Assembly (NCBI RefSeq): GCF_030409635.1
Contig: NZ_JAUFQF010000004.1
Span: 1,770,241-1,834,240, forward strand
Direction: 5' to 3'
DNA: 64,000 nucleotides
DNA from: Vibrio agarivorans
Lineage (GTDB): Bacteria; Pseudomonadota; Gammaproteobacteria; Enterobacterales; Vibrionaceae
Position numbers and translations under genes: made by a program. Positions 1 to 64,000 of this stretch are shown one piece after another (the first letter of the stretch is position 1; every line of letters begins with the position of its first letter). The notes beneath the pieces were generated by a model. It was not told the origin of the DNA. It made no database searches and saw only the letters and a program-made list of their open reading frames with translations.

Positions 1-17
1 CATACGATAATGCGCAT
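1..17 (-). CDS. Possible start of a minus-strand gene cut by the window edge
   Basis: Only five codons are visible (ATG at 17-15, then Arg-Ile-Ile-Val). A purine-rich AAGG lies about 8 bases upstream of the ATG, a plausible ribosome binding site. In enterobacteria a lytic transglycosylase gene (mltD) lies beside gloB, so this could be its start, but the sequence here is too short to tell. The call rests on start spacing and context only. Confidence 0.3.
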
Positions 18-88
18 AAATACAGCCTTTTTAATATTCGGCTGCTGATAATACTTTCGTCAATATCCACTAGGCAAGGGTAGGATTG

Positions 89-847
89 TCAAAATTCGTT
101 TTTCCACTCACGTAATGCGGTAAAAATGGCGAGTGGATCGCTTGCAACAGTGCGGTTTGTCACGGATTTCATCACACCGGTCTCTTCAAGTCGCAAAAAA
201 GGGTTAATGCGCTTTTCTTGCTCAATAGTCGTTGGCAGCGTTGGTTGCGCCATACCGCGTAAACGAATTACTTCATCACGATAGTCAAGAAGGTGTGGGT
301 TTTCTGGTTCAACCGCTAAAGCAAAAGCGATATTACTGAGTGTGTACTCATGAGCGCAGTAGACCTCAGTCTCAATCGGCAGCTTAGCGATTTTATCGAG
401 AGAGCGCCACATCTGCTCCATAGTACCTTCAAATACGCGCCCACAACCCGCAGAAAAGAGGACATCACCACAAAATAGTTTACCATCCCCGACAAAACCA
501 ATATGACCGGCGGTATGACCTTCAAGATCGAGGACTAAAAAGCGTTCACCAAACAGCTCAAACTGGTCGCCACCTTGCAGTGTTTGTGTCACGGTAGGAA
601 TAGGTTCATTCAACGGGCCAAACACATCAACATGTGGGAACTGACGCACCAGTTCCGCAACACCACCAATGTGATCATTGTGGTGATGAGTAATTAAAAT
701 GACTTCTAATTCAAGATTATGTTGCGTTAAGTAGTCGATCACAGGTTGAGCATCACCGGGGTCAACCACGGCACATCCTTGTTGGCTATTTTGAATTAGC
801 CAGATGTAATTATCGTTAAATGCAGGTATGCTTTTGACATGTAACAT
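89..847 (-). CDS. gloB: Hydroxyacylglutathione hydrolase (glyoxalase II)
   Basis: This cytosolic enzyme hydrolyses S-D-lactoylglutathione to D-lactate and glutathione, the second step of methylglyoxal detoxification. The 252-residue length is normal for the family. The metallo-beta-lactamase motif THHHNDH lies at residues 53-59, giving metal ligands His54, His56, Asp58 and His59. Further conserved segments are GHTAGHIGF near 110-118, [12 protein letters not shown] near 125-136 and the substrate-side CAHEYTLSN near 164-172. It is divergent from the methyltransferase gene, 30 bp away, an arrangement shared with E. coli gloB/yafS. Identification is secure. Confidence 0.97.
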
Positions 848-877
848 AGTTGAATCTCTAGATGATGTAGGTTACGA

Positions 878-1627
878 ATGAAGCCAGCTCGTAGTAAAAA
901 GGAACTTAATAAACCCACCACATGGAGTGAACTACAAAATGGTCACTGGGTGAGTGAGTCAATTCAACTTCGCTTAGATGAATGGTGCCCAAAATTGTTT
1001 GGTTATCATTTGCTTAAACTTGGTGGCTTAAGCAGTGAGCTTGCCAGTTGTTTTTGTAATATTCAACATCAAGTTAATCTTGATCGCGATAATCCGATTG
1101 CGAGCGTCATTGCTGACTCTTACGAGTTGCCTTTTGTCGAAAAAAGCTTCGATGCGGTGATTTTAGCTCATCAATTAGACTTTTGTGATGACCCACATCG
1201 ATTGCTGCGAGAAATCGACCGCGTGATGATTGATGATGGTTACTTGATCCTTACGGGGTTTAACCCTTTAAGCCTCACGGGGATATCGAGCCTATTGCCT
1301 TGGCGCAAACATAACCTACCTTGGAGTGGACGTATGTTTACGCCATCACGTATCAAAGACTGGTTAGGGGTGCTGAATTACGAGGTGATTGAGTGCGATA
1401 GCTATGCTGTGTTTCCTTATCAGTACAATCGCACCTTTTGGACTTGGCTTGAAAATAGCCTTGGTCAATGGTGTCGCCCGATGGGCAGTTTATACTTTAT
1501 CGTGGCCCGAAAGCGTACCTGTCCGCTCAAACCGATAAAGCCTCATTGGCAGCTAAAACGTCGCTTATCGCCTTTGGTCAATTACTCAAAAGTGGGTATA
1601 CGAGTCAACACCAGACCACAATTGTAA
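878..1627 (+). CDS. SAM-dependent methyltransferase, YafS-like
   Basis: This 249-residue class I methyltransferase resembles the Methyltransf_11 group. A post-motif I region, ADSYELPFVEKSFDAVIL, is followed by a strand ending in DGYLILTGFNP (about residues 115-125), the usual motif II-III layout of a SAM-binding Rossmann fold. The glycine-rich motif I is weak, reading LLKLGGL near residue 48. Its place beside gloB and upstream of rnhA-dnaQ matches E. coli yafS. The substrate is not evident. The ATG at 878 is used because it opens the frame right after the gloB intergenic gap. Confidence 0.85.
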   Translation: MKPARSKKELNKPTTWSELQNGHWVSESIQLRLDEWCPKLFGYHLLKLGGLSSELASCFCNIQHQVNLDRDNPIASVIADSYELPFVEKSFDAVILAHQLDFCDDPHRLLREIDRVMIDDGYLILTGFNPLSLTGISSLLPWRKHNLPWSGRMFTPSRIKDWLGVLNYEVIECDSYAVFPYQYNRTFWTWLENSLGQWCRPMGSLYFIVARKRTCPLKPIKPHWQLKRRLSPLVNYSKVGIRVNTRPQL

Positions 1628-1776
1628 GTAACTTTGAGTTGCATCACTATTGTGGTGAAAATTCTAATGGCAATACATCAATGACGTGTTACTTTACTGG
1701 ATCTTTTTTGCGGTACGTGTGCGTGTGCATAACATGATGCTAACAAGGGTTGAGTTGGTAAACTGAGTAAGTCTTT

Positions 1777-2988
1777 TTGTTAAATCCCTTTCGTATTTCT
1801 TTCATCCTAATAGCGTGCTTGTTGGCATTTTCGAGCCAAGCGAGAGAGTTTCCTGATGCCCGTGAACCCAGAGTGACCATTGAGGTCTGGTCTTCGTTTC
1901 ATGGCGATTTGTTACAAACTGCTGCTCAGCATTTTGAGCAGGAGACTGGACATAAACTCGCTATTCGTCAGTTCAGCTCAACGTTTGATATCCGTTCAGA
2001 GCTGCTGATTGCCAAGATGTTTGGCACCTATGTGCCCGATATGGTTTGGGTGCCTTCCGACTTTCTCGGCCTGCATGAATACATAGGACTAGCTGCATTA
2101 CCTGTTGAATGGGTAGACAAATCGAGTTTTGAGCCAAAAAGCTTAGAGTCCCTGATGATTGATGAGCAAGTTTATGGTCTACCTTTGTCTTTAGGTAATC
2201 ACTTGATGCTCTATTACGACAAGCGCAGAGTGAGTGAACCACTGTTAACGTGGGAGCAACTTATCTCGCTTGAGCAAGCGCTCGATCAAGAATCCCCAAA
2301 CGCCGTTGTAGCAATGGGCGTGGAAGATGCCTATTTCTTCAGCTCGTTTTTCTCACTTTTTTACGACTCCTCACCTATGGTCAGTTTTGAGTTTAACCAA
2401 GATGCGACTGCACAAACGATCCATTTTGTGCAGTCACTATTGCAAAGTGGTGTACTTGCTGACAACTGTGCTCATCAGTGTGGGCGCGATAGGTTGGTGA
2501 GTGGTGAGGTGGACTACCTCATTGACGGTGATTGGGCATTGAGTCTTTTCCCAGCAGAATACATTGAGCAACACCTTGCCATTGCGCCACTTTTGCCCAC
2601 TTGGCAGGGCAAAGCAATGCAATCTTTTTCTGGGGGGAAGGTGGTAGCATTGACTGAAATGGCAATGGCAGACCAAGACAAAAAAGCGGCATTACAGCGT
2701 TTTATTGAGTTGATGCAGCAACCAGCATTTTTGAGTCGACTGCAGCAAGAGACATATCATGTGTCGGCAAACTCAAGCTTCAATCAGAACCATTTAAACC
2801 GTACCGAACTCGAACACGCACTCTATCAACAATATTTATCAGCTCAGCCGATGCCGGTTGACCCTCGCCTCAGTATTGCATGGGAGTCGCTTGCTCGAAC
2901 TCTACAGCGCATCAATGAAGGAATGCCCGTTGATGAGGCGGCGACGTTCTTTGAAACCTTTTTCGTTAAGTATCAACAGAGATTGTAA
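1777..2988 (+). CDS. Periplasmic extracellular solute-binding protein (family 1 type), orphan
   Basis: This 403-residue protein has an N-terminal signal peptide (hydrophobic residues 6-20, cut near SSQA-RE) and a family 1 (maltose-binding-like) solute-binding fold. Typical segments are IEVWSSFHGD near 35-44, the pattern FEQETGHKL, and PDMVWVPSDF. The start is a TTG at 1777; no better ATG lies upstream, so the exact N-terminus is uncertain. No permease or ATPase gene is nearby. Its stop overlaps the ATG of the diguanylate cyclase by one base (TAATG), so the two are co-translated. That suggests it presents a ligand, perhaps a sugar, to the cyclase rather than feeding a transporter. The ligand is unknown. 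Confidence 0.85.
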   Translation: MLNPFRISFILIACLLAFSSQAREFPDAREPRVTIEVWSSFHGDLLQTAAQHFEQETGHKLAIRQFSSTFDIRSELLIAKMFGTYVPDMVWVPSDFLGLHEYIGLAALPVEWVDKSSFEPKSLESLMIDEQVYGLPLSLGNHLMLYYDKRRVSEPLLTWEQLISLEQALDQESPNAVVAMGVEDAYFFSSFFSLFYDSSPMVSFEFNQDATAQTIHFVQSLLQSGVLADNCAHQCGRDRLVSGEVDYLIDGDWALSLFPAEYIEQHLAIAPLLPTWQGKAMQSFSGGKVVALTEMAMADQDKKAALQRFIELMQQPAFLSRLQQETYHVSANSSFNQNHLNRTELEHALYQQYLSAQPMPVDPRLSIAWESLARTLQRINEGMPVDEAATFFETFFVKYQQRL

Positions 2989-4982
2989 TGAAGCGACGTT
3001 TTCCAACCATTAGTATTAAGCTCGCGTTGTATATCGTCGTCGCTTGTTGCGCATTGTTGCCAATGCTCTATGTGAGTCATTACTTCACGAATAACCAAAT
3101 TTCTTTCCTGCATGATCAAAAAGAGCGTCAGCTGAACAACACCGAAACCGCGGTGATAACGACAATTCGCAGTGATGTAACACGTTTGCTCGACACCATC
3201 GCACTCTATTCATCAGATCGCTTTGTTATTCAGGCTGCGAACAACATTATGTTCTCAGCGCCGATGGAGCGAAAAATTCACGATTTCGTCGATCTCACGG
3301 ATATTGATGCAGCGGTGTATTTTATAGATCGTGATTGGGACATTGCTTATGAGGCTGGCGGTAATCTATATCAGTTTGAAAACAGCACATTGATTTCCGT
3401 TCTTAAAACAATGCAGCCAACCCTCTCTAAGGGTCTAGGGTTAACAGTGACTTATAATGAGGCACAGTTGGTCAAAACAGGGGCGGGCGCTGGTGTGGCA
3501 ATTATTGCTCCACTGTTGCCATTTACGTTAGAGGAAGTCAGCCTATATGAGCCACAAGGCTATATTGTTGTACTACTAGATTATAGTAGCATTAGTGCCC
3601 GCGTCGCCCCGCTATTGCTCGAAGGAGAGTCAATCGTTTTTCATCAGCAATTGGAAAATGTTGGGCTAGACATTCAGCATGGGTTCTCTCGAACGCTGAG
3701 TGTTAGTCATCGGTTACTTGAACAGCCTTTTGAGGTTCAAGTGGATTATTACCTTTCAAACAGTGCACGAACCGCTCAATTAAATGAGTACCAATACCAG
3801 ATGCGCAGGGTGATTGGCGTTGTCCTACTAGTGACCTTGCTGGTGGTATGGGCGGTCAACCGTCTCTTTAATCTGCAATTTTCTCGTATTAGCCAAGTTG
3901 TGATGGCTCTGTCCCGTGATGAAGTCATCGGCGTAGCGAGGCCATTCAAGTTTGTGTTTACCGAACTGCGGGATATCGACCGACTTATCAAGGCACAGCG
4001 CCAACGTATCGGCATGCAAGTCGCTGAGTTAGAGGCTTCAAACGTTAAACTTGAAGATGCGAATATCACTATCGCGGAAAAAAACCGTCAGCTAGAGAGC
4101 TTCAATGCCCGCCTTGAGGAGCAAGTGGCTGATAAGACTCAAGTGTTGCAGAAAACACTCTCTCGGGTAGAAAAACACCGCAAGTTGCTCGATAGCATCC
4201 TCTCTCATATTAGTCGCTTTTCCCATGTTGGTTATCGAGGTTTACCCGGCTTAGTCGAGCAACAGCTTAAATCTCTGTTTGGGTTTGAGCGAGTGACATT
4301 TACTTATCAGCCTCATGAACGTAGCCATGTTGAACTGCTCTCTTCAGTAGATAAGGTGCAGGGGTATTTATCTTACTATCCATTGATTTTATCGGATGAA
4401 GAACAGCTTCTAATGGATATTTACTGCCAGCAGCTAGCCTCTTGGGTAGAGTTAGAGCGTATTACCCGTTGTGATGGCTTAACCAATAGCTTTAATCGTC
4501 TTGCCTTTGATGATGACTTTGCTTATCTAAAGCAGCAGTTTGAGAAAGGTAAAGAGCAACAACTTGGTCTGATAGTGGTGGATATTAATGGCTTAAAGCC
4601 AATCAATGATCAGTATGGCCATGAATTAGGTGACAAGCTGATTATCAAGTGTAGTGAACTACTTCATATTAGCTCTGCAAAACTTATGTCCAATATTTAT
4701 CGAGTCGGTGGTGACGAGTTTGTTCTGCTGCTGCCTGGTATCACTTATTCCGAACTCGCGGCTCTTGAAGCAGATATGTCGACCAGACAAGAAAATACAG
4801 TGATCTTCGATGTGCAGGGGCAAGCCCATGCGGTCAGTCTGTCAATCGGTACCGTGCACAGTTGTGATACTGACTTAGATGACATGTTTCAAGTGGCGGA
4901 TGACAATATGTATCGCAGCAAGCATCGTCACTATTACCAGAGTGAACGTGATAACCCAAGTGGGCGTGAGCATCAAAGATAA
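2988..4982 (+). CDS. Membrane-anchored diguanylate cyclase with periplasmic sensor region
   Basis: This 664-residue inner-membrane GGDEF protein would make cyclic di-GMP from two GTP. The order is TM1 (about 11-30), a large periplasmic region (about 31-273), TM2 (about 274-294), a linker, a long coiled coil (about 335-400), a short intermediate segment, and the GGDEF domain (about 495-650). The active-site motif is intact, GGDEF at 574-578 within YRVGGDEFVLLLP. The usual inhibitory I-site RxxD just upstream is absent, so product feedback may be weak. It is translationally coupled to the preceding solute-binding protein. By analogy with the NspS/MbaA pair of V. cholerae, ligand-bound binding protein may dock on the periplasmic region. 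Confidence 0.92.
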   Translation: MKRRFPTISIKLALYIVVACCALLPMLYVSHYFTNNQISFLHDQKERQLNNTETAVITTIRSDVTRLLDTIALYSSDRFVIQAANNIMFSAPMERKIHDFVDLTDIDAAVYFIDRDWDIAYEAGGNLYQFENSTLISVLKTMQPTLSKGLGLTVTYNEAQLVKTGAGAGVAIIAPLLPFTLEEVSLYEPQGYIVVLLDYSSISARVAPLLLEGESIVFHQQLENVGLDIQHGFSRTLSVSHRLLEQPFEVQVDYYLSNSARTAQLNEYQYQMRRVIGVVLLVTLLVVWAVNRLFNLQFSRISQVVMALSRDEVIGVARPFKFVFTELRDIDRLIKAQRQRIGMQVAELEASNVKLEDANITIAEKNRQLESFNARLEEQVADKTQVLQKTLSRVEKHRKLLDSILSHISRFSHVGYRGLPGLVEQQLKSLFGFERVTFTYQPHERSHVELLSSVDKVQGYLSYYPLILSDEEQLLMDIYCQQLASWVELERITRCDGLTNSFNRLAFDDDFAYLKQQFEKGKEQQLGLIVVDINGLKPINDQYGHELGDKLIIKCSELLHISSAKLMSNIYRVGGDEFVLLLPGITYSELAALEADMSTRQENTVIFDVQGQAHAVSLSIGTVHSCDTDLDDMFQVADDNMYRSKHRHYYQSERDNPSGREHQR

Positions 4983-4998
4983 CGTAACGATTAAAGAA

Positions 4999-5021
4999 AA
5001 CAGGCCTCGATAGGGCCTGTT
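4999..5021. terminator. Hairpin between the convergent cyclase and rnhA genes
   Basis: Inverted repeat AACAGGCC/GGCCTGTT with a 7-base loop lies just after the cyclase stop and before the rnhA stop. It probably ends transcription from both sides, though the U-tract is weak. Confidence 0.6.
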
Positions 5022-5044
5022 ATGGTTAAAAAGCTCGGTTACAG

Positions 5045-5509
5045 TTAAGAAGCTTGGTAGCCCTCATCAACCTCGGTTGGGTTTTCTGCAGCAGTTCGTG
5101 CCAGTTCGTCACACATTTCGTTTTCGCGATGCCCAGCATGGCCTTTCACCCAACGCCAATCGACTTGGTGACGCTGAGTTTCAGTATCAAGCGCTTTCCA
5201 TAGGTCGGCATTTTTTACTGGTTTCTTATCCGCCGTTTTCCAATCGCGTTTTTTCCAGTTGTGAATCCATTGGGTAATACCTTGGCGGACATATTGACTG
5301 TCTGTGGTTAATATAACTTGGCACGGCTGCTTGAGGGTTTGCAGCGCCACAACCGCAGCAAGCATCTCCATGCGATTGTTCGTGGTGAGGGTATATCCCT
5401 TAGCGAGAGTCTTCTCAGTTTGCTTATAGCGTAGGACAATGCCATAGCCCCCTGGACCTGGGTTGCCAAGGCAAGATCCATCAGTGAAAATTTCCACGAG
5501 TTTTGTCAT
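5045..5509 (-). CDS. rnhA: Ribonuclease HI
   Basis: This 154-residue enzyme cleaves the RNA strand of RNA-DNA hybrids, acting in primer removal and R-loop control. The four catalytic carboxylates align with the E. coli enzyme at the same positions: Asp10 (FTDGS), Glu48 (NNRMEM), Asp70 (TTDSQY) and Asp134 (ENEMCDELA). It is divergent from dnaQ with about 80 bp between starts, the same arrangement as in E. coli. Confidence 0.97.
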
Positions 5510-5591
5510 GATTTGATACTATAGTTTCAGCGTTGATTAAAAGAGACTGGTGCAGACTCATCTAAGTATATAGTCTGACACAATATTTGAT

Positions 5592-6332
5592 ATGAATACT
5601 AGCGACAATTCTACGACACACAGAATCGTGGTTCTCGATACAGAAACCACAGGTATGAACCGCGAAGGCGGCCCACACTATGAAGGACATCGCATCATCG
5701 AAATTGGTGCGGTAGAGATCATTAACCGAAAGCTGACTGGCCGTCACTACCATGTCTACATTAAGCCAGACCGTGAAATTCAACCCGATGCAATCGAGGT
5801 TCACGGCATCACGGACGAGTTTTTGCGTGATAAGCCGCAATATAATGAGATTCACCAAGAGTTTGTTGATTTCATTCGTGGTGCAGAGCTGATTGCCCAT
5901 AACGCGCCCTTCGATGTGGGCTTTATGGACCATGAGTTTGCAAAGCTCGACCCATCGAACGCGACTACGGCTGACTTATGTAAAGTGACCGATACGCTGG
6001 CAATGGCTAAGAAAATGGCCAACATGCCAGCGAGGAAGAACCTAGACTCTCTCGCTAAACACTACACGATTGATACCTCTGCGCGTGTTCTTCACGGGGC
6101 ATTGCTCGATGCTGAGATCCTCGCGGATGTTTATCTGGCGATGACTGGTGGGCAAACCGCACTGCAGTTTAATGCCAACAATGATAATGGCGAGCAAGGA
6201 GGCGAAGAGATTCGCCGTCTAGTTGGTCGAAAACCGCTAAAGGTTTTGCATGCTTCTGCCGATGAGTTAGAAGCGCACCAATCTCGATTGGATATCGTTG
6301 AAAAAGGTGGTGCTTGTCTTTGGCGTCAGTAG
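5592..6332 (+). CDS. dnaQ: DNA polymerase III epsilon subunit (3'-5' proofreading exonuclease)
   Basis: This 246-residue proofreading subunit of the replicative polymerase core belongs to the DEDDh family. Motif Exo I is VLDTETTGM with Asp16 and Glu18, Exo II is HNAPFDVGFMD, and Exo III is HGALLDAEILADVYL. A C-terminal tail of about 60 residues would bind the alpha subunit (PolC/DnaE). It is divergent from rnhA and followed after 8 bp by a TIGR03503-type gene. Confidence 0.97.
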   Translation: MNTSDNSTTHRIVVLDTETTGMNREGGPHYEGHRIIEIGAVEIINRKLTGRHYHVYIKPDREIQPDAIEVHGITDEFLRDKPQYNEIHQEFVDFIRGAELIAHNAPFDVGFMDHEFAKLDPSNATTADLCKVTDTLAMAKKMANMPARKNLDSLAKHYTIDTSARVLHGALLDAEILADVYLAMTGGQTALQFNANNDNGEQGGEEIRRLVGRKPLKVLHASADELEAHQSRLDIVEKGGACLWRQ

Positions 6333-6340
6333 GAGAGTTC

Positions 6341-7588
6341 ATGAAAACGGCGGTGATAGCTCTATTTTTAGTTCTGTTTAGTAGTATAAGCTTTGCCTCT
6401 CAAGAGAGCGCAATGTCACTACTCGACAACCGTTTTCGTGTTGATCCTTCTATCGAGCAGATCACGTTTGTAATTTACCGCGCAGAGCGCTCTCAACCGG
6501 TTGTGTTGGTGAGGCCTGACGGTAAAAAATACTATGCATGGAAAAATGAAGACAATGTTCGTTGGTATCAAGAGTCAGCGATGGACATTGTGTCGATTGA
6601 CAACCCAATGCCCGGCCCATGGCAAGCGGTGGGTAAAGTCACACCAAAGAACAAGATTCTGCTGATTTCCCATCTAGAGCTGAGAGCGGATACACTGCCC
6701 TCCCGTCTTTATCAAGGGGAAGAGATTAAGTTCACGGCAGAATTAACCTCAGATGGTGATCCTCTGGTGTTACGAGATTTTCTCGACAGGGTGAACTTGC
6801 GAGTCACCTTCACTAAGTACGTCGAGAATGAGTCTGAATTGCTCGCACAAGCAAAACCCGTTCCAGAAGTTGTCGGTGAGTTTGCTGATGATGGCCAGGG
6901 TTTAGATGAAGTGGCTGGCGATGGGCGGTTTACCGTTGCCCTACCTATCACACCAGTGCCGGGTAAGTACCGCGTGCGTATTACCTCAGGAAACGGTGTC
7001 TTTTTGCGTGCGATTGAGCAAGAGGTGTTGGTGTATCCAACCCCTGTGAGTGTCACACTTGAGCAATCCAGAGAGCCAGGGAAAAGTCATCAGGTGCGGG
7101 TATCTGGTGAGTCCGGCATGATTGAGCCCGGCTCGCTGGCTGCTAAAGTGGATCACGTAAACCCTAGCAAAGAAGTCAACCATGTTGAGTTAGTCGCAAA
7201 ACCAGATGAGACTGAGCTCAACTTGGCAATTCCTTATCAAGGAGCGCTGGGTAATTACACTTGGGACACCACGGTGTTTGCGACCGACTTGGCCAGTAAG
7301 CGTTCTTTGCAGTTTCGTTTCGCCAACCGCAGTTATTCTGTCGCGGAAGAAATTGATCTTGAGGAAACTCGTCGTTTACAAGAGCTAGAGCGACAAGAAC
7401 AACTTAAACGCCAGCAAGAGCAACACCTTATGGCACACCGAGCCGAGGTGCGTAAGCGTGCAGTGATATGGGTGATTGTGGGGAACATTGCGGTTATTGT
7501 TATTGGGTTACTGACGTGGTTCTTATTACGCAGACGCAAAGCGAAAAAAGCAGAGTTACCTGAAATGCAATTAGACCTGCCGAAATAG
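6341..7588 (+). CDS. TIGR03503 family protein, secreted with C-terminal membrane anchor
   Basis: This 415-residue protein has no assigned function. I chose the ATG at 6341 because AGGAG lies at 6331-6335; the longer frame from 6314 overlaps dnaQ. Residues 1-20 form a signal peptide ending SFAS. A large periplasmic region follows, with beta-rich segments. Near the C-terminus there is a Glu/Gln/Arg-rich coiled segment, then a single TM helix, then a Lys/Arg-rich cytoplasmic tail. This topology and the position after dnaQ match the TIGR03503 family as I remember it from Vibrio and Shewanella genomes. Confidence 0.75.
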   Translation: MKTAVIALFLVLFSSISFASQESAMSLLDNRFRVDPSIEQITFVIYRAERSQPVVLVRPDGKKYYAWKNEDNVRWYQESAMDIVSIDNPMPGPWQAVGKVTPKNKILLISHLELRADTLPSRLYQGEEIKFTAELTSDGDPLVLRDFLDRVNLRVTFTKYVENESELLAQAKPVPEVVGEFADDGQGLDEVAGDGRFTVALPITPVPGKYRVRITSGNGVFLRAIEQEVLVYPTPVSVTLEQSREPGKSHQVRVSGESGMIEPGSLAAKVDHVNPSKEVNHVELVAKPDETELNLAIPYQGALGNYTWDTTVFATDLASKRSLQFRFANRSYSVAEEIDLEETRRLQELERQEQLKRQQEQHLMAHRAEVRKRAVIWVIVGNIAVIVIGLLTWFLLRRRKAKKAELPEMQLDLPK

Positions 7589-7610
7589 ACTTGAATGTGA
7601 AGAATAATAG

Positions 7611-7642
7611 AAGCCCAGCAACGTAAACTTGCTGGGCTTTTT
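7611..7642. terminator. Bidirectional terminator between convergent genes
   Basis: AAGCCCAGCAA pairs with TTGCTGGGCTT around a 7-base loop, with a run of T on the plus side. It separates the TIGR03503-type gene from fadE, which converges on it. Confidence 0.85.
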
Positions 7643-7688
7643 ACTTGGGGGGTTACTTAAAGATCCAGTACCAAATTAGCACAGGGCA

Positions 7689-10133
7689 CTATGCGACCTC
7701 TACCAGTTTAGCTGGGCTTTTTTTGGCGGCGAGGTAGTCAGGTTCAAAATCATCGACGTTAATGGTTTCAAGTCGACGAGCTTCGGCTTTACGTAATAAA
7801 TCTGCTTCCTCAGAGGTTAAAATCCCTTCAGCAAGACCAAGTTCTGCAACCGTATCAAGCTGAGTAAAGGGACGACGCTCTTTGCGCGCTTTACACACTT
7901 TGTCGAAAAGAGGCTCTACTTGTAATATCAGACTTAGTGTGTCGTTGATACGGCCGGCTGGGTTATTGCGTGTTGGCTCTAGGTATTGGAAGCGCCCGAT
8001 ACGATCTCTCGATTCATTCGGTGTTTGCATCAACTGCGCGACTTTGTGATCAAGCTTATCGCTTGGTAAGCGACGAACACGCCCGAATGGCAGCAGCAAT
8101 ACACGCAGCGCTCGACCAGTAACTCGATTAGGGAAGTTTGCCAAGAACTCATCAATTGCGACTTCGGCTTGATACAAGCTGTCTTGTAAACCCCATTCCA
8201 GTAGTGGTAAGTCTTCTGTTTTACGTCCTTCTTGATCGAAGCGTTTTAATGTCGCAGAGCTTAGGTAGAGTTGGCTTAGAATATCACCAAGCCGCGCTGA
8301 TAAGCGCTCTTTGCGTTTCAGAGAGCCGCCGAGTACCGCCATTGAAATATCAGAGAGTAACGCAAGGTTGGCGCTGTAGCGATTGAGTTTTTGATAGTAG
8401 CGCTTAGTACTGTCATTGATTGGGCTAGCACTACCATAACCATCGGTCAGGCCGAGCCACAGGCTGCGAACAAGGTTACTCATGGTAAATCCAACGTGAC
8501 CCATTAGCGCATGGTCAAATTGGTCAAGAGCATTGTTGTGCTGTGAATGGGCCGCTTCCATTTCACTTAATACATATGGGTGGCAACGAATCGCGCCTTG
8601 GCCATAGATGATCATTGAGCGAGTTAAGATATTCGCGCCCTCGACCGTTATGGCAATTGGTGCTCCTTGATAGCCACGCGCAAGGAAGTTTGCAGGCCCC
8701 ATACAGATACCTTTACCTCCAACAATATCCATCGCGTCAATCACACTTTGTTGACCTCGGTGAGTACAGTGGTATTTGACAATGGCAGAAATAACCGACG
8801 GTTTCTGGCCTAGATCGATACCTGCAACGGTAAGGTTACTCGCCGCGTCCATCACATAGGCGTTACCCGCGATACGTGACAGTGGCGCTTCGATACCTTC
8901 CATATGACCGATTGGTTGTTTGAACTGTCGACGAATGCGCGCATAAGCGCCAGTGGCCATTGCTGCGGTTTTTAGTGCTCCGGTGCTGTTGGATGGCAGT
9001 GTAATGCCGCGTCCTACAGAGAGACACTCCACCAGCATACGCCAACCTTGTCCTGCCATTTTAGGGCCACCGATGATGTAATCCATTGGTACGAAAAGGT
9101 CGTTGGCACGGGTAGGGCCATTTTGGAAGGGGACATTCAGTGGGAAGTGGCGGTTACCTATCTCAACTCCTTTAAGGTGAGTCGGAATTAGCGCACAAGT
9201 GATGCCAAGATCTTCAGTGTCACCCAATAATCCTTCAGGATCGCGCAGCTTAAAGGCGAGACCAAGCACAGTGGCAACAGGCGCTAGAGTGATATATCGC
9301 TTATTCCAAGTTAGGCGCATACCCAAAACTTCTTTCCCTTCCCATTGGCCTTTGCACACAATGCCAAAATCAGGGATGGCACCCGCATCAGAACCTGCCT
9401 CTGGGCTAGTTAGAGCGAAACAAGGGATCTCTTTACCTTCAGCTAATCGTGGTAGGTAGTGGTCTTGTTGTTCTTTTGTGCCGTAGTGCTGCAGTAACTC
9501 ACCAGGGCCGAGAGAGTTTGGTACGCCAACAGTAGATGAAAGCACAGCAGACACGCCGCTGAGTTTTTGCAGTACTAAAGATTGGGCGTACGCTGAAAAT
9601 TCTAAGCCACCGTATTTTTTCTTGATGATCATGGCAAAGAACTTATTGTCCTTTAAGTATTGCCATACATGAGGAGGTAAATCCGCCAGCTCATGAGTCA
9701 CCTCAAAATCATTCACCATTGCACACACTTCATTGACAGGACCATCAAGAAAGGCTTGCTCTTCAGCGGTCAATTGCGGAGCAGAAATACTGTGTAGGTC
9801 ATCCCACTTCGGTTTGCCTTTGAATAGTTCGGCCTCCCACCAGACCGTGCCTGCGGCGAGTGCCTCTTTTTCTGTTTGAGACATCGCTGGCAGAACCTTG
9901 CGAAAAACCGACAGTGCTTTACGAGAAAATAGTGAGTAGCGAATGCTGGGTACTGTCAGTACTGCTGCAATAGCCGCAAATACAATCCAAGTGATACTAC
10001 CGGTTGAACCAAAAAGTGTGGTGACAAGCATTGCAGCTGCGGTTGTTATGAGTCCTGTCATCAAAGAGAGTCTTTGATAGAGGGCGTAACTGACCGCAAA
10101 GAGGATGACGAGTGTAGAGAGCAAGAGTTCCAT
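7689..10133 (-). CDS. fadE: Acyl-CoA dehydrogenase FadE
   Basis: This 814-residue membrane-associated flavoenzyme performs the first step of fatty acid beta-oxidation, making trans-2-enoyl-CoA. The length equals that of E. coli FadE, far longer than ordinary 380-residue acyl-CoA dehydrogenases. Two hydrophobic segments occupy residues 1-65. The dehydrogenase core contains [14 protein letters not shown] near 240-255, the classical FAD/substrate signature. The long C-terminal domain is typical of the FadE group. A palindromic FadR-type operator lies 47 bp upstream of the start, so repression by FadR is likely. The neighbour gmhA is divergent, as in E. coli. Confidence 0.96.
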
Positions 10134-10179
10134 AATGTTTCCTTACAGAGGCACATGTTGGTTTATACGTATTATTTTA

Positions 10180-10200
10180 ATTACTGGTCTAACCAGTAAT
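10180..10200. promoter_or_regulatory. FadR-type operator upstream of fadE
   Basis: A perfect 9-bp dyad, ATTACTGGT-CTA-ACCAGTAAT, contains the FadR core TGGT-N3-ACCA. It sits 47-67 bp upstream of the fadE ATG on the minus strand. Binding of FadR here would couple fadE expression to long-chain acyl-CoA. The assignment is from motif and context. Confidence 0.75.
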
Positions 10201-10442
10201 GGTAATTATAGTTAAACATTTTGTTAACATCTTGCTCAAGTCAGAATTGAATAAAAAGTGATCTAAATCGAGCCTTTACTCCAAATAGTAAAATTAGGCT
10301 GGCGTATTTTTGTCCAGCAGAGCACGAACATGTCACTTATTCGCCCATTCTTTCGCCTATGCTATCGACAGAACGTTTTGAGTGAGTAAACTCGAAAGAA
10401 ACGCCAAGGTGGCGGCAACAAATAACAATGAAGAGATAGCCT

Positions 10443-11021
10443 ATGTACCAGGATCTAATTAAAAGCGAATTGACCGAAGCGGCAGACGTACTCAACAAGT
10501 TCCTTAGTGACGATCACAATATTGCTCAGATTGAAGCGGCAGCAAAAATGATCGCAGACTCATTCAAGCAGGGTGGTAAGGTGCTTTCGTGTGGTAACGG
10601 TGGCTCTCACTGTGATGCAATGCACTTTGCCGAAGAGTTGACTGGACGTTACCGTGAAAACCGCCCTGGCTATGCTGGCATTGCGATTTCTGATCCTAGC
10701 CACCTATCGTGCGTGAGTAATGACTTTGGATACGACTATGTGTTCTCTCGCTACGTGGAAGCGGTAGGTTCGACAGGTGATGTTTTATTTGGTTTGTCGA
10801 CATCGGGTAATTCTGGAAACATTCTAAAAGCGATCGAAGCGGCGCAAGCAAAAGGCATGAAGACGATTGCGCTAACTGGTAAAGATGGCGGTAAAATGGC
10901 AGGTGCTGCGGATATTGAAATTCGTGTTCCTCACTTTGGTTATGCTGATCGCATCCAAGAAATCCATATCAAGATCATTCACATCGTGATTCAACTGATC
11001 GAAAAGGAGATGGAAGCTTAA
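10443..11021 (+). CDS. gmhA: Sedoheptulose-7-phosphate isomerase (phosphoheptose isomerase)
   Basis: This 192-residue SIS-domain enzyme converts sedoheptulose 7-phosphate to D-glycero-D-manno-heptose 7-phosphate, the first step toward the heptose of lipopolysaccharide inner core. The signature [20 protein letters not shown] is at about residues 53-72, and the SIS loop [15 protein letters not shown] is near 116-130. Length and sequence match E. coli LpcA/GmhA. A class II glutamine amidotransferase gene follows, as in E. coli (lpcA-yafJ). Confidence 0.96.
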
Positions 11022-11073
11022 TCAGTTTCCACTAGGTCGTCGCAAGGGTTTGAGTAAAGGAGTCAATTGAACC

Positions 11074-11919
11074 ATGTGTGAACTGCTCGGCATGAGCGCA
11101 AATGTGCCAACAGATATCTGTTTTAGTTTTACAGGATTGATGCAACGTGGTGGCAATACTGGCCCGCACCGAGACGGGTGGGGTATCACTTTTTATGAAG
11201 GTAAAGGGTTTCGTAACTTTAAAGATCCTAACCCGAGTAGTGAGTCGAAAATTGCCGAGTTGGTACAAAACTATCCGATCAAGAGTTGCGCGGTTATCAG
11301 CCATATTCGTCAGGCTAACCGTGGCGGAGTGAACCTAGAAAATACCCATCCGTTTACCCGAGAGTTGTGGGGGCGATATTGGACATTTGCTCATAACGGG
11401 CAACTGAGTAATTTTCAAGGGTTGCAAACGGGACGCCATAGACCTGTAGGGCAAACAGACAGTGAGCTGTCATTTTGTTGGTTATTAAACAAGATGGAGC
11501 AGCAATACCCAGAGCCACCGCAGGACATGGTCGGTGTTTTTCGTTTTATCGCTCAGTGTTGTGATGAACTCAAAGAGTTGGGTGTATTTAACATGCTGCT
11601 GTCAGACGGTGAGTATGTGATGACCTATTGCACCAATCACCTTTACTGGATAACACGCCGTGCACCTTTTGGAAAGGCGACCTTGATTGATGAAGATGTC
11701 ACAATCAACTTTCAAGAAGAGACGACACCAAGAGATGTGGTTTCCGTTATAGCCACACAACCACTGACCGACAATGAGCAATGGCATCGAATGAAACCGG
11801 GAGAATACGGTATTCTTCATTTTGGCGAGCTGATTGACGGCAACGCCAATCAACTTGATCATATTCCCTTCGCTGCGGCAAAACCGGGGAATCAAGCTCC
11901 GACAGAGCCGTTAGAGTGA
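11074..11919 (+). CDS. Class II glutamine amidotransferase, YafJ-like
   Basis: This 281-residue protein begins Met-Cys-Glu-Leu-Leu, so removal of Met exposes Cys2 as the N-terminal nucleophile of an Ntn amidotransferase. Further family segments are HRDGWGI near 28-34, SHIRQANRGG near 76-85 and the loop FAHNGQLSNF near 106-115. It has only the glutaminase domain and no synthase domain, so the acceptor of the released ammonia is unknown. It follows gmhA by about 50 bp. E. coli has the equivalent yafJ in the same place. Confidence 0.88.
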   Translation: MCELLGMSANVPTDICFSFTGLMQRGGNTGPHRDGWGITFYEGKGFRNFKDPNPSSESKIAELVQNYPIKSCAVISHIRQANRGGVNLENTHPFTRELWGRYWTFAHNGQLSNFQGLQTGRHRPVGQTDSELSFCWLLNKMEQQYPEPPQDMVGVFRFIAQCCDELKELGVFNMLLSDGEYVMTYCTNHLYWITRRAPFGKATLIDEDVTINFQEETTPRDVVSVIATQPLTDNEQWHRMKPGEYGILHFGELIDGNANQLDHIPFAAAKPGNQAPTEPLE

Positions 11920-11934
11920 TAAGCTCAAGGCATT

Positions 11935-11964
11935 AAAAAAGGTAGTGAGTTCACTACCTTTTTC
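11935..11964. terminator. Bidirectional terminator between the amidotransferase gene and purN
   Basis: GGTAGTGA and TCACTACC form a hairpin with a 2-base loop, flanked by six A on the left and five T on the right. It can serve both converging genes. Confidence 0.9.
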
Positions 11965-11992
11965 TTTATCTATGGGAGAGTAACAAGACTCA

Positions 11993-12631
11993 CTATTCAG
12001 GCGCGTGACCGTGAATACCCAATTGCTTGCCATCTAAGAAGGCTTTGCCTTGACGCATCTCCAAACGGTCTTCAACAAACCACTTAGCCACCATCGGATA
12101 GATGTTGTGCTCTTGTGTTTGAACGCGTTCAGTCAATGTTGCAACGGTATCTTCTTCAAAGATAGGCACCTTTGCTTGAAGAACGACAGGCCCGCCGTCC
12201 AGTTGCTCTGTTACGAAATGTACGCTGGTACCATGCTCCTCATCGCCAGCATGGATTGCACGCTGATAAGTATTAAGACCAGGGTATTTAGGCAGTAGCG
12301 ACGGGTGAATGTTGATCATGCGACCAAGGTAGTGGCGAACAAACTCGCCACTAAGAATGCGCATGTAGCCAGCCAAGATAACCAAATCTGGCTGGTATTC
12401 ATCCATTTGACGCATGAGCTCTTTGTCGAATGCGTCACGAGTATCAAAATCTTCAGGGTTGAGGTGTTTGGCTGCAGCACCTGCAGATTTTGCTCTCTCT
12501 AGGGCATAAGCTGTTGCTTTGTTTGAAAAAACAGCGGTCACTTTGCCATTATCAATGTTGGTTTCACAAGCATCAATAATCGCCTGTAAGTTAGAACCAT
12601 TCCCTGAAACTAAAACAACAATACTTTTCAT
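11993..12631 (-). CDS. purN: Phosphoribosylglycinamide formyltransferase (GART)
   Basis: This 212-residue enzyme transfers the formyl group of 10-formyl-tetrahydrofolate to GAR in purine synthesis. The phosphate-binding loop VSGNGSNLQAI is at about residues 8-18. The signature INIHPSLLPKYPG near 106-118 supplies the catalytic Asn and His, and a conserved Asp lies in the DGGPV segment. It lies 2 bp after purM, so the two form an operon like E. coli purMN. Confidence 0.97.
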   Translation of the reverse strand: MKSIVVLVSGNGSNLQAIIDACETNIDNGKVTAVFSNKATAYALERAKSAGAAAKHLNPEDFDTRDAFDKELMRQMDEYQPDLVILAGYMRILSGEFVRHYLGRMINIHPSLLPKYPGLNTYQRAIHAGDEEHGTSVHFVTEQLDGGPVVLQAKVPIFEEDTVATLTERVQTQEHNIYPMVAKWFVEDRLEMRQGKAFLDGKQLGIHGHAPE

Positions 12632-12633
12632 GC

Positions 12634-13674
12634 CTAGTTGATCTCTACCTGCTCTTCGCCTTCTTGAGCGGTAGCAATCTCACCAATAACCCATGCATTC
12701 TCGCCTTCAGCTTTAAGAAGCTCAACAGCCGCATCCGCTTGGTCTTTTGGTAGAGCGATTACAAGGCCAACACCACAGTTGAATGTACGGTACATTTCGT
12801 GTGTGTCTACGTTGCCTTTCTCTTGTAGCCATTTAAAGATAACTGGCCATTCCCAGCTGTTGCCATCTACAACCGCTTTCGTGCCTTCAGGAAGAACACG
12901 AGGAATGTTTTCCCAGAAACCACCACCAGTGATGTGTGAGATAGCGTGAATGTCATGCTTCTCAATCATCTTAAGTGCTGATTTGATGTAAATTTTGGTT
13001 GGTTCTAGAAGGTGTTCACCGATAGTGCGGCCTTCTAGCATTTCGCCTTTATCAGCGCCAGAGACTTCTAGAATTTTACGAACTAGAGAGTAACCATTTG
13101 AGTGTGGACCGCTTGAACCGACCGCAATCAGTGCGTCACCTGCTGCAACCTTTGTGCCATCGATAACGTCAGCTTTCTCGACAACACCCACACAGAAGCC
13201 AGCAACATCGTAGTCGTCGCCTTCGTACATGCCAGGCATTTCAGCAGTTTCACCGCCGATTAGCGCACAGCCTGCTTGGATACAGCCATCAGCGATACCA
13301 GATACTACGTCTGCAGCGGTATCAACATCCAGTTTGCCCGTCGCGTAGTAATCTAGGAAGAATAGTGGCTCAGCACCTTGTACGATGAGGTCATTCACAC
13401 ACATTGCTACCAAGTCGATACCAATCGTGTCGTGCTTATTTAGGTCTAGAGCGAGACGAAGTTTTGTACCAACGCCATCAGTACCAGAAACCAAAACAGG
13501 CTCTTTGTATTTAGTTGGAAGTTCACAAAGGGCACCAAAGCCGCCAATACCGCCCATAACTTCAGGGCGACGAGTACGTTTTACCGCACCTTTAATACGA
13601 TCAACCAATGCGTTACCCGCATCGATGTCTACACCAGCGTCTTTGTAGCTAAGAGATGTGTTATTACCACTCAC
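12634..13674 (-). CDS. purM: Phosphoribosylformylglycinamidine cyclo-ligase (AIR synthetase)
   Basis: This 346-residue ATP-dependent enzyme closes FGAM to aminoimidazole ribotide in purine synthesis. Conserved parts include the [12 protein letters not shown] opening, the [14 protein letters not shown] nucleotide-binding segment near 62-75, and [11 protein letters not shown] near 147-157. It is the first gene of a purMN operon. A PurR-type operator lies about 65-80 bp upstream of the start. Confidence 0.97.
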
Positions 13675-13739
13675 GGAGAAATCCTCGGTAGTTAGTTGGA
13701 TGTGAAAACGGCGCTATTCTAACAGTGCTTAAATACAAA

Positions 13740-13755
13740 GAGCAAACGTTTGCGC
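13740..13755. promoter_or_regulatory. PurR operator upstream of purMN
   Basis: The 16-mer GAGCAAACGTTTGCGC matches the PurR consensus ACGCAAACGTTTGCGT at 13 of 16 positions, including the whole central AGCAAACGTTTGC-type core. On the minus strand it overlaps a plausible promoter (TTGCGC, 16 bp, TATTTA), so bound PurR would block purMN transcription. Confidence 0.85.
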
Positions 13756-14058
13756 AAAGTTTTTTATATGCACGTTTGTCTCAAATATAACGCACCCACG
13801 GATGCTAATCGTCGGTAAAGAGAAGGTTAGAGATTTGATACGATGAAACGGATGAGAGAGAAAGTCGGTGTTGTTTGATTAATCTGATCAGTGCTAGGCG
13901 TTAGTGCTCTGAATTGTCGTGACAAATCATCGTTGAGATAGAAGAAGCTAATCGCATATCACTGACATGGGTTAGTTGTTGTACGTGAGCTTTACCCTGC
14001 CCATTTGTCTTTATAAGCGTTATAATCGTTGAGTTTACTGAACTAGTCGGAGAAGAAA

Positions 14059-14685
14059 ATGAAAGTTGTTGAAGTGAAACACCCACTTGTTAAGCACAAA
14101 ATTGGATTGATGCGCGAGGGTGATATCAGCACAAAGCGTTTTCGTGAGTTGGCAACAGAAGTCGGTAGCCTACTAACGTATGAAGCAACGGCAGACTTTG
14201 AAACTGAAAAAGTGACTATTGATGGCTGGAACGGCCCAGTAGAAGTCGATCAGATCAAAGGTAAAAAAGTAACGGTTGTGCCAATTCTACGCGCAGGCCT
14301 AGGTATGATGGATGGTGTCCTTGAGCATATGCCAAGTGCTCGTATCAGTGTGGTTGGTATCTACCGTGACGAAGAGACACTAGAGCCTGTACCATACTTC
14401 AACAAGCTAGCTTCTAACATCGATGAGCGTATCGCGCTTGTTGTTGACCCAATGTTAGCGACGGGTGGTTCGATGATCGCAACTATCGATCTTTTGAAAG
14501 AGAAAGGCTGTCAGCACATCAAAGTGTTGGTACTTGTTGCGGCGCCAGAAGGTATCGAAGCACTAGAAAAAGCGCACCCAGATGTTGAAATGTACACTGC
14601 TGCAATCGATGAGAAGTTAAACGACAAAGGTTACATCGTGCCTGGTCTTGGTGACGCGGGTGACAAAATCTTCGGTACTAAGTAA
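14059..14685 (+). CDS. upp: Uracil phosphoribosyltransferase
   Basis: This 208-residue salvage enzyme joins uracil and PRPP to give UMP. The PRPP-binding loop [11 protein letters not shown] is at about residues 132-142, and the uracil-binding [11 protein letters not shown] lies near the C-terminus. Length is the same as E. coli Upp. GGAGAAG precedes the ATG at good spacing and a TATAAT lies about 30 bp upstream. It faces away from purM as in E. coli, but no uraA permease follows, and rluF converges on it. Confidence 0.97.
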
Positions 14686-14718
14686 CTCAATAATAGATAC
14701 TTAAGTATGATTGAATCA

Positions 14719-14749
14719 AAAGGGGGAAGCAGCTGCTTCCCCCTTTTTG
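14719..14749. terminator. Terminator between upp and rluF
   Basis: AGGGGGAAGCA pairs with TGCTTCCCCCT around a 2-base GC centre, followed by TTTT and preceded by AAAA. A strong hairpin for both converging genes. Confidence 0.9.
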
Positions 14750-14762
14750 TTGATTAGACTGC

Positions 14763-15815
14763 TTAGCGTTTTAAGCTCAGCGTACCGGGTTTACGAGGCT
14801 TATTGCTTGGCGTGTTGGCCGTTTCCCCTTTCGGCTTGTAGTAAGTCTTGCCTTTGCTTGGTGCGTTACGATCAGAGCGCTTGTCATCGTCACGGCGTGA
14901 ATCAGCAGGTTTACCACGACCTTTTTTCGAGTTTGGCGCGTGACGGAATTCATCGGCATTACGGCCTTTAAACGTGCGCTGCTTTTGATTGCGGCGTGCG
15001 GTTGAGTCTTGGTTCTCTTCACGGCTATCAAATAGCTTTGCATCTGTAGCTCGGCGAATACGCTTGCCTTTCGCATCTAGTTTCGATGCTTCTTCTGTGC
15101 TTGAAGAGGATTCGCACATCGCAAGGATTTGCGCGACTTCAGCTTCTGTCATATAGCGCCATTGACCGTTTGGAATGCCATCTAGGCTGATGTTCATGAT
15201 TCTCACACGGCGCAGCTTAAAGACTTCGTAACCAAGGGCCTCACACATACGTCTGATTTGACGGTTCAAACCTTGCGTTAATACGATTCGGAAGGAGAAT
15301 TTAGTCTCTTTAGTCACTTTACATGGCAAAGTAACGGTGTCGAGAATAGGCACACCCTTCGACATATTATCGATGAAAGCTTGTGTAATAGGCTTATCAA
15401 CACGCACCACATACTCTTTCTCGTGGTTGTTTCCGGCACGAAGAATTTTGTTCACGATGTCACCATCGTTGGTGAGAAAGATCAGGCCATCAGAGGGCTT
15501 ATCAAGGCGACCGATAGGGAAAATACGTTGGTTGAGTCCGACAAAATCAACGATGTTACCTGGAATATCACGCTCAGTGGTACAAGTGATGCCTGTGGGT
15601 TTGTTCAAAGCAATATAGATTGGGCGTTGTTTGCTTTTCACTGGTTTACCGTCGATACAAACATCATCACCAGGCACTACTTTGGTACCGACTTCAGGTG
15701 TTTGACCATTGATAGTGACTCGGCCTTGCTCAATCAGTTTGTCAGCTTCACGACGAGAGCAAAACCCTGTCTCACTGATGTATTTATTTAGACGCTTTGC
15801 GTTATCTTGTGACAT
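14763..15815 (-). CDS. rluF: 23S rRNA pseudouridine(2604) synthase RluF
   Basis: This 350-residue RNA-modifying enzyme has an N-terminal S4 RNA-binding domain (about 7-55) followed by a RsuA-type pseudouridine synthase domain. The catalytic segment [21 protein letters not shown] (about 95-115) has Asp101 within GRLD. The sequence NIVDFVGL...[12 protein letters not shown] and GVPILDTVT match E. coli RluF much better than RluB or RsuA. The C-terminal 110 residues are highly basic and low-complexity (KSKQRT-, RKPG-rich), longer than in E. coli, and probably bind RNA. Confidence 0.92.
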
Positions 15816-15965
15816 GTTGTTGCTCCTAACGTTTCACAACGGTGGTGGTATCGATCTTTTAATATAGGAATAAAAGAGATTATTGAATCGCCTTCTTTGC
15901 TCTAATACAAACGAATAGCTATCAGAGCAAAAAATAGGCGAGGGATTCTAGCACTAGAGTGGTGG

Positions 15966-16547
15966 TTAGCCTAACCGTTTTTGATGACGCTCGCGGTTCT
16001 CTATCTTCTTGTCGTTACTTTTACGCAACAGCACGTAAACGGCTCCTGTTCCTCCGTGAAAACGTTGGGCACTATGAACACACTGTACGTCTTTTATCTG
16101 GGTTAACCAATGAGCGACAAAACTCTTAGTCAATGCTGGTGGATTAGAACGTTCCCCTTTCCCATGCACAATTACGACGGTGCGTATGTCCATACGAATG
16201 CACTGCTTGAGGAACTTAACCACCTCATCACGACTCTCTTTGAGCGTTTTACGATGAAGGTCAAGGCGTGCTTGAATTGGATATTTTCCTAAGCGCAGTT
16301 TGCGATAGACACCTTCTTGCACACCATCACGCTTAAACTCAATCATGTCATCGGGCTTAAGCATCGGAGCATGATCAATGGAGAGGTGTTCGGGGTCTTT
16401 GTCTGTTAACCATACTGCAGCCTCTCGTTTAGCCAGGTGTGACTCAGTCACTTCAATGCATTTTTTGTGTTCTGCTGTATCGTTATGGAGAGGTTTAACA
16501 TCGCCCATCATTTGTTGAAATAGGGCTAGATCATCATCGTGATTCAT
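15966..16547 (-). CDS. smrA: Smr-domain endonuclease-like protein SmrA
   Basis: This 193-residue protein has a C-terminal Smr domain (about 95-185) with LDLHRKTLKESRDEV, VVIVHGKGE and FHGGTGAVYVLLRK. The N-terminus (DDLALFQQMMGDVKPL) matches E. coli SmrA/YdaL rather than SmrB. Smr domains of the MutS2 type have nicking or RNA-cleaving activity; the biological target of SmrA is not established. The gene stands alone. Confidence 0.88.
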   Translation of the reverse strand: MNHDDDLALFQQMMGDVKPLHNDTAEHKKCIEVTESHLAKREAAVWLTDKDPEHLSIDHAPMLKPDDMIEFKRDGVQEGVYRKLRLGKYPIQARLDLHRKTLKESRDEVVKFLKQCIRMDIRTVVIVHGKGERSNPPALTKSFVAHWLTQIKDVQCVHSAQRFHGGTGAVYVLLRKSNDKKIENRERHQKRLG

Positions 16548-16679
16548 GGCTGATAATCCGTATTGATTGTTGATAGCAGAATTATACGAAAAGTGATGAA
16601 GAAAGATAATAAAAACCGGATTAGATACAGGATCTAATCCGGTGCTAAGCAGAGTTCAATAGAACATGCGCGAAGCGAC

Positions 16680-16820
16680 TTAGTGAGGAGATTCGTCGTT
16701 CAAAACCTTATAGATGAAGAAACCGCCGTAAAAGAGCATCAGGCTAAAAGCAGCGAAGATAACTATCATTGAAGAGAGTTCAACAGCGTTGCCAAACAGC
16801 AAGTCAAGCCAGAAGTTCAT
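16680..16820 (-). CDS. Small single-pass membrane protein, DUF3149 type
   Basis: A 46-residue frame beginning MNFWLDLLFGNAVELSS carries one strong TM helix (about 16-38) with a FYGGFFIYKV end and a short acidic tail. A purine-rich GAGGAAGAA lies just upstream of the ATG. The pattern (xFWLDLLFGN, TM, YGGFFIYKVLND) matches the small DUF3149 proteins I recall from Vibrio. Function is unknown. It lies between smrA and tRNA-Pro, both separated by more than 100 bp, and is too short for usual length cut-offs. Confidence 0.75.
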   Translation of the reverse strand: MNFWLDLLFGNAVELSSMIVIFAAFSLMLFYGGFFIYKVLNDESPH

Positions 16821-17088
16821 CGTTTCTTCCTCTAAGTAGCGAAGACAAGGCTTACGTTAACGGCTGGATAAATGAATGGTTATGATCTGGATCAATCGTT
16901 AACGGGCTGTGGCTTTTATGTTTAAAGCTATGCGCCTTAGCTCACGTTTTGATGCTTTTCTATTCGATCGGATGCCAAGGAAATAAAAAACGTAAAAATA
17001 GTGCTCTTTAGGGGTTGCACCGAAAGTTTTTCGCGGTATTATACGCCTCCATTCGGTGAGACAGATAGTTTCTCAAGCGAATGTATCT

Positions 17089-17165
<77 letters not shown>

Positions 17166-17171
17166 CCTTCA

Positions 17172-17199
17172 GAAAGCCCGCGTATTTACGCGGGCTTTC
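17172..17199 (+). terminator. Terminator after tRNA-Pro
   Basis: AAAGCCCGCG and CGCGGGCTTT form a hairpin immediately after the CCA end of tRNA-Pro. Confidence 0.85.
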
Positions 17200-17220
17200 G
17201 CGTATCAGGAATAAAGAAAA

Positions 17221-17277
17221 GCGCATGCGGGACGTGGGCTGGAGCGCCAGTCCGATCGAATCCCTCTTCACCGGCCA
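17221..17277 (+). pseudogene. Decayed tandem copy of tRNA-Pro (3' part recognisable)
   Basis: Bases 17256-17277 repeat the 3' end of tRNA-Pro, from the T-loop to CCA, with 21 of 22 matches. Upstream, GCGCAT at 17221 corresponds to the D-arm end, but the anticodon arm and 5' half no longer fold. A second hairpin of the same style as the first terminator follows. It is either a worn tandem duplicate or a leftover of integration into the tRNA end. Confidence 0.65.
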
Positions 17278-17283
17278 TTTTTA

Positions 17284-17310
17284 GAAAAGCTCGCTTTTAT
17301 AGCGAGCTTT
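17284..17310 (+). terminator. Second terminator, after the decayed tRNA-Pro copy
   Basis: AAAAGCTCGCT and AGCGAGCTTTT form a hairpin. Its layout copies that of the terminator after the intact tRNA, which supports tandem duplication of tRNA plus terminator. Confidence 0.75.
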
Positions 17311-17391
17311 TCGCGTTTCTGAAATATGGAAAAGCAGGTTGAAGGGGAAGATCACAACGGGTGTGTTTTGGTGCTCAGGTAAGTGGGAGTA

Positions 17392-17443
17392 CAGAATTCA
17401 GAATACAGGGTCGATGTCTCTAACATCTGTATTCTGAAATCTG
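17392..17443. repeat. Inverted repeat built on CAGAATACAG
   Basis: A 17-nt arm at 17392-17408 (CAGAATTCAGAATACAG) is complementary, with one or two mismatches, to 17427-17443 (CTGTATTCTGAAATCTG), with an 18-nt gap. A further TATTCT follows. It may fold as RNA or be a small dispersed repeat. It lies in the 255-bp gene-free stretch between tRNA-Pro and the TraB/GumN gene. Confidence 0.6.
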
Positions 17444-17475
17444 TATTCTAAATACTAAAAGCTTCACTAAACTCT

Positions 17476-17524
17476 CCTTCAACCTTCAACCTTCAACCTT
17501 CAACCTTCAACCTTCAACCTTCAA
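17476..17524. repeat. Seven perfect tandem copies of CCTTCAA
   Basis: The heptamer CCTTCAA occurs seven times head to tail with no mismatch over 49 bp, ending 8 bp before the stop codon of the TraB/GumN gene. Perfect short tandem units like this are prone to slippage, so copy number should vary between strains. Confidence 0.9.
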
Positions 17525-17532
17525 CTTACCTA

Positions 17533-18423
17533 TTATTCCCCCCCAAACTCACACCCTGCTGCTGAACTATTGGAAATCTGTGTCACTTCAAACCCACGCG
17601 CCTCGAGTAATTCGCGTACATTCCCTTCGCCAACAAGGTGAAGGCTGCCTACGACGACAAAGTAATTGCCATCTTCGATGGTGGAGTCTTGGCCTTCAAG
17701 CGGTTGTTTTTGGTTGAGGATCTCTGCCCATGCTTGGTTGCGATCATCAATAAAGGCTTTCTCTAGTTCAGGGGACATCTCGGATATATGGGCGAAAGCT
17801 TCAAGGTTGGATTCATCTCCGGCATCCCAAGTATCAATGAGACAGCGAGTAAGCTGCTGGGTTTGATTGAACTCTTCCATAAAGGCGGTCAGCATCTCTA
17901 AGCCCTCATCGGGTTGCTTAGCGATGAGGTCAATTTGAAACTGCAGTGACTCTAAACCGTAGATTGGGGTTTGTTGTGATGTGGCCTGCTGCATAAAGTG
18001 TAAATCAACCCCTTTATCTGGTGTGTAACCGAGGCGCTGTAGTTGGCTCATTTGTAGGCTCATTGCGGCCATCCAAGGCGGGAAAGATTGCACGTCTTCA
18101 ATTTGCATGCCGCTCATGCGAGCAATTCGACCTAGCCGTTCAAGCTGGCTGTCGTTGAGTTGCTCTTTCACTGTCGTGTTTGCGCTAGGGTAGCGAAGCT
18201 GTTTTGCTTCTAGTGTATTCGCTTCAACGATTAGGCCATCTGCAGCTTGCAGTCGCTGGGTGAGTTTGTCAGGCATTGGATACATTGAGTTATCTCCAAC
18301 ATGCACGGAGCCAACGAGGGTATAGGACAGCCCCTCCTTTTCTGCAAACCATGAAAGAGGTTCTGCTTGTGCAACGTGAGACAACAATAACAGTAGAGGG
18401 CTGAGCAATTTAGAGTAAGACAT
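17533..18423 (-). CDS. TraB/GumN family protein, secreted
   Basis: This 296-residue protein has a signal peptide (MSYSKLLSPLLLLLSHVAQA) and the TraB/GumN fold. The conserved TLVGSVHVGDNSMYP is at about residues 35-49, and the paired YFVVVGSLHLVGEGNV is near 253-268. The two Gly-x-x-His motifs are thought to bind metal in Tiki-like members of this fold, and some members are proteases. The true role here is unknown. The last codons contain seven consecutive G, beside the tandem CCTTCAA repeats, so the 3' end is a slippage-prone spot. It stands alone. Confidence 0.82.
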   Translation of the reverse strand: MSYSKLLSPLLLLLSHVAQAEPLSWFAEKEGLSYTLVGSVHVGDNSMYPMPDKLTQRLQAADGLIVEANTLEAKQLRYPSANTTVKEQLNDSQLERLGRIARMSGMQIEDVQSFPPWMAAMSLQMSQLQRLGYTPDKGVDLHFMQQATSQQTPIYGLESLQFQIDLIAKQPDEGLEMLTAFMEEFNQTQQLTRCLIDTWDAGDESNLEAFAHISEMSPELEKAFIDDRNQAWAEILNQKQPLEGQDSTIEDGNYFVVVGSLHLVGEGNVRELLEARGFEVTQISNSSAAGCEFGGE

Positions 18424-18838
18424 GAAAGTGAACCTTGATTGACGCTATATGCACCTAGTGTAAAGGTTCCTAGGGAAGAGTAGAGAAAAATTAACGGCAA
18501 AATTGTAAAAATCGTTCTCCCTTGCAAACAATTGACGTTTTTTCTTGTGATCGCGTTCATGATTCTTATGGCGAGGTTGGTTTCACTCGAAACTGCGCTG
18601 ATGGTTTTTGTGGCTACGATATTAATTGTGCCGTGTTTTGCGTGACTTATATCTCATTTATTCCGTCAAAATAGTATTGTCGAATTTGACGTTGGATCTA
18701 ATTTATTGTTTTAAAAGAAATTATATAAATTCACATTTGTGGTTTGTGAAGGGAATCAATCATTTCAGCTCTTAATTTATTTCGATAAAAAAGTTTGAGT
18801 AGATTAGAGAAAGATTCAATAAATTATAGGTTTGTAAG
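18424..18838. other. Gene-free region between the TraB/GumN gene and chitobiase
   Basis: This 415-bp AT-rich stretch should hold the chitobiase promoter. Visible items are a half-conserved CRP-like element, TGTGA-N6-TCATG (18546-18561), and an inverted repeat CGTCAAA/TTTGACG at 18664-18670 and 18685-18691, a possible operator. I see no small gene. Confidence 0.5.
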
Positions 18839-21502
18839 ATGTTCAAATATTCTCTTATCACTACTGCAATGGTCACGGTATTAGCGGGTTGCTCGGCGAC
18901 AAGCAATACTCAACAAGATGCGATTCAACAAGAAGCGGTCGATGCGTTAGCCACCCATCTCGATATCCAATATCAAGTGCTGACAAATCACGGTGCGGAT
19001 GATGGTCTCGCTTGCCAAGACTTAGGTGCTGAATGGGCGTCTTGTAATCAGGTCAATATGACATTGACAAATCAAGGCTCAGCAATAGATTCAAGCGATT
19101 GGGCGATCTATTTTCACAGTATTCGATTGATTCTTGATGTCGGTAATGACCAGTTTAAAGTGACACGAGTGACGGGCGATCTGCATAAACTCGAGCCAAC
19201 GGATAAGTTTGATGGTTTTGGTGAAAATGAAGAAGTTGTCATCCCGTTGATTGGCGAATATTGGCAGTTGTTTGAAACAGACTTCATGCCGGGTGCTTTT
19301 GTTGCAGCGCCGAATGCTGAGCCTAGATTGATTGCCGCGCTAAACACGGAAGACGTTGCATCATTTGTTTCAGGTTTAGAGGGCGATAACTTAAAGCGCA
19401 CACCGGGTGATAACAATGTGTTTGCCAATGCGCTGTCACGCTTTGATAAAAACAGTGACTTAACCCAACAGGATGTATCGACGTCGCTATTGCCAACCCC
19501 GACCTCAGTAGTAGCAGGTGAAGGTAAGCTTGATATTAGCTCTGGACTGGCACTGCCAGAGGGTGTGTTCGATGAGCTGCAAATCGGCGCTTTGACAGAA
19601 CGTGCTCAGTTGTTGGGCGTTAACCTTAGCGGGGGTCAAGCAGTTTCCATTGAATTGTCTACTGAACTGCCAACGGAGTATGCAAAATCTGGCGGCTATC
19701 AGCTTTCAATTAGTCACCAAGGTATCGAGGTAGTGGCTTTTGACAAAGCAGGTGCTTTCTATGCAATGCAGTCTGTGTTTGGTTTGGTGGATATAGAAAA
19801 CCCAAGCCAGTTGCCTAACGTGCGCATTCATGATGCCCCACGTTTTGAGTATCGCGGTGTCATGATCGATGTCGCGCGTAACTTTCACTCGAAGCCAGTT
19901 GTTTTAGCCACTATTGATCAGATGGCGGCCTACAAGATGAACAAACTGCACCTGCACCTTACCGATGATGAAGGCTGGCGTTTAGAAATTCCAGGCTTAC
20001 CCGAGCTAACTGATGTAGGGGCAAATCGCTGTTTTGATTTAGAGGAGCAGCGCTGTTTATTACCACAACTAGGGTCGGGTTCAACCTCGGATAATTTTGG
20101 TAGTGGCTACTTCACTACGCAAGATTATGTTGAGATTTTGACTTACGCGAAGGCGCGTCATATCGAAGTGATCCCTGAAATTGATATGCCAGCACACGCA
20201 CGTGCTGCGGTCGTTTCTATGGAAGCGCGTTATGATCGACTCATGGCGGAGGGCAAAGCAGAGCAAGCAAATGAATACCGTTTAATGGATCCGCAAGACA
20301 CCTCCAACGTAACAACGGTTCAGTTCTATGACAAACAAAGCTTCATAAACCCATGTATGGCTTCTTCGACTCGTTTCGTTGACAAGGTGATTTCGGAAGT
20401 CGCAGCGATGCACGTGAAAGCGGGTATGCCTCTGTCGACATGGCATTTTGGAGGGGATGAAGCGAAGAACATTAAACTCGCAGCAGGTTTCCAAGATATC
20501 AATGCACAAGAAAAGGTGGCATGGAAAGGGAATATCGATTTGTCACAGCAAGACAAACCGTTTGCTCAGTCTCCACAGTGTCAGGCATTACTCCAAGACG
20601 GTATTGTCAGTGACTTTGGCCATTTACCAAGCTACTTTGCTCAAGAAGTCTCTAAGCTCGTTGCGGAGAAAGGCATACCAAACTTCCAAGCGTGGCAAGA
20701 TGGTCTGAAATACAGTGAAGGTGTTGACGCTTTTGCAACGGAAAATACACGAGTTAACTTCTGGGATGTGCTTTATTGGGGTGGAACATCGTCAGTGTAT
20801 GAGTGGTCAGAAAAGGGCTATGACGTGATAGTGTCAAATCCAGACTACGTGTATATGGATATGCCATATGAGGCGGATCCAAAAGAGCGAGGCTACTATT
20901 GGGCAACTCGTGCAACGGACACGCGTAAGATGTTTGGGTTTGCGCCAGAGAATATGCCACAAAACGCCGAGACGTCATTGGATAGAGATGGCAACGGATT
21001 TACCGGTAAAGGTGAAATCGAAGCTGCGCCTTTCTATGGCTTATCTGCTCAGTTGTGGTCTGAAACCGTGCGGAACGATGAGCAGTATGAGTACATGGTA
21101 TTCCCACGTGTTTTAGCAGCTGCAGAGCGTGCATGGCATCGAGCTGAGTGGGAAAACGACTACCAAGTAGGCGTTGAGTATTCACAGCAGTCAGATTTAG
21201 TGAACAAGAGTGCTTTGAATGATGATTACAACCGTTTTGCCAATGTTGTTGGTCAACGTGAGTTAGCCAAACTCGAAAAAGCGGGGATTGACTACCGTCT
21301 GCCTGTTCCGGGAGCAAAGGTGGAGAATAACCAACTGCATATGAATGTTCAGTTCCCAGGGGTGGCTTTACAATACTCGACAGATGGCCAAACGTGGAAT
21401 AATTACGATGCAGAGCAAAAACCGACGGTAGAAGGAGAGATCTTTATTCGCTCTATCTCCGCGACAGGCTCCAAGGTAAGCCGTGTAACATCGGTTAACT
21501 AG
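18839..21502 (+). CDS. Chitobiase / beta-N-acetylhexosaminidase, GH20 lipoprotein
   Basis: This 887-residue exo-enzyme removes GlcNAc from chitobiose and short chitin oligomers. A lipobox VLAGC places the lipidated Cys at residue 18, so it is anchored in the envelope. The order is an N-terminal CHB_HEX carbohydrate-binding-like domain (about 40-200), a GH20b domain (about 215-335), the GH20 catalytic barrel (about 340-780), and a C-terminal CHB_HEX_C immunoglobulin-like end. The catalytic Asp540-Glu541 pair lies in WHFGGDEAKN; the Asp stabilises the substrate acetamido group. Length is near that of Vibrio harveyi chitobiase. The chitoporin gene is 5 kb downstream. Confidence 0.95.
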   Translation: MFKYSLITTAMVTVLAGCSATSNTQQDAIQQEAVDALATHLDIQYQVLTNHGADDGLACQDLGAEWASCNQVNMTLTNQGSAIDSSDWAIYFHSIRLILDVGNDQFKVTRVTGDLHKLEPTDKFDGFGENEEVVIPLIGEYWQLFETDFMPGAFVAAPNAEPRLIAALNTEDVASFVSGLEGDNLKRTPGDNNVFANALSRFDKNSDLTQQDVSTSLLPTPTSVVAGEGKLDISSGLALPEGVFDELQIGALTERAQLLGVNLSGGQAVSIELSTELPTEYAKSGGYQLSISHQGIEVVAFDKAGAFYAMQSVFGLVDIENPSQLPNVRIHDAPRFEYRGVMIDVARNFHSKPVVLATIDQMAAYKMNKLHLHLTDDEGWRLEIPGLPELTDVGANRCFDLEEQRCLLPQLGSGSTSDNFGSGYFTTQDYVEILTYAKARHIEVIPEIDMPAHARAAVVSMEARYDRLMAEGKAEQANEYRLMDPQDTSNVTTVQFYDKQSFINPCMASSTRFVDKVISEVAAMHVKAGMPLSTWHFGGDEAKNIKLAAGFQDINAQEKVAWKGNIDLSQQDKPFAQSPQCQALLQDGIVSDFGHLPSYFAQEVSKLVAEKGIPNFQAWQDGLKYSEGVDAFATENTRVNFWDVLYWGGTSSVYEWSEKGYDVIVSNPDYVYMDMPYEADPKERGYYWATRATDTRKMFGFAPENMPQNAETSLDRDGNGFTGKGEIEAAPFYGLSAQLWSETVRNDEQYEYMVFPRVLAAAERAWHRAEWENDYQVGVEYSQQSDLVNKSALNDDYNRFANVVGQRELAKLEKAGIDYRLPVPGAKVENNQLHMNVQFPGVALQYSTDGQTWNNYDAEQKPTVEGEIFIRSISATGSKVSRVTSVN

Positions 21503-21522
21503 CATTCAATTTTCAATTACCT

Positions 21523-21543
21523 AGCCCAGTATCACGCTGGGCT
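21523..21543 (+). terminator. Terminator after chitobiase
   Basis: AGCCCAG and CTGGGCT form a hairpin with a 7-base loop, followed by TTTCGTC, 20 bp after the chitobiase stop. Confidence 0.8.
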
Positions 21544-21771
21544 TTCGTCATTATGTGATTCAACGGCTTAGTGATCCATTTCTCATTTTTTGCCCTTTAA
21601 TATTTTACATCTAAAAAAAACTTATCAAATCGGCTTGATGCGGGTCACGAAATCAAGTGTTTTGCGCTTAAAAAACACTCAAAAAGAGAAATGCTAATAT
21701 TAACACCTATGAAAGATTCATTATTAAATGTCTGTTTTTAAATGGTTTACTGTTTTTTCACTTTTCATGAG

Positions 21772-21785
21772 GTGATTTAGATCAC
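21772..21785. promoter_or_regulatory. CRP-like site upstream of the KdgM-like porin gene
   Basis: GTGATTTAGATCAC is a perfect-ended dyad matching the CRP core GTGA-N6-TCAC. It lies about 145 bp upstream of the porin ATG. It suggests catabolite control of this porin; not tested. Confidence 0.65.
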
Positions 21786-21930
21786 TAAAATCGATCGATT
21801 ATTTTTCAACGCAAATTAATTGTTGCAGTATCCATCCCAGCAGCAAGGAAGCGCAGTCCACAGTGTTGATGCTTATCTCATGATGAACCCCGAAGCACGG
21901 CACAAAATAAAAAACGAAAAGGCAGTAACA

Positions 21931-22659
21931 ATGAAAAAAGTATTAGCAGTAAGCGCACTTTCTTTAGCATTTGCATCAAGCGCATTCGCATCTTCTTACG
22001 TAACAGGCAACCTTCAGTTCCATACTGATGGCTTACATGGCTCTGACATCACCTCTACGCTAGAAGCTGGCCATACATTCACAAATCAACTTGGTGGTTT
22101 GACGGTTTACACTGAGTTTGATGGAATTCAACTTGGTGAATTAGAAGTAGAATCTACTGCGACGCAGCGCGGCTCTATGGACAATGTTTATTGGACTATC
22201 GGTGGTGAGCAGGCGTTTGCTATTAACGATAACCTTTGGGTTGCAGCAGGCTACCAACACCTACTTTACCAAGGCGAGACTCTACAATACCGCCCATTAG
22301 TGAAGATCGGCTACAACTTCGATAACGGTATCTCTATCAGCAACCGTACTCGTGCTCACATCAATGAAGATAGCAAGTTAGACAACGATTACCGTATGGA
22401 TAACCGCATTGCTTACACAGTGAATGAAGAGCTTACTCTAAGCTACAACAACGTTTACGTATTTGCTGGTAACGAGTCAGAAGAGTATACAGGTGTATTC
22501 AAGAAGCAAGATTCAATGGATCACGAGCTTCGTGCAACATGGACTCGTAATGGCGTACAACCTTATTTTGAGTACCGCAGCCAAGCAAACGGCGTGAAAA
22601 TTGAAGGTTCTAAGATTGATAACCACGCATTTGTATTTGGTGCATCATACGGCTTCTAA
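21931..22659 (+). CDS. KdgM-like monomeric outer-membrane porin
   Basis: The ATG at 21931 is chosen because it starts a textbook signal peptide (MKKVLAVSALSLAFASSAFA); an upstream in-frame extension has no such sense. The mature protein of about 222 residues shows alternating beta strands, has no cysteine and ends YGF, the terminal aromatic needed for barrel assembly. Strand patterns such as YRPLVKIGYNF and AYTVNEELTLSYNNVYVF resemble the KdgM/oligogalacturonate porin family. The solute is unknown; neighbouring chitin genes and a CRP-like site suggest an anionic or amino-sugar oligosaccharide. Confidence 0.7.
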   Translation: MKKVLAVSALSLAFASSAFASSYVTGNLQFHTDGLHGSDITSTLEAGHTFTNQLGGLTVYTEFDGIQLGELEVESTATQRGSMDNVYWTIGGEQAFAINDNLWVAAGYQHLLYQGETLQYRPLVKIGYNFDNGISISNRTRAHINEDSKLDNDYRMDNRIAYTVNEELTLSYNNVYVFAGNESEEYTGVFKKQDSMDHELRATWTRNGVQPYFEYRSQANGVKIEGSKIDNHAFVFGASYGF

Positions 22660-22694
22660 GCCACACTCAGTTTTGTTCAAAAGTCCTTAACGAA

Positions 22695-22726
22695 AAATGC
22701 CGAGCTTGTTAGCTCGGCATTTATTT
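22695..22726. terminator. Bidirectional terminator between the porin gene and the copper module
   Basis: AAATGCCGAGCT pairs perfectly with AGCTCGGCATTT around TGTT, followed by a T-rich tail. It serves the plus-strand porin gene and the minus-strand DUF411 gene. Confidence 0.9.
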
Positions 22727-22790
22727 TACAAGGGAAGTACTATTTGCAAACGCAGTCTTCTTTGCAAGGAAACGTTTTCAGAGAATAAGC

Positions 22791-23228
22791 TTATTGGTTT
22801 CCCTCGTAGCGATTAAATTCAGCGACTTGACCTTTCTCGTTGAATACATAAACCACATACTCATGCTTGGTGTCGCCATACTCCATACCCGGTGAGCCGA
22901 GAGGCATACCCGGTACTGCCAGTCCTTTTGCACCGGCGGGTGGATTAGCAAGAAATGTTTCGATGTCTTGTGCGGGAATATGCCCTTCAAATATATAGCC
23001 ATCAATCTCGGCCGTATGACAAGAGGCAAGCTCTTGGGTAATGCCCAGTGACTGTTTGATACCAAGCATGTTGTCATGCAGCTTTTCTTCAACGTTAAAG
23101 CCGTTTTCCTCCATGTGCTCACTCCAGCCACCGCAGCAACCGCAATGGGGAGATTTATGGTTAATAACGTTGTTTGCCAACGCCGAAGCCGAGAATAGAG
23201 CCAAAGAGGCTAAAGCCAGTTTTGTCAT
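22791..23228 (-). CDS. DUF411 metal-binding periplasmic protein
   Basis: This 145-residue protein has a signal peptide (MTKLALASLALFSASALA) and a mature DUF411 domain. The segment SPHCGCCGGWSEHM near residues 26-39 supplies a Cys-rich metal site, and further conserved parts are SCHTAEIDGYIFEGHIPA and GLAVPGMPLGSPGMEYG. DUF411 proteins are often found with copper resistance genes and are thought to bind copper. It starts 13 bp after the end of copA and is very likely co-transcribed, acting as a periplasmic partner in copper handling. Confidence 0.88.
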   Translation of the reverse strand: MTKLALASLALFSASALANNVINHKSPHCGCCGGWSEHMEENGFNVEEKLHDNMLGIKQSLGITQELASCHTAEIDGYIFEGHIPAQDIETFLANPPAGAKGLAVPGMPLGSPGMEYGDTKHEYVVYVFNEKGQVAEFNRYEGNQ

Positions 23229-23241
23229 TGTGTTTTCCTTT

Positions 23242-25926
23242 CTATTTCTCTAACGGAGAAAAGTGTCTTAATCGATTGGCGTTACTCACAACGGTAATCG
23301 ACGAGAGCGCCATAGCAGTGCCTGCCACTACTGGGCTGAGTAACAAGCCGAAAGCAGGGTAGAGAATCCCGGCTGCAATTGGGATACCTAAGGTGTTATA
23401 GATGAACGCACCAAAAAGGTTTTGTTTCATGTTCTTAAGCGTCGCTTTTGCGATAGCAATGGTTGATACTACACTCATGGGTGAGCTGTTTAATAGGGTC
23501 ACTTGAGCACTTTCAATCGCTACATCACTCCCGGTTGCCATCGCAATACCCACATCGGCGGTTGCCAATGCAGGGCCATCATTAATGCCATCACCAATCA
23601 TTGCAACATGTTGTCCAGCATCTTTGAGGCTCTGGATGTGCGCCGCTTTTTGTTCAGGTAACACTTGCGCGATCACATCATCAATCCCTAGCTCTTTGGC
23701 GATGTGTTGTGCGACCGCTTGACTATCACCGGTTAGTAACACTGTGCGTATACCTTGGCGGTGCAGCGCATCGATGGTTGATTTAGATTCTGGTTTTAGT
23801 GGGTCAGAAAGCCCAACAATACCAATAGCAATGCCATTCTCCACGATCACAATCGCGGTTTGCGCTTCGTCATTGGCACTCATTAACGCCGCTTGGACAG
23901 GGCTAAGGTCGATGCCTAGTTCTTTGGCTGCACTTGGAGATAAAGCTTGCAGGTGGTTATTTTGATAGTAACCACTTACTCCCTTACCGCGTTGATTTAC
24001 GAACTCTGAAATATCGGTTGTTTCAACGTCTTTTTCTTTCCCGTATCCCACAATAGCTTTCGCTATCGGATGTTCAGAGTGACTCTCCAGTGATGCTAGG
24101 CCAGTAAGTACATACTCACTATTATCGTCAACAGTATAAAAACGTTGAACGACAGGTTTACCTAGTGTCAGTGTCCCCGTTTTGTCGAACACAACTGTGG
24201 TGACACTACTCGCTTGCTGGAGGGCATCTGCATCTTTAATCAACACACCATGCTCCGAAGCTTTACCAATTCCGACTGTAACAGAGAGCGGGGTTGCTAA
24301 CCCTAGAGCACATGGACAGGCAATAATCAGTACCGAGGTGGTCACGACTAATGTATAGCTCCACTGAGGTTGCGGGCCAACCAGAAACCAAACAAGGCCA
24401 GAGAGTAATGCAATGGCTACAACAACAGGAACAAATACCGCTGAAATACGGTCTGCCAGTTTTGCTAATTGCGGTTTGCTGCTTTGGGCTTTGCGCACGA
24501 GTTCGATGATCTGTGATAGCTTGGTGTGCTCTCCAATCGAACTGGTTTCGATATCTAGGCTACCATCTTGATTGACCGTACCTGCAGAAACCCTGTCTTT
24601 TATCGCTTTGTTGATAGGGTAAGGTTCACCCGTCAACATCGATTCATCAACATATGACTCACCGCGCACTACAACCCCATCGACTGGGATTTGCTCTCCG
24701 GGCTTTATACGTAAAATCATCCCTTTGTTCACAGCCTCGATTGCTATGGTGTGCTCCTTACCATCAACGATCTGTGTCGCTGACTTTGCTTGCAGGCTAA
24801 GTAGCGCATTGAGGGAAGCACGGGTTTTTACTTTAGCTTTGGCTTCAATGAAATGGCCAAGAGAGATCAGGCCGATAATCATCGCACTTGCCTCAAAATA
24901 GACATGGCGAGCTTTAGCTGGAAAGAGGTCAGGTACGATAACCACAACCATAGAAAACAGCCAAGCAGCACCGGTGCCAAGTGCCACCAGCGTGTCCATC
25001 GTCGCACGTTTATGAGTTAACGCCTGCCACGCTTGGGTGAAAAAGTGTTTGCCCCCGCTGGCTAAAAGCCAAAAGCAAATCACGCCAACCACACCCCATA
25101 CCCATTGGTCGGTGGGGTTGCGTATCATCATGTTACCGCCTAAGACACCCCACAACATAAGAGGGCCACCAATCAATAGGCCTTGGATGGCGCTCGTTTT
25201 GTGTTGAGTCACTTGTTGTTCAACTAGAGTATCGAGTGCAGTCTCTGAGTCTGAACTCATTGGTTCACCTCGGTATCCCGCGACTGAAATCGCATCGACG
25301 ATTTGCTGCGTTGGTAGTGTTTCCGTTGTCCAAACGAGCGCTGATTGCTCAGACAGACTAATTTGCACCTGAGATACTTGAGGGATCTGCATGATCGCTT
25401 GCTCGACTGAGCGCACACAGCTCGCACATGTCATGCCTCCAATCAGTAATCGCTGAGTTTGCGTGTGTTGAGAGTCTAACTGGGGCGTAACTTCAGAGTA
25501 CGCTACCGGTTCATCTTGCTCTTGTTGGCTTGGAATGTGGTGGGTGCTGGCGTGAGCCTGATAGCCACATTGGTTGACTTGCTCAATGATCTCATCGACT
25601 GAAGCCGTAGAGATTAAGCTCAGTTCTGTCTTGGTCACATCAATATTAACGTGACGCAGATCTGAGGTCAGAGCATCTTCAAGCTTTGCAATGCAGCGCC
25701 CGCAACTCAGTCCAGTTAATGCTAATTGAATAGGTTGACCAACTGAGACATTCGTCTGCTCAGCAATCGCATCAATCACCTTCTGCAATGGCAAAGGGGT
25801 ATCGATAACTAACTCAGAGAGAGACAACTCAATGACAGCGGTATGATCGAGCGAATCAATGGCTGTGTTGATTTTTTTGAGGCAGCCATTGCACTTGGCC
25901 CCGGCAATGGGGAGTTGATAAAGCAT
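23242..25926 (-). CDS. copA: Copper-exporting P-type ATPase CopA, with three N-terminal HMA domains
   Basis: This 894-residue inner-membrane P1B ATPase exports Cu(I). I use the ATG at 25926, preceded by AAGG at good spacing; a GTG at 25935 would add three residues. Three heavy-metal domains carry Cys pairs at 12/15 (CNGC), 75/78 (CGRC) and 167/170 (CASC), one more than E. coli CopA. The core has the translocation motif CPC in [12 protein letters not shown], phosphorylation site DKTGTLT, the SEHP histidine motif and the hinge [11 protein letters not shown] CueR-type promoter lies just upstream. The DUF411 gene follows as second gene of the operon. Confidence 0.96.
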
Positions 25927-25958
25927 ATCAGGCACCTTGAATTAGGAAACATACTCTC

Positions 25959-25989
25959 ATCATAAACCTTGACCTAACGGTAAGGTCAA
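25959..25989 (-). promoter_or_regulatory. CueR/MerR-type promoter of copA
   Basis: On the minus strand a -35 TTGACC and a -10 TATGAT are separated by exactly 19 bp, the overlong spacing typical of MerR-family promoters. The spacer holds a dyad GACCT-N7-AGGTC of the CueR kind. A copper-sensing CueR activator should therefore act here, but no cueR gene lies in the window. Confidence 0.88.
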
Positions 25990-26405
25990 TTAGAAATTAA
26001 CGGTTTTAACAGCGGGAGATATTTGCGCTACAAACTAGATTGATGAGATCTGATTCAACTTTTCAATGGAAGTTCATTTTATTTGAAAAAAATGTTCTCA
26101 AATGTGTTTTATTTCCCTCACGTTTTTGTCTCGATATTGACGAGTTTGTTGCGAGCTAGTTCAAGTTGGATCTTTTTACTCTTTTTTATTTTGAATTTAA
26201 CCTGATGTTTTTAAAGGGTTATTTTGTGGTTTTGGTTTTTACATTTGAACTGTGTCGCAATTAATTTTGCATTGTTTTTCTTGGTAAAAAAAGATTGCCA
26301 TAGTCGACTCGTCCATACAAAACGCTTCGCTCTTATCGGCTCGAGTCCTAAGGCCCAAATGAGCGAAGCACTTAAAAAATTCCAACATGGAAAGGGTTGA
26401 TTAGA
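25990..26405. other. Gene-free leader region of chiP
   Basis: This 416-bp AT-rich region lies between the copA promoter and chiP. Its last 85 bp hold a 9-bp stem, GCTTCGCTC (26324-26332) with GAGCGAAGC (26361-26369), and a 28-nt loop, ending 36 bp before the chiP ATG. Several T-runs precede it. I see no gene. Confidence 0.5.
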
Positions 26406-27800
26406 ATGAAAAAGACATTTAAGCAGTCGATCGTTGGCGCAGCAGTGTTAATGGCAATAGGTTCAGTTGGGGTAGCGCAAGCTGCCGACCCAGTTGGCCC
26501 TGAATATTCACAAGCCGCGACAGAGTTTTTTGAAGAATCGACATTTAATGGTGCAATTAACTTTTGGATGCGTGATCGTACAAGAGGCGATGTTGACAAA
26601 AATGGTAACGATGTAGGTCGCAAGCCGAATCTAGATCATGGTTCGACATACATTGGTTTGGGTTTTTCCTCTGGTTATATCGCAGATACAGTGGGTTTAG
26701 ACCTCAATGCTTATGCCACATTTGATATGTGGAACAATGCAAGTCCCGATCACGAAATGAACTTCTGGGGCGTAGATAACCCGTATGATCAAAACCCAAC
26801 AGGGACAAGTGGGTGTTCAGGTACCTGGGACTCTGAGTGTACCGATAACGGTGCTGCTATCCAAACTGCTGCACTCAAATTCAAATTCGGAGAGGATTTC
26901 CGTGCAAAAGCAGGTTATTTCCAACCGAGTGTACCATCAGCAATGGGAGTCAACTGGTCTTTTGCGGCAGGTACATACACCGGTGGCGAATTTGGGGCAA
27001 AATTTGGTGACCTAGATTTAGGCTTTGTTTATGCAACGGAGTATCGAGCTCCATGGTTTAAACACAGCTATGAGTTTAGAGACGGTCAAGATAAAGATGC
27101 CGGTGATGCGTACTCTATAGGTGGTGTGTATCGCTTTAGTGATGCGACCTCACTCGATATCGCCTATGCGGGCCTGACAAAGGGTGATCGTAAAAACGCA
27201 CACATTAAACTGAAGCATAACACTGCTAACGGCTGGTACTTATCACCACAGGCTTACATTGTCGATGATGAAGATCAATTTGATAGCACGGCATTCCAGT
27301 TGGCTTTCTTGTCTGCGAAATCAGTAGGGCAATACAATTTCCGCCTAGAAACAACTTATACATCGGCTGACTCGGGTGATAAGAGCAGTGTAGGTAACAT
27401 GTCTTACCGTCTAACGGAAGTCTATGGTGGTTCGAACGGTGCTTACGACATTTGGTGGAACAACCGTTCTGACTTTAACCATGATGGTGAAATTGGCTTC
27501 TTTGGTCAAATGAGTCGTGACTTTAGTGATTGGGGTGCACCAGGCTTCTCTGCAGGTATTAATGGTGTGTATGCCTTTGGTGCAGAAGCAGAAGGCTTCG
27601 ATGAGTTGGTGGAATACTCAGGCAGTGTGTTTGCCAACTATGCGATTCAAGGTGGCGCTCTTAAAGACGCAATATTTGGGGTTTACTTTACCAGCTACGT
27701 AAACGACTCAAATGCGCCAAACTGGACGGGTTACACCAATGGCTTCCAAGACGAGAATGACCTGAAAGTAACATTAGTTATCCCTCTATCAATTAAATAA
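26406..27800 (+). CDS. chiP: Chitoporin ChiP, OprD-family outer-membrane channel
   Basis: This 464-residue outer-membrane channel takes up chito-oligosaccharides. The ATG at 26406 begins a clear signal peptide (MKKTFKQSIVGAAVLMAIGSVGVAQA). It aligns along its length with E. coli ChiP (YbfM, 468 residues): FNGAINFWMRDRTRGD, GYFQPS, WSFAAGTYTGGEFGA, DIWWNNRSDFNHDGE and a barrel end NDLKVTLVIPLSIK. It is thus of the OprD type and not the trimeric Vibrio chitoporin of the general porin family. A structured 5' leader suggests post-transcriptional control. A terminator-like hairpin and a small lipoprotein gene follow, a layout similar to enterobacterial chiPQ. Confidence 0.9.
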   Translation: MKKTFKQSIVGAAVLMAIGSVGVAQAADPVGPEYSQAATEFFEESTFNGAINFWMRDRTRGDVDKNGNDVGRKPNLDHGSTYIGLGFSSGYIADTVGLDLNAYATFDMWNNASPDHEMNFWGVDNPYDQNPTGTSGCSGTWDSECTDNGAAIQTAALKFKFGEDFRAKAGYFQPSVPSAMGVNWSFAAGTYTGGEFGAKFGDLDLGFVYATEYRAPWFKHSYEFRDGQDKDAGDAYSIGGVYRFSDATSLDIAYAGLTKGDRKNAHIKLKHNTANGWYLSPQAYIVDDEDQFDSTAFQLAFLSAKSVGQYNFRLETTYTSADSGDKSSVGNMSYRLTEVYGGSNGAYDIWWNNRSDFNHDGEIGFFGQMSRDFSDWGAPGFSAGINGVYAFGAEAEGFDELVEYSGSVFANYAIQGGALKDAIFGVYFTSYVNDSNAPNWTGYTNGFQDENDLKVTLVIPLSIK

Positions 27801-27815
27801 TTGTATCAATCTTTC

Positions 27816-27850
27816 AAGCGAGGCTTCTAGCAAGTCTCGCTTTTGTTTTT
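27816..27850 (+). terminator. Terminator-like hairpin between chiP and the lipoprotein gene
   Basis: AAGCGAGGCTT pairs with AAGTCTCGCTT (one G-U pair) around 5 bases, followed by TTGTTTTTT. It ends just before the ribosome binding site of the next gene, so downstream expression would depend on read-through. Confidence 0.75.
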
Positions 27851-27860
27851 TGGAGTCTTT

Positions 27861-28217
27861 ATGAAGCGATATGGGCTGTTAGTTATCATTCTTATGGTTG
27901 GCTGTACTTCGGTAGGAAAAGATTTCCAACCATTCAGGATCGGTGTGCTAGATGGTTCTAAGGGGGCTGAAAAGCAAAAAATAGAACAATTAGTAACAGA
28001 TACGATAAAACAAGCAGATCTTTTGTATACTGAGTATGTTGCTGGTTTTGAACAAGGTCGAGCACAGTTGTGCCAAGGCAATAAAGGGTATCAGTGGGGG
28101 CTAGAAGGTAATAGATATCGAGGTCAATGCAAGGGCTATCCATCAGAGCCTCAATTTAAAACGGAAGCCGAAAGAGGCTTCCAGAGGTACATACAGCCCG
28201 AAGATTTTCCAAGGTGA
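27861..28217 (+). CDS. Small DUF2799-type lipoprotein
   Basis: This 118-residue protein starts at the ATG at 27861, after GGAG at 27852. A lipobox MVGC gives lipidated Cys15. The mature part contains YVAGFEQGRAQLC then a segment with GYQWGLEGNRYRGQC, the tandem Gly/Tyr/Cys pattern of DUF2799 proteins. Function is unknown. It directly follows chiP, where enterobacteria have the small lipoprotein gene chiQ; I do not claim that the two are related. Confidence 0.75.
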   Translation: MKRYGLLVIILMVGCTSVGKDFQPFRIGVLDGSKGAEKQKIEQLVTDTIKQADLLYTEYVAGFEQGRAQLCQGNKGYQWGLEGNRYRGQCKGYPSEPQFKTEAERGFQRYIQPEDFPR

Positions 28218-28343
28218 ACGACAATTATAGTGTTTGAGCAATAATGCCGCGTTGTAGTCCTTTGACTGGCAATGTTAGAATACGCCGCAAAGTTTGGCTT
28301 AAGCTAAATTTATGGCGAAGTCTATTAAAAAGGTAACTAAAAC

Positions 28344-29771
28344 ATGACGGTTAAAACTCGTTTTGCTCCTAGCCCAACAGGCTACCTTCACGTTGGTGGT
28401 GCACGTACTGCACTTTACTCTTGGTTATTTGCAAAAAACCAAGGCGGTGAATTTGTTCTACGTATCGAAGACACGGATCTAGAACGTAACTCTCAAGAAG
28501 CGGTTGATGCGATTCTTGAAGGTATGCAGTGGCTAGGAATGGAGTGGGATGAAGGTCCATACTTCCAATCTAAGCGCTTTGATCGTTACAACGAAATGGT
28601 TGATAAGCTACTTGCAGAAGACAAAGCGTATAAATGCTATGCGTCTAAAGAGCTGCTCGATGAGATCCGTGCAGAGCAAGAAGCCAACAAAGAGATGGCT
28701 CGTTACGATGCCAACCACCCGAAAATTGTTGCAGCGAACGCAGCGGCTAAAGAGGGTGACGCGTGTGTTATTCGTTTCCGCAACCCCAAAGAAGGCAGCG
28801 TTGTATTTGATGACCAGATCCGTGGCCGTATCGAAATTTCAAACAGCCAGCTAGATGACCTGATCATTCGCCGTACAGACGGCTCACCAACATACAACTT
28901 TGTCGTGGTTGTCGACGATTGGGATATGGGTATCACTCATGTTGTTCGTGGTGAAGACCATATCAACAATACGCCTCGTCAGATCAATATCTATGAAGCT
29001 CTGGGTGCGCCAGTACCAACCTTTGCACACTGTGCAATGATTCTAGGTGATGATGGTGCTAAATTGTCTAAGCGTCATGGTGCGGTTTCTGTTATGCAAT
29101 ACCGTGATGAAGGCTATCTGCCAGAAGCACTTAACAACTACTTAGTACGTCTAGGTTGGTCACATGGCGACCAAGAGATCTTCTCTCAAGAAGAGATGAT
29201 TAACCTGTTCAGCTTAAATGCTATCTCAAAGTCAGCTTCAGCATTTAACACTGAAAAGCTGTTGTGGTTGAACAACCACTACATTAAGACATCAGCACCT
29301 GAGCATGTAGCGAAGCACCTGCAATGGCACTTAGATCAGCAAAACCTGAACATTGAAAACGGCCCAGCAATTACAGAAGTGATTAAGTTGGTCGGTGAGC
29401 GCTGCAATACTCTCATCGAACTTGCAGAGCAAATTCGTTACTTCTACGAAGATTTTGCTGAGTTTGAAGCAGGCGCAGCTAAGAAGCACCTACGTGGTGT
29501 AGCGAAAGATCCTCTAGCGTTGGCACTAGCTAAAGTAGAAGCGCTTGAAGAGTGGACAACGGCTAACATCAAACAGGGTGTGATTGCCGCTGTGTGTGAA
29601 GAGCTAGAAATTGGTATGGGTAAAATCGGCATGCCTCTACGCGTCGCAGTTACTGGTGGTGGCCAATCGCCTTCAGTAGATGCTGTGATGGAGCTAGTGG
29701 GTAAAGAGCGTGTTATTGCTCGCATTAACATGGCGCTAGCGTTTATTGCTGAGCGTGAAGCGAACGCATAA
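28344..29771 (+). CDS. gltX: Glutamyl-tRNA synthetase
   Basis: This 475-residue class I enzyme charges tRNA-Glu, which also feeds the HemA pathway encoded at the end of the window. The HIGH-type motif is [14 protein letters not shown] (about 9-22) and the KMSKS-type motif is KLSKRHG near 238-244. C-terminal anticodon-binding helices follow. Length is the bacterial norm. Confidence 0.98.
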
Positions 29772-29797
29772 TATAAGTCACTGATTATTAGTAAATT

Positions 29798-29826
29798 GCC
29801 GTAGCTTTATGCTGCGGCTTTTTTTT
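29798..29826 (+). terminator. Terminator after gltX
   Basis: GCCGTAGC pairs with GCTGCGGC around TTTAT, followed by eight T: a standard intrinsic terminator. Confidence 0.92.
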
Positions 29827-29952
29827 GTCTCAACCCTGTAACTAAATGGTTTTGAACAAAAAAATAGTTGATTAATTTCCGTCAAAGAGAAAAAACGCGT
29901 CCTATACTTTCGAATGAATGCCAAATTCATAAAACAACGAGGGACGTGAATT

Positions 29953-30912
29953 ATGAAAAAACTTGCAGTGGCAATTTCGGCAGCAGTGGTGCTGTCAGCA
30001 CAACCAGCCTTCGCTGACTTTTATATCGGTGCGAAAGCAGGTAAATCTTGGTTAGACGATGCTTGTATTTCTGGTGGTGAGTGTGATGATGAAGCGAACC
30101 ACTTTGGTGGCTTTGTTGGTTACGACTTCCTAGATTATCTAGCGCTAGAGTTGGGATATGATGACCTAGGTAAACATACGACAACACCAGCGGGACTAAA
30201 TGATGATCGTGTTTCCGCGTGGACACTAGCTCCAAAGTTCACCTACCATATCAACGATTTGTGGGGTATCTACGCTAAAGTTGGTGGTGCATATGTTGAC
30301 TATGGTGATGAAGATGATTGGTCATACCTCGGTGCTGCTGGTGTTGAATTAACTCCACACCCAAAAATTGGTGTGCGATTAGAGTATCAAACGTTAACAG
30401 ACATCAATAATAAAATTGTTCGAGCAGAAGGAAATAGTGCAACGCTAGGTGTGCTTTACCGATTTGGTGCATCAGAGCCTGCTGTGGTTGCGCCACCACC
30501 TGAGCCAGAGCAATTACCTGAGCCTGAGCCAGAAGTGCAAACCATGAAGCACCAAACTGCGAAAATGGGTGAAGAGACCTTTGCGCTCAACAGTGCTGAA
30601 CTTACCGAGGCAGCACAGAGCGACCTCGATAAACTCGCTGCCTTTTTGAATAAGTACCCACAATCGAACGTTGAGCTTGTCGGCCACACCGACAGTTCTG
30701 GTTCCGATGAATATAACCAGCAGTTATCAGAAAAACGCGCTAATGCTGTTGCAGATGCGCTGGTGGAACGAGGTATTTCAGAAGACCGCATTACTGCGCG
30801 TGGGGTGGGCGAATCTGAACTTGAATACGACGAAAGTACGCCTGAAGGGCGCAAGAAAAACCGTTTTGTAGAAATCATTGTGCCTGAGTTTGAGTATCAA
30901 GTAGAAGAGTAA
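29953..30912 (+). CDS. OmpA-family outer-membrane protein
   Basis: This 319-residue protein has a signal peptide (MKKLAVAISAAVVLSAQPAFA), an eight-strand OmpA-type barrel (about 22-175), a Pro/Glu-rich hinge (APPPEPEQLPEPEPE) and a C-terminal OmpA/MotB peptidoglycan-binding domain (about 200-310) with NVELVGHTDSSGSDEYNQ and KKNRFVEI. It would link outer membrane and cell wall. Cys in DDACISGGECDD may form a loop disulfide. It lies between gltX and the convergent MotB-like gene; a shared role with that operon is possible but not shown. Confidence 0.88.
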   Translation: MKKLAVAISAAVVLSAQPAFADFYIGAKAGKSWLDDACISGGECDDEANHFGGFVGYDFLDYLALELGYDDLGKHTTTPAGLNDDRVSAWTLAPKFTYHINDLWGIYAKVGGAYVDYGDEDDWSYLGAAGVELTPHPKIGVRLEYQTLTDINNKIVRAEGNSATLGVLYRFGASEPAVVAPPPEPEQLPEPEPEVQTMKHQTAKMGEETFALNSAELTEAAQSDLDKLAAFLNKYPQSNVELVGHTDSSGSDEYNQQLSEKRANAVADALVERGISEDRITARGVGESELEYDESTPEGRKKNRFVEIIVPEFEYQVEE

Positions 30913-30941
30913 CGTTTAGCGTTGTTCCAATACCAATAGAT

Positions 30942-30976
30942 AAAAGGCTCTGCAATTAACACGCAGAGCCTTTTTT
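30942..30976. terminator. Bidirectional terminator between the OmpA-family and motor-like genes
   Basis: AAAAGGCTCTGC pairs with GCAGAGCCTTTT around a 9-base loop, with T-runs on both strands. It ends both converging transcripts. Confidence 0.9.
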
Positions 30977-31006
30977 ATGGTTCTTCGCAGATTTTCAGGA
31001 CGGTCG

Positions 31007-31651
31007 CTATTGATAAATAGCAATCACAACTCGTCGGTTGAGTTGTCGCTGTTTATCGCTAAATTCGCCTGTTGTGCCAACTTTAGGGCGCGTGTCCGCA
31101 AAGCCAACGGCTTGGATATGATTGGGATCAATACCAAGCTCAATCAACTTTCGAGTAACGGTAGTGGCTCGAGTGGCGGATAACTCCCAGTTGCTCGCAA
31201 AGATTGCGGATTGAATTGGGACATCATCGGTATGCCCTTCTACCGAAATCATGCGATTTTGGTTGTGCAAATCGGTCTGAGTAAAAGTCTGGATCTCTTC
31301 GGCTAGTTGCTCTAGTAAAGGGATGGTGCTGTCTTTTAGTTGTGCCGAGCCTGTGTCATACAGGTGCTCGTTGGCGATTTCAATTTCAATACGTTGCTCA
31401 AGCTGTTGAACCTCAACCCCTTCGACATCGGTAGAAAAAGTCGTTTCAGGCTGAGACTCTTGCTCAGTACTACCTTGTGACGTTTGTCCCCAACCTTGTT
31501 TAAGTTGCTCAAACTTACCTTCATCAATTTGAGCAACACTGATCAGCATGACAAAAAATGCCAATAACAAAGTGATAGCATCACTGTATGTTGTCATCCA
31601 GTCGTTACCGTCAGAGGTATCTCTACGAGGAGAGAGGGCACGTCGACTCAT
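31007..31651 (-). CDS. Short MotB-like stator protein, last gene of a motor-like operon
   Basis: This 214-residue inner-membrane protein has a cytoplasmic N-terminus, one TM helix (about 23-42) and a C-terminal OmpA/MotB peptidoglycan-binding domain (about 80-212). The helix contains WMTTYSDAITLLL, placing the essential ion-binding Asp at residue 24, the same number as in Vibrio PomB. Wall-binding motifs are SVEGHTDDVPI, NWELSATRA and NRRVVIAI. It is about 90 residues shorter than flagellar MotB/PomB, mainly in the linker. Its ATG overlaps the MotA-like stop (ATGA). Together they would form an ion-driven stator, here paired with a non-flagellar FliG-like protein. Confidence 0.88.
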   Translation of the reverse strand: MSRRALSPRRDTSDGNDWMTTYSDAITLLLAFFVMLISVAQIDEGKFEQLKQGWGQTSQGSTEQESQPETTFSTDVEGVEVQQLEQRIEIEIANEHLYDTGSAQLKDSTIPLLEQLAEEIQTFTQTDLHNQNRMISVEGHTDDVPIQSAIFASNWELSATRATTVTRKLIELGIDPNHIQAVGFADTRPKVGTTGEFSDKQRQLNRRVVIAIYQ

Positions 31652-32433
31652 TGCTCTTTCAATCTATGCTTAGAGGATAGGAAGCCATTCAGGTTGTCTT
31701 TCAGATACAAATCTGGTTTGCGTTCTAAAATCAATACAAATGAGCGCGCTTGCAACTCTCTTAGTTGAAAATTGTCATCGATGCGACGGAATGCCCTTGT
31801 CGCTGCAGGCTTGAAAAGAAGCTGCGCAAAACACACACCGTAAAGGGTAGTCAGCAATGCAATGGCGAGTCCTTTTCCGAGCTCAGCAAAATCGCCACTT
31901 AAATTGTCCAACATGATAATCAGTCCAATAAGTGTCCCTATCATGCCAAACCCGGGCGCGAACGCACCCATGGTTTCTAGCACTTTTGAGCTACGTTCTT
32001 CTTCATGTGACTGGCTGCTATTGCTCTCGGTAAGCATGTTATTGAGCTCTTCACCTTTATATCCTGTTCCAATCAACTCGATACACAAGGTGATAAACTG
32101 GTCTTTCTGCTCTTTTGCAGTTAATGCTCCCTCTAGTGCAGCGATACCGCCATTACGATAAACACTATTGAGCTCTGCCGCACGTTTAATGATGCGATGA
32201 GACTCTTTTTTATAATTGTCCTCGTTAAGCAAGTTGACAAACAGCGTTTTAATTGCCCCTGCCAACAGAGGGAAACTGTAGCTAACGAGGGTGGCTGTGA
32301 ATGTACCGCCTAGTACAATCACAACGCTTGAGTAGCTCACAAACAGCAAATAGTTATCGGTACTCATGACAATCGCACTACCTAAGACGGCAATCGCTGC
32401 CATAAAGCCGGCGAAAGTACTCAGTGATATCAT
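31648..32433 (-). CDS. MotA-like stator protein of the motor-like operon
   Basis: This 261-residue protein has four predicted TM helices: two near the N-terminus (about 5-22 and 29-52), then a cytoplasmic loop of about 100 residues, then TM3 (about 155-175) and TM4 (about 185-207). TM3 and TM4 carry the MotA signatures GAFAPGFGMIGTLIGLIIML and KGLAIALLTTLYGV. Pro160 and Pro209 correspond to the two conserved MotA prolines. The cytoplasmic segment NGGIAALEGAL resembles the torque-contact region of MotA. It overlaps both neighbours by 4 bases, so it is made with the FliG-like protein and the MotB-like protein. These motifs argue against ExbB/TolQ. Confidence 0.88.
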   Translation of the reverse strand: MISLSTFAGFMAAIAVLGSAIVMSTDNYLLFVSYSSVVIVLGGTFTATLVSYSFPLLAGAIKTLFVNLLNEDNYKKESHRIIKRAAELNSVYRNGGIAALEGALTAKEQKDQFITLCIELIGTGYKGEELNNMLTESNSSQSHEEERSSKVLETMGAFAPGFGMIGTLIGLIIMLDNLSGDFAELGKGLAIALLTTLYGVCFAQLLFKPAATRAFRRIDDNFQLRELQARSFVLILERKPDLYLKDNLNGFLSSKHRLKEQ

Positions 32434-34142
32434 GCCGCAAGATCTCCCATAGAGAACAGGTTATCGTCCATCGCAGCGCGCAAGCGTTGTACGACTTGGG
32501 CTTTATAATCATTACGAACATCAGGCGACAGCGTTTGTGCCGACTCTATTTCTTGAGATACCGCCATCTTTAGACGATCAGGGAAGCCTGCCAGTATGTA
32601 ATCCGATTTAGCTTGGTCTAAATCAGCGATAGCACCAGCGAGAACCGTTAGCTCAAGGCTACGAAGCACATTACTAAGTACATCTTGTGGAGTACGCAAG
32701 ATATCCTCAAAGGCGTAGTATTTCTTACGCAGCGACAAGTAAGCATTAGGGGACTCTAACTTCACCTTATTCAGTAGTGCGCTTTGCTGCTTAATGGTCA
32801 TGCTGTCAAGAAGTTTGATCAACAGGTCATTTCCATCCGTGACGACGTTTTCCACTTTTGGTGCCCACTGCGCACGCTCTGCAAGCTGAGCCGCTACCTC
32901 GCGATAAGTCGCCAGTGGAATAGTGTCGAGCTGAGCAATCTCAATAGCGACTTGTGTTCGCTCTTGTTCATCGAGCAGCGCAAGTAAGTCGGAAGAGACT
33001 TTTGCATTAAGCTGTGACAAAACAATCGCTTTAATACGAGTAGGTTGATCATTGAGCACCCAGTGAACCTGATTGGTGTCCATACGTTCAAGGAAGGCAA
33101 AAGGTCGAGATTGACCTTGAGCGCGCTGATCTTCATTGCTGTTCTTTAGCAGTTGATGAAGGTCACTCATTTGTGTCACTAGGGTATCGTAGTCTGCCGG
33201 GTGCTCTTCAAGGTATCGAAGGTATGCTGGAATTCGCGATTCAAGGCTTGGGTACATTGAAGTAAACAGTGAGCGGCCGAGCTCTTGGTAGCATGCGGCT
33301 AACATTGGTAAGTTTTGCTCGTTTAGACTTAGCCTCTCCATTATGGCTGTGACTTTGCTTGGTTCAGCGAGACTGTAAGCGATAAGATCTTGGCGAATCG
33401 ATTTGAGTTCCGCTTTCTTAGTATTCAGCAACTGTTGTGGGCTCGTGGGCGCTTCTTCTTGATATACGGGTTGGCATGCTCGTTTATTACGAGTAAGTAG
33501 CCAAATGAGCAGAAGCAACACCAGCGCACCACCGATGGCGGCTAATATCCACCACTGTTGAGTAGTCTCTGAATCACTGTCTACTAGAGGTTCTGTAGTT
33601 GCATCAGGCGCTTGAGCGCGAATTAGTTCTGCTCGTTGAACGCGGATCTCGTCTCCACGAAGTGGGTCATAGTTTAACTTCTTGGCGACTAATCCACGTA
33701 TTGTCGCCACATCTTCTCCATTGATCGAATGATCGATCACCAGGAGTGTTTGGATGTTACGTACAGTTTCGCCGCTGACTGGCGGCACGGCGGCGACTTG
33801 TGGATTTTCTTCAACAGGAGGCTGAATAGGCTCAATATCAGGTTGTGTTTGAGAGAGACCTGGCAACTTAGGTTGCACTAAAGGTGCTATCGGTGGCTGC
33901 GACATGCTTTGCGTTTGTGCCACGGGAGCTGGGTTATGACTGGCGTTCTCGGAATGACTGGTTAGCTCAATATCAATATCGAGAATAAAAGCATCTGCAT
34001 CAATGACGCGTTCAATATCGCGACTGATACGTGTCTCAAGCACAGAAGCAAGTTCAAACTGACGAATTTGCAGTTCAGCAATTGCAGGTACGGCAATCAG
34101 GGCAATCAACCCAAAAGAGAGGAAACGGTGCATATTATTCAC
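32430..34142 (-). CDS. FliF C-terminal-like/FliG-like chimeric membrane protein
   Basis: This 570-residue protein has a signal-type N-terminus (1-22), a Pro/Gln-rich periplasmic stretch (about 65-120), then a FliF-like end of the third ring-building domain (about 128-175, LLVIDHSINGEDVATIRGLV then NYDPLRGDEIRV). One TM helix follows (about 197-217). The cytoplasmic part matches FliG: a middle domain (about 345-424) with PFAFLERMDTNQVHWVLNDQ, and a C-terminal domain (about 432-565) with KKYYAFEDIL and VLRSLELTVLAGAI. FliF RBM1 and RBM2 are missing. The FliG EHPQ motif reads NDQP, and the acidic DD of the torque helix is reduced to PQD. By family logic it would be the rotor partner of the MotAB-like stator. 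Confidence 0.82.
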   Translation of the reverse strand: MNNMHRFLSFGLIALIAVPAIAELQIRQFELASVLETRISRDIERVIDADAFILDIDIELTSHSENASHNPAPVAQTQSMSQPPIAPLVQPKLPGLSQTQPDIEPIQPPVEENPQVAAVPPVSGETVRNIQTLLVIDHSINGEDVATIRGLVAKKLNYDPLRGDEIRVQRAELIRAQAPDATTEPLVDSDSETTQQWWILAAIGGALVLLLLIWLLTRNKRACQPVYQEEAPTSPQQLLNTKKAELKSIRQDLIAYSLAEPSKVTAIMERLSLNEQNLPMLAACYQELGRSLFTSMYPSLESRIPAYLRYLEEHPADYDTLVTQMSDLHQLLKNSNEDQRAQGQSRPFAFLERMDTNQVHWVLNDQPTRIKAIVLSQLNAKVSSDLLALLDEQERTQVAIEIAQLDTIPLATYREVAAQLAERAQWAPKVENVVTDGNDLLIKLLDSMTIKQQSALLNKVKLESPNAYLSLRKKYYAFEDILRTPQDVLSNVLRSLELTVLAGAIADLDQAKSDYILAGFPDRLKMAVSQEIESAQTLSPDVRNDYKAQVVQRLRAAMDDNLFSMGDLAA

Positions 34143-34608
34143 CTACCCAAGCAAGAATGTCTTTAACATCAGGTTGGTTCGGATTGAGTTCTAGAGAGCG
34201 TTTCCACGCTTGTCTTGCGCCCGCTGAATCGCCTAACTTAAATAGCACGCTTCCCTTTAGGGCATGTGTTTCTGCCATGTTTGGAGCGTGCTCAAGTGCA
34301 CTTTCTAGTGCTTCCAGTGCTTGAGTGAAGTTCTCACCCTCCGCGAGAGACTGTGCAGAGTTTGATAGTTCTACCGCTTTGTTGATGTCTCCAGTGATAG
34401 ATGAGGTATCTTCGTCATCTTGATCACCGTTATGTTCGCTAGTATCAATGTGTAAAATGACGTTTGGATCATTGATATCTAGGTTTAGTGAGCTTTCATA
34501 CCCTGCGGTCTTGTGAGAGATAACCACTATGTTATTTGCGTTGTCATTTGATTGAGCCCACACAATAGAGCAGCTCATCAACAGCATAAATGTCATCAAT
34601 AACTTCAT
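34135..34608 (-). CDS. Secreted TPR protein of the motor-like operon
   Basis: This 157-residue protein has a signal sequence (MKLLMTFMLLMSCSIVWAQ). It could be cut after VWA; a poor lipobox (LMSC13) is also visible, so a lipoprotein is possible. After an acidic low-complexity linker, about residues 76-150 form two TPR units (LAEGENFTQALEALESALEH and KLGDSAGARQAWKRSLELNP). TPR units bind partner proteins, so it may bridge the inner and outer membrane parts. It overlaps the following gene by 8 bp and starts 9 bp after the outer-membrane barrel gene. Confidence 0.8.
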   Translation of the reverse strand: MKLLMTFMLLMSCSIVWAQSNDNANNIVVISHKTAGYESSLNLDINDPNVILHIDTSEHNGDQDDEDTSSITGDINKAVELSNSAQSLAEGENFTQALEALESALEHAPNMAETHALKGSVLFKLGDSAGARQAWKRSLELNPNQPDVKDILAWVGE

Positions 34609-34617
34609 ATCAAACCC

Positions 34618-35661
34618 TTAAAATCGGAAACCAAGCGTAAAATCGATCGCAATATCACCAAGTGCTCGCTCACTGTAGTAGTAATTTATTCCTGAACGAG
34701 ATTGTTCAGCAAAGTGGACGATGCCGAGATCGAAATACCCATACTCTGCGTATTCGAGCTCAAAACCTGCTCGGAAGGAGATATCGTGGCTGTCATCAAT
34801 GAAGGTTTGTCCTACACCCACGTAGGCATGTACATCTAACCAAGTTGGAGACTGTGTTAATCCATAGTAAACACGCCCCTCTACACCCCATCCATCAACG
34901 GTATAGTATCGGCTGTCTAAGCTCTTAAAGTAGTGGCCAACAAAGCCATAACTGATACGTTTTTGACTATCGCGGTAAGAGTGATAGCGCAGGCTGAAAT
35001 CAGTGACGTTAGAAAAGTTTTCATGCTGCCCGGAGATCGAAGGATATACATCGCTCTCAAAGCCAAGGTAGCTTACCGCCATACCCCAACGACCTTTACG
35101 ACTCATCTCTTCGGCTTTGGCATAGACATAGCTGTCAGACCAAACCACTTGGTTATTCAGTGTTTTGACCAAGCGCAGTGAGATATCGTAAGAATCGAGA
35201 TGCGGACGAACATCCCAGAATAAAAACGCATCGGCACTGATGTCATTAGCGACATCGCGCAGCATCTCATTGCTTTCAACACCTCGCTTGATGCGAATGC
35301 CGTCATCCGTCATATTGACGTGAGTTTTATTGCATTCGATACACTCACGTACGGCAATATCATGTTGGTGCAACATACGGTAGATCATTGCCTGAACTTG
35401 GCTCTCGATGTTTTCGCCATGGCCATCAGGTAAATAGGTTTCGTTGTAAATTGCAACAGCGCGAATGTTCTCGCGTCGAATTTGATCTTTGATTTCAAAC
35501 CATCGCTCGTCTTGTTCAAGAAACTCTTGAATGAGTGTGAGATGGTTGTCGTCGTAGTGAGATGGCGTGGTATTTGTCGCCTGAACTGACTGAGCGCTGA
35601 ATAGAAGAAGTGCACTAGTGCATAAAAGGTACTTGAACAAAGTGGTATCTCTGTGCAACAC
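34618..35661 (-). CDS. Outer-membrane barrel protein with FlgO/CsgG-like N-terminal domain, first gene of the motor-like operon
   Basis: This 347-residue protein has a signal peptide (about 1-28). An alpha/beta domain follows (about 62-185): IRAVAIYNETYL, then ESQVQAMIYRMLHQHDIAV, then ADAFLFWDVR, ISLRLVKTLNNQVVWSDSY. This order resembles the FlgO/CsgG/TolB-N fold, with weak similarity to FlgO at 37.2 kb. Residues about 190-347 are beta strands rich in Tyr/Phe and end FTLGFRF, the terminal Phe of an outer-membrane barrel. A Cys pair (CIEC) lies in the N-domain. It probably forms the outer-membrane station of the complex. The promoter region is the 302 bp downstream of flgT. Confidence 0.72.
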   Translation of the reverse strand: MLHRDTTLFKYLLCTSALLLFSAQSVQATNTTPSHYDDNHLTLIQEFLEQDERWFEIKDQIRRENIRAVAIYNETYLPDGHGENIESQVQAMIYRMLHQHDIAVRECIECNKTHVNMTDDGIRIKRGVESNEMLRDVANDISADAFLFWDVRPHLDSYDISLRLVKTLNNQVVWSDSYVYAKAEEMSRKGRWGMAVSYLGFESDVYPSISGQHENFSNVTDFSLRYHSYRDSQKRISYGFVGHYFKSLDSRYYTVDGWGVEGRVYYGLTQSPTWLDVHAYVGVGQTFIDDSHDISFRAGFELEYAEYGYFDLGIVHFAEQSRSGINYYYSERALGDIAIDFTLGFRF

Positions 35662-35963
35662 ATAGTTCCATTGTAACGTTGCTTACTGGTTGGAGTTAGC
35701 AGGTGGTTTCCATTTACCCGAAAATATACAGTGACTTAATAGCTGTTTTTATTGGTTAATCTGTAATTTAGCTTTAAGTGTCGCGCAGGTTACATATTGT
35801 TGAATGTAAATTGGGAATATCGCCGATTCCATATGGAAATATGACAATTATGGTTGGTTGATAGGTGTGGAAATCAGTAGTGAAGGGTCTAAAGATAACA
35901 AAGGACTGGTCTATGTCTAAACCAGTCCTTGAGGCATTAATTAAATTACGTTGAACTCTATTG
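35662..35963. other. Intergenic region between flgT and the motor-like operon
   Basis: The region holds a flgT terminator hairpin (35901-35930) and an AT-rich stretch that should contain the operon promoter. A weak FliA-like pattern, TCATATTT, 12 bp, GGCGATAT (35817-35844, minus strand), is the only candidate I noticed, and the match is poor. No gene is visible. Confidence 0.5.
35901..35930 (-). terminator. Terminator after flgT
   Basis: AAGGACTGG pairs perfectly with CCAGTCCTT around a 12-base loop, with a T-rich tail on the minus strand, 34 bp after the flgT stop. It separates flgT from the downstream motor-like operon. Confidence 0.75.
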
Positions 35964-37097
35964 CTACAGATCTTTATGCATTACGTCACCGATCTGAATG
36001 GCTCCAGCAAGATCAGGTTGATCAATACTCACCTCGGCTTCTTGTTCATAGACGCGGCTGACCGTTACCGTAATTCCACTTTGCGAGACCTGATTACGTG
36101 GCAGGCCGTGTTGGTCAATGAATGAGCTGGTATGCCATACATTCAATTTGTCGCCTTTCTCGACGCCGTGAATCCGCCCTAGGTCAATAGTGAGATTATT
36201 GCCAGATTTGCTAATGACTTGCGGCAATGTCATCTTGCATGAGAGCTCAGATTCCAAATCAAGCATAATATTGCGACTTAATCTCAGCATCATGTCGCCG
36301 TAGGTTGAAGCCCAAAATCGTGCGCTACGAGTATCAACCTGACTGGTTCGAGAGAAGGGCCACTTGGCAACCTCACGATAGTTTTGTTGATAAATCTCAT
36401 GGCCTGTCTTGCCGTCGTAGACTTGGATTTCTAGGGCAAACTGGCGATTGATAATGTCATCTTTAAACACTTTTTCATCGATAGTGGCGGTGAGGTCGGT
36501 AATTGCGCCCGCAATAATGTAATGTGCTCCGGTGTCTTGGGCGATCATTTTCGTGCGCTGTGGATAAACACGACCTATTTCATAGTTAGTTGTGCCGAGT
36601 GATACAAAGCTCAGAGACTCTTGCTCTAATTGGCGGCTGACTACTTCAGAGTAATCTCGGCCTAAGTTATACACTTGCCCCATGACGGCTTGCTGGGGGC
36701 TTGCGATATCAAAGTTGCCGACTAAGAACGTCTTTTTGTATTGGTCTGTACGGCAAGTACTTGCCGATGGGTAGATATCGATTTTTGCCTTTACTTGCAT
36801 GACGCCACCTCTGACCTTTTGAGTATCGATCAGGATGGTTCTGATTTCATGTCCGGTGAACTGGTACTCTTTACGGGCGCTTTCTAGGAAGGGCGTAATG
36901 TTGCTGATACTACCAATGTCCGCCCCTGCAAACCCAACAGCACGATAGATCGCATCTTCGAGTGCATGGATCCTTGCCACCTCTTCAGAAGAGACAACCG
37001 TTGCCGTGCCTGTGACTTCATACCACGCAGCAGAGGCGGGTAAAGTACAAGCAAATATGCAAAGGGTTGATATTACTTGTTTAAAAATCTTTTTCAT
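35964..37097 (-). CDS. flgT: Flagellar H-ring protein FlgT
   Basis: This 377-residue periplasmic protein builds the H-ring around the basal body of the sodium-driven polar flagellum and helps hold MotX/MotY. I prefer the ATG at 37097, which begins a signal peptide (MKKIFKQVISTLCIFACTLPASA); another ATG lies two codons upstream. The mature N-terminus WYEVTGTATVVSSEE and the segment AVGFAGADIGSISNITPFLE match Vibrio FlgT, and length equals that in V. cholerae. It is divergent from flgOP, as in other vibrios. Confidence 0.93.
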   Translation of the reverse strand: MKKIFKQVISTLCIFACTLPASAAWYEVTGTATVVSSEEVARIHALEDAIYRAVGFAGADIGSISNITPFLESARKEYQFTGHEIRTILIDTQKVRGGVMQVKAKIDIYPSASTCRTDQYKKTFLVGNFDIASPQQAVMGQVYNLGRDYSEVVSRQLEQESLSFVSLGTTNYEIGRVYPQRTKMIAQDTGAHYIIAGAITDLTATIDEKVFKDDIINRQFALEIQVYDGKTGHEIYQQNYREVAKWPFSRTSQVDTRSARFWASTYGDMMLRLSRNIMLDLESELSCKMTLPQVISKSGNNLTIDLGRIHGVEKGDKLNVWHTSSFIDQHGLPRNQVSQSGITVTVSRVYEQEAEVSIDQPDLAGAIQIGDVMHKDL

Positions 37098-37112
37098 GAC
37101 CATGTCTTATAT

Positions 37113-37128
37113 TGGTATGTAAATTGCT
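37113..37128 (+). promoter_or_regulatory. Sigma-54 promoter of flgOP
   Basis: TGGTATGTAAATTGCT has the GG-N10-GC spacing and near-consensus -24/-12 elements of RpoN promoters, about 108 bp before the flgO ATG. This fits RpoN/FlrC control of flgOP known from V. cholerae. Confidence 0.8.
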
Positions 37129-37235
37129 TTTGCTTATCAGAGTTCCTGAGCAGCGGCATTAACGTATCGAATCAGCGTTAGTAAAGCAAAGAGTGTTCCA
37201 GCTTTTCGCTCAGAAAAGAACAGGAGATGAGAGAG

Positions 37236-37871
37236 ATGAAAAAGTGGTTGACGCTAGTTCCCGTTGTTTTTTTAACAGCGTGTGCTTATGCGCCGATTTA
37301 TAATGGCAAAGAACCCTACAGTGGTTCTCAGTTTATGTTGATGGACAGTCCACGTCATACGCTTGATTATTTTATTGATAGCATGACCGAAGACTTGATG
37401 ATTTCAAACACCAGTGTGACGGCTCGCACGCCAGTTGCTGTGACCTCCTTTGTAGATCTACAAAACATGGACACTACCAACTGGTTAGGTAATTCTGTTT
37501 CAGAAGGATTTATCCATCAGTTTCAGCGCCGTGGGTTTAAGGTCGTGGATTACAAAACCACAGGTAATATTCAAGTCACGCAAGAAGGCGATTTTGCTTT
37601 TAGCCGCGATTGGAAGGACCTAACACACGAGCAAGAGGTGCAGTACGTATTGACAGGTACCATGCTTCGTCAAGAAGGTGGTGTGATCATTAACGCGCGT
37701 GTTGTGGGAATGCAATCGCGTGTTGTTGTGGCAACGGCTCAGGGCTTTTTGCCTGCCGATCGCATAGGTCGTGATCTTGATACTCTAAATTCTATTCGTA
37801 CCCAAGACGGTGTGTTAATTCGTTCTGATCCAACCATGACACAGCCTTATACTGTGACGTTGAGACCATAG
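37236..37871 (+). CDS. flgO: Flagellar outer-membrane H-ring protein FlgO
   Basis: This 211-residue lipoprotein has a lipobox (FLTAC) near residue 16. The ATG at 37236 is chosen because AGGAG directly abuts an ATG three codons upstream, leaving no room for that start, while it is well spaced for 37236. The mature domain, PVAVTSFVDLQNMDTTNWLG then VSEGFIHQFQRRGFKVVDYK, is the FlgO fold. FlgO forms part of the outer-membrane-associated ring of the sheathed polar flagellum. It is followed after 8 bp by flgP. Confidence 0.93.
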   Translation: MKKWLTLVPVVFLTACAYAPIYNGKEPYSGSQFMLMDSPRHTLDYFIDSMTEDLMISNTSVTARTPVAVTSFVDLQNMDTTNWLGNSVSEGFIHQFQRRGFKVVDYKTTGNIQVTQEGDFAFSRDWKDLTHEQEVQYVLTGTMLRQEGGVIINARVVGMQSRVVVATAQGFLPADRIGRDLDTLNSIRTQDGVLIRSDPTMTQPYTVTLRP

Positions 37872-37879
37872 GGGGAAGC

Positions 37880-38323
37880 ATGCGTAATATTGTCTTGATG
37901 GCCCTTTTAGGGGTAATGAGCTTTATGATGGTTGGCTGTCAGCCGCTGACACCAATGTATGACGATCGCTTTTTAACGGCGGTAGGGTACGCAAGTATCA
38001 GTGAGCAAACGGGCAAAAACCTTGAAGAGAAGCAAGTGCGTGCGATGCGCGCCTCAAAAATTGATGCTTATCGCGAACTTGCAGAGCAGGTCTACGGTAT
38101 GCGAGTTAGTGGGCGAGCTGATCTAACGGACCAAAGGCTAGGTACAGAAACCACCTCTGGAGCGGTTGATGGTGTAATTCGTGGTGCGGAAGTGGTACGC
38201 AGTTATAAAGTGGGTGATAGCTATGTCACTGAGCTGCGTCTTGATGTCGATAAAATGGAACGCTTACGTGATTATGGTGAAGTGCAACAAGTACCAGAAC
38301 GAAGACGACAAACCCTCTTCTAA
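37880..38323 (+). CDS. flgP: Flagellar outer-membrane lipoprotein FlgP
   Basis: This 147-residue lipoprotein has lipidated Cys20 (MMVGC). The mature part contains GYASISEQTGKNLEEKQVRAM and AYRELAEQVYGMRVSG, the LPP20-type domain of FlgP. In V. cholerae FlgP is required for motility and attachment and forms a basal disk or ring with FlgO and FlgT. It is co-transcribed with flgO from a sigma-54 promoter. Confidence 0.93.
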   Translation: MRNIVLMALLGVMSFMMVGCQPLTPMYDDRFLTAVGYASISEQTGKNLEEKQVRAMRASKIDAYRELAEQVYGMRVSGRADLTDQRLGTETTSGAVDGVIRGAEVVRSYKVGDSYVTELRLDVDKMERLRDYGEVQQVPERRRQTLF

Positions 38324-38351
38324 ACTCTAATTCTCTCTTATCTTGATACAA

Positions 38352-38378
38352 AAACGGCACTTCACGTGCCGTTTCTTG
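38352..38378. terminator. Bidirectional terminator between flgP and flgN
   Basis: AAACGGCAC and GTGCCGTTT form a 9-bp stem with a 5-base loop, placed between the two converging genes. Confidence 0.85.
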
Positions 38379-38394
38379 TATCAGTGAGCTAGCG

Positions 38395-38820
38395 TTATGC
38401 TTTCAAGCTTGTGCCAAGGGTAGATAGGGTGTGGGTATGGCCATCGGCATTATAAGTCATGCCGATTTTACCCTGGCTCTGCTGCATCAAGTTATTCAAA
38501 CGGTTATAGCTCAATTGCGCTCTATCAAGCGCCTCGCCATTAAGGGTGTTCTCTTTCTGGCATACTTCAATAGTGTGATTGATCTGCTCGACTAAGCTTG
38601 TAAGGTTTCCATCTTGTTTAAGCTCGTCGACATTGGGGTGCTGCCCAATGCGCTGATCAGTCGTTTGAATTTGCTCAATGAGTGTTAATTTGTCTTTTGC
38701 TAGTTTTTCTATGTCAATGGTCGAACGCGATGCAATCGCCGCTCTCTCTTCGATGAGGAGAGCGTTCAGGTCTTGAGCGTTTTTTAGTTGAAATTCAACC
38801 AGACTAAGCAAAGCAGCCAT
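38395..38820 (-). CDS. flgN: Flagellar export chaperone FlgN
   Basis: This 141-residue, mostly helical protein binds FlgK and FlgL (both encoded in this window) in the cytoplasm before export. The N-terminal LVEFQLKNAQDLNALLIEERAAI and a coiled coil through about residue 110 are typical. It follows flgM by 35 bp, the normal flgMN pair. Confidence 0.88.
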   Translation of the reverse strand: MAALLSLVEFQLKNAQDLNALLIEERAAIASRSTIDIEKLAKDKLTLIEQIQTTDQRIGQHPNVDELKQDGNLTSLVEQINHTIEVCQKENTLNGEALDRAQLSYNRLNNLMQQSQGKIGMTYNADGHTHTLSTLGTSLKA

Positions 38821-38855
38821 AGATTATCGTAAACGGTTTAAAGCAACAGAGTCGC

Positions 38856-39167
38856 TTAGAAACCGCCTAGCTCCTGCTCAAATTTCATCATATTGTCAGC
38901 TAACTTCTCAGCATCGACCGAGTATGAGCCGTTAGCGATCGCTTCTTTAATAGCAGCAACTTTTGCACTATCAAAGCTTGGTGATTGCGCCATGTTTGAG
39001 TGCATCGCACCAATGTCCTTACTTTGCTGACTGAGAGACACAGAGTCTTGTGCAGTCTGGCTAGTGCCAGTGCTCTCTGTTGATTGTGAAGACGAATCAG
39101 AACGTTGTGCGCCACGCGTTGTGGTCGTCATAGTCTGACCCGTACGAATATTATCGATACCTGCCAT
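38856..39167 (-). CDS. flgM: Anti-sigma-28 factor FlgM
   Basis: This 103-residue protein holds FliA inactive until hook completion, when it is exported. The N-terminal half is Ser/Thr/Gln-rich and disordered, as expected for export. The C-terminal SFDSAKVAAIKEAIANGSYSV and ADNMMKFEQEL is the FliA-binding domain. A FliA-type promoter lies 40 bp upstream, giving feedback control, and flgN follows. Confidence 0.93.
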   Translation of the reverse strand: MAGIDNIRTGQTMTTTTRGAQRSDSSSQSTESTGTSQTAQDSVSLSQQSKDIGAMHSNMAQSPSFDSAKVAAIKEAIANGSYSVDAEKLADNMMKFEQELGGF

Positions 39168-39207
39168 ATCAAAGCCTTATCTTAGATGGAAACCTGTGTA
39201 CCCTTGA

Positions 39208-39234
39208 TATCGACGTTAAGCCACGAAACTTTAG
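39208..39234 (-). promoter_or_regulatory. FliA (sigma-28) promoter of flgMN
   Basis: On the minus strand a -35 TAAAGTTT and a -10 GTCGATAT are separated by 11 bp, a close match to the consensus TAAAGTTT-N11-GCCGATAA. It lies 41 bp upstream of the flgM ATG, matching class IV expression. Confidence 0.88.
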
Positions 39235-39312
39235 TGTTTTTTTCAGCTTTTTCTGATCAAGGTGTGCGACACTCTCTGCCTCATGTCAGCAACTCTATAT
39301 CGTCAGCAACGA

Positions 39313-40014
39313 TTAAAACTGTACTGAAACTTCACCAATACCCGATACACTCGCATCAATTATACGATTGGATTTGTTATTTTTCACCCTGATTTGCTCT
39401 CCTATCGAGCCATCTGATAGCGCAGTACCCTTAGTAGAGATTGTCATACCGTTGCGCTCCGCTTTGATCATGACCTCTTCATTGCGACAAACCACACAGA
39501 CATCGCCACGTTCTATTGTGCTTCCGGCACGAATTGAGCGTTTAACCTTTGAGCCTACAACTTGGTCGATATCAGTAAAACCTTGACGGCGCGACCGATT
39601 CACATCGATGTAAGATACGGTCACATCTGCTGCGGTTATCAAGTGACCTCGAGCAAGCGAGGTGAGGGCGGTGACTTGTGGGCCCGTCGTGATGATTCTG
39701 ACTGGAACGTAGATGCGCCATGCGTCTTCAGGACACTCTACGAGAACCGTCATGTTACTGGTTGAGCGGGTATTCGACGATGAAGCGACCAAACCGGTAT
39801 AACAATCGGTAGCAAAGACTCTTGAGTCAATATTGCCGGCACGCGCCTCTATATCGCCAGCCTCAGGTGGGATTACTCGGTCCAAAACAAACTCTTCCGC
39901 GGTCGCTTTGATTGCGTCAATTTGCTCCGGTGTCGCCGCTTGAGAAAAAAAGCTAAAGAAAGAAACAAAAAGACCGATAAAAATGTAAATACTATTAACT
40001 GATTTTCTACACAT
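39313..40014 (-). CDS. flgA: P-ring assembly chaperone FlgA
   Basis: I start this at 40014, giving 233 residues, because it opens a good signal peptide (MCRKSVNSIYIFIGLFVSFFSFFSQA); an ATG at 40065 would add 17 residues. The mature protein has an N-terminal region and a C-terminal SAF domain (LTSLARGHLITAADVTVSYIDV through the VSVQF end). FlgA aids assembly of FlgI (encoded at 47.7 kb) into the periplasmic P-ring. It is divergent from cheV. Confidence 0.92.
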   Translation of the reverse strand: MCRKSVNSIYIFIGLFVSFFSFFSQAATPEQIDAIKATAEEFVLDRVIPPEAGDIEARAGNIDSRVFATDCYTGLVASSSNTRSTSNMTVLVECPEDAWRIYVPVRIITTGPQVTALTSLARGHLITAADVTVSYIDVNRSRRQGFTDIDQVVGSKVKRSIRAGSTIERGDVCVVCRNEEVMIKAERNGMTISTKGTALSDGSIGEQIRVKNNKSNRIIDASVSGIGEVSVQF

Positions 40015-40130
40015 AAATATGGTACTGGCACGTCGATATGAATAGAATATACCATTCTGCTTCATAAGGTTCGATCCTAGCTTGCAGTATAAAACCATAT
40101 TTCGTGTGATTTTGAGATGGAGAAGAGCTT

Positions 40131-41057
40131 ATGACCGGCGTTTTGGATACGGTTAACCAGCGCACGCAACTTGTTGGGCAGAACCGCCTAGAACTTTTAA
40201 CGTTCCGATTAATGGGGCGCCAGCGCTACGGCATTAACGTATTTAAGGTAAAAGAAGTTCTTCAGTGTCCGAAACTGACGTCTATGCCCAACCTTAATCC
40301 TTTGGTTAAGGGAATTGCACATATTCGTGGACAAACAATTTCGGTGATCGACCTTAGCCTCGCTATTGGTGGTCGCCCAACAACAGATATTGATAAATGC
40401 TTTATTGTTATTTCTGAGTTTAACCGTACGATTCAAGGTTTCCTTGTCTCGTCAGTTGAGCGCATTATCAACATGCACTGGGAGGCGATTTTGCCGCCGC
40501 CAGATGGCGCAGGTAAAGGAAACTATCTCACGGCAGTGACCAATATCGATAATGAACTGGTTGAAATTCTTGATGTTGAGAAGATTCTTGCCGAGATCGC
40601 ACCAATCGATGAGTCAATGGACTCGTCAATCGGTGAAGAGATTGCCCAAGCTGAAACAGAAAAAGAGATTGTTCGCCGTATTCTTATTGCCGATGACTCA
40701 ACCGTAGCGCGTAAGCAGGTTCAACGTGCTATTGAGTCGATTGGTTTTGAGGTTGTGGCAGCGAAAGACGGTAAAGAAGCCTACCGCATGCTGCTTGAAA
40801 TGGCAGAGAAAGGCAAAATCAGTGACCAGATCTCTCTTGTCATTTCAGATATTGAGATGCCAGAGATGGATGGTTACACACTCACGGCAGAAATTCGCCG
40901 AAATGCAGACTTAAAAGATCTCTATGTAATCCTTCACTCATCGTTGAGTGGGGTATTTAACCAAGCTATGGTTGAGCGAGTGGGAGCAAACTCTTTCATT
41001 GCGAAGTTTAACCCTGATGAGCTAGGAAATGCAGTGAAATCAGCACTGACAGTTTAA
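40131..41057 (+). CDS. cheV: Chemotaxis protein CheV (CheW-receiver fusion)
   Basis: This 308-residue cytoplasmic protein couples chemoreceptors to CheA and adapts the signal by phosphorylation. The CheW-like domain spans about 15-155. The receiver domain spans about 183-305, with acidic DD at 188-189 (LIADDST), phospho-acceptor Asp240 (VISDIEMPEMDG) and the conserved Lys in FIAKFNP. cheR follows 9 bp later, the usual Vibrio order before flgB. Confidence 0.96.
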   Translation: MTGVLDTVNQRTQLVGQNRLELLTFRLMGRQRYGINVFKVKEVLQCPKLTSMPNLNPLVKGIAHIRGQTISVIDLSLAIGGRPTTDIDKCFIVISEFNRTIQGFLVSSVERIINMHWEAILPPPDGAGKGNYLTAVTNIDNELVEILDVEKILAEIAPIDESMDSSIGEEIAQAETEKEIVRRILIADDSTVARKQVQRAIESIGFEVVAAKDGKEAYRMLLEMAEKGKISDQISLVISDIEMPEMDGYTLTAEIRRNADLKDLYVILHSSLSGVFNQAMVERVGANSFIAKFNPDELGNAVKSALTV

Positions 41058-41066
41058 GAGCTAATA

Positions 41067-41894
41067 ATGACAACAATTACCATTGGCGAGCAGGAATATA
41101 AAGAGTTCTGCCGCTTTTTAGAGGCGCAGTGCGGCATTGTCCTTGGTGACAGTAAGCAGTATCTAGTAAGAAGTCGCTTGAGCCCCCTAGTGGCAAAGTT
41201 CAAGCTCAATTCATTGTCCGATCTGTTGCGTGACGTTATTAGCGGTCGAAATCGTGAACTTCGTTTAGCAGCCGTTGACGCAATGACAACCAATGAAACC
41301 TTGTGGTTTAGAGATAGTTACCCCTATACCGTGCTAGGTGAAAAGCTGCTCCCTGAGTTGGCTGCCAATAAACGACCAATTAAAATTTGGTCATCGGCGA
41401 GTTCGTCAGGTCAAGAGCCTTATTCGATGGCAATGACGATTTTGGAAACTCAGCAGCGTAAGCCGGGCTTGTTGCCGAGTGTATCAATCACGGCAACCGA
41501 TATCTCAAGCAGTATGTTGGATATCTGTAAGTCTGGGGTATACGACAACCTGGCTCTTGGTCGTGGTCTATCACCAGAGCGTCGTCGTACCTTCTTCCAA
41601 GATGCGGGAGACGGTAAGATGAAAATCAATGATAACGTTAAGCGACTGGTGTCTTTCCGCCCACAGAACTTAACGGAAAGCTACGCACTATTGGGTAAGT
41701 TTGACATTATCTTCTGCCGTAACGTTCTGATTTACTTCTCTCCAGAGATGAAATCCAAAGTACTGAACCAAATGGCAAACAGTTTGAACCCAGGTGGCTA
41801 TTTGTTGCTTGGAGCATCTGAGTCACTGACTGGGCTGACGGACCGCTTTGAAATGGTACGATGCAATCCAGGTATCATCTACAAGCTGAAATAA
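41067..41894 (+). CDS. cheR: Chemotaxis protein methyltransferase CheR
   Basis: This 275-residue enzyme methylates glutamates of chemoreceptors using SAM. The N-terminal helical domain (about 1-80) includes NETLWFRDSYPY. The SAM site is IWSSASSSGQEPYSMAM (about 111-127), and further class features are ATDISSSML and FDIIFCRNVLIYF. It is probably co-transcribed with cheV and ends at a clear terminator. Confidence 0.96.
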   Translation: MTTITIGEQEYKEFCRFLEAQCGIVLGDSKQYLVRSRLSPLVAKFKLNSLSDLLRDVISGRNRELRLAAVDAMTTNETLWFRDSYPYTVLGEKLLPELAANKRPIKIWSSASSSGQEPYSMAMTILETQQRKPGLLPSVSITATDISSSMLDICKSGVYDNLALGRGLSPERRRTFFQDAGDGKMKINDNVKRLVSFRPQNLTESYALLGKFDIIFCRNVLIYFSPEMKSKVLNQMANSLNPGGYLLLGASESLTGLTDRFEMVRCNPGIIYKLK

Positions 41895-41933
41895 CCTAAA
41901 GTCTTACCTTAAAAAGGAAACGCTTTTTTGCAA

Positions 41934-41960
41934 AGGTCGAGTTGTTACTCGGCCTTTTTT
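41934..41960 (+). terminator. Terminator after cheR
   Basis: AGGTCGAGT pairs with ACTCGGCCT (one G-U pair) around TGTT, followed by TTTTT. It separates cheVR from flgB. Confidence 0.88.
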
Positions 41961-42034
41961 GTGTGCGCACGATACACTCCTTTTGAAAACTGCCACTTTA
42001 CGCCGACTGCTTATATACTTGAAGGAGCAGTCTT

Positions 42035-42090
42035 GTTCCAACGAACGTTAATGTCGTTACTGACATTCCAGCGTTAACGATTGTTGGAAC
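42035..42090. repeat. Long dyad just upstream of the flgB sigma-54 promoter
   Basis: The arm at 42035-42051 (GTTCCAACGAACGTTAA) is complementary to 42074-42090 (TTAACGATTGTTGGAAC) with two mismatches, and the arms are 22 bp apart. The right arm overlaps the -24 element. It could bind a dimeric regulator such as FlrC. Confidence 0.75.
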
Positions 42091-42100
42091 GGAAATTGCT
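42085..42100 (+). promoter_or_regulatory. Sigma-54 promoter of the flgB operon
   Basis: TGGAACGGAAATTGCT has GG and GC separated by 10 bp, matching the RpoN consensus, about 98 bp before the flgB ATG. Confidence 0.85.
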
Positions 42101-42197
42101 GTAACTACGAGGGATAATAAAGCACCTATTCTATTTTGGTATGGATATTGCTTTATTATCGGTACTGGCGGTCATTTATTACGAATACGGGGACGAC

Positions 42198-42593
42198 ATG
42201 GCTATTTCTTTCAACAATGCTCTGGGTATCCACCAACACACGGTGGGTGTACGTGAGCGCAATGCAGAGGTGATCTCTACCAATATTGCGCAATCAAACA
42301 CACCCGGCTTTAAGTCGAGAGGAATGGACTTTGACCGAGCGTTGAAGGCGGCAACATCAGGGGCAAGCTTTGGGCTTAACCGTACTGATGGTCGGCATAT
42401 CTCTGCCTCTACTCGTGTGACAGGGGAAATGAAGTACCGCACTCCGACCCAACCGGATACAGGTGACGGCAATACGGTAGATGTTGATTTGGAGCGTAAC
42501 TTGTTTATGCAAAACCAACTGCGTCATCAAGCCTCACTCGATTTTTTGGGTAGCAAGTTCAAAAATTTAACCAAGGCAATTAAAGGGGAGTAA
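42198..42593 (+). CDS. flgB: Flagellar proximal rod protein FlgB
   Basis: The ATG at 42198 gives 131 residues, the normal FlgB length; the longer frame from 42141 runs into the promoter leader. FlgB forms the first part of the rod in the periplasm. The rod-family signature ISTNIAQSNTPGFKSRGMDF is at about residues 25-44. It heads the flgBCDE operon behind a sigma-54 promoter. Confidence 0.95.
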   Translation: MAISFNNALGIHQHTVGVRERNAEVISTNIAQSNTPGFKSRGMDFDRALKAATSGASFGLNRTDGRHISASTRVTGEMKYRTPTQPDTGDGNTVDVDLERNLFMQNQLRHQASLDFLGSKFKNLTKAIKGE

Positions 42594-42597
42594 TTAG

Positions 42598-43014
42598 ATG
42601 AGTTTATTCAATGTATTCAATGTGACAGGTTCCGCAATGAGTGCTGAGTCTGTTCGTCTAAACACGACCTCAAGTAACTTGGCAAATGCAGACAGCATCA
42701 GCAGTTCAGCAAAAGAGACCTATAAGGCTCGTCATGCTGTCTTCGGTGCAGAATTGAACAAGGCGCGTTACAACCGCGATCACAACGTCCCTGTTAAGGT
42801 GTTGGGTATTGTGGAGAGTGATAAGCCGTTGAATGCGGAGTACAACCCTGATCATCCATTAGCAAACGAAGAGGGTTATATCTATAAGCCGAACGTTAAT
42901 GTCATGGAAGAGATGGCGAATATGATTTCAGCGTCACGTTCATATCAAACGAACGTTCAAGTCGCTGATGCCAGTAAACAAATGCTGCTGCGAACGCTGC
43001 AGATGGGTCAATAA
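42598..43014 (+). CDS. flgC: Flagellar proximal rod protein FlgC
   Basis: This 138-residue rod protein has the SVRLNTTSSNLANADSISSS signature near its N-terminus and the C-terminal rod motif MISASRSYQTNVQVADASKQM. It starts 4 bp after flgB. Confidence 0.96.
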   Translation: MSLFNVFNVTGSAMSAESVRLNTTSSNLANADSISSSAKETYKARHAVFGAELNKARYNRDHNVPVKVLGIVESDKPLNAEYNPDHPLANEEGYIYKPNVNVMEEMANMISASRSYQTNVQVADASKQMLLRTLQMGQ

Positions 43015-43027
43015 TAGGAGATAGCGT

Positions 43028-43738
43028 ATGGCCGGAATCAATAATCTTGGTGGTCAAAGTGGCTTGTCCTATGTTGACCAGCTAAAAGCCCTGCAAGAGG
43101 ACAAAAAGCCAGATGAAACCACAGGTAAACAGGACTTAAAGCAAGAAGATTTCTTGTCCCTGCTTACTAAACAGCTGGCACAGCAGGATCCTTTTAAGCC
43201 GGTCAGCAACGACCAGATGATCGCACAGATGGCATCATTTGCGACGGTTGACGGTATTGGTCAAATGAACACTCAGTTTGAAACACTGAACACTTCAATG
43301 ACCTCAAACCAAGCACTGCAAGCCTCAACGCTTGTAGGTCGTGACGTTCTTGTGCCTGGCGCAGCCGGGGTGAAACAAGAAGATGCGGGTATGGCGGCCA
43401 TGGTGAAGCTTCCTCAAGCAATGGATGGGTTGTTCGTTCGTATTGAAAACGAAATGGGCCAACTTGTTAGTACGTTTGAAGTGGGGGCACAACCTGCCGG
43501 TGATAGCCGCGTTGAATGGGACGGCAATGATGATAACGGTAACCCATTGCCTGGCGGCAAATACAGAGTGAGAGCTACTGGTTTGGTCGATGGTGAGAAC
43601 CGCGAATTTGAAGTTTCAACTTATGCAAACGTCAATAGCGTACTTCTTGGTAAGGGTGATGGAAACGTACTGCTCAATCTGGCTGGCTTTGAGTCGCCAG
43701 TTCGACTAGCTGAAGTACTTGAAGTTGGCAATGCGTAA
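43028..43738 (+). CDS. flgD: Hook capping protein FlgD
   Basis: This 236-residue scaffold guides hook polymerisation and is then replaced by FlgK. The N-terminal LKQEDFLSLLTKQLAQQDPF near 38-57 is the export and capping region, and WDGNDDNGNPLPGGKYRV near 157-174 is the FlgD Ig-like signature. It lies between flgC and flgE as expected. Confidence 0.96.
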   Translation: MAGINNLGGQSGLSYVDQLKALQEDKKPDETTGKQDLKQEDFLSLLTKQLAQQDPFKPVSNDQMIAQMASFATVDGIGQMNTQFETLNTSMTSNQALQASTLVGRDVLVPGAAGVKQEDAGMAAMVKLPQAMDGLFVRIENEMGQLVSTFEVGAQPAGDSRVEWDGNDDNGNPLPGGKYRVRATGLVDGENREFEVSTYANVNSVLLGKGDGNVLLNLAGFESPVRLAEVLEVGNA

Positions 43739-43768
43739 TTGCGCTAGCTAGATAGGAGAATTTTTGGA

Positions 43769-45067
43769 ATGTCATACGTAGCTTTGAGCGGTTTATCGGC
43801 TGCTCAGTTAGATCTAAACACAACCAGTAACAACATTGCGAACGCCAACACATTTGGCTTTAAAGAGTCTCGTGCGGAGTTTGGCGATGTGTATTCAACA
43901 TCGTTGTTTACTAATGCGAAAACAACCCCGGGCCAAGGTGCTCAGGCTCAAAAAGTGGCACAGCAGTTCCACGAGGGCTCAAGTATCTATACCAATAACC
44001 CGCTGGATCTTCGTATCCAAGGTACGGGTTTCTTCGCAGTTGCCAAAGAGAAGTTTATTCCTCAACAGAATGAGCTGACACGTAACGGTGCTTTTCATAT
44101 CAACAAAGACAACTACATTGTCAGTTCAAACGATGAGTTCCTTTTGGGTTATGAAGTGAATCGCGATACGGGTGAAGTTTTATCTTATGAGCCAGGTCCG
44201 CTGAATATTCCGCCAGAGTTTGGCAAACCGAAGATGAGTTCAAACCTTGAAGTGGGTGTTAACCTTCCTGCGAACGCAGAGACGAAGAACCCATTGATGT
44301 TTGATCACACCGATCCTGATACGTACAACCGTGCGACCTCATCGACGATTTACGACTCGATGGGCCAAGCATACAAAATGACCACGTATTACCTTAAAGA
44401 CCAAAATGCGCCGAATACTTGGCAGAAGTACTATACCGTGACGGATTCTGCTGGTGAAAAGCCAGTAGACATTCAAAATGGTAATGCTGCTACGCCAGGT
44501 GGTCATGTTGGTCACACCATGACCTTCAACAATGATGGTACTCTCAATTCCATCAATGGTGGCAATCCAGTCATTACAGAAACACTGGGTGCGGCTGGGG
44601 TTGATTTGAATGGTGCTGATCCGGCACAAACGTTGAACTTCAACTTAGAAGAGTCGACTCAGTTTGCCGCGCCTTTTGAAATCACTAAGATGACGGACGA
44701 TGGTGCGACAACAGGCTTCCTGACTAAGATTGACTTTGACGAATACGGCAGTGTTCTTGCGACTTACTCTAATGGTGAGAACGTCACTCTTGGCCGCGTG
44801 GCGATGGTGCGAGTACCGAATGAGCAAGGTCTTGATAAGAAGGGTGGTACTCAATGGGATTCAACTCAGTTCTCTGGTGACAAGATTTGGGGTGAATCTA
44901 ACAAAGGTTCATTTGGTAGTATCAGCAACGGTACGCTTGAGCAGTCTAACATCGACATGACGCAAGAGCTGGTGGATTTGATTTCTGCACAGCGCAACTT
45001 CCAAGCGAACTCACGTTCACTTGAAGTGCACAATCAGCTACAGCAGAACATCCTACAAATCCGCTAA
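43769..45067 (+). CDS. flgE: Flagellar hook protein FlgE
   Basis: This 432-residue protein polymerises into the hook. The N-terminal SYVALSGLSAAQLDLNTTSN followed by ANANTFGFKESRAEF is the rod/hook signature. The C-terminal IDMTQELVDLISAQRNFQAN is the matching helix. The middle carries the variable surface domains. It ends the first transcription unit; a strong hairpin follows. Confidence 0.96.
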   Translation: MSYVALSGLSAAQLDLNTTSNNIANANTFGFKESRAEFGDVYSTSLFTNAKTTPGQGAQAQKVAQQFHEGSSIYTNNPLDLRIQGTGFFAVAKEKFIPQQNELTRNGAFHINKDNYIVSSNDEFLLGYEVNRDTGEVLSYEPGPLNIPPEFGKPKMSSNLEVGVNLPANAETKNPLMFDHTDPDTYNRATSSTIYDSMGQAYKMTTYYLKDQNAPNTWQKYYTVTDSAGEKPVDIQNGNAATPGGHVGHTMTFNNDGTLNSINGGNPVITETLGAAGVDLNGADPAQTLNFNLEESTQFAAPFEITKMTDDGATTGFLTKIDFDEYGSVLATYSNGENVTLGRVAMVRVPNEQGLDKKGGTQWDSTQFSGDKIWGESNKGSFGSISNGTLEQSNIDMTQELVDLISAQRNFQANSRSLEVHNQLQQNILQIR

Positions 45068-45120
45068 TCGTCTCTTTGGATTAAGGTAAGATTTTTACCT
45101 GAATCGTGCGATGATCTGAA

Positions 45121-45152
45121 GGATCAAACAGGCGGCAATGCCTGTTTGATCC
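45121..45152 (+). terminator. Strong hairpin between flgE and flgF
   Basis: A perfect 13-bp stem, GGATCAAACAGGC with GCCTGTTTGATCC, and a 6-base loop lie 54 bp after the flgE stop. No clean T-run follows, so it may slow or stabilise RNA ends rather than be a simple intrinsic terminator. Confidence 0.65.
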
Positions 45153-45240
45153 GGTTGCCGCTTTGCCTCCCTGGCAGAGTGGTTCTTTCAACTTCCCCTT
45201 TCTATTTAGTCAAGTCACTGATTTATAGCTGATTATTTTT

Positions 45241-45256
45241 TGGCACGCCATTTGCA
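45241..45256 (+). promoter_or_regulatory. Sigma-54 promoter of flgF
   Basis: TGGCACGCCATTTGCA is essentially the RpoN consensus, with GG-N10-GC spacing, 36 bp before the flgF ATG. Confidence 0.93.
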
Positions 45257-45291
45257 AATCTAACGATATCTTTGATTGTTAGGACTGTACT

Positions 45292-46041
45292 ATGGATCGT
45301 TCACTGTTTCTCGCCATGAGTGGTGCAAAGCAAAACATGCAAGCTATGCAGCTTAGAGCGAATAACTTGGCAAACGTCAGCACAACTGGCTTCCGTGCTG
45401 ATCTCGCACAGGCTCGTTCAATGCAGGCGTATGGCGAAGGTTTACCTACACGCGTGTTTAGCATGACAGAGCGTCCAGGACATAGCTTTAATCAAGGCAG
45501 TGTGATTACTACAGGTCGTGATCTTGATGTCACTGTTCAAGGTGACGGCTGGATTTCAGTGCTCGACAAAACCGGACAAGAGGGCCTTACTCGTAACGGT
45601 AACCTGAACGTGAGTGATACAGGTCTGTTGATGAACAGTGCTGGTCAACTGATCCTTGGTGAGAATGACGCACCAATCACATTGCCTGTTCCGATTAGTA
45701 AAGTGGAGATTGGTACTGATGGTACGGTTTCGGTTGTACCTCAAGGCGCGCCTGCGGACGCACTTGAAATTGTCGATCGCATTAAGCTCACTAACACCAA
45801 CAATCAAACCCTATTTAAAGATACCAATGGCTTGTTTAGAGCCAAAGATCCCAATCAAGTTTATCAAGCTGATGTGAACGTGACGTTACTTAAAGGCGCT
45901 ATTGAAGGCAGTAACGTTAACGCAGTAGGCGAAATGACCAGTCTGATCGATTTGCAACGCCAGTTCGAAATGCAAGTCAAGATGATGAGCACCGCAGAAG
46001 AGATGGACAAGGCGTCCGACTCTCTACTTCGCAGCAGCTAA
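45292..46041 (+). CDS. flgF: Flagellar rod protein FlgF
   Basis: This 249-residue proximal rod protein starts MDRSLFLAMSGAKQNMQAMQ, and its signature ANNLANVSTTGFRADLAQAR is at about residues 24-43. The C-terminal MTSLIDLQRQFEMQVKMM is the rod helix. It heads flgFGHIJ from its own sigma-54 promoter. Confidence 0.96.
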   Translation: MDRSLFLAMSGAKQNMQAMQLRANNLANVSTTGFRADLAQARSMQAYGEGLPTRVFSMTERPGHSFNQGSVITTGRDLDVTVQGDGWISVLDKTGQEGLTRNGNLNVSDTGLLMNSAGQLILGENDAPITLPVPISKVEIGTDGTVSVVPQGAPADALEIVDRIKLTNTNNQTLFKDTNGLFRAKDPNQVYQADVNVTLLKGAIEGSNVNAVGEMTSLIDLQRQFEMQVKMMSTAEEMDKASDSLLRSS

Positions 46042-46061
46042 TAGGAAGTTAGGAGTACAAC

Positions 46062-46850
46062 ATGCATCCAGCATTATGGGTTAGTAAAACAGGTTTAGAT
46101 GCTCAACAAACCAACATCTCGACCATTTCTAATAACTTGGCCAACGCGTCAACCGTTGGTTACAAAAAGAGCCGTGCCGTTTTTGAAGACTTGTTCTATC
46201 AAAATATTAACCAGCCGGGCGGCCAGTCTTCACAGAACACTGAACTGCCGAGTGGCTTAATGCTAGGTGCAGGTTCAAAAGTGGTGGCTACTCAAAAAGT
46301 GCATACGCAGGGTAATACACAGACGACCTCCAACGCGCTGGATTTGATGATCGAAGGTGATGGCTTTTTCCAAGTATTGATGCCAGACGGCAACATTGGT
46401 TATACACGCAACGGTCAATTTACTGTGAATGGTGAAGGGCAAATTGTGACCTCTGGTGCTGGCTATACGCTTGAGCCAGAAATTGCGATTCCTGACGACG
46501 CAATTAGCATTACTGTTGGCAATGATGGTGAAGTTTCGGTGCGCGTTCGAGGTCAGCAAGATAATCAGGTATTAGGTCAGATTACTACGGTCGACTTTAT
46601 TAACCCAGGCGGTCTTGAGCCCGTTGGTCAAAACCTTTACTTACCAACTGGAGCAAGCGGTGATCCGCAAGAAGGCGTTCCGGGTTTGGATGGGTTTGGT
46701 AGCGTGCGTCAATCGATGCTTGAGACTTCAAACGTAAATGTGACTGAAGAGCTCGTAAACATGATCGAAGCGCAACGAGTGTACGAAATGAACTCAAAAG
46801 TTATCTCATCAGTCGACAAGATGATGAGCTTTGTTAACCAGCAGCTATAA
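46062..46850 (+). CDS. flgG: Flagellar distal rod protein FlgG
   Basis: This 262-residue distal rod subunit has the N-terminal signature ISNNLANASTVGYKKSRAVF and the C-terminal SNVNVTEELVNMIEAQRVYE. The length is standard, and it follows flgF by 20 bp. Confidence 0.97.
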   Translation: MHPALWVSKTGLDAQQTNISTISNNLANASTVGYKKSRAVFEDLFYQNINQPGGQSSQNTELPSGLMLGAGSKVVATQKVHTQGNTQTTSNALDLMIEGDGFFQVLMPDGNIGYTRNGQFTVNGEGQIVTSGAGYTLEPEIAIPDDAISITVGNDGEVSVRVRGQQDNQVLGQITTVDFINPGGLEPVGQNLYLPTGASGDPQEGVPGLDGFGSVRQSMLETSNVNVTEELVNMIEAQRVYEMNSKVISSVDKMMSFVNQQL

Positions 46851-46863
46851 GTAGGTCATTAAG

Positions 46864-47637
46864 ATGATGAAGCGATTACTGCCATGTGTGTTTGCTGTAC
46901 TTATGACGGGCTGTGTGGGAATGCAGCCGCCAGAAACGCCGGAAGATATTTCGGGTGTGACTGATGTGGATGCGGTTGAAGGTAGCCAAGATCAAAGTGG
47001 TGGTCTTGTTGATGCTCTGCGCCGCCGCACTGATCCTGTACAAGGCGACCCAGCTTGGGCACCAATCCATCCAAAACACAAGCCTGACCACTATGCGGCA
47101 GAAACAGGCTCGTTGTTCAATACCAATAGCTTAAACAGTTTATATGATGATACTAAGCCACGAGGTTTAGGTGACATTATTACGGTTATGCTCGATGAGA
47201 GCACGAAAGCGGCAAAAAGTGCAGATGCTGATCTTTCTAAAAATAATGACGCTTCAATGGACCCGTTAGTCGTTGGTGGACAAGAGTTGAATGTGGGCAA
47301 CTACAACTTCTCTTATGAGATGAGTAATGACAACAACTTCAGTGGAAGTGCAGCGGCAAATCAAAGCAATAGCCTCTCTGGTTCAATTACCGTCGAGGTA
47401 ATTGAAGTGCTGGCCAATGGCAACCTGATTATTCGTGGTGAGAAGTGGCTAACGCTTAATACTGGCGATGAATACATTCGTTTAAGCGGCACCATTCGCC
47501 CTGACGACATCACTTTTGACAATACCATCGCTTCTACCCGTATTTCTAATGCGCGAATTCAATACTCTGGCACCGGAACGAATCAAGATATGCAAGAACC
47601 TGGATTCTTGGCACGATTTTTTAATGTGACTATGTAA
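46864..47637 (+). CDS. flgH: Flagellar L-ring protein FlgH
   Basis: This 257-residue lipoprotein forms the L-ring in the outer membrane. The lipobox LMTGC places the lipidated Cys near residue 17. The conserved [21 protein letters not shown] is near 78-98, and [15 protein letters not shown] lies near the C-terminus. Start could be this ATG or the one immediately after it. Confidence 0.95.
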
Positions 47638-47684
47638 GGTCTGCCGGCGGCAGTGGTTCAAGTTCTAATTTAAGCGGTAACGTA

Positions 47685-48776
47685 ATGAAGAAGTTTGTAT
47701 TGGTCATCTTGGGTCTTGTCATGACATTGACTCAAGCGCATGCGGCGCGCATCAAAGATGTGGCGCAGGTTGCGGGAGTGCGTAGTAACCAATTAGTGGG
47801 CTATGGTCTTGTAACAGGTTTGCCGGGTACTGGTGAATCAACACCGTTTACTGACCAGAGCTTTAATGCGATGCTGCAAAACTTCGGCATTCAGTTGCCG
47901 CCAGGTACAAAACCTAAAACCAAAAACGTTGCCGCTGTAATGGTGACGGCTGAAATTCCAGCGTTTACAAAGCAAGGCCAAACCATTGATGTCACGGTCT
48001 CTTCTATTGGCTCGGCGAAGAGTCTTCGTGGCGGTACACTAATGCAAACGATGATGAAAGGCTTAGATGGTCAAGTCTACGCTGTGGCACAGGGTAATTT
48101 AGTCGTAAGCGGCTTTAGTGCGTCAGGTGCAGATGGCTCAAAAGTAGTGGGTAATAACCCAGCAGCAGGCATGATCTCAAGTGGGGCTATGGTCGAGCGT
48201 GAAATTCCATCTCCGTTTAGCCGTGGTGACCATATTACTTTTAACCTACTTCAATCTGACTTCACCACAGCACAGCGCATGGCAGATGCCATCAACAACT
48301 TCCTTGGCCCCAACATGGCTAACGCGATGGATGCGACATCAGTGCAAGTGAGAGCGCCACGTGATGTTAGTCAACGTGTCGCCTTTCTTTCTGCAGTAGA
48401 AAATATCGAGTTCAATCCAGCTGATGGCTCGGCAAAGATCATCGTAAACTCTCGCACCGGCACGATTGTGGTTGGGCAGCATGTTCGCCTCAAGCCAGCG
48501 GCCGTGACACATGGTGGTATGACGGTGGCTATCAAGGAAAACCTGAACGTCAGTCAACCGAATGCCTTCTCTGGTGGCCAAACGGTCGTTGTTCCAGATT
48601 CCGATATTGAGGTGACAGAGAAACAAGGTTCAATGTTCAACTTTCAACCTGGTTTAACCTTAGATGACTTAGTGAGTGCAGTGAACGAAGTTGGCGCAGC
48701 TCCTTCAGATTTAATGGCTATTCTTCAAGCGCTCAAACAAGCGGGTGCGATTGAAGGCCAGTTAATCATTATCTAA
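47685..48776 (+). CDS. flgI: Flagellar P-ring protein FlgI
   Basis: This 363-residue periplasmic protein has a signal peptide ([20 protein letters not shown]). Conserved parts are [34 protein letters not shown] and [22 protein letters not shown]. It forms the P-ring on peptidoglycan with help of FlgA. Confidence 0.97.
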
Positions 48777-48792
48777 CGCGAAAGGTATTGAG

Positions 48793-49719
48793 ATGATTAA
48801 TAACGGCAATGATATTGGCTTTATTCATGATATTTCAGGTCTTGACCGACTACGCCAAAGTGCAGTTGAAGGCTCGGAAGGGGATGAGAAAGCCGCACTG
48901 ACAGCAGCTGCGAAACAGTTTGAAGCGATTTTTACTTCAATGCTGTTTAAGTCGATGCGTGATGCGAATGCAGACTTTGAATCTGATTTGATGAACAGTC
49001 AGAACCAAAGTTTCTATCGTCAAATGCTTGATGAGCAGATGGCTTCTGAAATGAGTGCAAACGGCTCTTTGGGACTGGCTGACATGATCGTGGCGCAGCT
49101 AAGCACAGGCAGTATTGAAAACCAGAATGCAGCAGCGCCTCAAGAGAATTTCGAAGAGATGATGCAACGCGTTCATACTGATAAGAAAATTTATGCACAA
49201 AATCGCGTTGAGCAAGCAGAACAATCTGACACAGTGAAATCAGTCGCGCCATCGACGTTTGATACACCAGAGAGTTTTGTCAGTGCGATGAAACCTTATG
49301 CAGACCGCGCTGCTAAAGCTTTGGGCGTTGATTCCTCAGTACTGATAGCACAAGCAGCGCTAGAGACAGGTTGGGGACAAAAAGTAATTCAGAACGGCCG
49401 TGGAAGCAGTAATAACCTCTTTAATATCAAAGCTGACCGCAGTTGGCAGGGGGACAAAATGGCTACTCAAACACTGGAATACCACTCAGGAGTACCTGTG
49501 CAAGAGCGTGCCGCATTCCGCTCTTATGACAGCTATCAACAGAGCTTCGATGACTACGTTCAGTTTTTGGAGCGCAACCCTCGCTACACCACGGCGTTAG
49601 AAAATCACCAGGGTGATTCTGAAACCTTCATGCGCGGCATTCATCAAGCGGGATATGCGACAGATCCTCGTTATGTCGACAAAGTGATGAGCGTGAAAAA
49701 ACGCATCGACCAAATGTAA
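48793..49719 (+). CDS. flgJ: Rod-cap and peptidoglycan hydrolase FlgJ
   Basis: This 308-residue protein has two parts. The N-terminal rod-capping half has ALTAAAKQFEAIFTSMLFKS near 35-54. The C-terminal half is a glucosaminidase domain (about 155-305), with the active-site region AALETGWGQKV near 188-198 and catalytic Glu in ETGWG. It opens the wall for the rod and ends the flgF operon. Confidence 0.96.
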   Translation: MINNGNDIGFIHDISGLDRLRQSAVEGSEGDEKAALTAAAKQFEAIFTSMLFKSMRDANADFESDLMNSQNQSFYRQMLDEQMASEMSANGSLGLADMIVAQLSTGSIENQNAAAPQENFEEMMQRVHTDKKIYAQNRVEQAEQSDTVKSVAPSTFDTPESFVSAMKPYADRAAKALGVDSSVLIAQAALETGWGQKVIQNGRGSSNNLFNIKADRSWQGDKMATQTLEYHSGVPVQERAAFRSYDSYQQSFDDYVQFLERNPRYTTALENHQGDSETFMRGIHQAGYATDPRYVDKVMSVKKRIDQM

Positions 49720-49725
49720 CCCTTC

Positions 49726-49748
49726 AGGCCTGCAGTTTGCAGGCCTTT
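49726..49748 (+). terminator. Terminator after flgJ
   Basis: AGGCCTGCA pairs perfectly with TGCAGGCCT around GTT, followed by a short T-rich stretch, 6 bp after the flgJ stop. Confidence 0.8.
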
Positions 49749-49807
49749 GTCTATAAAACAGACATACATTTCTACAAAAATATAATTACATCAGTAACCT
49801 ATAAAGT

Positions 49808-49823
49808 TGGCACTTAAATTGCT
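49808..49823 (+). promoter_or_regulatory. Sigma-54 promoter of flgKL
   Basis: TGGCACTTAAATTGCT matches the RpoN consensus with GG-N10-GC spacing, about 48 bp before the flgK ATG. Confidence 0.9.
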
Positions 49824-49870
49824 AAATAGCAGTATTACGGCAACTATTGTTACTTTTCCTTGGGGGCAAA

Positions 49871-51745
49871 ATGGCGTCAGATCTTCTGAATGTAGGTTCA
49901 CAAAGTGTTCTTACTGCTCAGAGACAGCTGAACACCACAGGTCATAACATCTCGAATGCAAATACTGAAGGCTACAGCCGTCAGTCAGTCATTCAAGGGA
50001 CGTCACACCCACGGCAATTTGGTGGGCAGTCGTACGGGATGGGCGTGCATGTGGAAAATGTTCGCCGCTCATGGGACCAATTTGCCGTCAAAGAAAAACA
50101 GATTGCCACCACCAATTATGCCGCAAAAGTGGATGTCGAGCAGAATCTAGAGATGATGTCACAACTGGCATCTTCTATTTCAGCAAAGAAAATTCCTGAA
50201 AACCTCAACGACTGGTTTAACTCGGTTAAGACGTTAGCGGATACTCCAAACGATGTGGGTGCCCGTAAAGTCGTTATTGACCAAGCCGCGATGGTGACAA
50301 ATAACCTCAATGAGTTTCACGAAAGTGTCCGCCTGCAAGCAAGCGAGATTAATCGCAAGCTAGAAGTGGGCGTTGAAAGAATGAACCAAATTGGTGTTGA
50401 GATTCGCGATCTGCACCGTCTGATGATGCGAACGCCAGGACCTCATAATGACTTGATGGACCGACATGATCAGCTTATTGAGGAGCTATCAGAGTTCACC
50501 AAAGTGACCGTGACTAGCCGCGCCAACGGTGATGGTTTCAACGTTTTGATTGGTAATGGTCACACCTTGGTCTCTGGTACTGAAGCTAGTGAACTTAAAG
50601 TGATTGATGGGCATCCTGATGTTCACCAACGCCGTTTAGCCATGGTAGAAGGGAAGGGAGTCAAGGCGATCTCTGATAAAGATATCGACGGCAAGATTAG
50701 CGCGATCTTAAAATCAAGAGACGAGCATATTCCGATGCTGCTAGACGAAATTGGTCGTGTTGCTGCTGCATTTTCTTACCAAGTGAATGATTTGCAATCG
50801 CAAGGTTTAGACCTTAAAGGTGAGGTGGGCAAGCCTTTGTTTACCGATGTAAACAGTGAACTGGCAGCGACCTCACGTGTCGTTGCGGCAAGAGATAGCC
50901 AAGCGGAATTAGCAGTATTCATCGATGACATCGCGCAACTGCGTGGTGGTGAGTATTCGGTGCATTATCACAGTGGTCAATATCATGTCACGAACCCACT
51001 TGGAGAAGAGTCGGTAATCGCTCCTATTGGTCAAGAGCTGCATTTTGAAGGCTTGCGCGTTGAAATTAGACAAGGCATGGCACAGGGTGAGCGCTTGTTT
51101 ATTAGACCGACTCGTCATGCTGCTGGTGAGATAAAAACGGCAACCAGTGACCCGAGTGATATAGCGGCACAAAGCTTTCAAGCTTCCACAACCAATGCTC
51201 AAGGGCAAGCGGACTTTAAGATTATTAGCGCGGGTAGCGTTAAAGAGTTTGAGGTTATCGTCTCCCCTCAAGGGAATGAATTTGCCGTGACGGATACTAA
51301 AGGCAATATCTTATTGCCACCACAGACCTATCCACCGGTTGGTCAAGTGAATGTGGGTGGTACCGTTTTTGAGCTAACGGATGGCGCGCTACCGAACGAT
51401 AAGTTTACTGCGAACCTAAATGCAGCTGAAGGTGATAACGGGAACTTACGTAAAATTCAGAGCCTACAAACTCAGAAAGTGATGGATGATGGCGAAACCA
51501 CATTGATCGGTTTGTACCACAACCTGAACACAGACCTTGCATTAAAGAGCTCCATGGCATCGAGTGAAACCGATATGGCTCGTATGGAGAAGCAGGCTGC
51601 GGAAGAGCGTATTGCAGCAATATCGGGGGTTAACCTCGATGAAGAAGCCGCCAATATGATGAAGTTCCAGCAGGCCTATATGGCGTCTTCACGCATCATG
51701 CAGACGGCGAATGACACCTTTAATACCATCTTGGCACTGCGTTGA
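49871..51745 (+). CDS. flgK: Hook-associated protein 1 FlgK
   Basis: The ATG at 49871 is preceded by GGGGG; the longer frame begins at a TTG eight codons upstream and has no site. The 624-residue protein joins hook and filament. The N-terminal VLTAQRQLNTTGHNISNANT is the hook/rod signature, and the C-terminal SGVNLDEEAANMMKFQQAYM is the partner helix. It is a client of FlgN, and flgL follows 12 bp later. Confidence 0.96.
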   Translation: MASDLLNVGSQSVLTAQRQLNTTGHNISNANTEGYSRQSVIQGTSHPRQFGGQSYGMGVHVENVRRSWDQFAVKEKQIATTNYAAKVDVEQNLEMMSQLASSISAKKIPENLNDWFNSVKTLADTPNDVGARKVVIDQAAMVTNNLNEFHESVRLQASEINRKLEVGVERMNQIGVEIRDLHRLMMRTPGPHNDLMDRHDQLIEELSEFTKVTVTSRANGDGFNVLIGNGHTLVSGTEASELKVIDGHPDVHQRRLAMVEGKGVKAISDKDIDGKISAILKSRDEHIPMLLDEIGRVAAAFSYQVNDLQSQGLDLKGEVGKPLFTDVNSELAATSRVVAARDSQAELAVFIDDIAQLRGGEYSVHYHSGQYHVTNPLGEESVIAPIGQELHFEGLRVEIRQGMAQGERLFIRPTRHAAGEIKTATSDPSDIAAQSFQASTTNAQGQADFKIISAGSVKEFEVIVSPQGNEFAVTDTKGNILLPPQTYPPVGQVNVGGTVFELTDGALPNDKFTANLNAAEGDNGNLRKIQSLQTQKVMDDGETTLIGLYHNLNTDLALKSSMASSETDMARMEKQAAEERIAAISGVNLDEEAANMMKFQQAYMASSRIMQTANDTFNTILALR

Positions 51746-51757
51746 TAGGAGAAAAAC

Positions 51758-52951
51758 ATGCTGAATAGAATTTCAAGTTTTCATAACTATCAATCTGTGC
51801 AAAACGATATGCGTCGTCAAGAGGGTAGGATTCATCAGAATCATGCTCAACTGGCTTCCGGTAAACAGCTGGTAAAGGCAAGTGATGACCCATTAGCATC
51901 ACACTATATTCAAAGCATCTCGCAGCAGAACACACAGCTTGATCACTATATCGAAGGGGTCACGTTATCGCGCAATCGTCTCAATCATGAAGAAGTGCTG
52001 TTAGACAATGCAGAACAGTTTACCGATAGCGCAAAGCGCAGTGTGATGGAGATGATCAACGGTGCATTTTCTCCTCAAGACCGAGCTGCGAAAGCGCAAG
52101 AAATGCAGGAGCTGGCGAACAACTTCCTTAACTTGGTTAACGTTCAGGATGAGTCAGGCAATTATATTTTTGCTGGGACAAAACCTAGGCATCAACCGTT
52201 TTATCGTGATGCACAAGGAAGCGTGACTTATGTCGGCGACGACTACCAAAGAAAGATGAAGATCTCCAACAACATGGAGATTGCGATGAATGATCCGGGC
52301 AGCAAGGTGTTTATGGAAATACCAAACCCTTACGGTGATTATTCAGCCAACTACAGCTTAACGTCAAGTTCAGAGCTATTGTTGGAGCGTGCAGAAAATG
52401 CCAACAGTAGCGATCTCTCGGTTTACAACATTACCTTTGTTGATATGGGTAATGGACAGTTTGGTTATCAGCTTGAGCAAAATGGCGTTGCGGTAAAAGT
52501 CGATACTTATGACCCGACAAAGGGCATCGAATTTGGTGATTTAAGTGTTCAGTTTCGTGGGCAGATTGCGGCAGGCGACAAAGTCGAGTTGGACCGCAGA
52601 GAAACATTCAGTGTGTTTGATTCATTAAGAGATGCGATTGACTACTCTGAAGGCTCTGTATCTGATGCCTCGAATACCGCACATCTGCATCAGGTGACAG
52701 AAGAGTTATCTGCGGCGTTTGTTCATTTGGGACAAGTTCGCACTGAAGTCGGCACACGTCTGAGTACATTAGATATACAAGAAGACCAACATAAAGATTT
52801 TCAAATGTCGCTGGCTAAATCTAAGAGTAACTTCGAAGATTTGGATTATTCAAAAGCGGTGATTGAATTCAGTGAAAATTCCCGAGCGTTGCAAGCTTCG
52901 CAGCTGGCGTTCGGTAAGACAAAAGATTTGTCTCTATTTAACTACCTATAA
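51758..52951 (+). CDS. flgL: Hook-associated protein 3 FlgL
   Basis: This 397-residue flagellin-like junction protein starts MLNRISSFHNYQSVQNDMRR. The N-terminal helix LASGKQLVKASDDPLASHYI resembles flagellin D0/D1, and the C-terminal LDYSKAVIEFSENSRALQAS closes it. It is co-transcribed with flgK. Confidence 0.95.
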   Translation: MLNRISSFHNYQSVQNDMRRQEGRIHQNHAQLASGKQLVKASDDPLASHYIQSISQQNTQLDHYIEGVTLSRNRLNHEEVLLDNAEQFTDSAKRSVMEMINGAFSPQDRAAKAQEMQELANNFLNLVNVQDESGNYIFAGTKPRHQPFYRDAQGSVTYVGDDYQRKMKISNNMEIAMNDPGSKVFMEIPNPYGDYSANYSLTSSSELLLERAENANSSDLSVYNITFVDMGNGQFGYQLEQNGVAVKVDTYDPTKGIEFGDLSVQFRGQIAAGDKVELDRRETFSVFDSLRDAIDYSEGSVSDASNTAHLHQVTEELSAAFVHLGQVRTEVGTRLSTLDIQEDQHKDFQMSLAKSKSNFEDLDYSKAVIEFSENSRALQASQLAFGKTKDLSLFNYL

Positions 52952-53348
52952 CTAAGTGCAGCTTAGGTTTGTAATGACCTTGGCAGCAAATTGGAACAGA
53001 CGCTTAGCTGATCAAGCAATGCCTTTTGTGCGATGCCAAAAGCGCGAGTGAAAAGCGGCAAGCTTGTTCCTATGTTACGACTAATACTGTGATGTATTGA
53101 GTTACTGTGAGTTGTAACACTATGTTTAATAATAAAAATATTAATTGGCATGCTATGTGCATTGCCTGTCGAACGATAAATAACTTGACCCATTGTGGCA
53201 CTGTTGTGAACAGGTCTATGGACACGACTCTGGAAACGAATGTGGACACAGTAGGTTTAGCAAGTAATTTTACGGTCAGTGCTTCCAATTGAGATAAAGC
53301 TGACCGCTTCGCGACACAGAGTTGCGAACTCACTCGGAGAGCAAAAAT
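52952..53348. other. Flagellin promoter and leader region
   Basis: This 397-bp stretch between flgL and the flagellin gene contains the sigma-54 promoter at 53146-53161 and a leader of about 190 bp. I see no gene or clear terminator for flgL in it. Confidence 0.6.
53146..53161 (+). promoter_or_regulatory. Sigma-54 promoter of the flagellin gene
   Basis: TGGCATGCTATGTGCA has GG and GC separated by 10 bp. A sigma-54 promoter is the hallmark of the essential core flagellin flaA in V. cholerae, unlike the FliA-driven accessory flagellins. Confidence 0.82.
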
Positions 53349-54494
53349 ATGACCATTACGGTGAACACCAACGTTTCAGCCATGACGGCTCAGCGTTACC
53401 TTAACAAGGCATCGAATGACCTTAACACGTCAATGGAACGCTTGTCTTCTGGACACAAAATCAACAGCGCTCGAGATGATGCTGCGGGTTTACAGATTTC
53501 TAACCGCTTGACGGCACAGTCGCGTGGTTTAGATGTTGCTATGCGCAACGCAAATGATGGTATTTCGATTGCCCAAACTGCTGAAGGCGCAATGAATGAG
53601 TCGACTTCGATTCTTCAACGTATGCGTGACCTATCTATTCAGTCGGCAAACGGTACTAATACAGATGCGGACCGTATCGCTATCAACGACGAAGTAGAAG
53701 CGCTACAAGCTGAATTGAATCGTATTGCTGAAACAACGTCATTCGGTGGCCGTAAGCTATTGAATGGTCAGTTCGGAGAGGCATCTTTCCAAATCGGTGC
53801 GGCTTCGGGTGAAGCGGTCATTATGGGCTTAACCAGTGTGCGTGCTGATGACTACCGTATGGGTGGTCAATCATACTTCGCGACAAATGGTAAAGATGCA
53901 CTGTGGGGTGTTGATCCTGCAGCTTCTGACATCAAGTTTGACTTCAATGATAAAGAGGGCAACCCTGTTTCTATCGAGATTTTTGCGAAAGCGGGAGACG
54001 ATATTGAGCAGCTTGCGACCTACATTAACGGTCAAACTGATCAACTTCAGGCATCAGTCAGTGAGAATGGCGAACTGCAAGTGTTCTTTGCTGAAGCTGA
54101 GGTTGAAGATCTTGGCTCTGTGGCAATCTCCGGTGGCCTAGCAACTGACCTTGGACTCAATGGTGCTGCTAAGGTGGACACAACAGTACAAGATATTGAT
54201 GTTCGCACCGTTGCCGGCTCACAAAACGCCGTAGGCATTATTGATTCTGCGTTAAAATATATTGATGCGCAGCGTGCTGATCTCGGTGCTAAACAGAACC
54301 GTTTTGACCACACGATTAACAACTTGGCGAACATTCAAGAGAATGTTGAAGCGTCAAATAGCCGAATTAAAGATACGGACTTTGCGAAGGAAACGACGCA
54401 AATGACCAAAAACCAAATTTTGCAACAAGCAGGTACTTCTATCCTTGCTCAAGCAAAACAGTTGCCAAACTCTGCAGTAACGTTGCTGCAGTAG
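53349..54494 (+). CDS. Polar flagellin, core FlaA-type by promoter
   Basis: The ATG at 53349 gives a 381-residue flagellin; the upstream ATG lacks flagellin similarity. The N-terminal D0/D1 part is typical ([20 protein letters not shown], then [20 protein letters not shown]), and the C-terminal D1/D0 ends [20 protein letters not shown]. The central domain is compact. It follows flgL, the position of flaA in V. cholerae, and has a sigma-54 promoter. A second flagellin, expected here in some species, is absent; the region ends in a terminator and then a tRNA array. Confidence 0.93.
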
Positions 54495-54677
54495 TAGTAG
54501 CATTGTCCGATATGCCCAGACGTGGGTGGACATTGTTACGGCAAAGTAGCTTAACTAAAGCTATCAAAGCTCTCTCTCTCACTCCTGCTTTGTTGTGCTG
54601 AGTTGAGTTACTAAAGGCCAGTCAGAAGTGTGTTCATTTCTCAAGATCTCCACACAGGCTCTGACTAGCCAAACTAG

Positions 54678-54715
54678 CCCCGGTTCTCTCAAAGGAAAAG
54701 GGGCTTTTTCTTATC
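54678..54715 (+). terminator. Terminator downstream of flagellin
   Basis: AGCCCC pairs with GGGGCT around an 18-base loop, followed by TTTTTC. It lies 184 bp after the flagellin stop. Confidence 0.7.
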
Positions 54716-55181
54716 TGCTTGTCTATTAATCCCCGATAACATCTTTTCGCTAAATAAGGCAGTTACATTCCATTTCCTTCAATAACATTGATCATGAAGC
54801 CCTCTACGTACTGAACGCTTCTCATCGCTGTTCTCAATGATTTTGTTTTAAGGGCTATCCTACTGATTAGAGCGTGATTACTACCCGTATCGCGTACTAG
54901 AGGCCGAACTATCAACTGTTATTGCCACAGCGTGTTTTCTGATGTGAGTAAGACAACGAAAATAAGGCGATACTCTTCAGTGTGCTATCGGAGGATAGAT
55001 TTTAAAGAGTGGTGGTCAAATTGGAAGATAGCACGCAAGGGATAGCTATCGTATTTGAGTGGAACCAATGGTGATAGTTACTGCTACAAAATGAGGAGCT
55101 TGTGGAATGTTAGTGGGGTTAGACAATATGTTTCGTCCTCAATGTATAAACACATTTAAGAACGAGGCAATAGAAAGGAAA
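54716..55181. other. Gene-free region between flagellin and tRNA array
   Basis: About 465 bp with no convincing coding potential. A weak inverted repeat GTGCTATC/GATAGCAC lies at 54982-54989 and 55027-55034. A 36-codon frame from 55107 has an upstream GGAG but runs into the tRNA terminator and looks fortuitous. Confidence 0.5.
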
Positions 55182-55209
55182 AAGGCTCAACGATTTCTCG
55201 TTGAGCCTT
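55182..55209 (-). terminator. Terminator of the tRNA array
   Basis: AAGGCTCAACGA pairs perfectly with TCGTTGAGCCTT around TTTC, directly after the last tRNA on the minus strand, followed by a T-rich stretch on that strand. Confidence 0.92.
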
Positions 55210-55217
55210 CTTTATGA

Positions 55218-55302
55218 TGGTGCGGAAGGAGAGACTTGAACTCTCACACCTTGCGGCGCCAGAACCTAAATCTGGTGCGTCTACCAATTCCGCCACTTCC
55301 GC
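55218..55302 (-). tRNA. tRNA-Leu (UAG), copy 1 from left
   Basis: 85-nt gene with encoded CCA; acceptor GCGGAAG/CTTCCGC, anticodon loop TTTAGGT (anticodon TAG) and long variable arm. Very similar to E. coli leuW. Confidence 0.97.
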
Positions 55303-55353
55303 ATCAATTTTGTAGTCTTAGCTGATGATTGGTGAATCAACTAGACGTTGTGT

Positions 55354-55428
55354 TGGCTGGGCTACCAAGAGCCGAACCTGGGACAATAGATGGGGCATCA
55401 AAACTCTATGCTCCAATACTGAACCATT
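55354..55428 (-). pseudogene. Decayed tRNA-Gln-like copy 1
   Basis: Keeps the 3' end of tRNA-Gln (TAGCCCAGCCA) and the anticodon loop TTTTGAT. The 5' acceptor strand and anticodon stem no longer pair and the T-stem has one mismatch, so a working cloverleaf is unlikely. Confidence 0.75.
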
Positions 55429-55435
55429 TAAATAA

Positions 55436-55510
55436 TGGCTGGGCTACCTGGATTCGAACCAGGGAATGGCGGCATCAAAAGCCGCTGCCTTACCGCTTGG
55501 CGATAGCCCA
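55436..55510 (-). tRNA. tRNA-Gln (UUG), copy 1 from left
   Basis: 75-nt gene with encoded CCA; acceptor TGGGCTA/TAGCCCA, anticodon loop TTTTGAT flanked by GCGGC/GCCGC. Confidence 0.97.
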
Positions 55511-55545
55511 ACAGGATTGTTTAAAGTGTCAATCACACTAAATAA

Positions 55546-55630
55546 TGGTGCGGAAGGAGAGACTTGAACTCTCACACCTTGCGGCGCCAGAACCTAAATC
55601 TGGTGCGTCTACCAATTCCGCCACTTCCGC
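55546..55630 (-). tRNA. tRNA-Leu (UAG), copy 2
   Basis: Identical to copy 1, in the order Leu then decayed Gln-like then Gln as read left to right. Confidence 0.97.
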
Positions 55631-55681
55631 ATCAATTTTGTAGTCTTAGCTGATGATTGGTGAATCAACTAGACGTTGTGT

Positions 55682-55756
55682 TGGCTGGGCTACCAAGAGC
55701 CGAACCTGGGACAATAGATGGGGCATCAAAACTCTATGCTCCAATACTGAACCATT
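55682..55756 (-). pseudogene. Decayed tRNA-Gln-like copy 2
   Basis: Identical to the first decayed copy, including its flanks, so it arose by duplication of the whole Leu/decayed-Gln/Gln block of about 328 bp. Confidence 0.75.
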
Positions 55757-55763
55757 TAAATAA

Positions 55764-55838
55764 TGGCTGGGCTACCTGGATTCGAACCAGGGAATGGCGG
55801 CATCAAAAGCCGCTGCCTTACCGCTTGGCGATAGCCCA
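55764..55838 (-). tRNA. tRNA-Gln (UUG), copy 2
   Basis: Same 75-nt sequence as copy 1, with encoded CCA. Confidence 0.97.
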
Positions 55839-55873
55839 ACAGGATTGTTTAAGATGTCAATCACATCAAATAA

Positions 55874-55958
55874 TGGTGCGGAAGGAGAGACTTGAACTCT
55901 CACACCTTGCGGCGCCAGAACCTAAATCTGGTGCGTCTACCAATTCCGCCACTTCCGC
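55874..55958 (-). tRNA. tRNA-Leu (UAG), copy 3
   Basis: Same 85-nt sequence as copy 1. Confidence 0.97.
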
Positions 55959-56030
55959 AACGCTGTTTATTCTCTAGCTAAGAGTGTAGTTAAACCGACA
56001 ATTGGTAAAGTCGATGTAACGTTGTATAAA

Positions 56031-56107
56031 TGGTGGCTACGACGGGATTCGAACCTGTGACCCCATCATTATGAGTGATGTGCTCTAACCAGCTGAGCTA
56101 CGTAGCC
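56031..56107 (-). tRNA. tRNA-Met (CAU, elongator), copy 1 from left
   Basis: 77-nt gene with encoded CCA; acceptor GGCTACG/CGTAGCC and anticodon loop CTCATAA. It is almost the same as E. coli metT, and the paired acceptor marks it as elongator rather than initiator. Confidence 0.96.
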
Positions 56108-56135
56108 AATTTACTAAATTAATAGTAAAGAATAA

Positions 56136-56220
56136 TGGTGCGGAAGGAGAGACTTGAACTCTCACACCTTGCGGCGCCAGAACCTAAATCTGGTGCGTCT
56201 ACCAATTCCGCCACTTCCGC
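56136..56220 (-). tRNA. tRNA-Leu (UAG), copy 4
   Basis: Same 85-nt sequence as copy 1. Confidence 0.97.
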
Positions 56221-56271
56221 ATCAATTTTGTAGTCTTAGCTGATGATTGGTGAATCAACTAGACGTTGTGT

Positions 56272-56346
56272 TGGCTGGGCTACCTGGATTCGAACCAGGG
56301 AATGGCGGCATCAAAAGCCGCTGCCTTACCGCTTGGCGATAGCCCA
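56272..56346 (-). tRNA. tRNA-Gln (UUG), copy 3
   Basis: Same 75-nt sequence. The left flank is the one that precedes a decayed Gln-like copy elsewhere, so that copy has been deleted here by recombination. Confidence 0.97.
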
Positions 56347-56381
56347 ACAGGATTGTTTAAAGTGTCAATCACACTAAATAA

Positions 56382-56466
56382 TGGTGCGGAAGGAGAGACT
56401 TGAACTCTCACACCTTGCGGCGCCAGAACCTAAATCTGGTGCGTCTACCAATTCCGCCACTTCCGC
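56382..56466 (-). tRNA. tRNA-Leu (UAG), copy 5
   Basis: Same 85-nt sequence as copy 1. Confidence 0.97.
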
Positions 56467-56520
56467 AACAAATCTTTAGTTAAGCCGACAATTGGTAAAG
56501 TCGAAATAACATTGTATAAA

Positions 56521-56597
56521 TGGTGGCTACGACGGGATTCGAACCTGTGACCCCATCATTATGAGTGATGTGCTCTAACCAGCTGAGCTACGTAGCC
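56521..56597 (-). tRNA. tRNA-Met (CAU, elongator), copy 2
   Basis: Same 77-nt sequence as Met copy 1. Confidence 0.96.
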
Positions 56598-56625
56598 AAT
56601 TTACTAAATTAATAGTAAAGAATAA

Positions 56626-56710
56626 TGGTGCGGAAGGAGAGACTTGAACTCTCACACCTTGCGGCGCCAGAACCTAAATCTGGTGCGTCTACCAATTCCG
56701 CCACTTCCGC
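56626..56710 (-). tRNA. tRNA-Leu (UAG), copy 6
   Basis: Same 85-nt sequence as copy 1. Confidence 0.97.
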
Positions 56711-56794
56711 ATCAATTCTGTAGTTAAGAGAGCAATTGGTAAAGCTCGATCTCAACGTTGTGTTTCGTCATTAAAGACAAGTCACTATAAATAG

Positions 56795-56868
56795 TGGCTG
56801 GGCTACCTAGAGCCGAACCTGGGACAATAGATGGGGCATCAAAAACTGTGCTCCAATATTGAACCATT
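56795..56868 (-). pseudogene. Decayed tRNA-Gln-like copy 3 (diverged)
   Basis: Same type as the other two decayed copies but with several substitutions and one base shorter. It keeps the anticodon-like TTTTTGAT and the TAGCCCAGCCA end, and sits in a different left flank. Confidence 0.72.
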
Positions 56869-56875
56869 TAAATAA

Positions 56876-56950
56876 TGGCTGGGCTACCTGGATTCGAACC
56901 AGGGAATGGCGGCATCAAAAGCCGCTGCCTTACCGCTTGGCGATAGCCCA
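56876..56950 (-). tRNA. tRNA-Gln (UUG), copy 4
   Basis: Same 75-nt sequence as copy 1. Confidence 0.97.
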
Positions 56951-57002
56951 ACAGCGAACAATTCATTTAGACATATAGTCAGAAACAATTCGTTCTAAAT
57001 AA

Positions 57003-57087
57003 TGGTGCGGAAGGAGAGACTTGAACTCTCACACCTTGCGGCGCCAGAACCTAAATCTGGTGCGTCTACCAATTCCGCCACTTCCGC
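57003..57087 (-). tRNA. tRNA-Leu (UAG), copy 7
   Basis: Same 85-nt sequence as copy 1. Confidence 0.97.
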
Positions 57088-57138
57088 ATCAATTTTATAG
57101 TCTTAGCTGATGATTGGTGAATCAACTAGACGTTGTGT

Positions 57139-57213
57139 TGGCTGGGCTACCTGGATTCGAACCAGGGAATGGCGGCATCAAAAGCCGCTGCCTTACCGCT
57201 TGGCGATAGCCCA
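57139..57213 (-). tRNA. tRNA-Gln (UUG), copy 5
   Basis: Same 75-nt sequence; again the flank of a decayed copy is joined directly to an intact Gln gene. Confidence 0.97.
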
Positions 57214-57248
57214 ACAGGATTGTTTAAAGTGTCAATCACACTAAATAA

Positions 57249-57333
57249 TGGTGCGGAAGGAGAGACTTGAACTCTCACACCTTGCGGCGCCAGAACCTAA
57301 ATCTGGTGCGTCTACCAATTCCGCCACTTCCGC
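57249..57333 (-). tRNA. tRNA-Leu (UAG), copy 8
   Basis: Same 85-nt sequence as copy 1. Confidence 0.97.
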
Positions 57334-57387
57334 AACAAATCTTTAGTTAAACCGACAATTGGTAAAGTCGATGTAACATTGTATAAA

Positions 57388-57464
57388 TGGTGGCTACGAC
57401 GGGATTCGAACCTGTGACCCCATCATTATGAGTGATGTGCTCTAACCAGCTGAGCTACGTAGCC
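57388..57464 (-). tRNA. tRNA-Met (CAU, elongator), copy 3
   Basis: Same 77-nt sequence as Met copy 1. Confidence 0.96.
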
Positions 57465-57543
57465 ACTCTTGAGAGCCGAAGAATATAATACAAACTCCGC
57501 TCTAGTGCCAACTCTTTTTTCAAATAATTGTCACTTTTAATAT

Positions 57544-57618
57544 TGGCTGGGCTACCTGGATTCGAACCAGGGAATGGCGGCATCAAAAGCCGCTGCCTTA
57601 CCGCTTGGCGATAGCCCA
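57544..57618 (-). tRNA. tRNA-Gln (UUG), copy 6
   Basis: Same 75-nt sequence as copy 1. Confidence 0.97.
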
Positions 57619-57670
57619 ACAGCGAACAATTCATTTAGACATATAGTCAAAAACAATTCGTTCTAAATAA

Positions 57671-57755
57671 TGGTGCGGAAGGAGAGACTTGAACTCTCAC
57701 ACCTTGCGGCGCCAGAACCTAAATCTGGTGCGTCTACCAATTCCGCCACTTCCGC
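57671..57755 (-). tRNA. tRNA-Leu (UAG), copy 9
   Basis: Same 85-nt sequence as copy 1. Confidence 0.97.
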
Positions 57756-57858
57756 ATTGCTGTTTAATCTCTAGCTAAGAGTGTAGTTATCTAAGATGAT
57801 TGGTTAATCTTAATAACGTTGTCTTTTCTAAAAACTCTTTAAAAAAGCATTTAGAAAA

Positions 57859-57935
57859 TGGTGGCTACGACGGGATTCGAACCTGTGACCCCATCATTAT
57901 GAGTGATGTGCTCTAACCAGCTGAGCTACGTAGCC
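57859..57935 (-). tRNA. tRNA-Met (CAU, elongator), copy 4, first in transcription
   Basis: Same 77-nt sequence as Met copy 1. It is the promoter-proximal gene, as metT is in the E. coli metT-leuW-glnU operon. Confidence 0.96.
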
Positions 57936-57975
57936 ATGTTTTTGTTTCTCTGCGGTATCGCTGAGAACGGTGCGG

Positions 57976-58004
57976 ATTATGCGGAGATCCCTGCCAGCCG
58001 TCAA
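57976..58004 (-). promoter_or_regulatory. Promoter of the tRNA array
   Basis: On the minus strand TTGACG and CATAAT are separated by 17 bp and followed by a GC-rich stretch (CCGCACC), the discriminator type that brings stringent and growth-rate control to stable RNA promoters. It lies about 40 bp upstream of the first tRNA. Confidence 0.9.
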
Positions 58005-58213
58005 CAGTTTTTTTGAGAAAAAATGGCTAAATCGGCCGTTCGCTCTCTTTTTGAGCAAAGAGGCGTATTTGTGATCTAAAAGTGGTGGTTTTTTTCCGTT
58101 TCATTCTTAGTTAATTGTTTGGATATAGGCTGCTTTTGTTTGAGCTTTTGAAACACATATAAAAAAACAGCCAGCATAGCGCTGACTGTTTGATACTTAT
58201 TTGAGCATTTGGT

Positions 58214-59305
58214 TTACACGTTAAAGCGGAAGTGGATTACGTCACCGTCTTTTACGATGTAATCTTTACCTTCTAGACGCCATTTACCTGCATCTTTAGC
58301 ACCGCTCTCACCATTGAACTCGATAAAATCGTCATAACCAACAACTTCAGCTCGGATGAAGCCTTTTTCAAAGTCAGTGTGGATCTTACCTGCTGATTGA
58401 GGTGCAGTCGCACCAACAGGGATAGTCCATGCGCGAACTTCTTTTACACCCGCAGTGAAGTAAGTTTGCAGAGTTAGTAGATCGTAGCCAGAACGGATAA
58501 CGCGGTTTAGACCCGGCTCTTCAATACCCATATCAGCTAGGAACTCTTCACGGTCTTCGTCCTCTAGTTCTGAAAGCTCAGATTCAATCGCTGCACAAAC
58601 TGGCACAACAACATTGTTTTCTTTTGCTGCGAACTCGCGTACCGCGTCTAGGTATGGATTATCTTCAAAGCCATCTTCGTTAACGTTAGCGATGTACATT
58701 GTTGGCTTTAATGTTAAGAAGTTTAGGTAGCCGATCGCCGCCAACTCTTCTTTACTAAGCTCAACAGTACGTGCCATACCGCCTTCAGTTAGCACAGGAA
58801 GTAGCTTTTCAAGTACTGTGATTTCAAATTTCGCGTCTTTGTCGCCACCCTTTGCTTTCTTAGCATTACGCTGAATAGCGCGCTCACAAGAGTCTAAGTC
58901 AGCCAGTGCAAGTTCAAGGTTGATCACCTCGATGTCTTCGATTGGTGATACTTTACCGGCAACGTGAACAATGTTTTCATTCTCAAAACAGCGAACAACG
59001 TGACCAATCGCATCAGTTTCACGGATATTCGCTAGGAATTTGTTACCTAGACCTTCACCTCGAGATGCACCTGCTACTAGACCAGCGATATCAACAAATT
59101 CCATCGTTGTCGGCAGGATCTTCTGTGGATTAACGATCTTCGCGAGTGCATCTAGACGTAGATCTGGCACAGGTACGATGCCAGTGTTTGGCTCGATCGT
59201 ACAGAAAGGGAAGTTAGCGGCTTCGATACCCGCTTTAGTCAGTGCGTTAAACAGAGTTGACTTACCTACGTTTGGTAGACCAACGATGCCACATTTAAAA
59301 CCCAT
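58214..59305 (-). CDS. ychF: Redox-responsive ribosome-associated ATPase YchF (OLA1 family)
   Basis: This 363-residue P-loop protein of the Obg-related group hydrolyses ATP rather than GTP. The P-loop [14 protein letters not shown] is at about 8-21, the switch region [11 protein letters not shown] is at about 33-43, and a C-terminal TGS domain ends [14 protein letters not shown]. The family acts in translation control and oxidative stress. It lies 10 bp after pth, the same pair as in E. coli. Confidence 0.96.
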
Positions 59306-59315
59306 GATAGTAACC

Positions 59316-59906
59316 TTATTCAGCTTTGAACGTGTGTAAACGGTTTTGTGCTTTAGTTAGGCCATCCTTAATAAGGATATCTAAACAACGAACGGATTCG
59401 TCGACCACAGCATCGAGACATTCTTGCTCTTTTGCTGGAGCTTTGCCTAGCACATAACCGGCTACTTTATCTTTGTGCCCAGGATGGCCAATGCCAATTC
59501 TTAGACGGTAAAATTCTTTGTTGTTCCCAAGTTTACTGATGGTGTCACGCAAGCCATTGTGGCCTCCGTGTCCGCCACCCTTTTTGAACTTAGCTACACC
59601 TGGAGGAAGATCAAGTTCATCATGTGCCACCATGATCTCTTCCGGCTTAATTTGGTAAAACTTTGCCAATGCAGCAATAGCTTTCCCTGATAAGTTCATA
59701 AAAGTCGTCGGTATCAGTAGGCGGAGATCTTCGCCGTTTACCATGATGCGCCCAGTGTATCCAAAAAACTTGGTTTCGTTTTTCAAGATAACATTGTTTG
59801 AACGAGCTAATTCTTCAACTACCCACGCCCCTGCGTTGTGGCGTGTCTTAGCGTATTCAGGTCCAGGATTCGCTAGACCAACAAGCAATTTAATTTGTTG
59901 ACTCAA
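59316..59906 (-). CDS. pth: Peptidyl-tRNA hydrolase
   Basis: This enzyme recycles peptidyl-tRNA dropped from ribosomes. I use the TTG at 59906, giving 196 residues starting (M)[14 protein letters not shown], the normal length and start of Vibrio Pth; the longer frame to 59951 lacks similarity. Motifs are [14 protein letters not shown] (catalytic His), [10 protein letters not shown] (Asn) and [10 protein letters not shown] (Asp). It is in an operon with ychF. Confidence 0.95.
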
Positions 59907-60019
59907 GGTAGGATCTCTTAGGGTATTTTTTAAAGCGCCGTATGATAGCACAGAAATATTATGTCGTGCATTTCTCTATCAAAACGGTGTTAATCGCAAT
60001 AGCAGAGATGGCACAAACA

Positions 60020-60048
60020 AAAAAGCACCTCATTGAGAGGTGCTTTTG
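60020..60048 (-). terminator. Terminator after prs
   Basis: AAAAGCACCTC pairs with GAGGTGCTTTT around a 5-base loop, with T-runs on the minus strand. It separates prs from pth-ychF. Confidence 0.88.
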
Positions 60049-60068
60049 AAAAGGTTTTAAATCAGTGA

Positions 60069-61016
60069 TTACTGATTGAACATCGCAGAGATTGACTCTT
60101 CATTGCTGATGCGGCGGATTGCCTCAGCAAGCATGCGAGAAAGGCTAAGTGTGGTGACTTTGCCTGTCGCTGCCATCTCTTTAGAGATAGAGATAGAATC
60201 TGTGATGATCACTTGGTCAAGAACAGAGTTCTTAATGTTTGAAGGCGCGTTACCAGAGAACACGGCGTGTGTAGCGTAAGCAAATACACGTTTAGCACCA
60301 CGTTCTTTTAGCGCTTCTGCAGCTTTACATAGTGTGCCACCAGTATCGATCATGTCATCGACGATAACACAGTCACGACCTTCAACGTCACCGATCAGGT
60401 TCATCACTTCAGATACGTTAGCGCGTGGACGGCGCTTATCAACGATAGCAATGTCGATGTCGCCAAGTGCTTTCGCTGTTGCGCGAGCACGTACAACACC
60501 ACCTAGGTCAGGAGAAACCACGACTGGGTTTTCTAGACCACGAGATTGCATGTCTTCAAGAAGTACTGGAGTACCAAAGATGTTATCAACAGGAACGTCG
60601 AAGAAGCCTTGGATTTGTTCTGCGTGTAGGTCGATTGTCAAAACGCGGTCAACACCCACGTTTGATAGGAAATCAGCAACGACTTTAGCAGTGATTGGCA
60701 CGCGAGCAGAACGTACACGACGGTCTTGACGAGCATAACCGAAGTAAGGGATTACTGCTGTAATACGGCCCGCTGAAGCGCGGCGCATTGCATCAATCAT
60801 TACAACCAATTCCATTAAGTTGTCATTGGTTGGAGCACAAGTAGATTGAATGATGAATACATCACTACCACGAACATTTTCGTTGATTTGCACTGCAACT
60901 TCGCCGTCAGAAAAACGAGAAACAGTAGCGTCTCCAAGAGAGATGTATAGACGGTCAGCAATACGTTGGGCTAGATCAGGTGTTGCGTTACCAGCAAATA
61001 GCTTCATATCAGGCAC
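60069..61016 (-). CDS. prs: Ribose-phosphate pyrophosphokinase (PRPP synthetase)
   Basis: This 315-residue enzyme makes PRPP from ribose 5-phosphate and ATP, feeding the purMN and upp reactions also encoded here. The start is GTG at 61016 (Met-Pro-Asp-Met-Lys-Leu), as in E. coli. Motifs are [14 protein letters not shown] near 37-50, the catalytic FGYARQDRR and the PRPP loop [13 protein letters not shown] near 216-228. ispE lies 38 bp upstream. Confidence 0.97.
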
Positions 61017-61054
61017 GGTGGAAACCTCAGGGTTGCATGCAGAATTTAAATTGT

Positions 61055-61915
61055 TTAATTTGTCGGAGAATTGAAGGTGGCTAATGCTTCTTTCAGTGGC
61101 GAAATATTACGCCCTTGAGCGACAAAAGCAGTGACATTTGACGGCAGTTTTGTGAGGACATTTTGAGCGGATTGCTCATCGTCAAACTCAGCAAAAATAC
61201 ACGAACCTGTCCCCGTCAATCTTGACGGCGCGTATTGTAGCAGCCATGAAAGTTGGTTATCAACCTCTGGATACAGCAATCTGACAATTTTTTCGCAATC
61301 GTTTTCGTATTGCGAGTTCAAAAGCTTGTCCAGTGGGCGTTTTGGCGTATTTCGCGTCAAATCAGGATGACGAAAAATATCGACAGTCGCGATGCTGACA
61401 TCCGGTCTCACCACCAAATACCATTTTTCTTGCGGCTCAACAGCGACAATCTTCTCGCCAACCCCCTCTGCAAACGCGGCGTGACCACGCACAAAAACCG
61501 GTACATCTGCCCCCAATTTCAAACCGATATCTGCAAGGAGATCGTCAGACAAGTTCACTGACCAAAGTGTGTTTAGCGCTACCAATGCTGTCGCCGCATT
61601 GGATGAGCCGCCACCAATGCCTCCCCCCATTGGCAGTTTTTTGGTGAGCTCGATGTGTGCGCCTTGCTCTGGAGTAGTATGCGCTTTAAGTGACATGGCC
61701 GCTTTCCAGATAAGGTTATCTTCAAGTGCCAGTCCCTCGATTTGCGGTGAAATCGTGATTTTGCCCGACTGGTTGGGAGTGATCACTAATTCATCACCGA
61801 AATTGACAAACTGAAATAGGGTTTGCAGTTCGTGGTAGCCGTCTGCGCGCTGATTGTTGATGTACAAAAAAAGGTTGAGTTTAGCTGGTGATGGCCAGAT
61901 GAAAGCTTGAGTCAT
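61055..61915 (-). CDS. ispE: 4-diphosphocytidyl-2-C-methyl-D-erythritol kinase
   Basis: This GHMP kinase phosphorylates CDP-ME in the MEP route to isoprenoids. I start at the ATG at 61915, which overlaps the lolB stop as ATGA, giving 286 residues; an ATG five codons earlier has no ribosome site. Motifs are [13 protein letters not shown] near 7-19 and the ATP loop [18 protein letters not shown] near 91-108. The order lolB-ispE-prs is conserved in gammaproteobacteria. Confidence 0.95.
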
Positions 61916-62535
61916 CGATTGATTGCCCATTTAGAGATAACAATATTGAGTTTGGTTTCGCCGTTGGTGAGTGTCATGCGTGATGGCAGTGGGATATTCT
62001 CACCATCCAACAGCACATCACTATAACGAGAATAAGTTAAGCGCCAATGCTGGCCGTTGATTTGTTTATCTAATGCCCCAAGTGTGTTCTCGTTGTTGAG
62101 CTCAAATTGGTCAGCATCAGCAGGCAGGCCAAGTAGCCAGCGAGGCAGAGAGTCTGCTGGGATATCTAAGCCAGTAAGCTCAGCAATCAGCTGTTGTGCA
62201 TTTTGGCCTTTATAGGTATCACCCTCCATTGTTGTTACTTCAGCCCCAGATGGGCTAGATGAAATAGAGAGTACGGTTTGGCCAATGATCGTACGCAGAG
62301 TCAGTTGATTGTTCTGCTTTGAGTCACGCCAATAAAAGTTGAGTGATTGGCGTTGTTCGGGGCCGATGTAACCTAACTTACCATTGGCTTGATAACTCGC
62401 GATGGTTTGCAGTTTTTGCTGGTGGCTTTGCCACTCAACACTGGTTTCGCTTTCAGGCAAAGAGCTACAGCCTGCAAGTATGAGCAGTGAACTAGATAAA
62501 AGTATGGCTACGCGTAAGAAGTTTTTAAGATTCAT
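61912..62535 (-). CDS. lolB: Outer-membrane lipoprotein LolB
   Basis: This 207-residue lipoprotein takes lipoproteins from LolA and inserts them in the outer membrane. The lipobox LILAGC puts the lipidated Cys at residue 23. The mature domain has [20 protein letters not shown] and [11 protein letters not shown], typical of LolB. It is translationally coupled to ispE and divergent from hemA. Confidence 0.95.
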
Positions 62536-62751
62536 TGGTTTGATAAGTCTCTGTCTTAGCGATCGTCGCGGCGATAATTCAGTAAAATAGCGACCAAGAA
62601 ACTACAACTATATCACTAAAATTGGTTGTCTGATAAACACATAGGACAGTCAAAGCGCATAAAAGCGGGTTACAGCTCTTTTCATCTACAGGGGCATCAA
62701 GTAAAATTCGGCTCTTATTTGTTCCCCTCATCAACAGAGAACCTCTATTTC

Positions 62752-64000
62752 ATGACCTTGCTTGCTCTTGGCATCAACCACAATACTGCTTCTGTAGAGT
62801 TGCGTGAAAAAGTCGCCTTTGGTCCCGATAAGCTGTCTCAGGCTTTATCTGAACTCAAGCAAGTTGATGGTATCGATGGTGGTGTGATCCTCTCTACCTG
62901 CAATCGCACCGAGCTTTATTGTGACGTTAGTGCTCATGATGAACGTGCGCTTGTCGATTGGCTAACCCAGTTTCACCAAGTGGAATCCAGTGAGCTTCGT
63001 TCGAGTATTTATGTTCACCAAGACGCTGATGCAATTTCGCACTTAATGCGTGTTTCGTGTGGGTTGGATTCGTTGGTGTTGGGTGAGCCTCAGATTCTCG
63101 GGCAGGTAAAACAAGCCTTTGCGGACGCGAAAACGCATCAATCTGTCAATATGTCGATTGAAAAACTGTTCCAGAAAGGCTTCTCTGTTGCGAAGCGGGT
63201 TAGAACAGAAACCGATATCGGTGGTTCAGCAGTCTCGGTGGCTTATGCGGCTTGTACGCTGGCAAAGCATATCTTCGAGTCACTGGCCAAATCTACCGTG
63301 TTGTTGGTCGGTGCGGGTGAAACCATTGAGTTGGTGGCAAAACACTTGTCGAGTAATGGCTGCAGTAAGATGATTGTTGCTAACCGAACTCGTGAGCGTG
63401 CGCTAGGCCTCGCAACTGAGTTTGGTGCTGAAGTGATCTCTTTAAGTGAGATCCCTGACCACTTAGCGAAAGCAGACATCGTGATCAGTTCTACTGCAAG
63501 TCCTCTACCTATCATCGGTAAAGGCATGGTGGAGACCTCACTTAAGACACGTAAACATCAACCGATGCTATTGATTGATATTGCGGTGCCGCGTGATATT
63601 GAGTCTCAAGTGGGCGATCTTGATGACGCTTATCTCTACACGGTGGATGATCTACAATCGATAGTAGATTCAAATATAGAACAACGCCGAGCCGAGGCGG
63701 TGCAAGCAGAAGCGATAGTCAAAGAAGAGAGCACAGTTTTCATGGACTGGCATCGTTCACTCAAGTCGGTGAATGGGATTCGTGACTACCGTGATAATGC
63801 GCATGAAATTCGTAAGTCACTATTAGAAAAGGGCCTGCAAGCTTTGGCTTCTGGTACTGACCCTGAAAAAGTGCTTACAGAGCTGAGTAATAAGCTCACC
63901 AATAAGTTGATCCATACCCCGACGCAAGCGATGCAGCAAGCGGCGCAAGAAGGACAACACGATAAACTACAAATTATCCGAGAGTCGCTTGGTTTAGATA
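62752..64000 (+). CDS. hemA: Glutamyl-tRNA reductase, 3' end cut by the window
   Basis: This enzyme reduces charged tRNA-Glu (made by GltX) to glutamate-1-semialdehyde, starting tetrapyrrole synthesis. The first 416 codons are in the window and no stop is reached, so nearly the full length of about 419-420 is present. The start [20 protein letters not shown] is standard. The catalytic Cys lies in [11 protein letters not shown] near residue 50, and the Rossmann segment [12 protein letters not shown] is near 183-194. It is divergent from lolB, 216 bp apart. Confidence 0.96.

What the first reader, a model, noticed from the sequence alone, without database searches (positions are those of the whole stretch)
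31007..35661. Five-gene operon for a possible stand-alone rotary envelope machine built from flagellar parts
The minus-strand genes are packed with 4-bp and 8-bp overlaps or a 9-bp gap: an outer-membrane barrel with FlgO-like domain, a secreted TPR protein, a FliF/FliG-like chimera, a MotA-like protein and a MotB-like protein. This combines a stator, a rotor-like torque partner and an outer-membrane part, without rod, hook, export or filament genes. Flagellar genes of the normal set lie outside the operon and are complete on their own terms. I know of MotAB-like modules in other systems (ExbBD, TolQR, Zorya), but none with a FliF/FliG chimera and an outer-membrane barrel. Mechanical work across the envelope is inferred from family roles only.
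Basis: partly seen in the sequence, partly recalled or inferred. Interest (0 to 1): 0.93.

Follow-up and report, generated by a model that had tools for sequence, protein, structure and literature searches.

The report
Flagellar motor parts without a flagellum
A rare but conserved set of five neighbouring genes in mostly marine bacteria encodes what looks like a small ion-driven rotary motor made of flagellum-type motor parts plus an outer-membrane part, but no propeller or export machinery, so it may do mechanical work on the cell envelope of a kind not yet described.

Summary
Five tightly packed minus-strand genes (31007-35661) encode a predicted outer-membrane barrel protein, a TPR protein, a FliF/FliG chimera, a MotA-like and a MotB-like protein. 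The chimera is real: residues 17-174 are a FliF RBM3 ring domain, 192-221 a membrane helix, 346-565 FliG middle plus C-terminal domains, by profile (98-99.5% probability), by solved-structure sequences (E 1e-28 FliG, 1e-10 FliF) and by predicted fold. The same five genes occur together in 14 of the 15 carrier genomes whose locus I saw (13 in identical order). The nearest relative by flgT lacks exactly this block between ompA and flgT. One 93%-complete carrier shows no FlhA, flagellar FliG, Flg_bbr_C protein or flagellar MotA. The MotB channel aspartate and most stator-rotor contact residues are kept, while FliM-binding motifs are eroded. In Vibrio fischeri the apparent equivalent stator (motA2B2) was mutated in 2013 without loss of swimming. 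I read it as a stand-alone ion-driven rotor-stator machine coupled to the outer membrane. Ring formation, rotation and output are inferred. I found no description of the system in ten searches of open-access papers.

The parts
34618..35661 (-). Gene 1: predicted outer-membrane protein, 347 aa; signal sequence (by eye), N-terminal domain nearest LpoB (model residues 43-182), C-terminal 8-stranded barrel (about 186-347) ending in FRF; conserved C-I-E-C motif
34135..34608 (-). Gene 2: secreted TPR protein, 157 aa (apparent lipoprotein in five of the ten aligned operons: L028-L032, by eye)
   Evidence: TPR_2 E 1.2e-10; alignment
32430..34142 (-). Gene 3: FliF/FliG chimera, 570 aa
33957..34073 (-). 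Chimera, first half of FliF-type RBM3 ring domain (residues 24-62)
33774..33956 (-). Chimera, disordered insert (63-123) with invariant LPGL, at the place of the FliF beta-collar
   Evidence: alignment; pLDDT under 50 for 64-123
33621..33773 (-). Chimera, second half of RBM3 (124-174) with invariant RGD
33480..33569 (-). Chimera, membrane helix (192-221), aligned to the FliF TM2 region
33108..33446 (-). Chimera, helical middle part (233-345); no FliG similarity by profile, partly laid on the FliG N-terminal region by the structure aligner
   Evidence: hhalign probability 0.1; VIA-align 276-570 on FliG 5-328 rmsd 10.7
32868..33107 (-). Chimera, FliG middle domain (346-425)
32448..32762 (-). Chimera, FliG C-terminal (torque) domain (461-565)
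31648..32433 (-). Gene 4: MotA-like stator subunit, 261 aa; R93, E101, P160, T196, P209 match E. coli MotA R90, E98, P173, T209, P222
   Evidence: Pfam 6.1e-22; PomA NCBIfam 6.8e-37 but below cut-off; residues
31007..31651 (-). Gene 5: MotB-like stator subunit, 214 aa; channel Asp24 (E. coli D32), OmpA-type peptidoglycan-binding domain
   Evidence: Pfam MotB_plug 2.4e-15, OmpA 2.3e-15; Asp in 13 of 13 operons
30913..35960 (.). Block absent from the nearest relative G007, where flgT and ompA are 98 bp apart
   Evidence: blastn, sequence
35901..35930 (-). Terminator-like hairpin after flgT, separating it from the operon
   Evidence: 13-pair stem, (8 terminator-like sites found in the region, 4.3 expected)
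30946..30970 (.). Hairpin flanked by A and T runs between the convergent motB-like gene and ompA (read by eye)
   Evidence: sequence

Best explanation
The five genes encode a stand-alone, ion-driven rotor-stator machine of the cell envelope. MotA-like pentamers around MotB-like dimers, anchored to peptidoglycan, let ions through and turn. Their cytoplasmic loops gear against the FliG-type ring of the chimera, whose FliF-type RBM3 domain and single membrane helix make it one ring across the inner membrane (MS ring and C ring in one protein, with no FliM/FliN switch). The ring's periplasmic face, via its proline-rich linker, couples to the TPR protein and to the outer-membrane barrel protein, so torque or rotation reaches the outer membrane or cell surface. 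Shown here by sequence and prediction: composition, domain identity, linkage, kept contact residues, purifying selection in two close pairs, independence from flagellar loci. Inferred: stoichiometry, ring formation, rotation, direction of coupling, and that the output is at the outer membrane.
For: Chimera is FliF RBM3+TM and FliG M+C by profile, with crossed controls at 0.1-0.2% probability, by PDB sequence profile (FliG 1.3e-28, FliF 1.1e-10) and by fold. In 13 operons: MotA R90 equivalent R in 12, E98 E/D in 12; FliG R281 R/K in 13, D289 E/D in 12; MotB D32 in 13. H126 is lost and Q128 is R/K in 13 of 13, and GG is DG in the window's protein, which fits absence of FliM. Five genes linked in 14 of 15 carriers. 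Carrier G372 has no FlhA, no flagellar FliG, no Flg_bbr_C and no MotA other than the operon's and a TolQ-like one. dN/dS 0.005-0.39 for the five genes in two close pairs. Published V. fischeri motA2 and motB2 insertion mutants had no soft-agar motility effect and motA2B2 is not FlrA-activated (PMC3948606 passages).
Against: No experiment shows rotation, assembly or an envelope phenotype. FliG K264 is kept in 0 of 13, R297 as R/K in 2, D288 as acidic in 4. The chimera model has pTM 0.31, so domain arrangement is unknown, and no multimer was predicted. No physical link to the barrel or TPR protein is shown. Most carriers also have flagella (FlhA in 14 of 15, one of them in pieces; flagellar FliG in 13 of 15). 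G372 is a fragmented 93%-complete assembly. One carrier has lost the TPR gene, so the unit can decay. Identity of V. fischeri motA2B2 with this operon is by elimination in A. fischeri and one congeneric genome, not read in ES114 itself.
Confidence: 0.65

Rival explanations
1. It is an accessory of the polar flagellum: an extra stator with its own rotor-like ring and outer-membrane collar that adds torque, brakes, or helps rotate or shed the flagellar sheath.
For: In the window it sits beside flgT and the flgOP genes; 13 of 15 carriers have a flagellar FliG; a sub-threshold Pfam FlgO match in the barrel protein (E 0.21, residues 88-180); motA2/motB2 fell together with fliA in one V. fischeri biofilm model (PMC10804989 passage).
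Against: Among the loci seen the place beside flgT is found only in this genome, and the nearest relative lacks the block; a terminator-like hairpin separates it from flgT; carrier G372 shows no flagellum; motA2B2 not FlrA-activated and mutants swim; rare, 7 of 329 genomes of the family.
Confidence: 0.17
2. It is an energiser like TolQR/ExbBD: MotAB drives conformational strokes of the chimera, which pulls the TPR protein and the barrel to move outer-membrane components, without a rotating ring.
For: Envelope-spanning layout with a predicted outer-membrane client whose N-terminal domain is nearest LpoB in fold.
Against: Operon MotA groups with flagellar MotA against TolQ/ExbB types at 100/100 and keeps most flagellar contact residues; a FliG torque domain and an RBM3 domain would be unexplained.
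Confidence: 0.12
3. It is an anti-phage system of the Zorya kind.
For: MotB-like protein scores with ZorB models (2.9e-24), as other MotB proteins may; patchy distribution.
Against: ZorA only 0.006 and no PADLOC family at all for the other three proteins; no effector nuclease or helicase among the five. The neighbours were not scanned with PADLOC.
Confidence: 0.03
4. It is a dying leftover of a lost second flagellum.
For: One carrier (G258) has a deletion that removes the TPR gene and the ends of its neighbours.
Against: Same five genes kept together in distant genera, and under purifying selection in the two pairs tested; the domain fusion and the barrel protein are not flagellar remains.
Confidence: 0.03

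Closest known systems
Bacterial flagellar motor (FliF MS ring, FliG of the C ring, MotAB/PomAB stators)
   Same: RBM3 ring domain, TM2-like helix, FliG M and C domains, stator pair with channel Asp and most contact residues
   Different: FliF and FliG parts are one short protein with one RBM and one membrane helix; FliM-binding motif eroded; no FliM/FliN, rod, hook, filament or export gene among the five; own barrel and TPR protein
Engineered FliF-FliG fusion of the marine Vibrio motor (PMC11481574, abstract start seen; apparently PDB 8z4d/8z4g)
   Same: FliF joined to FliG on one chain; hit by the chimera profile in two stretches
   Different: Man-made, 945 residues; the chimera here is natural, lacks RBM1/RBM2 and has a disordered collar insert
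V. fischeri motA2B2 (VF_A0186/VF_A0187)
   Same: Very probably the stator pair of this same operon: apart from a PomAB-like pair, the only MotA-MotB pair found in A. fischeri and one congeneric genome; tags from PMC10804989
   Different: Treated in print as a flagellar paralogue without motility phenotype; the chimera, TPR and barrel genes are not mentioned in the passages I saw
TolQR-TolA-TolB-Pal and ExbBD-TonB
   Same: Ion-driven inner-membrane pair working on the outer membrane
   Different: No TolA/TonB family among the five proteins; MotA on the flagellar side of the tree
GldLM and AglRQS-Glt gliding motors (recalled, not tested here)
   Same: Ion-driven motor coupled to outer-membrane parts without a flagellum
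   Different: No FliF/FliG-type rotor, as far as I recall
Zorya (ZorAB)
   Same: MotAB-like pair outside the flagellum
   Different: No rotor ring or barrel, as far as I recall; ZorA match weak
Vibrio FlgO/FlgP/FlgT outer-membrane disc and H ring (roles recalled)
   Same: Outer-membrane side proteins of a motor
   Different: Pfam FlgO E 0.21, below cut-off; gene 1 has a predicted C-terminal barrel

Membership tests
Flagellar motor: rotor FliG | FliG middle and C-terminal domains | tested here: met
   Pfam 6.7e-13 and 1e-10 over cut-offs; hhalign 99.5%; rmsd 1.3-1.6 A. Against: NCBIfam fliG 59 bits, under its 226.7 cut-off
Flagellar motor: rotor FliG | FliM-binding EHPQ motif and GG motif | tested here: not met
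   E kept in 12 of 13, H in 0, P in 3, Q in 0 (R/K in 13); GG is DG in the window's protein
Flagellar motor: rotor FliG | Charged torque residues K264, R281, D288, D289, R297 (E. coli) | tested here: inconclusive
   R281 R/K 13 of 13, D289 E/D 12 of 13, D288 acidic 4 of 13, K264 0 of 13, R297 R/K 2 of 13; this genome's second flagellar FliG also has S, E, S at 288, 289, 297 but keeps K264
Flagellar motor: MS ring FliF | RBM3 ring domain followed by a membrane helix | tested here: met
Flagellar motor: MS ring FliF | Full FliF with TM1, RBM1 and RBM2 | tested here: not met
   Match starts at E. coli FliF residue 227; only RBM3-TM2 present
Flagellar stator MotAB | MotB channel aspartate and peptidoglycan-binding domain; MotA prolines and loop R/E | tested here: met
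   Asp, P173, P222 13 of 13; R90 12 of 13; E98 E/D 12 of 13; OmpA domain 2.3e-15. Against: the NCBIfam MotA/MotB models shown are all under their cut-offs
Flagellar stator MotAB | Groups with flagellar MotA rather than TolQ/ExbB | tested here: met
   100/100 branch; but outside the 10 sampled flagellar rows (97/84), operon side itself only 40/73
Bacterial flagellum | Export gate, rod, hook or filament gene in the unit | tested here: not met
   None among the five proteins
Bacterial flagellum | Occurs only in genomes with a flagellum | tested here: not met
   G372: no FlhA, Flg_bbr_C, flagellar FliG or flagellar MotA; assembly 93% complete, 810 contigs
Zorya | ZorA with long tail plus ZorB and effector genes | tested here: not met
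   ZorA 0.006; no PADLOC family in the other three proteins; neighbours not scanned
TolQR/ExbBD | TolQ/ExbB-type A subunit and TolA/TonB | tested here: not met
   Tree; no such Pfam family in the five proteins
FlgO | Pfam FlgO above its cut-off | tested here: not met
   11.9 bits against 22.6
Agl-Glt and Gld gliding machines | Their motor and outer-membrane components | not tested
   Only Pfam, NCBIfam and PADLOC (and PHROGs for three proteins) were searched

The most novel reading that the evidence does not exclude
A rotary machine in which a flagellar-type MS/C-ring rotor works without the type III export apparatus, rod or filament, and drives an outer-membrane complex instead. Because the operon's MotA branches beside, not inside, the ten sampled flagellar MotAs, an old sister lineage of the flagellar motor is not excluded.
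Probability: 0.58. Interest if true: 0.95.

Novelty: categorically new. Interest (0 to 1): 0.89.

Why it matters
As far as I know, every rotor of the FliF/FliG kind studied so far belongs to a flagellum (recalled). A conserved rotor-stator unit without export, rod or filament would show that the flagellar motor is separable from the flagellum, would give a very small natural rotary motor of this type (five genes, rotor in one chain), and would open a new output: mechanical work on the outer membrane. It makes long-standing questions testable: what is the least needed for MotAB-driven rotation, what sets ring size, and whether the motor preceded or left the flagellum. V. fischeri is a tractable host that appears to carry it.

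Tried and rejected
Looked for a shared sixth gene: among scanned flanks, near-identical neighbours are shared only between related carriers (the Aliivibrio pair; V. penaeicida with G258; Thalassolituus, Oleispira and Bermanella). Between distant carriers only broad families match, chiefly response regulators and kinases at 22-42% identity, and helicases. A kinase/regulator pair stands directly upstream in A. fischeri and G064, a response-regulator/GGDEF gene in V. penaeicida and G258, and a response regulator further upstream in L028 (with 16, 32); control by signalling is possible but no common gene is shown. Other neighbours scanned (AsmA-like, M66 peptidase, Ig-like surface protein, PhoX, inverse autotransporter, Sel1/SPOR, molybdopterin enzyme, cytochrome) differ.

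Looked for mobile or viral carriage: no match of the barrel protein on plasmids or phages at 1e-5. The MotA-like protein matched 25 plasmid records, all under 60% identity; of the 10 rows listed, 8 are annotated as MotA-type or proton-channel proteins and 2 carry no annotation. PHROGs gave only a weak TPR hit; only short two-copy repeats; GC unremarkable.

FliF Pfam model alone was too weak (E 0.07); rejected as evidence until the profile and structure comparisons. A Pfam FliG_N hit (1.3e-6, residues 372-460, above its cut-off) overlaps the FliG_M region and I do not count it as an N-domain; the part before residue 346 has no FliG profile similarity, though the structure aligner lays 276-570 on FliG 5-328 with large rmsd.

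A protein-database search with the barrel profile listed only 5 proteins: the window's near-copy, a Saccharospirillaceae assembly, Marinicellulosiphila megalodicopiae and two unnamed. It missed barrel proteins that I have in hand from other loci, so it is no census; its hits were not followed to loci. The chimera searches scored only the 7998 candidates sharing most words, and the genome scan used two short patterns, so the carrier list is a lower bound. Proteins named Aliivibrio finisterrensis and Vibrio nigripulchritudo are likely further carriers whose loci I did not see.

Promoter scan was uninformative: 7 sites against 8.4 expected.

Rows dropped: residue counts use 13 operons of the 15 carriers (V. 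penaeicida 6E01 and damaged G258 left out); close pairs remain among the 13, so counts are not independent. hhalign kept 17-18 of the 20 chimeras. A third dN/dS pair was saturated for four of five genes.
Full report
CHECK. The genome's own flagellar sets are separate: three FliG_C hits, one of them the chimera, two FlhA, a PomAB-like and an E. coli-type MotAB pair elsewhere. In 61 near genomes a protein search with the chimera found it full-length only in the own genome; the listed matches elsewhere have 16-22% identity and lie in frames of the length of ordinary FliG.

THE STATOR PAIR. Across 13 operons the MotB channel Asp and MotA P173, T209 and P222 are invariant; MotA R90 is R in 12, E98 is E/D in 12; FliG R281 is R/K in 13 and D289 is E/D in 12. 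K264 is kept in none, R297 as R/K in two, D288 as acidic in four; this genome's second flagellar FliG also departs at 288 and 297. Of the FliM-binding EHPQ motif E survives in 12 of 13, P in 3, H and Q in none, and GG is DG in the window's protein. A passage of PMC12505986 names R90/D288-D289 and E98/R281 as the stator-rotor contacts. The reading is a rotor that still meets its stator but has no switch. A tree of 33 MotA-family proteins puts the operon's 13 with 10 flagellar ones against 10 TolQ/ExbB types at 100/100 (labels mine); the flagellar ten form one side at 97/84, the operon thirteen only at 40/73. The program warns of long branches, so origin from within or beside the flagellar motor is open. 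That paper's passages say non-flagellar relatives lack features tied to motility; the pair here keeps contact residues outside a flagellar gene set.

CONSERVATION. The protein database gave 11 chimeras, one of them the window's own, from a capped candidate list. Nine loci from named genomes - Aliivibrio fischeri, two Vibrio penaeicida, a Shewanellaceae assembly, a Pseudomonadales assembly, two Thalassolituus, Oleispira and Bermanella - all hold the five genes in one order and strand (in L031 gene 1 is cut by the contig end). The barrel profile found 7 of 329 genomes of the family, the own one included, own plus G372 and G404 in a class sample of 369, besides the orphan in G473 and two weak hits, and only the own genome in a phylum sample of 299. 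Fourteen have all five genes: 13 in the same order, one (G404) as motA-motB-barrel-TPR-chimera. One (G258) has a deletion from gene 1 into gene 3. Near-identical flanks are shared only among related carriers; across distant ones only broad families such as response regulators recur. dN/dS in two close pairs is 0.005-0.39; a third pair was mostly saturated.

NOT PART OF THE FLAGELLAR CLUSTER. In G007, the relative with the most similar flgT (89%), the DNA matches the window up to 30912 and again from 35961, with 98 bp between; the other three relatives read at this place lack the operon there too. So the neighbourhood of flgT is a matter of where the block landed or stayed, and a 13-pair hairpin closes flgT off. 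Of the 15 carriers 14 have FlhA (in G064 in pieces with stops) and 13 a flagellar FliG (G989 shows only the chimera but has FlhA and eight Flg_bbr_C matches). G372 has neither, has no Flg_bbr_C match and only two MotA_ExbB proteins, the operon's and one on the TolQ branch; its contig carries what I read as ordinary housekeeping genes. It is 93% complete in 810 contigs, so this is strong but not final.

LITERATURE. Passages of PMC3948606 report that V. [quoted passage not shown] A passage of PMC10804989 gives motA2/VF_A0186 and motB2/VF_A0187 and lists them among genes reduced under RscS overexpression. In A. fischeri (G063) and the congeneric G064 the MotA-MotB pairs found are a PomAB-like pair and this operon's; a further 227-aa relative first left unread is an ExbB beside an ExbD-like protein (labels by eye), and one weak 706-aa match (E 2.5e-4) was not read. 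So I take motA2B2 to be its stator; I did not read ES114 itself. Ten full-text searches of the open-access PMC library listed no description of the five-gene unit or of a natural FliF/FliG chimera that I could recognise from titles, abstract starts and the passages read; most preprints and subscription journals are not in that library.

MECHANISM. Ion flow through MotAB turns MotA, which gears the FliG-type ring of the chimera (contacts mostly kept: shown by sequence; motion: inferred). The ring spans the inner membrane by its own helix and meets, through its RBM3 face and linker, the TPR protein and the barrel's periplasmic domain (inferred from linkage and predicted location). The output is work at the outer membrane or surface, for example moving a surface structure, remodelling the membrane or opening the barrel's complex (open). 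I put 0.65 on a stand-alone rotor-stator machine with an outer-membrane output, 0.17 on a flagellar accessory, 0.12 on a non-rotating energiser.

VERDICT. Parts known, assembly new. It works like a flagellar motor core but fails membership in the flagellum on tested features, so I rate it categorically new, interest 0.89.

Noticed in passing
window 55221-57935, minus strand: Nineteen tRNA genes, apparently of three kinds by score, in a repeated array; two near-identical short ORFs (55329-55541, 55657-55977) overlap tRNA-containing DNA.
   Followed up: no
L050 (G258) about 8001-10074: A same-genus relative with a deletion running from the 3' part of the barrel gene into the 5' part of the chimera, TPR gene lost, motA and motB matches full-length.
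   Followed up: partly
L054 (G473) 7607-8668: A barrel-protein homologue without any of the motor genes in the 19 kb read.
   Followed up: partly
L024 6120-8179; L026 6819-8042: Signalling genes directly upstream of the operon on the same strand: a response regulator and histidine kinase in A. fischeri, a response-regulator/GGDEF protein in V. penaeicida. Possible control, not a shared gene.
   Followed up: partly
G064:C1:2120593-2122558: flhA matches in three pieces with stops in a genome whose five-gene operon is intact; real decay or assembly error not decided.
   Followed up: no
L169/L178 (G009) and L170/L179 (G018): flgT matches split into two pieces in two same-genus relatives.
   Followed up: no
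L053 (G404) 12974-14545: A Sel1-repeat plus SPOR-domain protein directly upstream of the rearranged motA-motB-barrel-TPR-chimera unit.
   Followed up: no
window 34618-35661 and relatives: An invariant C-x-E-C pair in the barrel protein's N-terminal domain (alignment), of unknown role.
   Followed up: no
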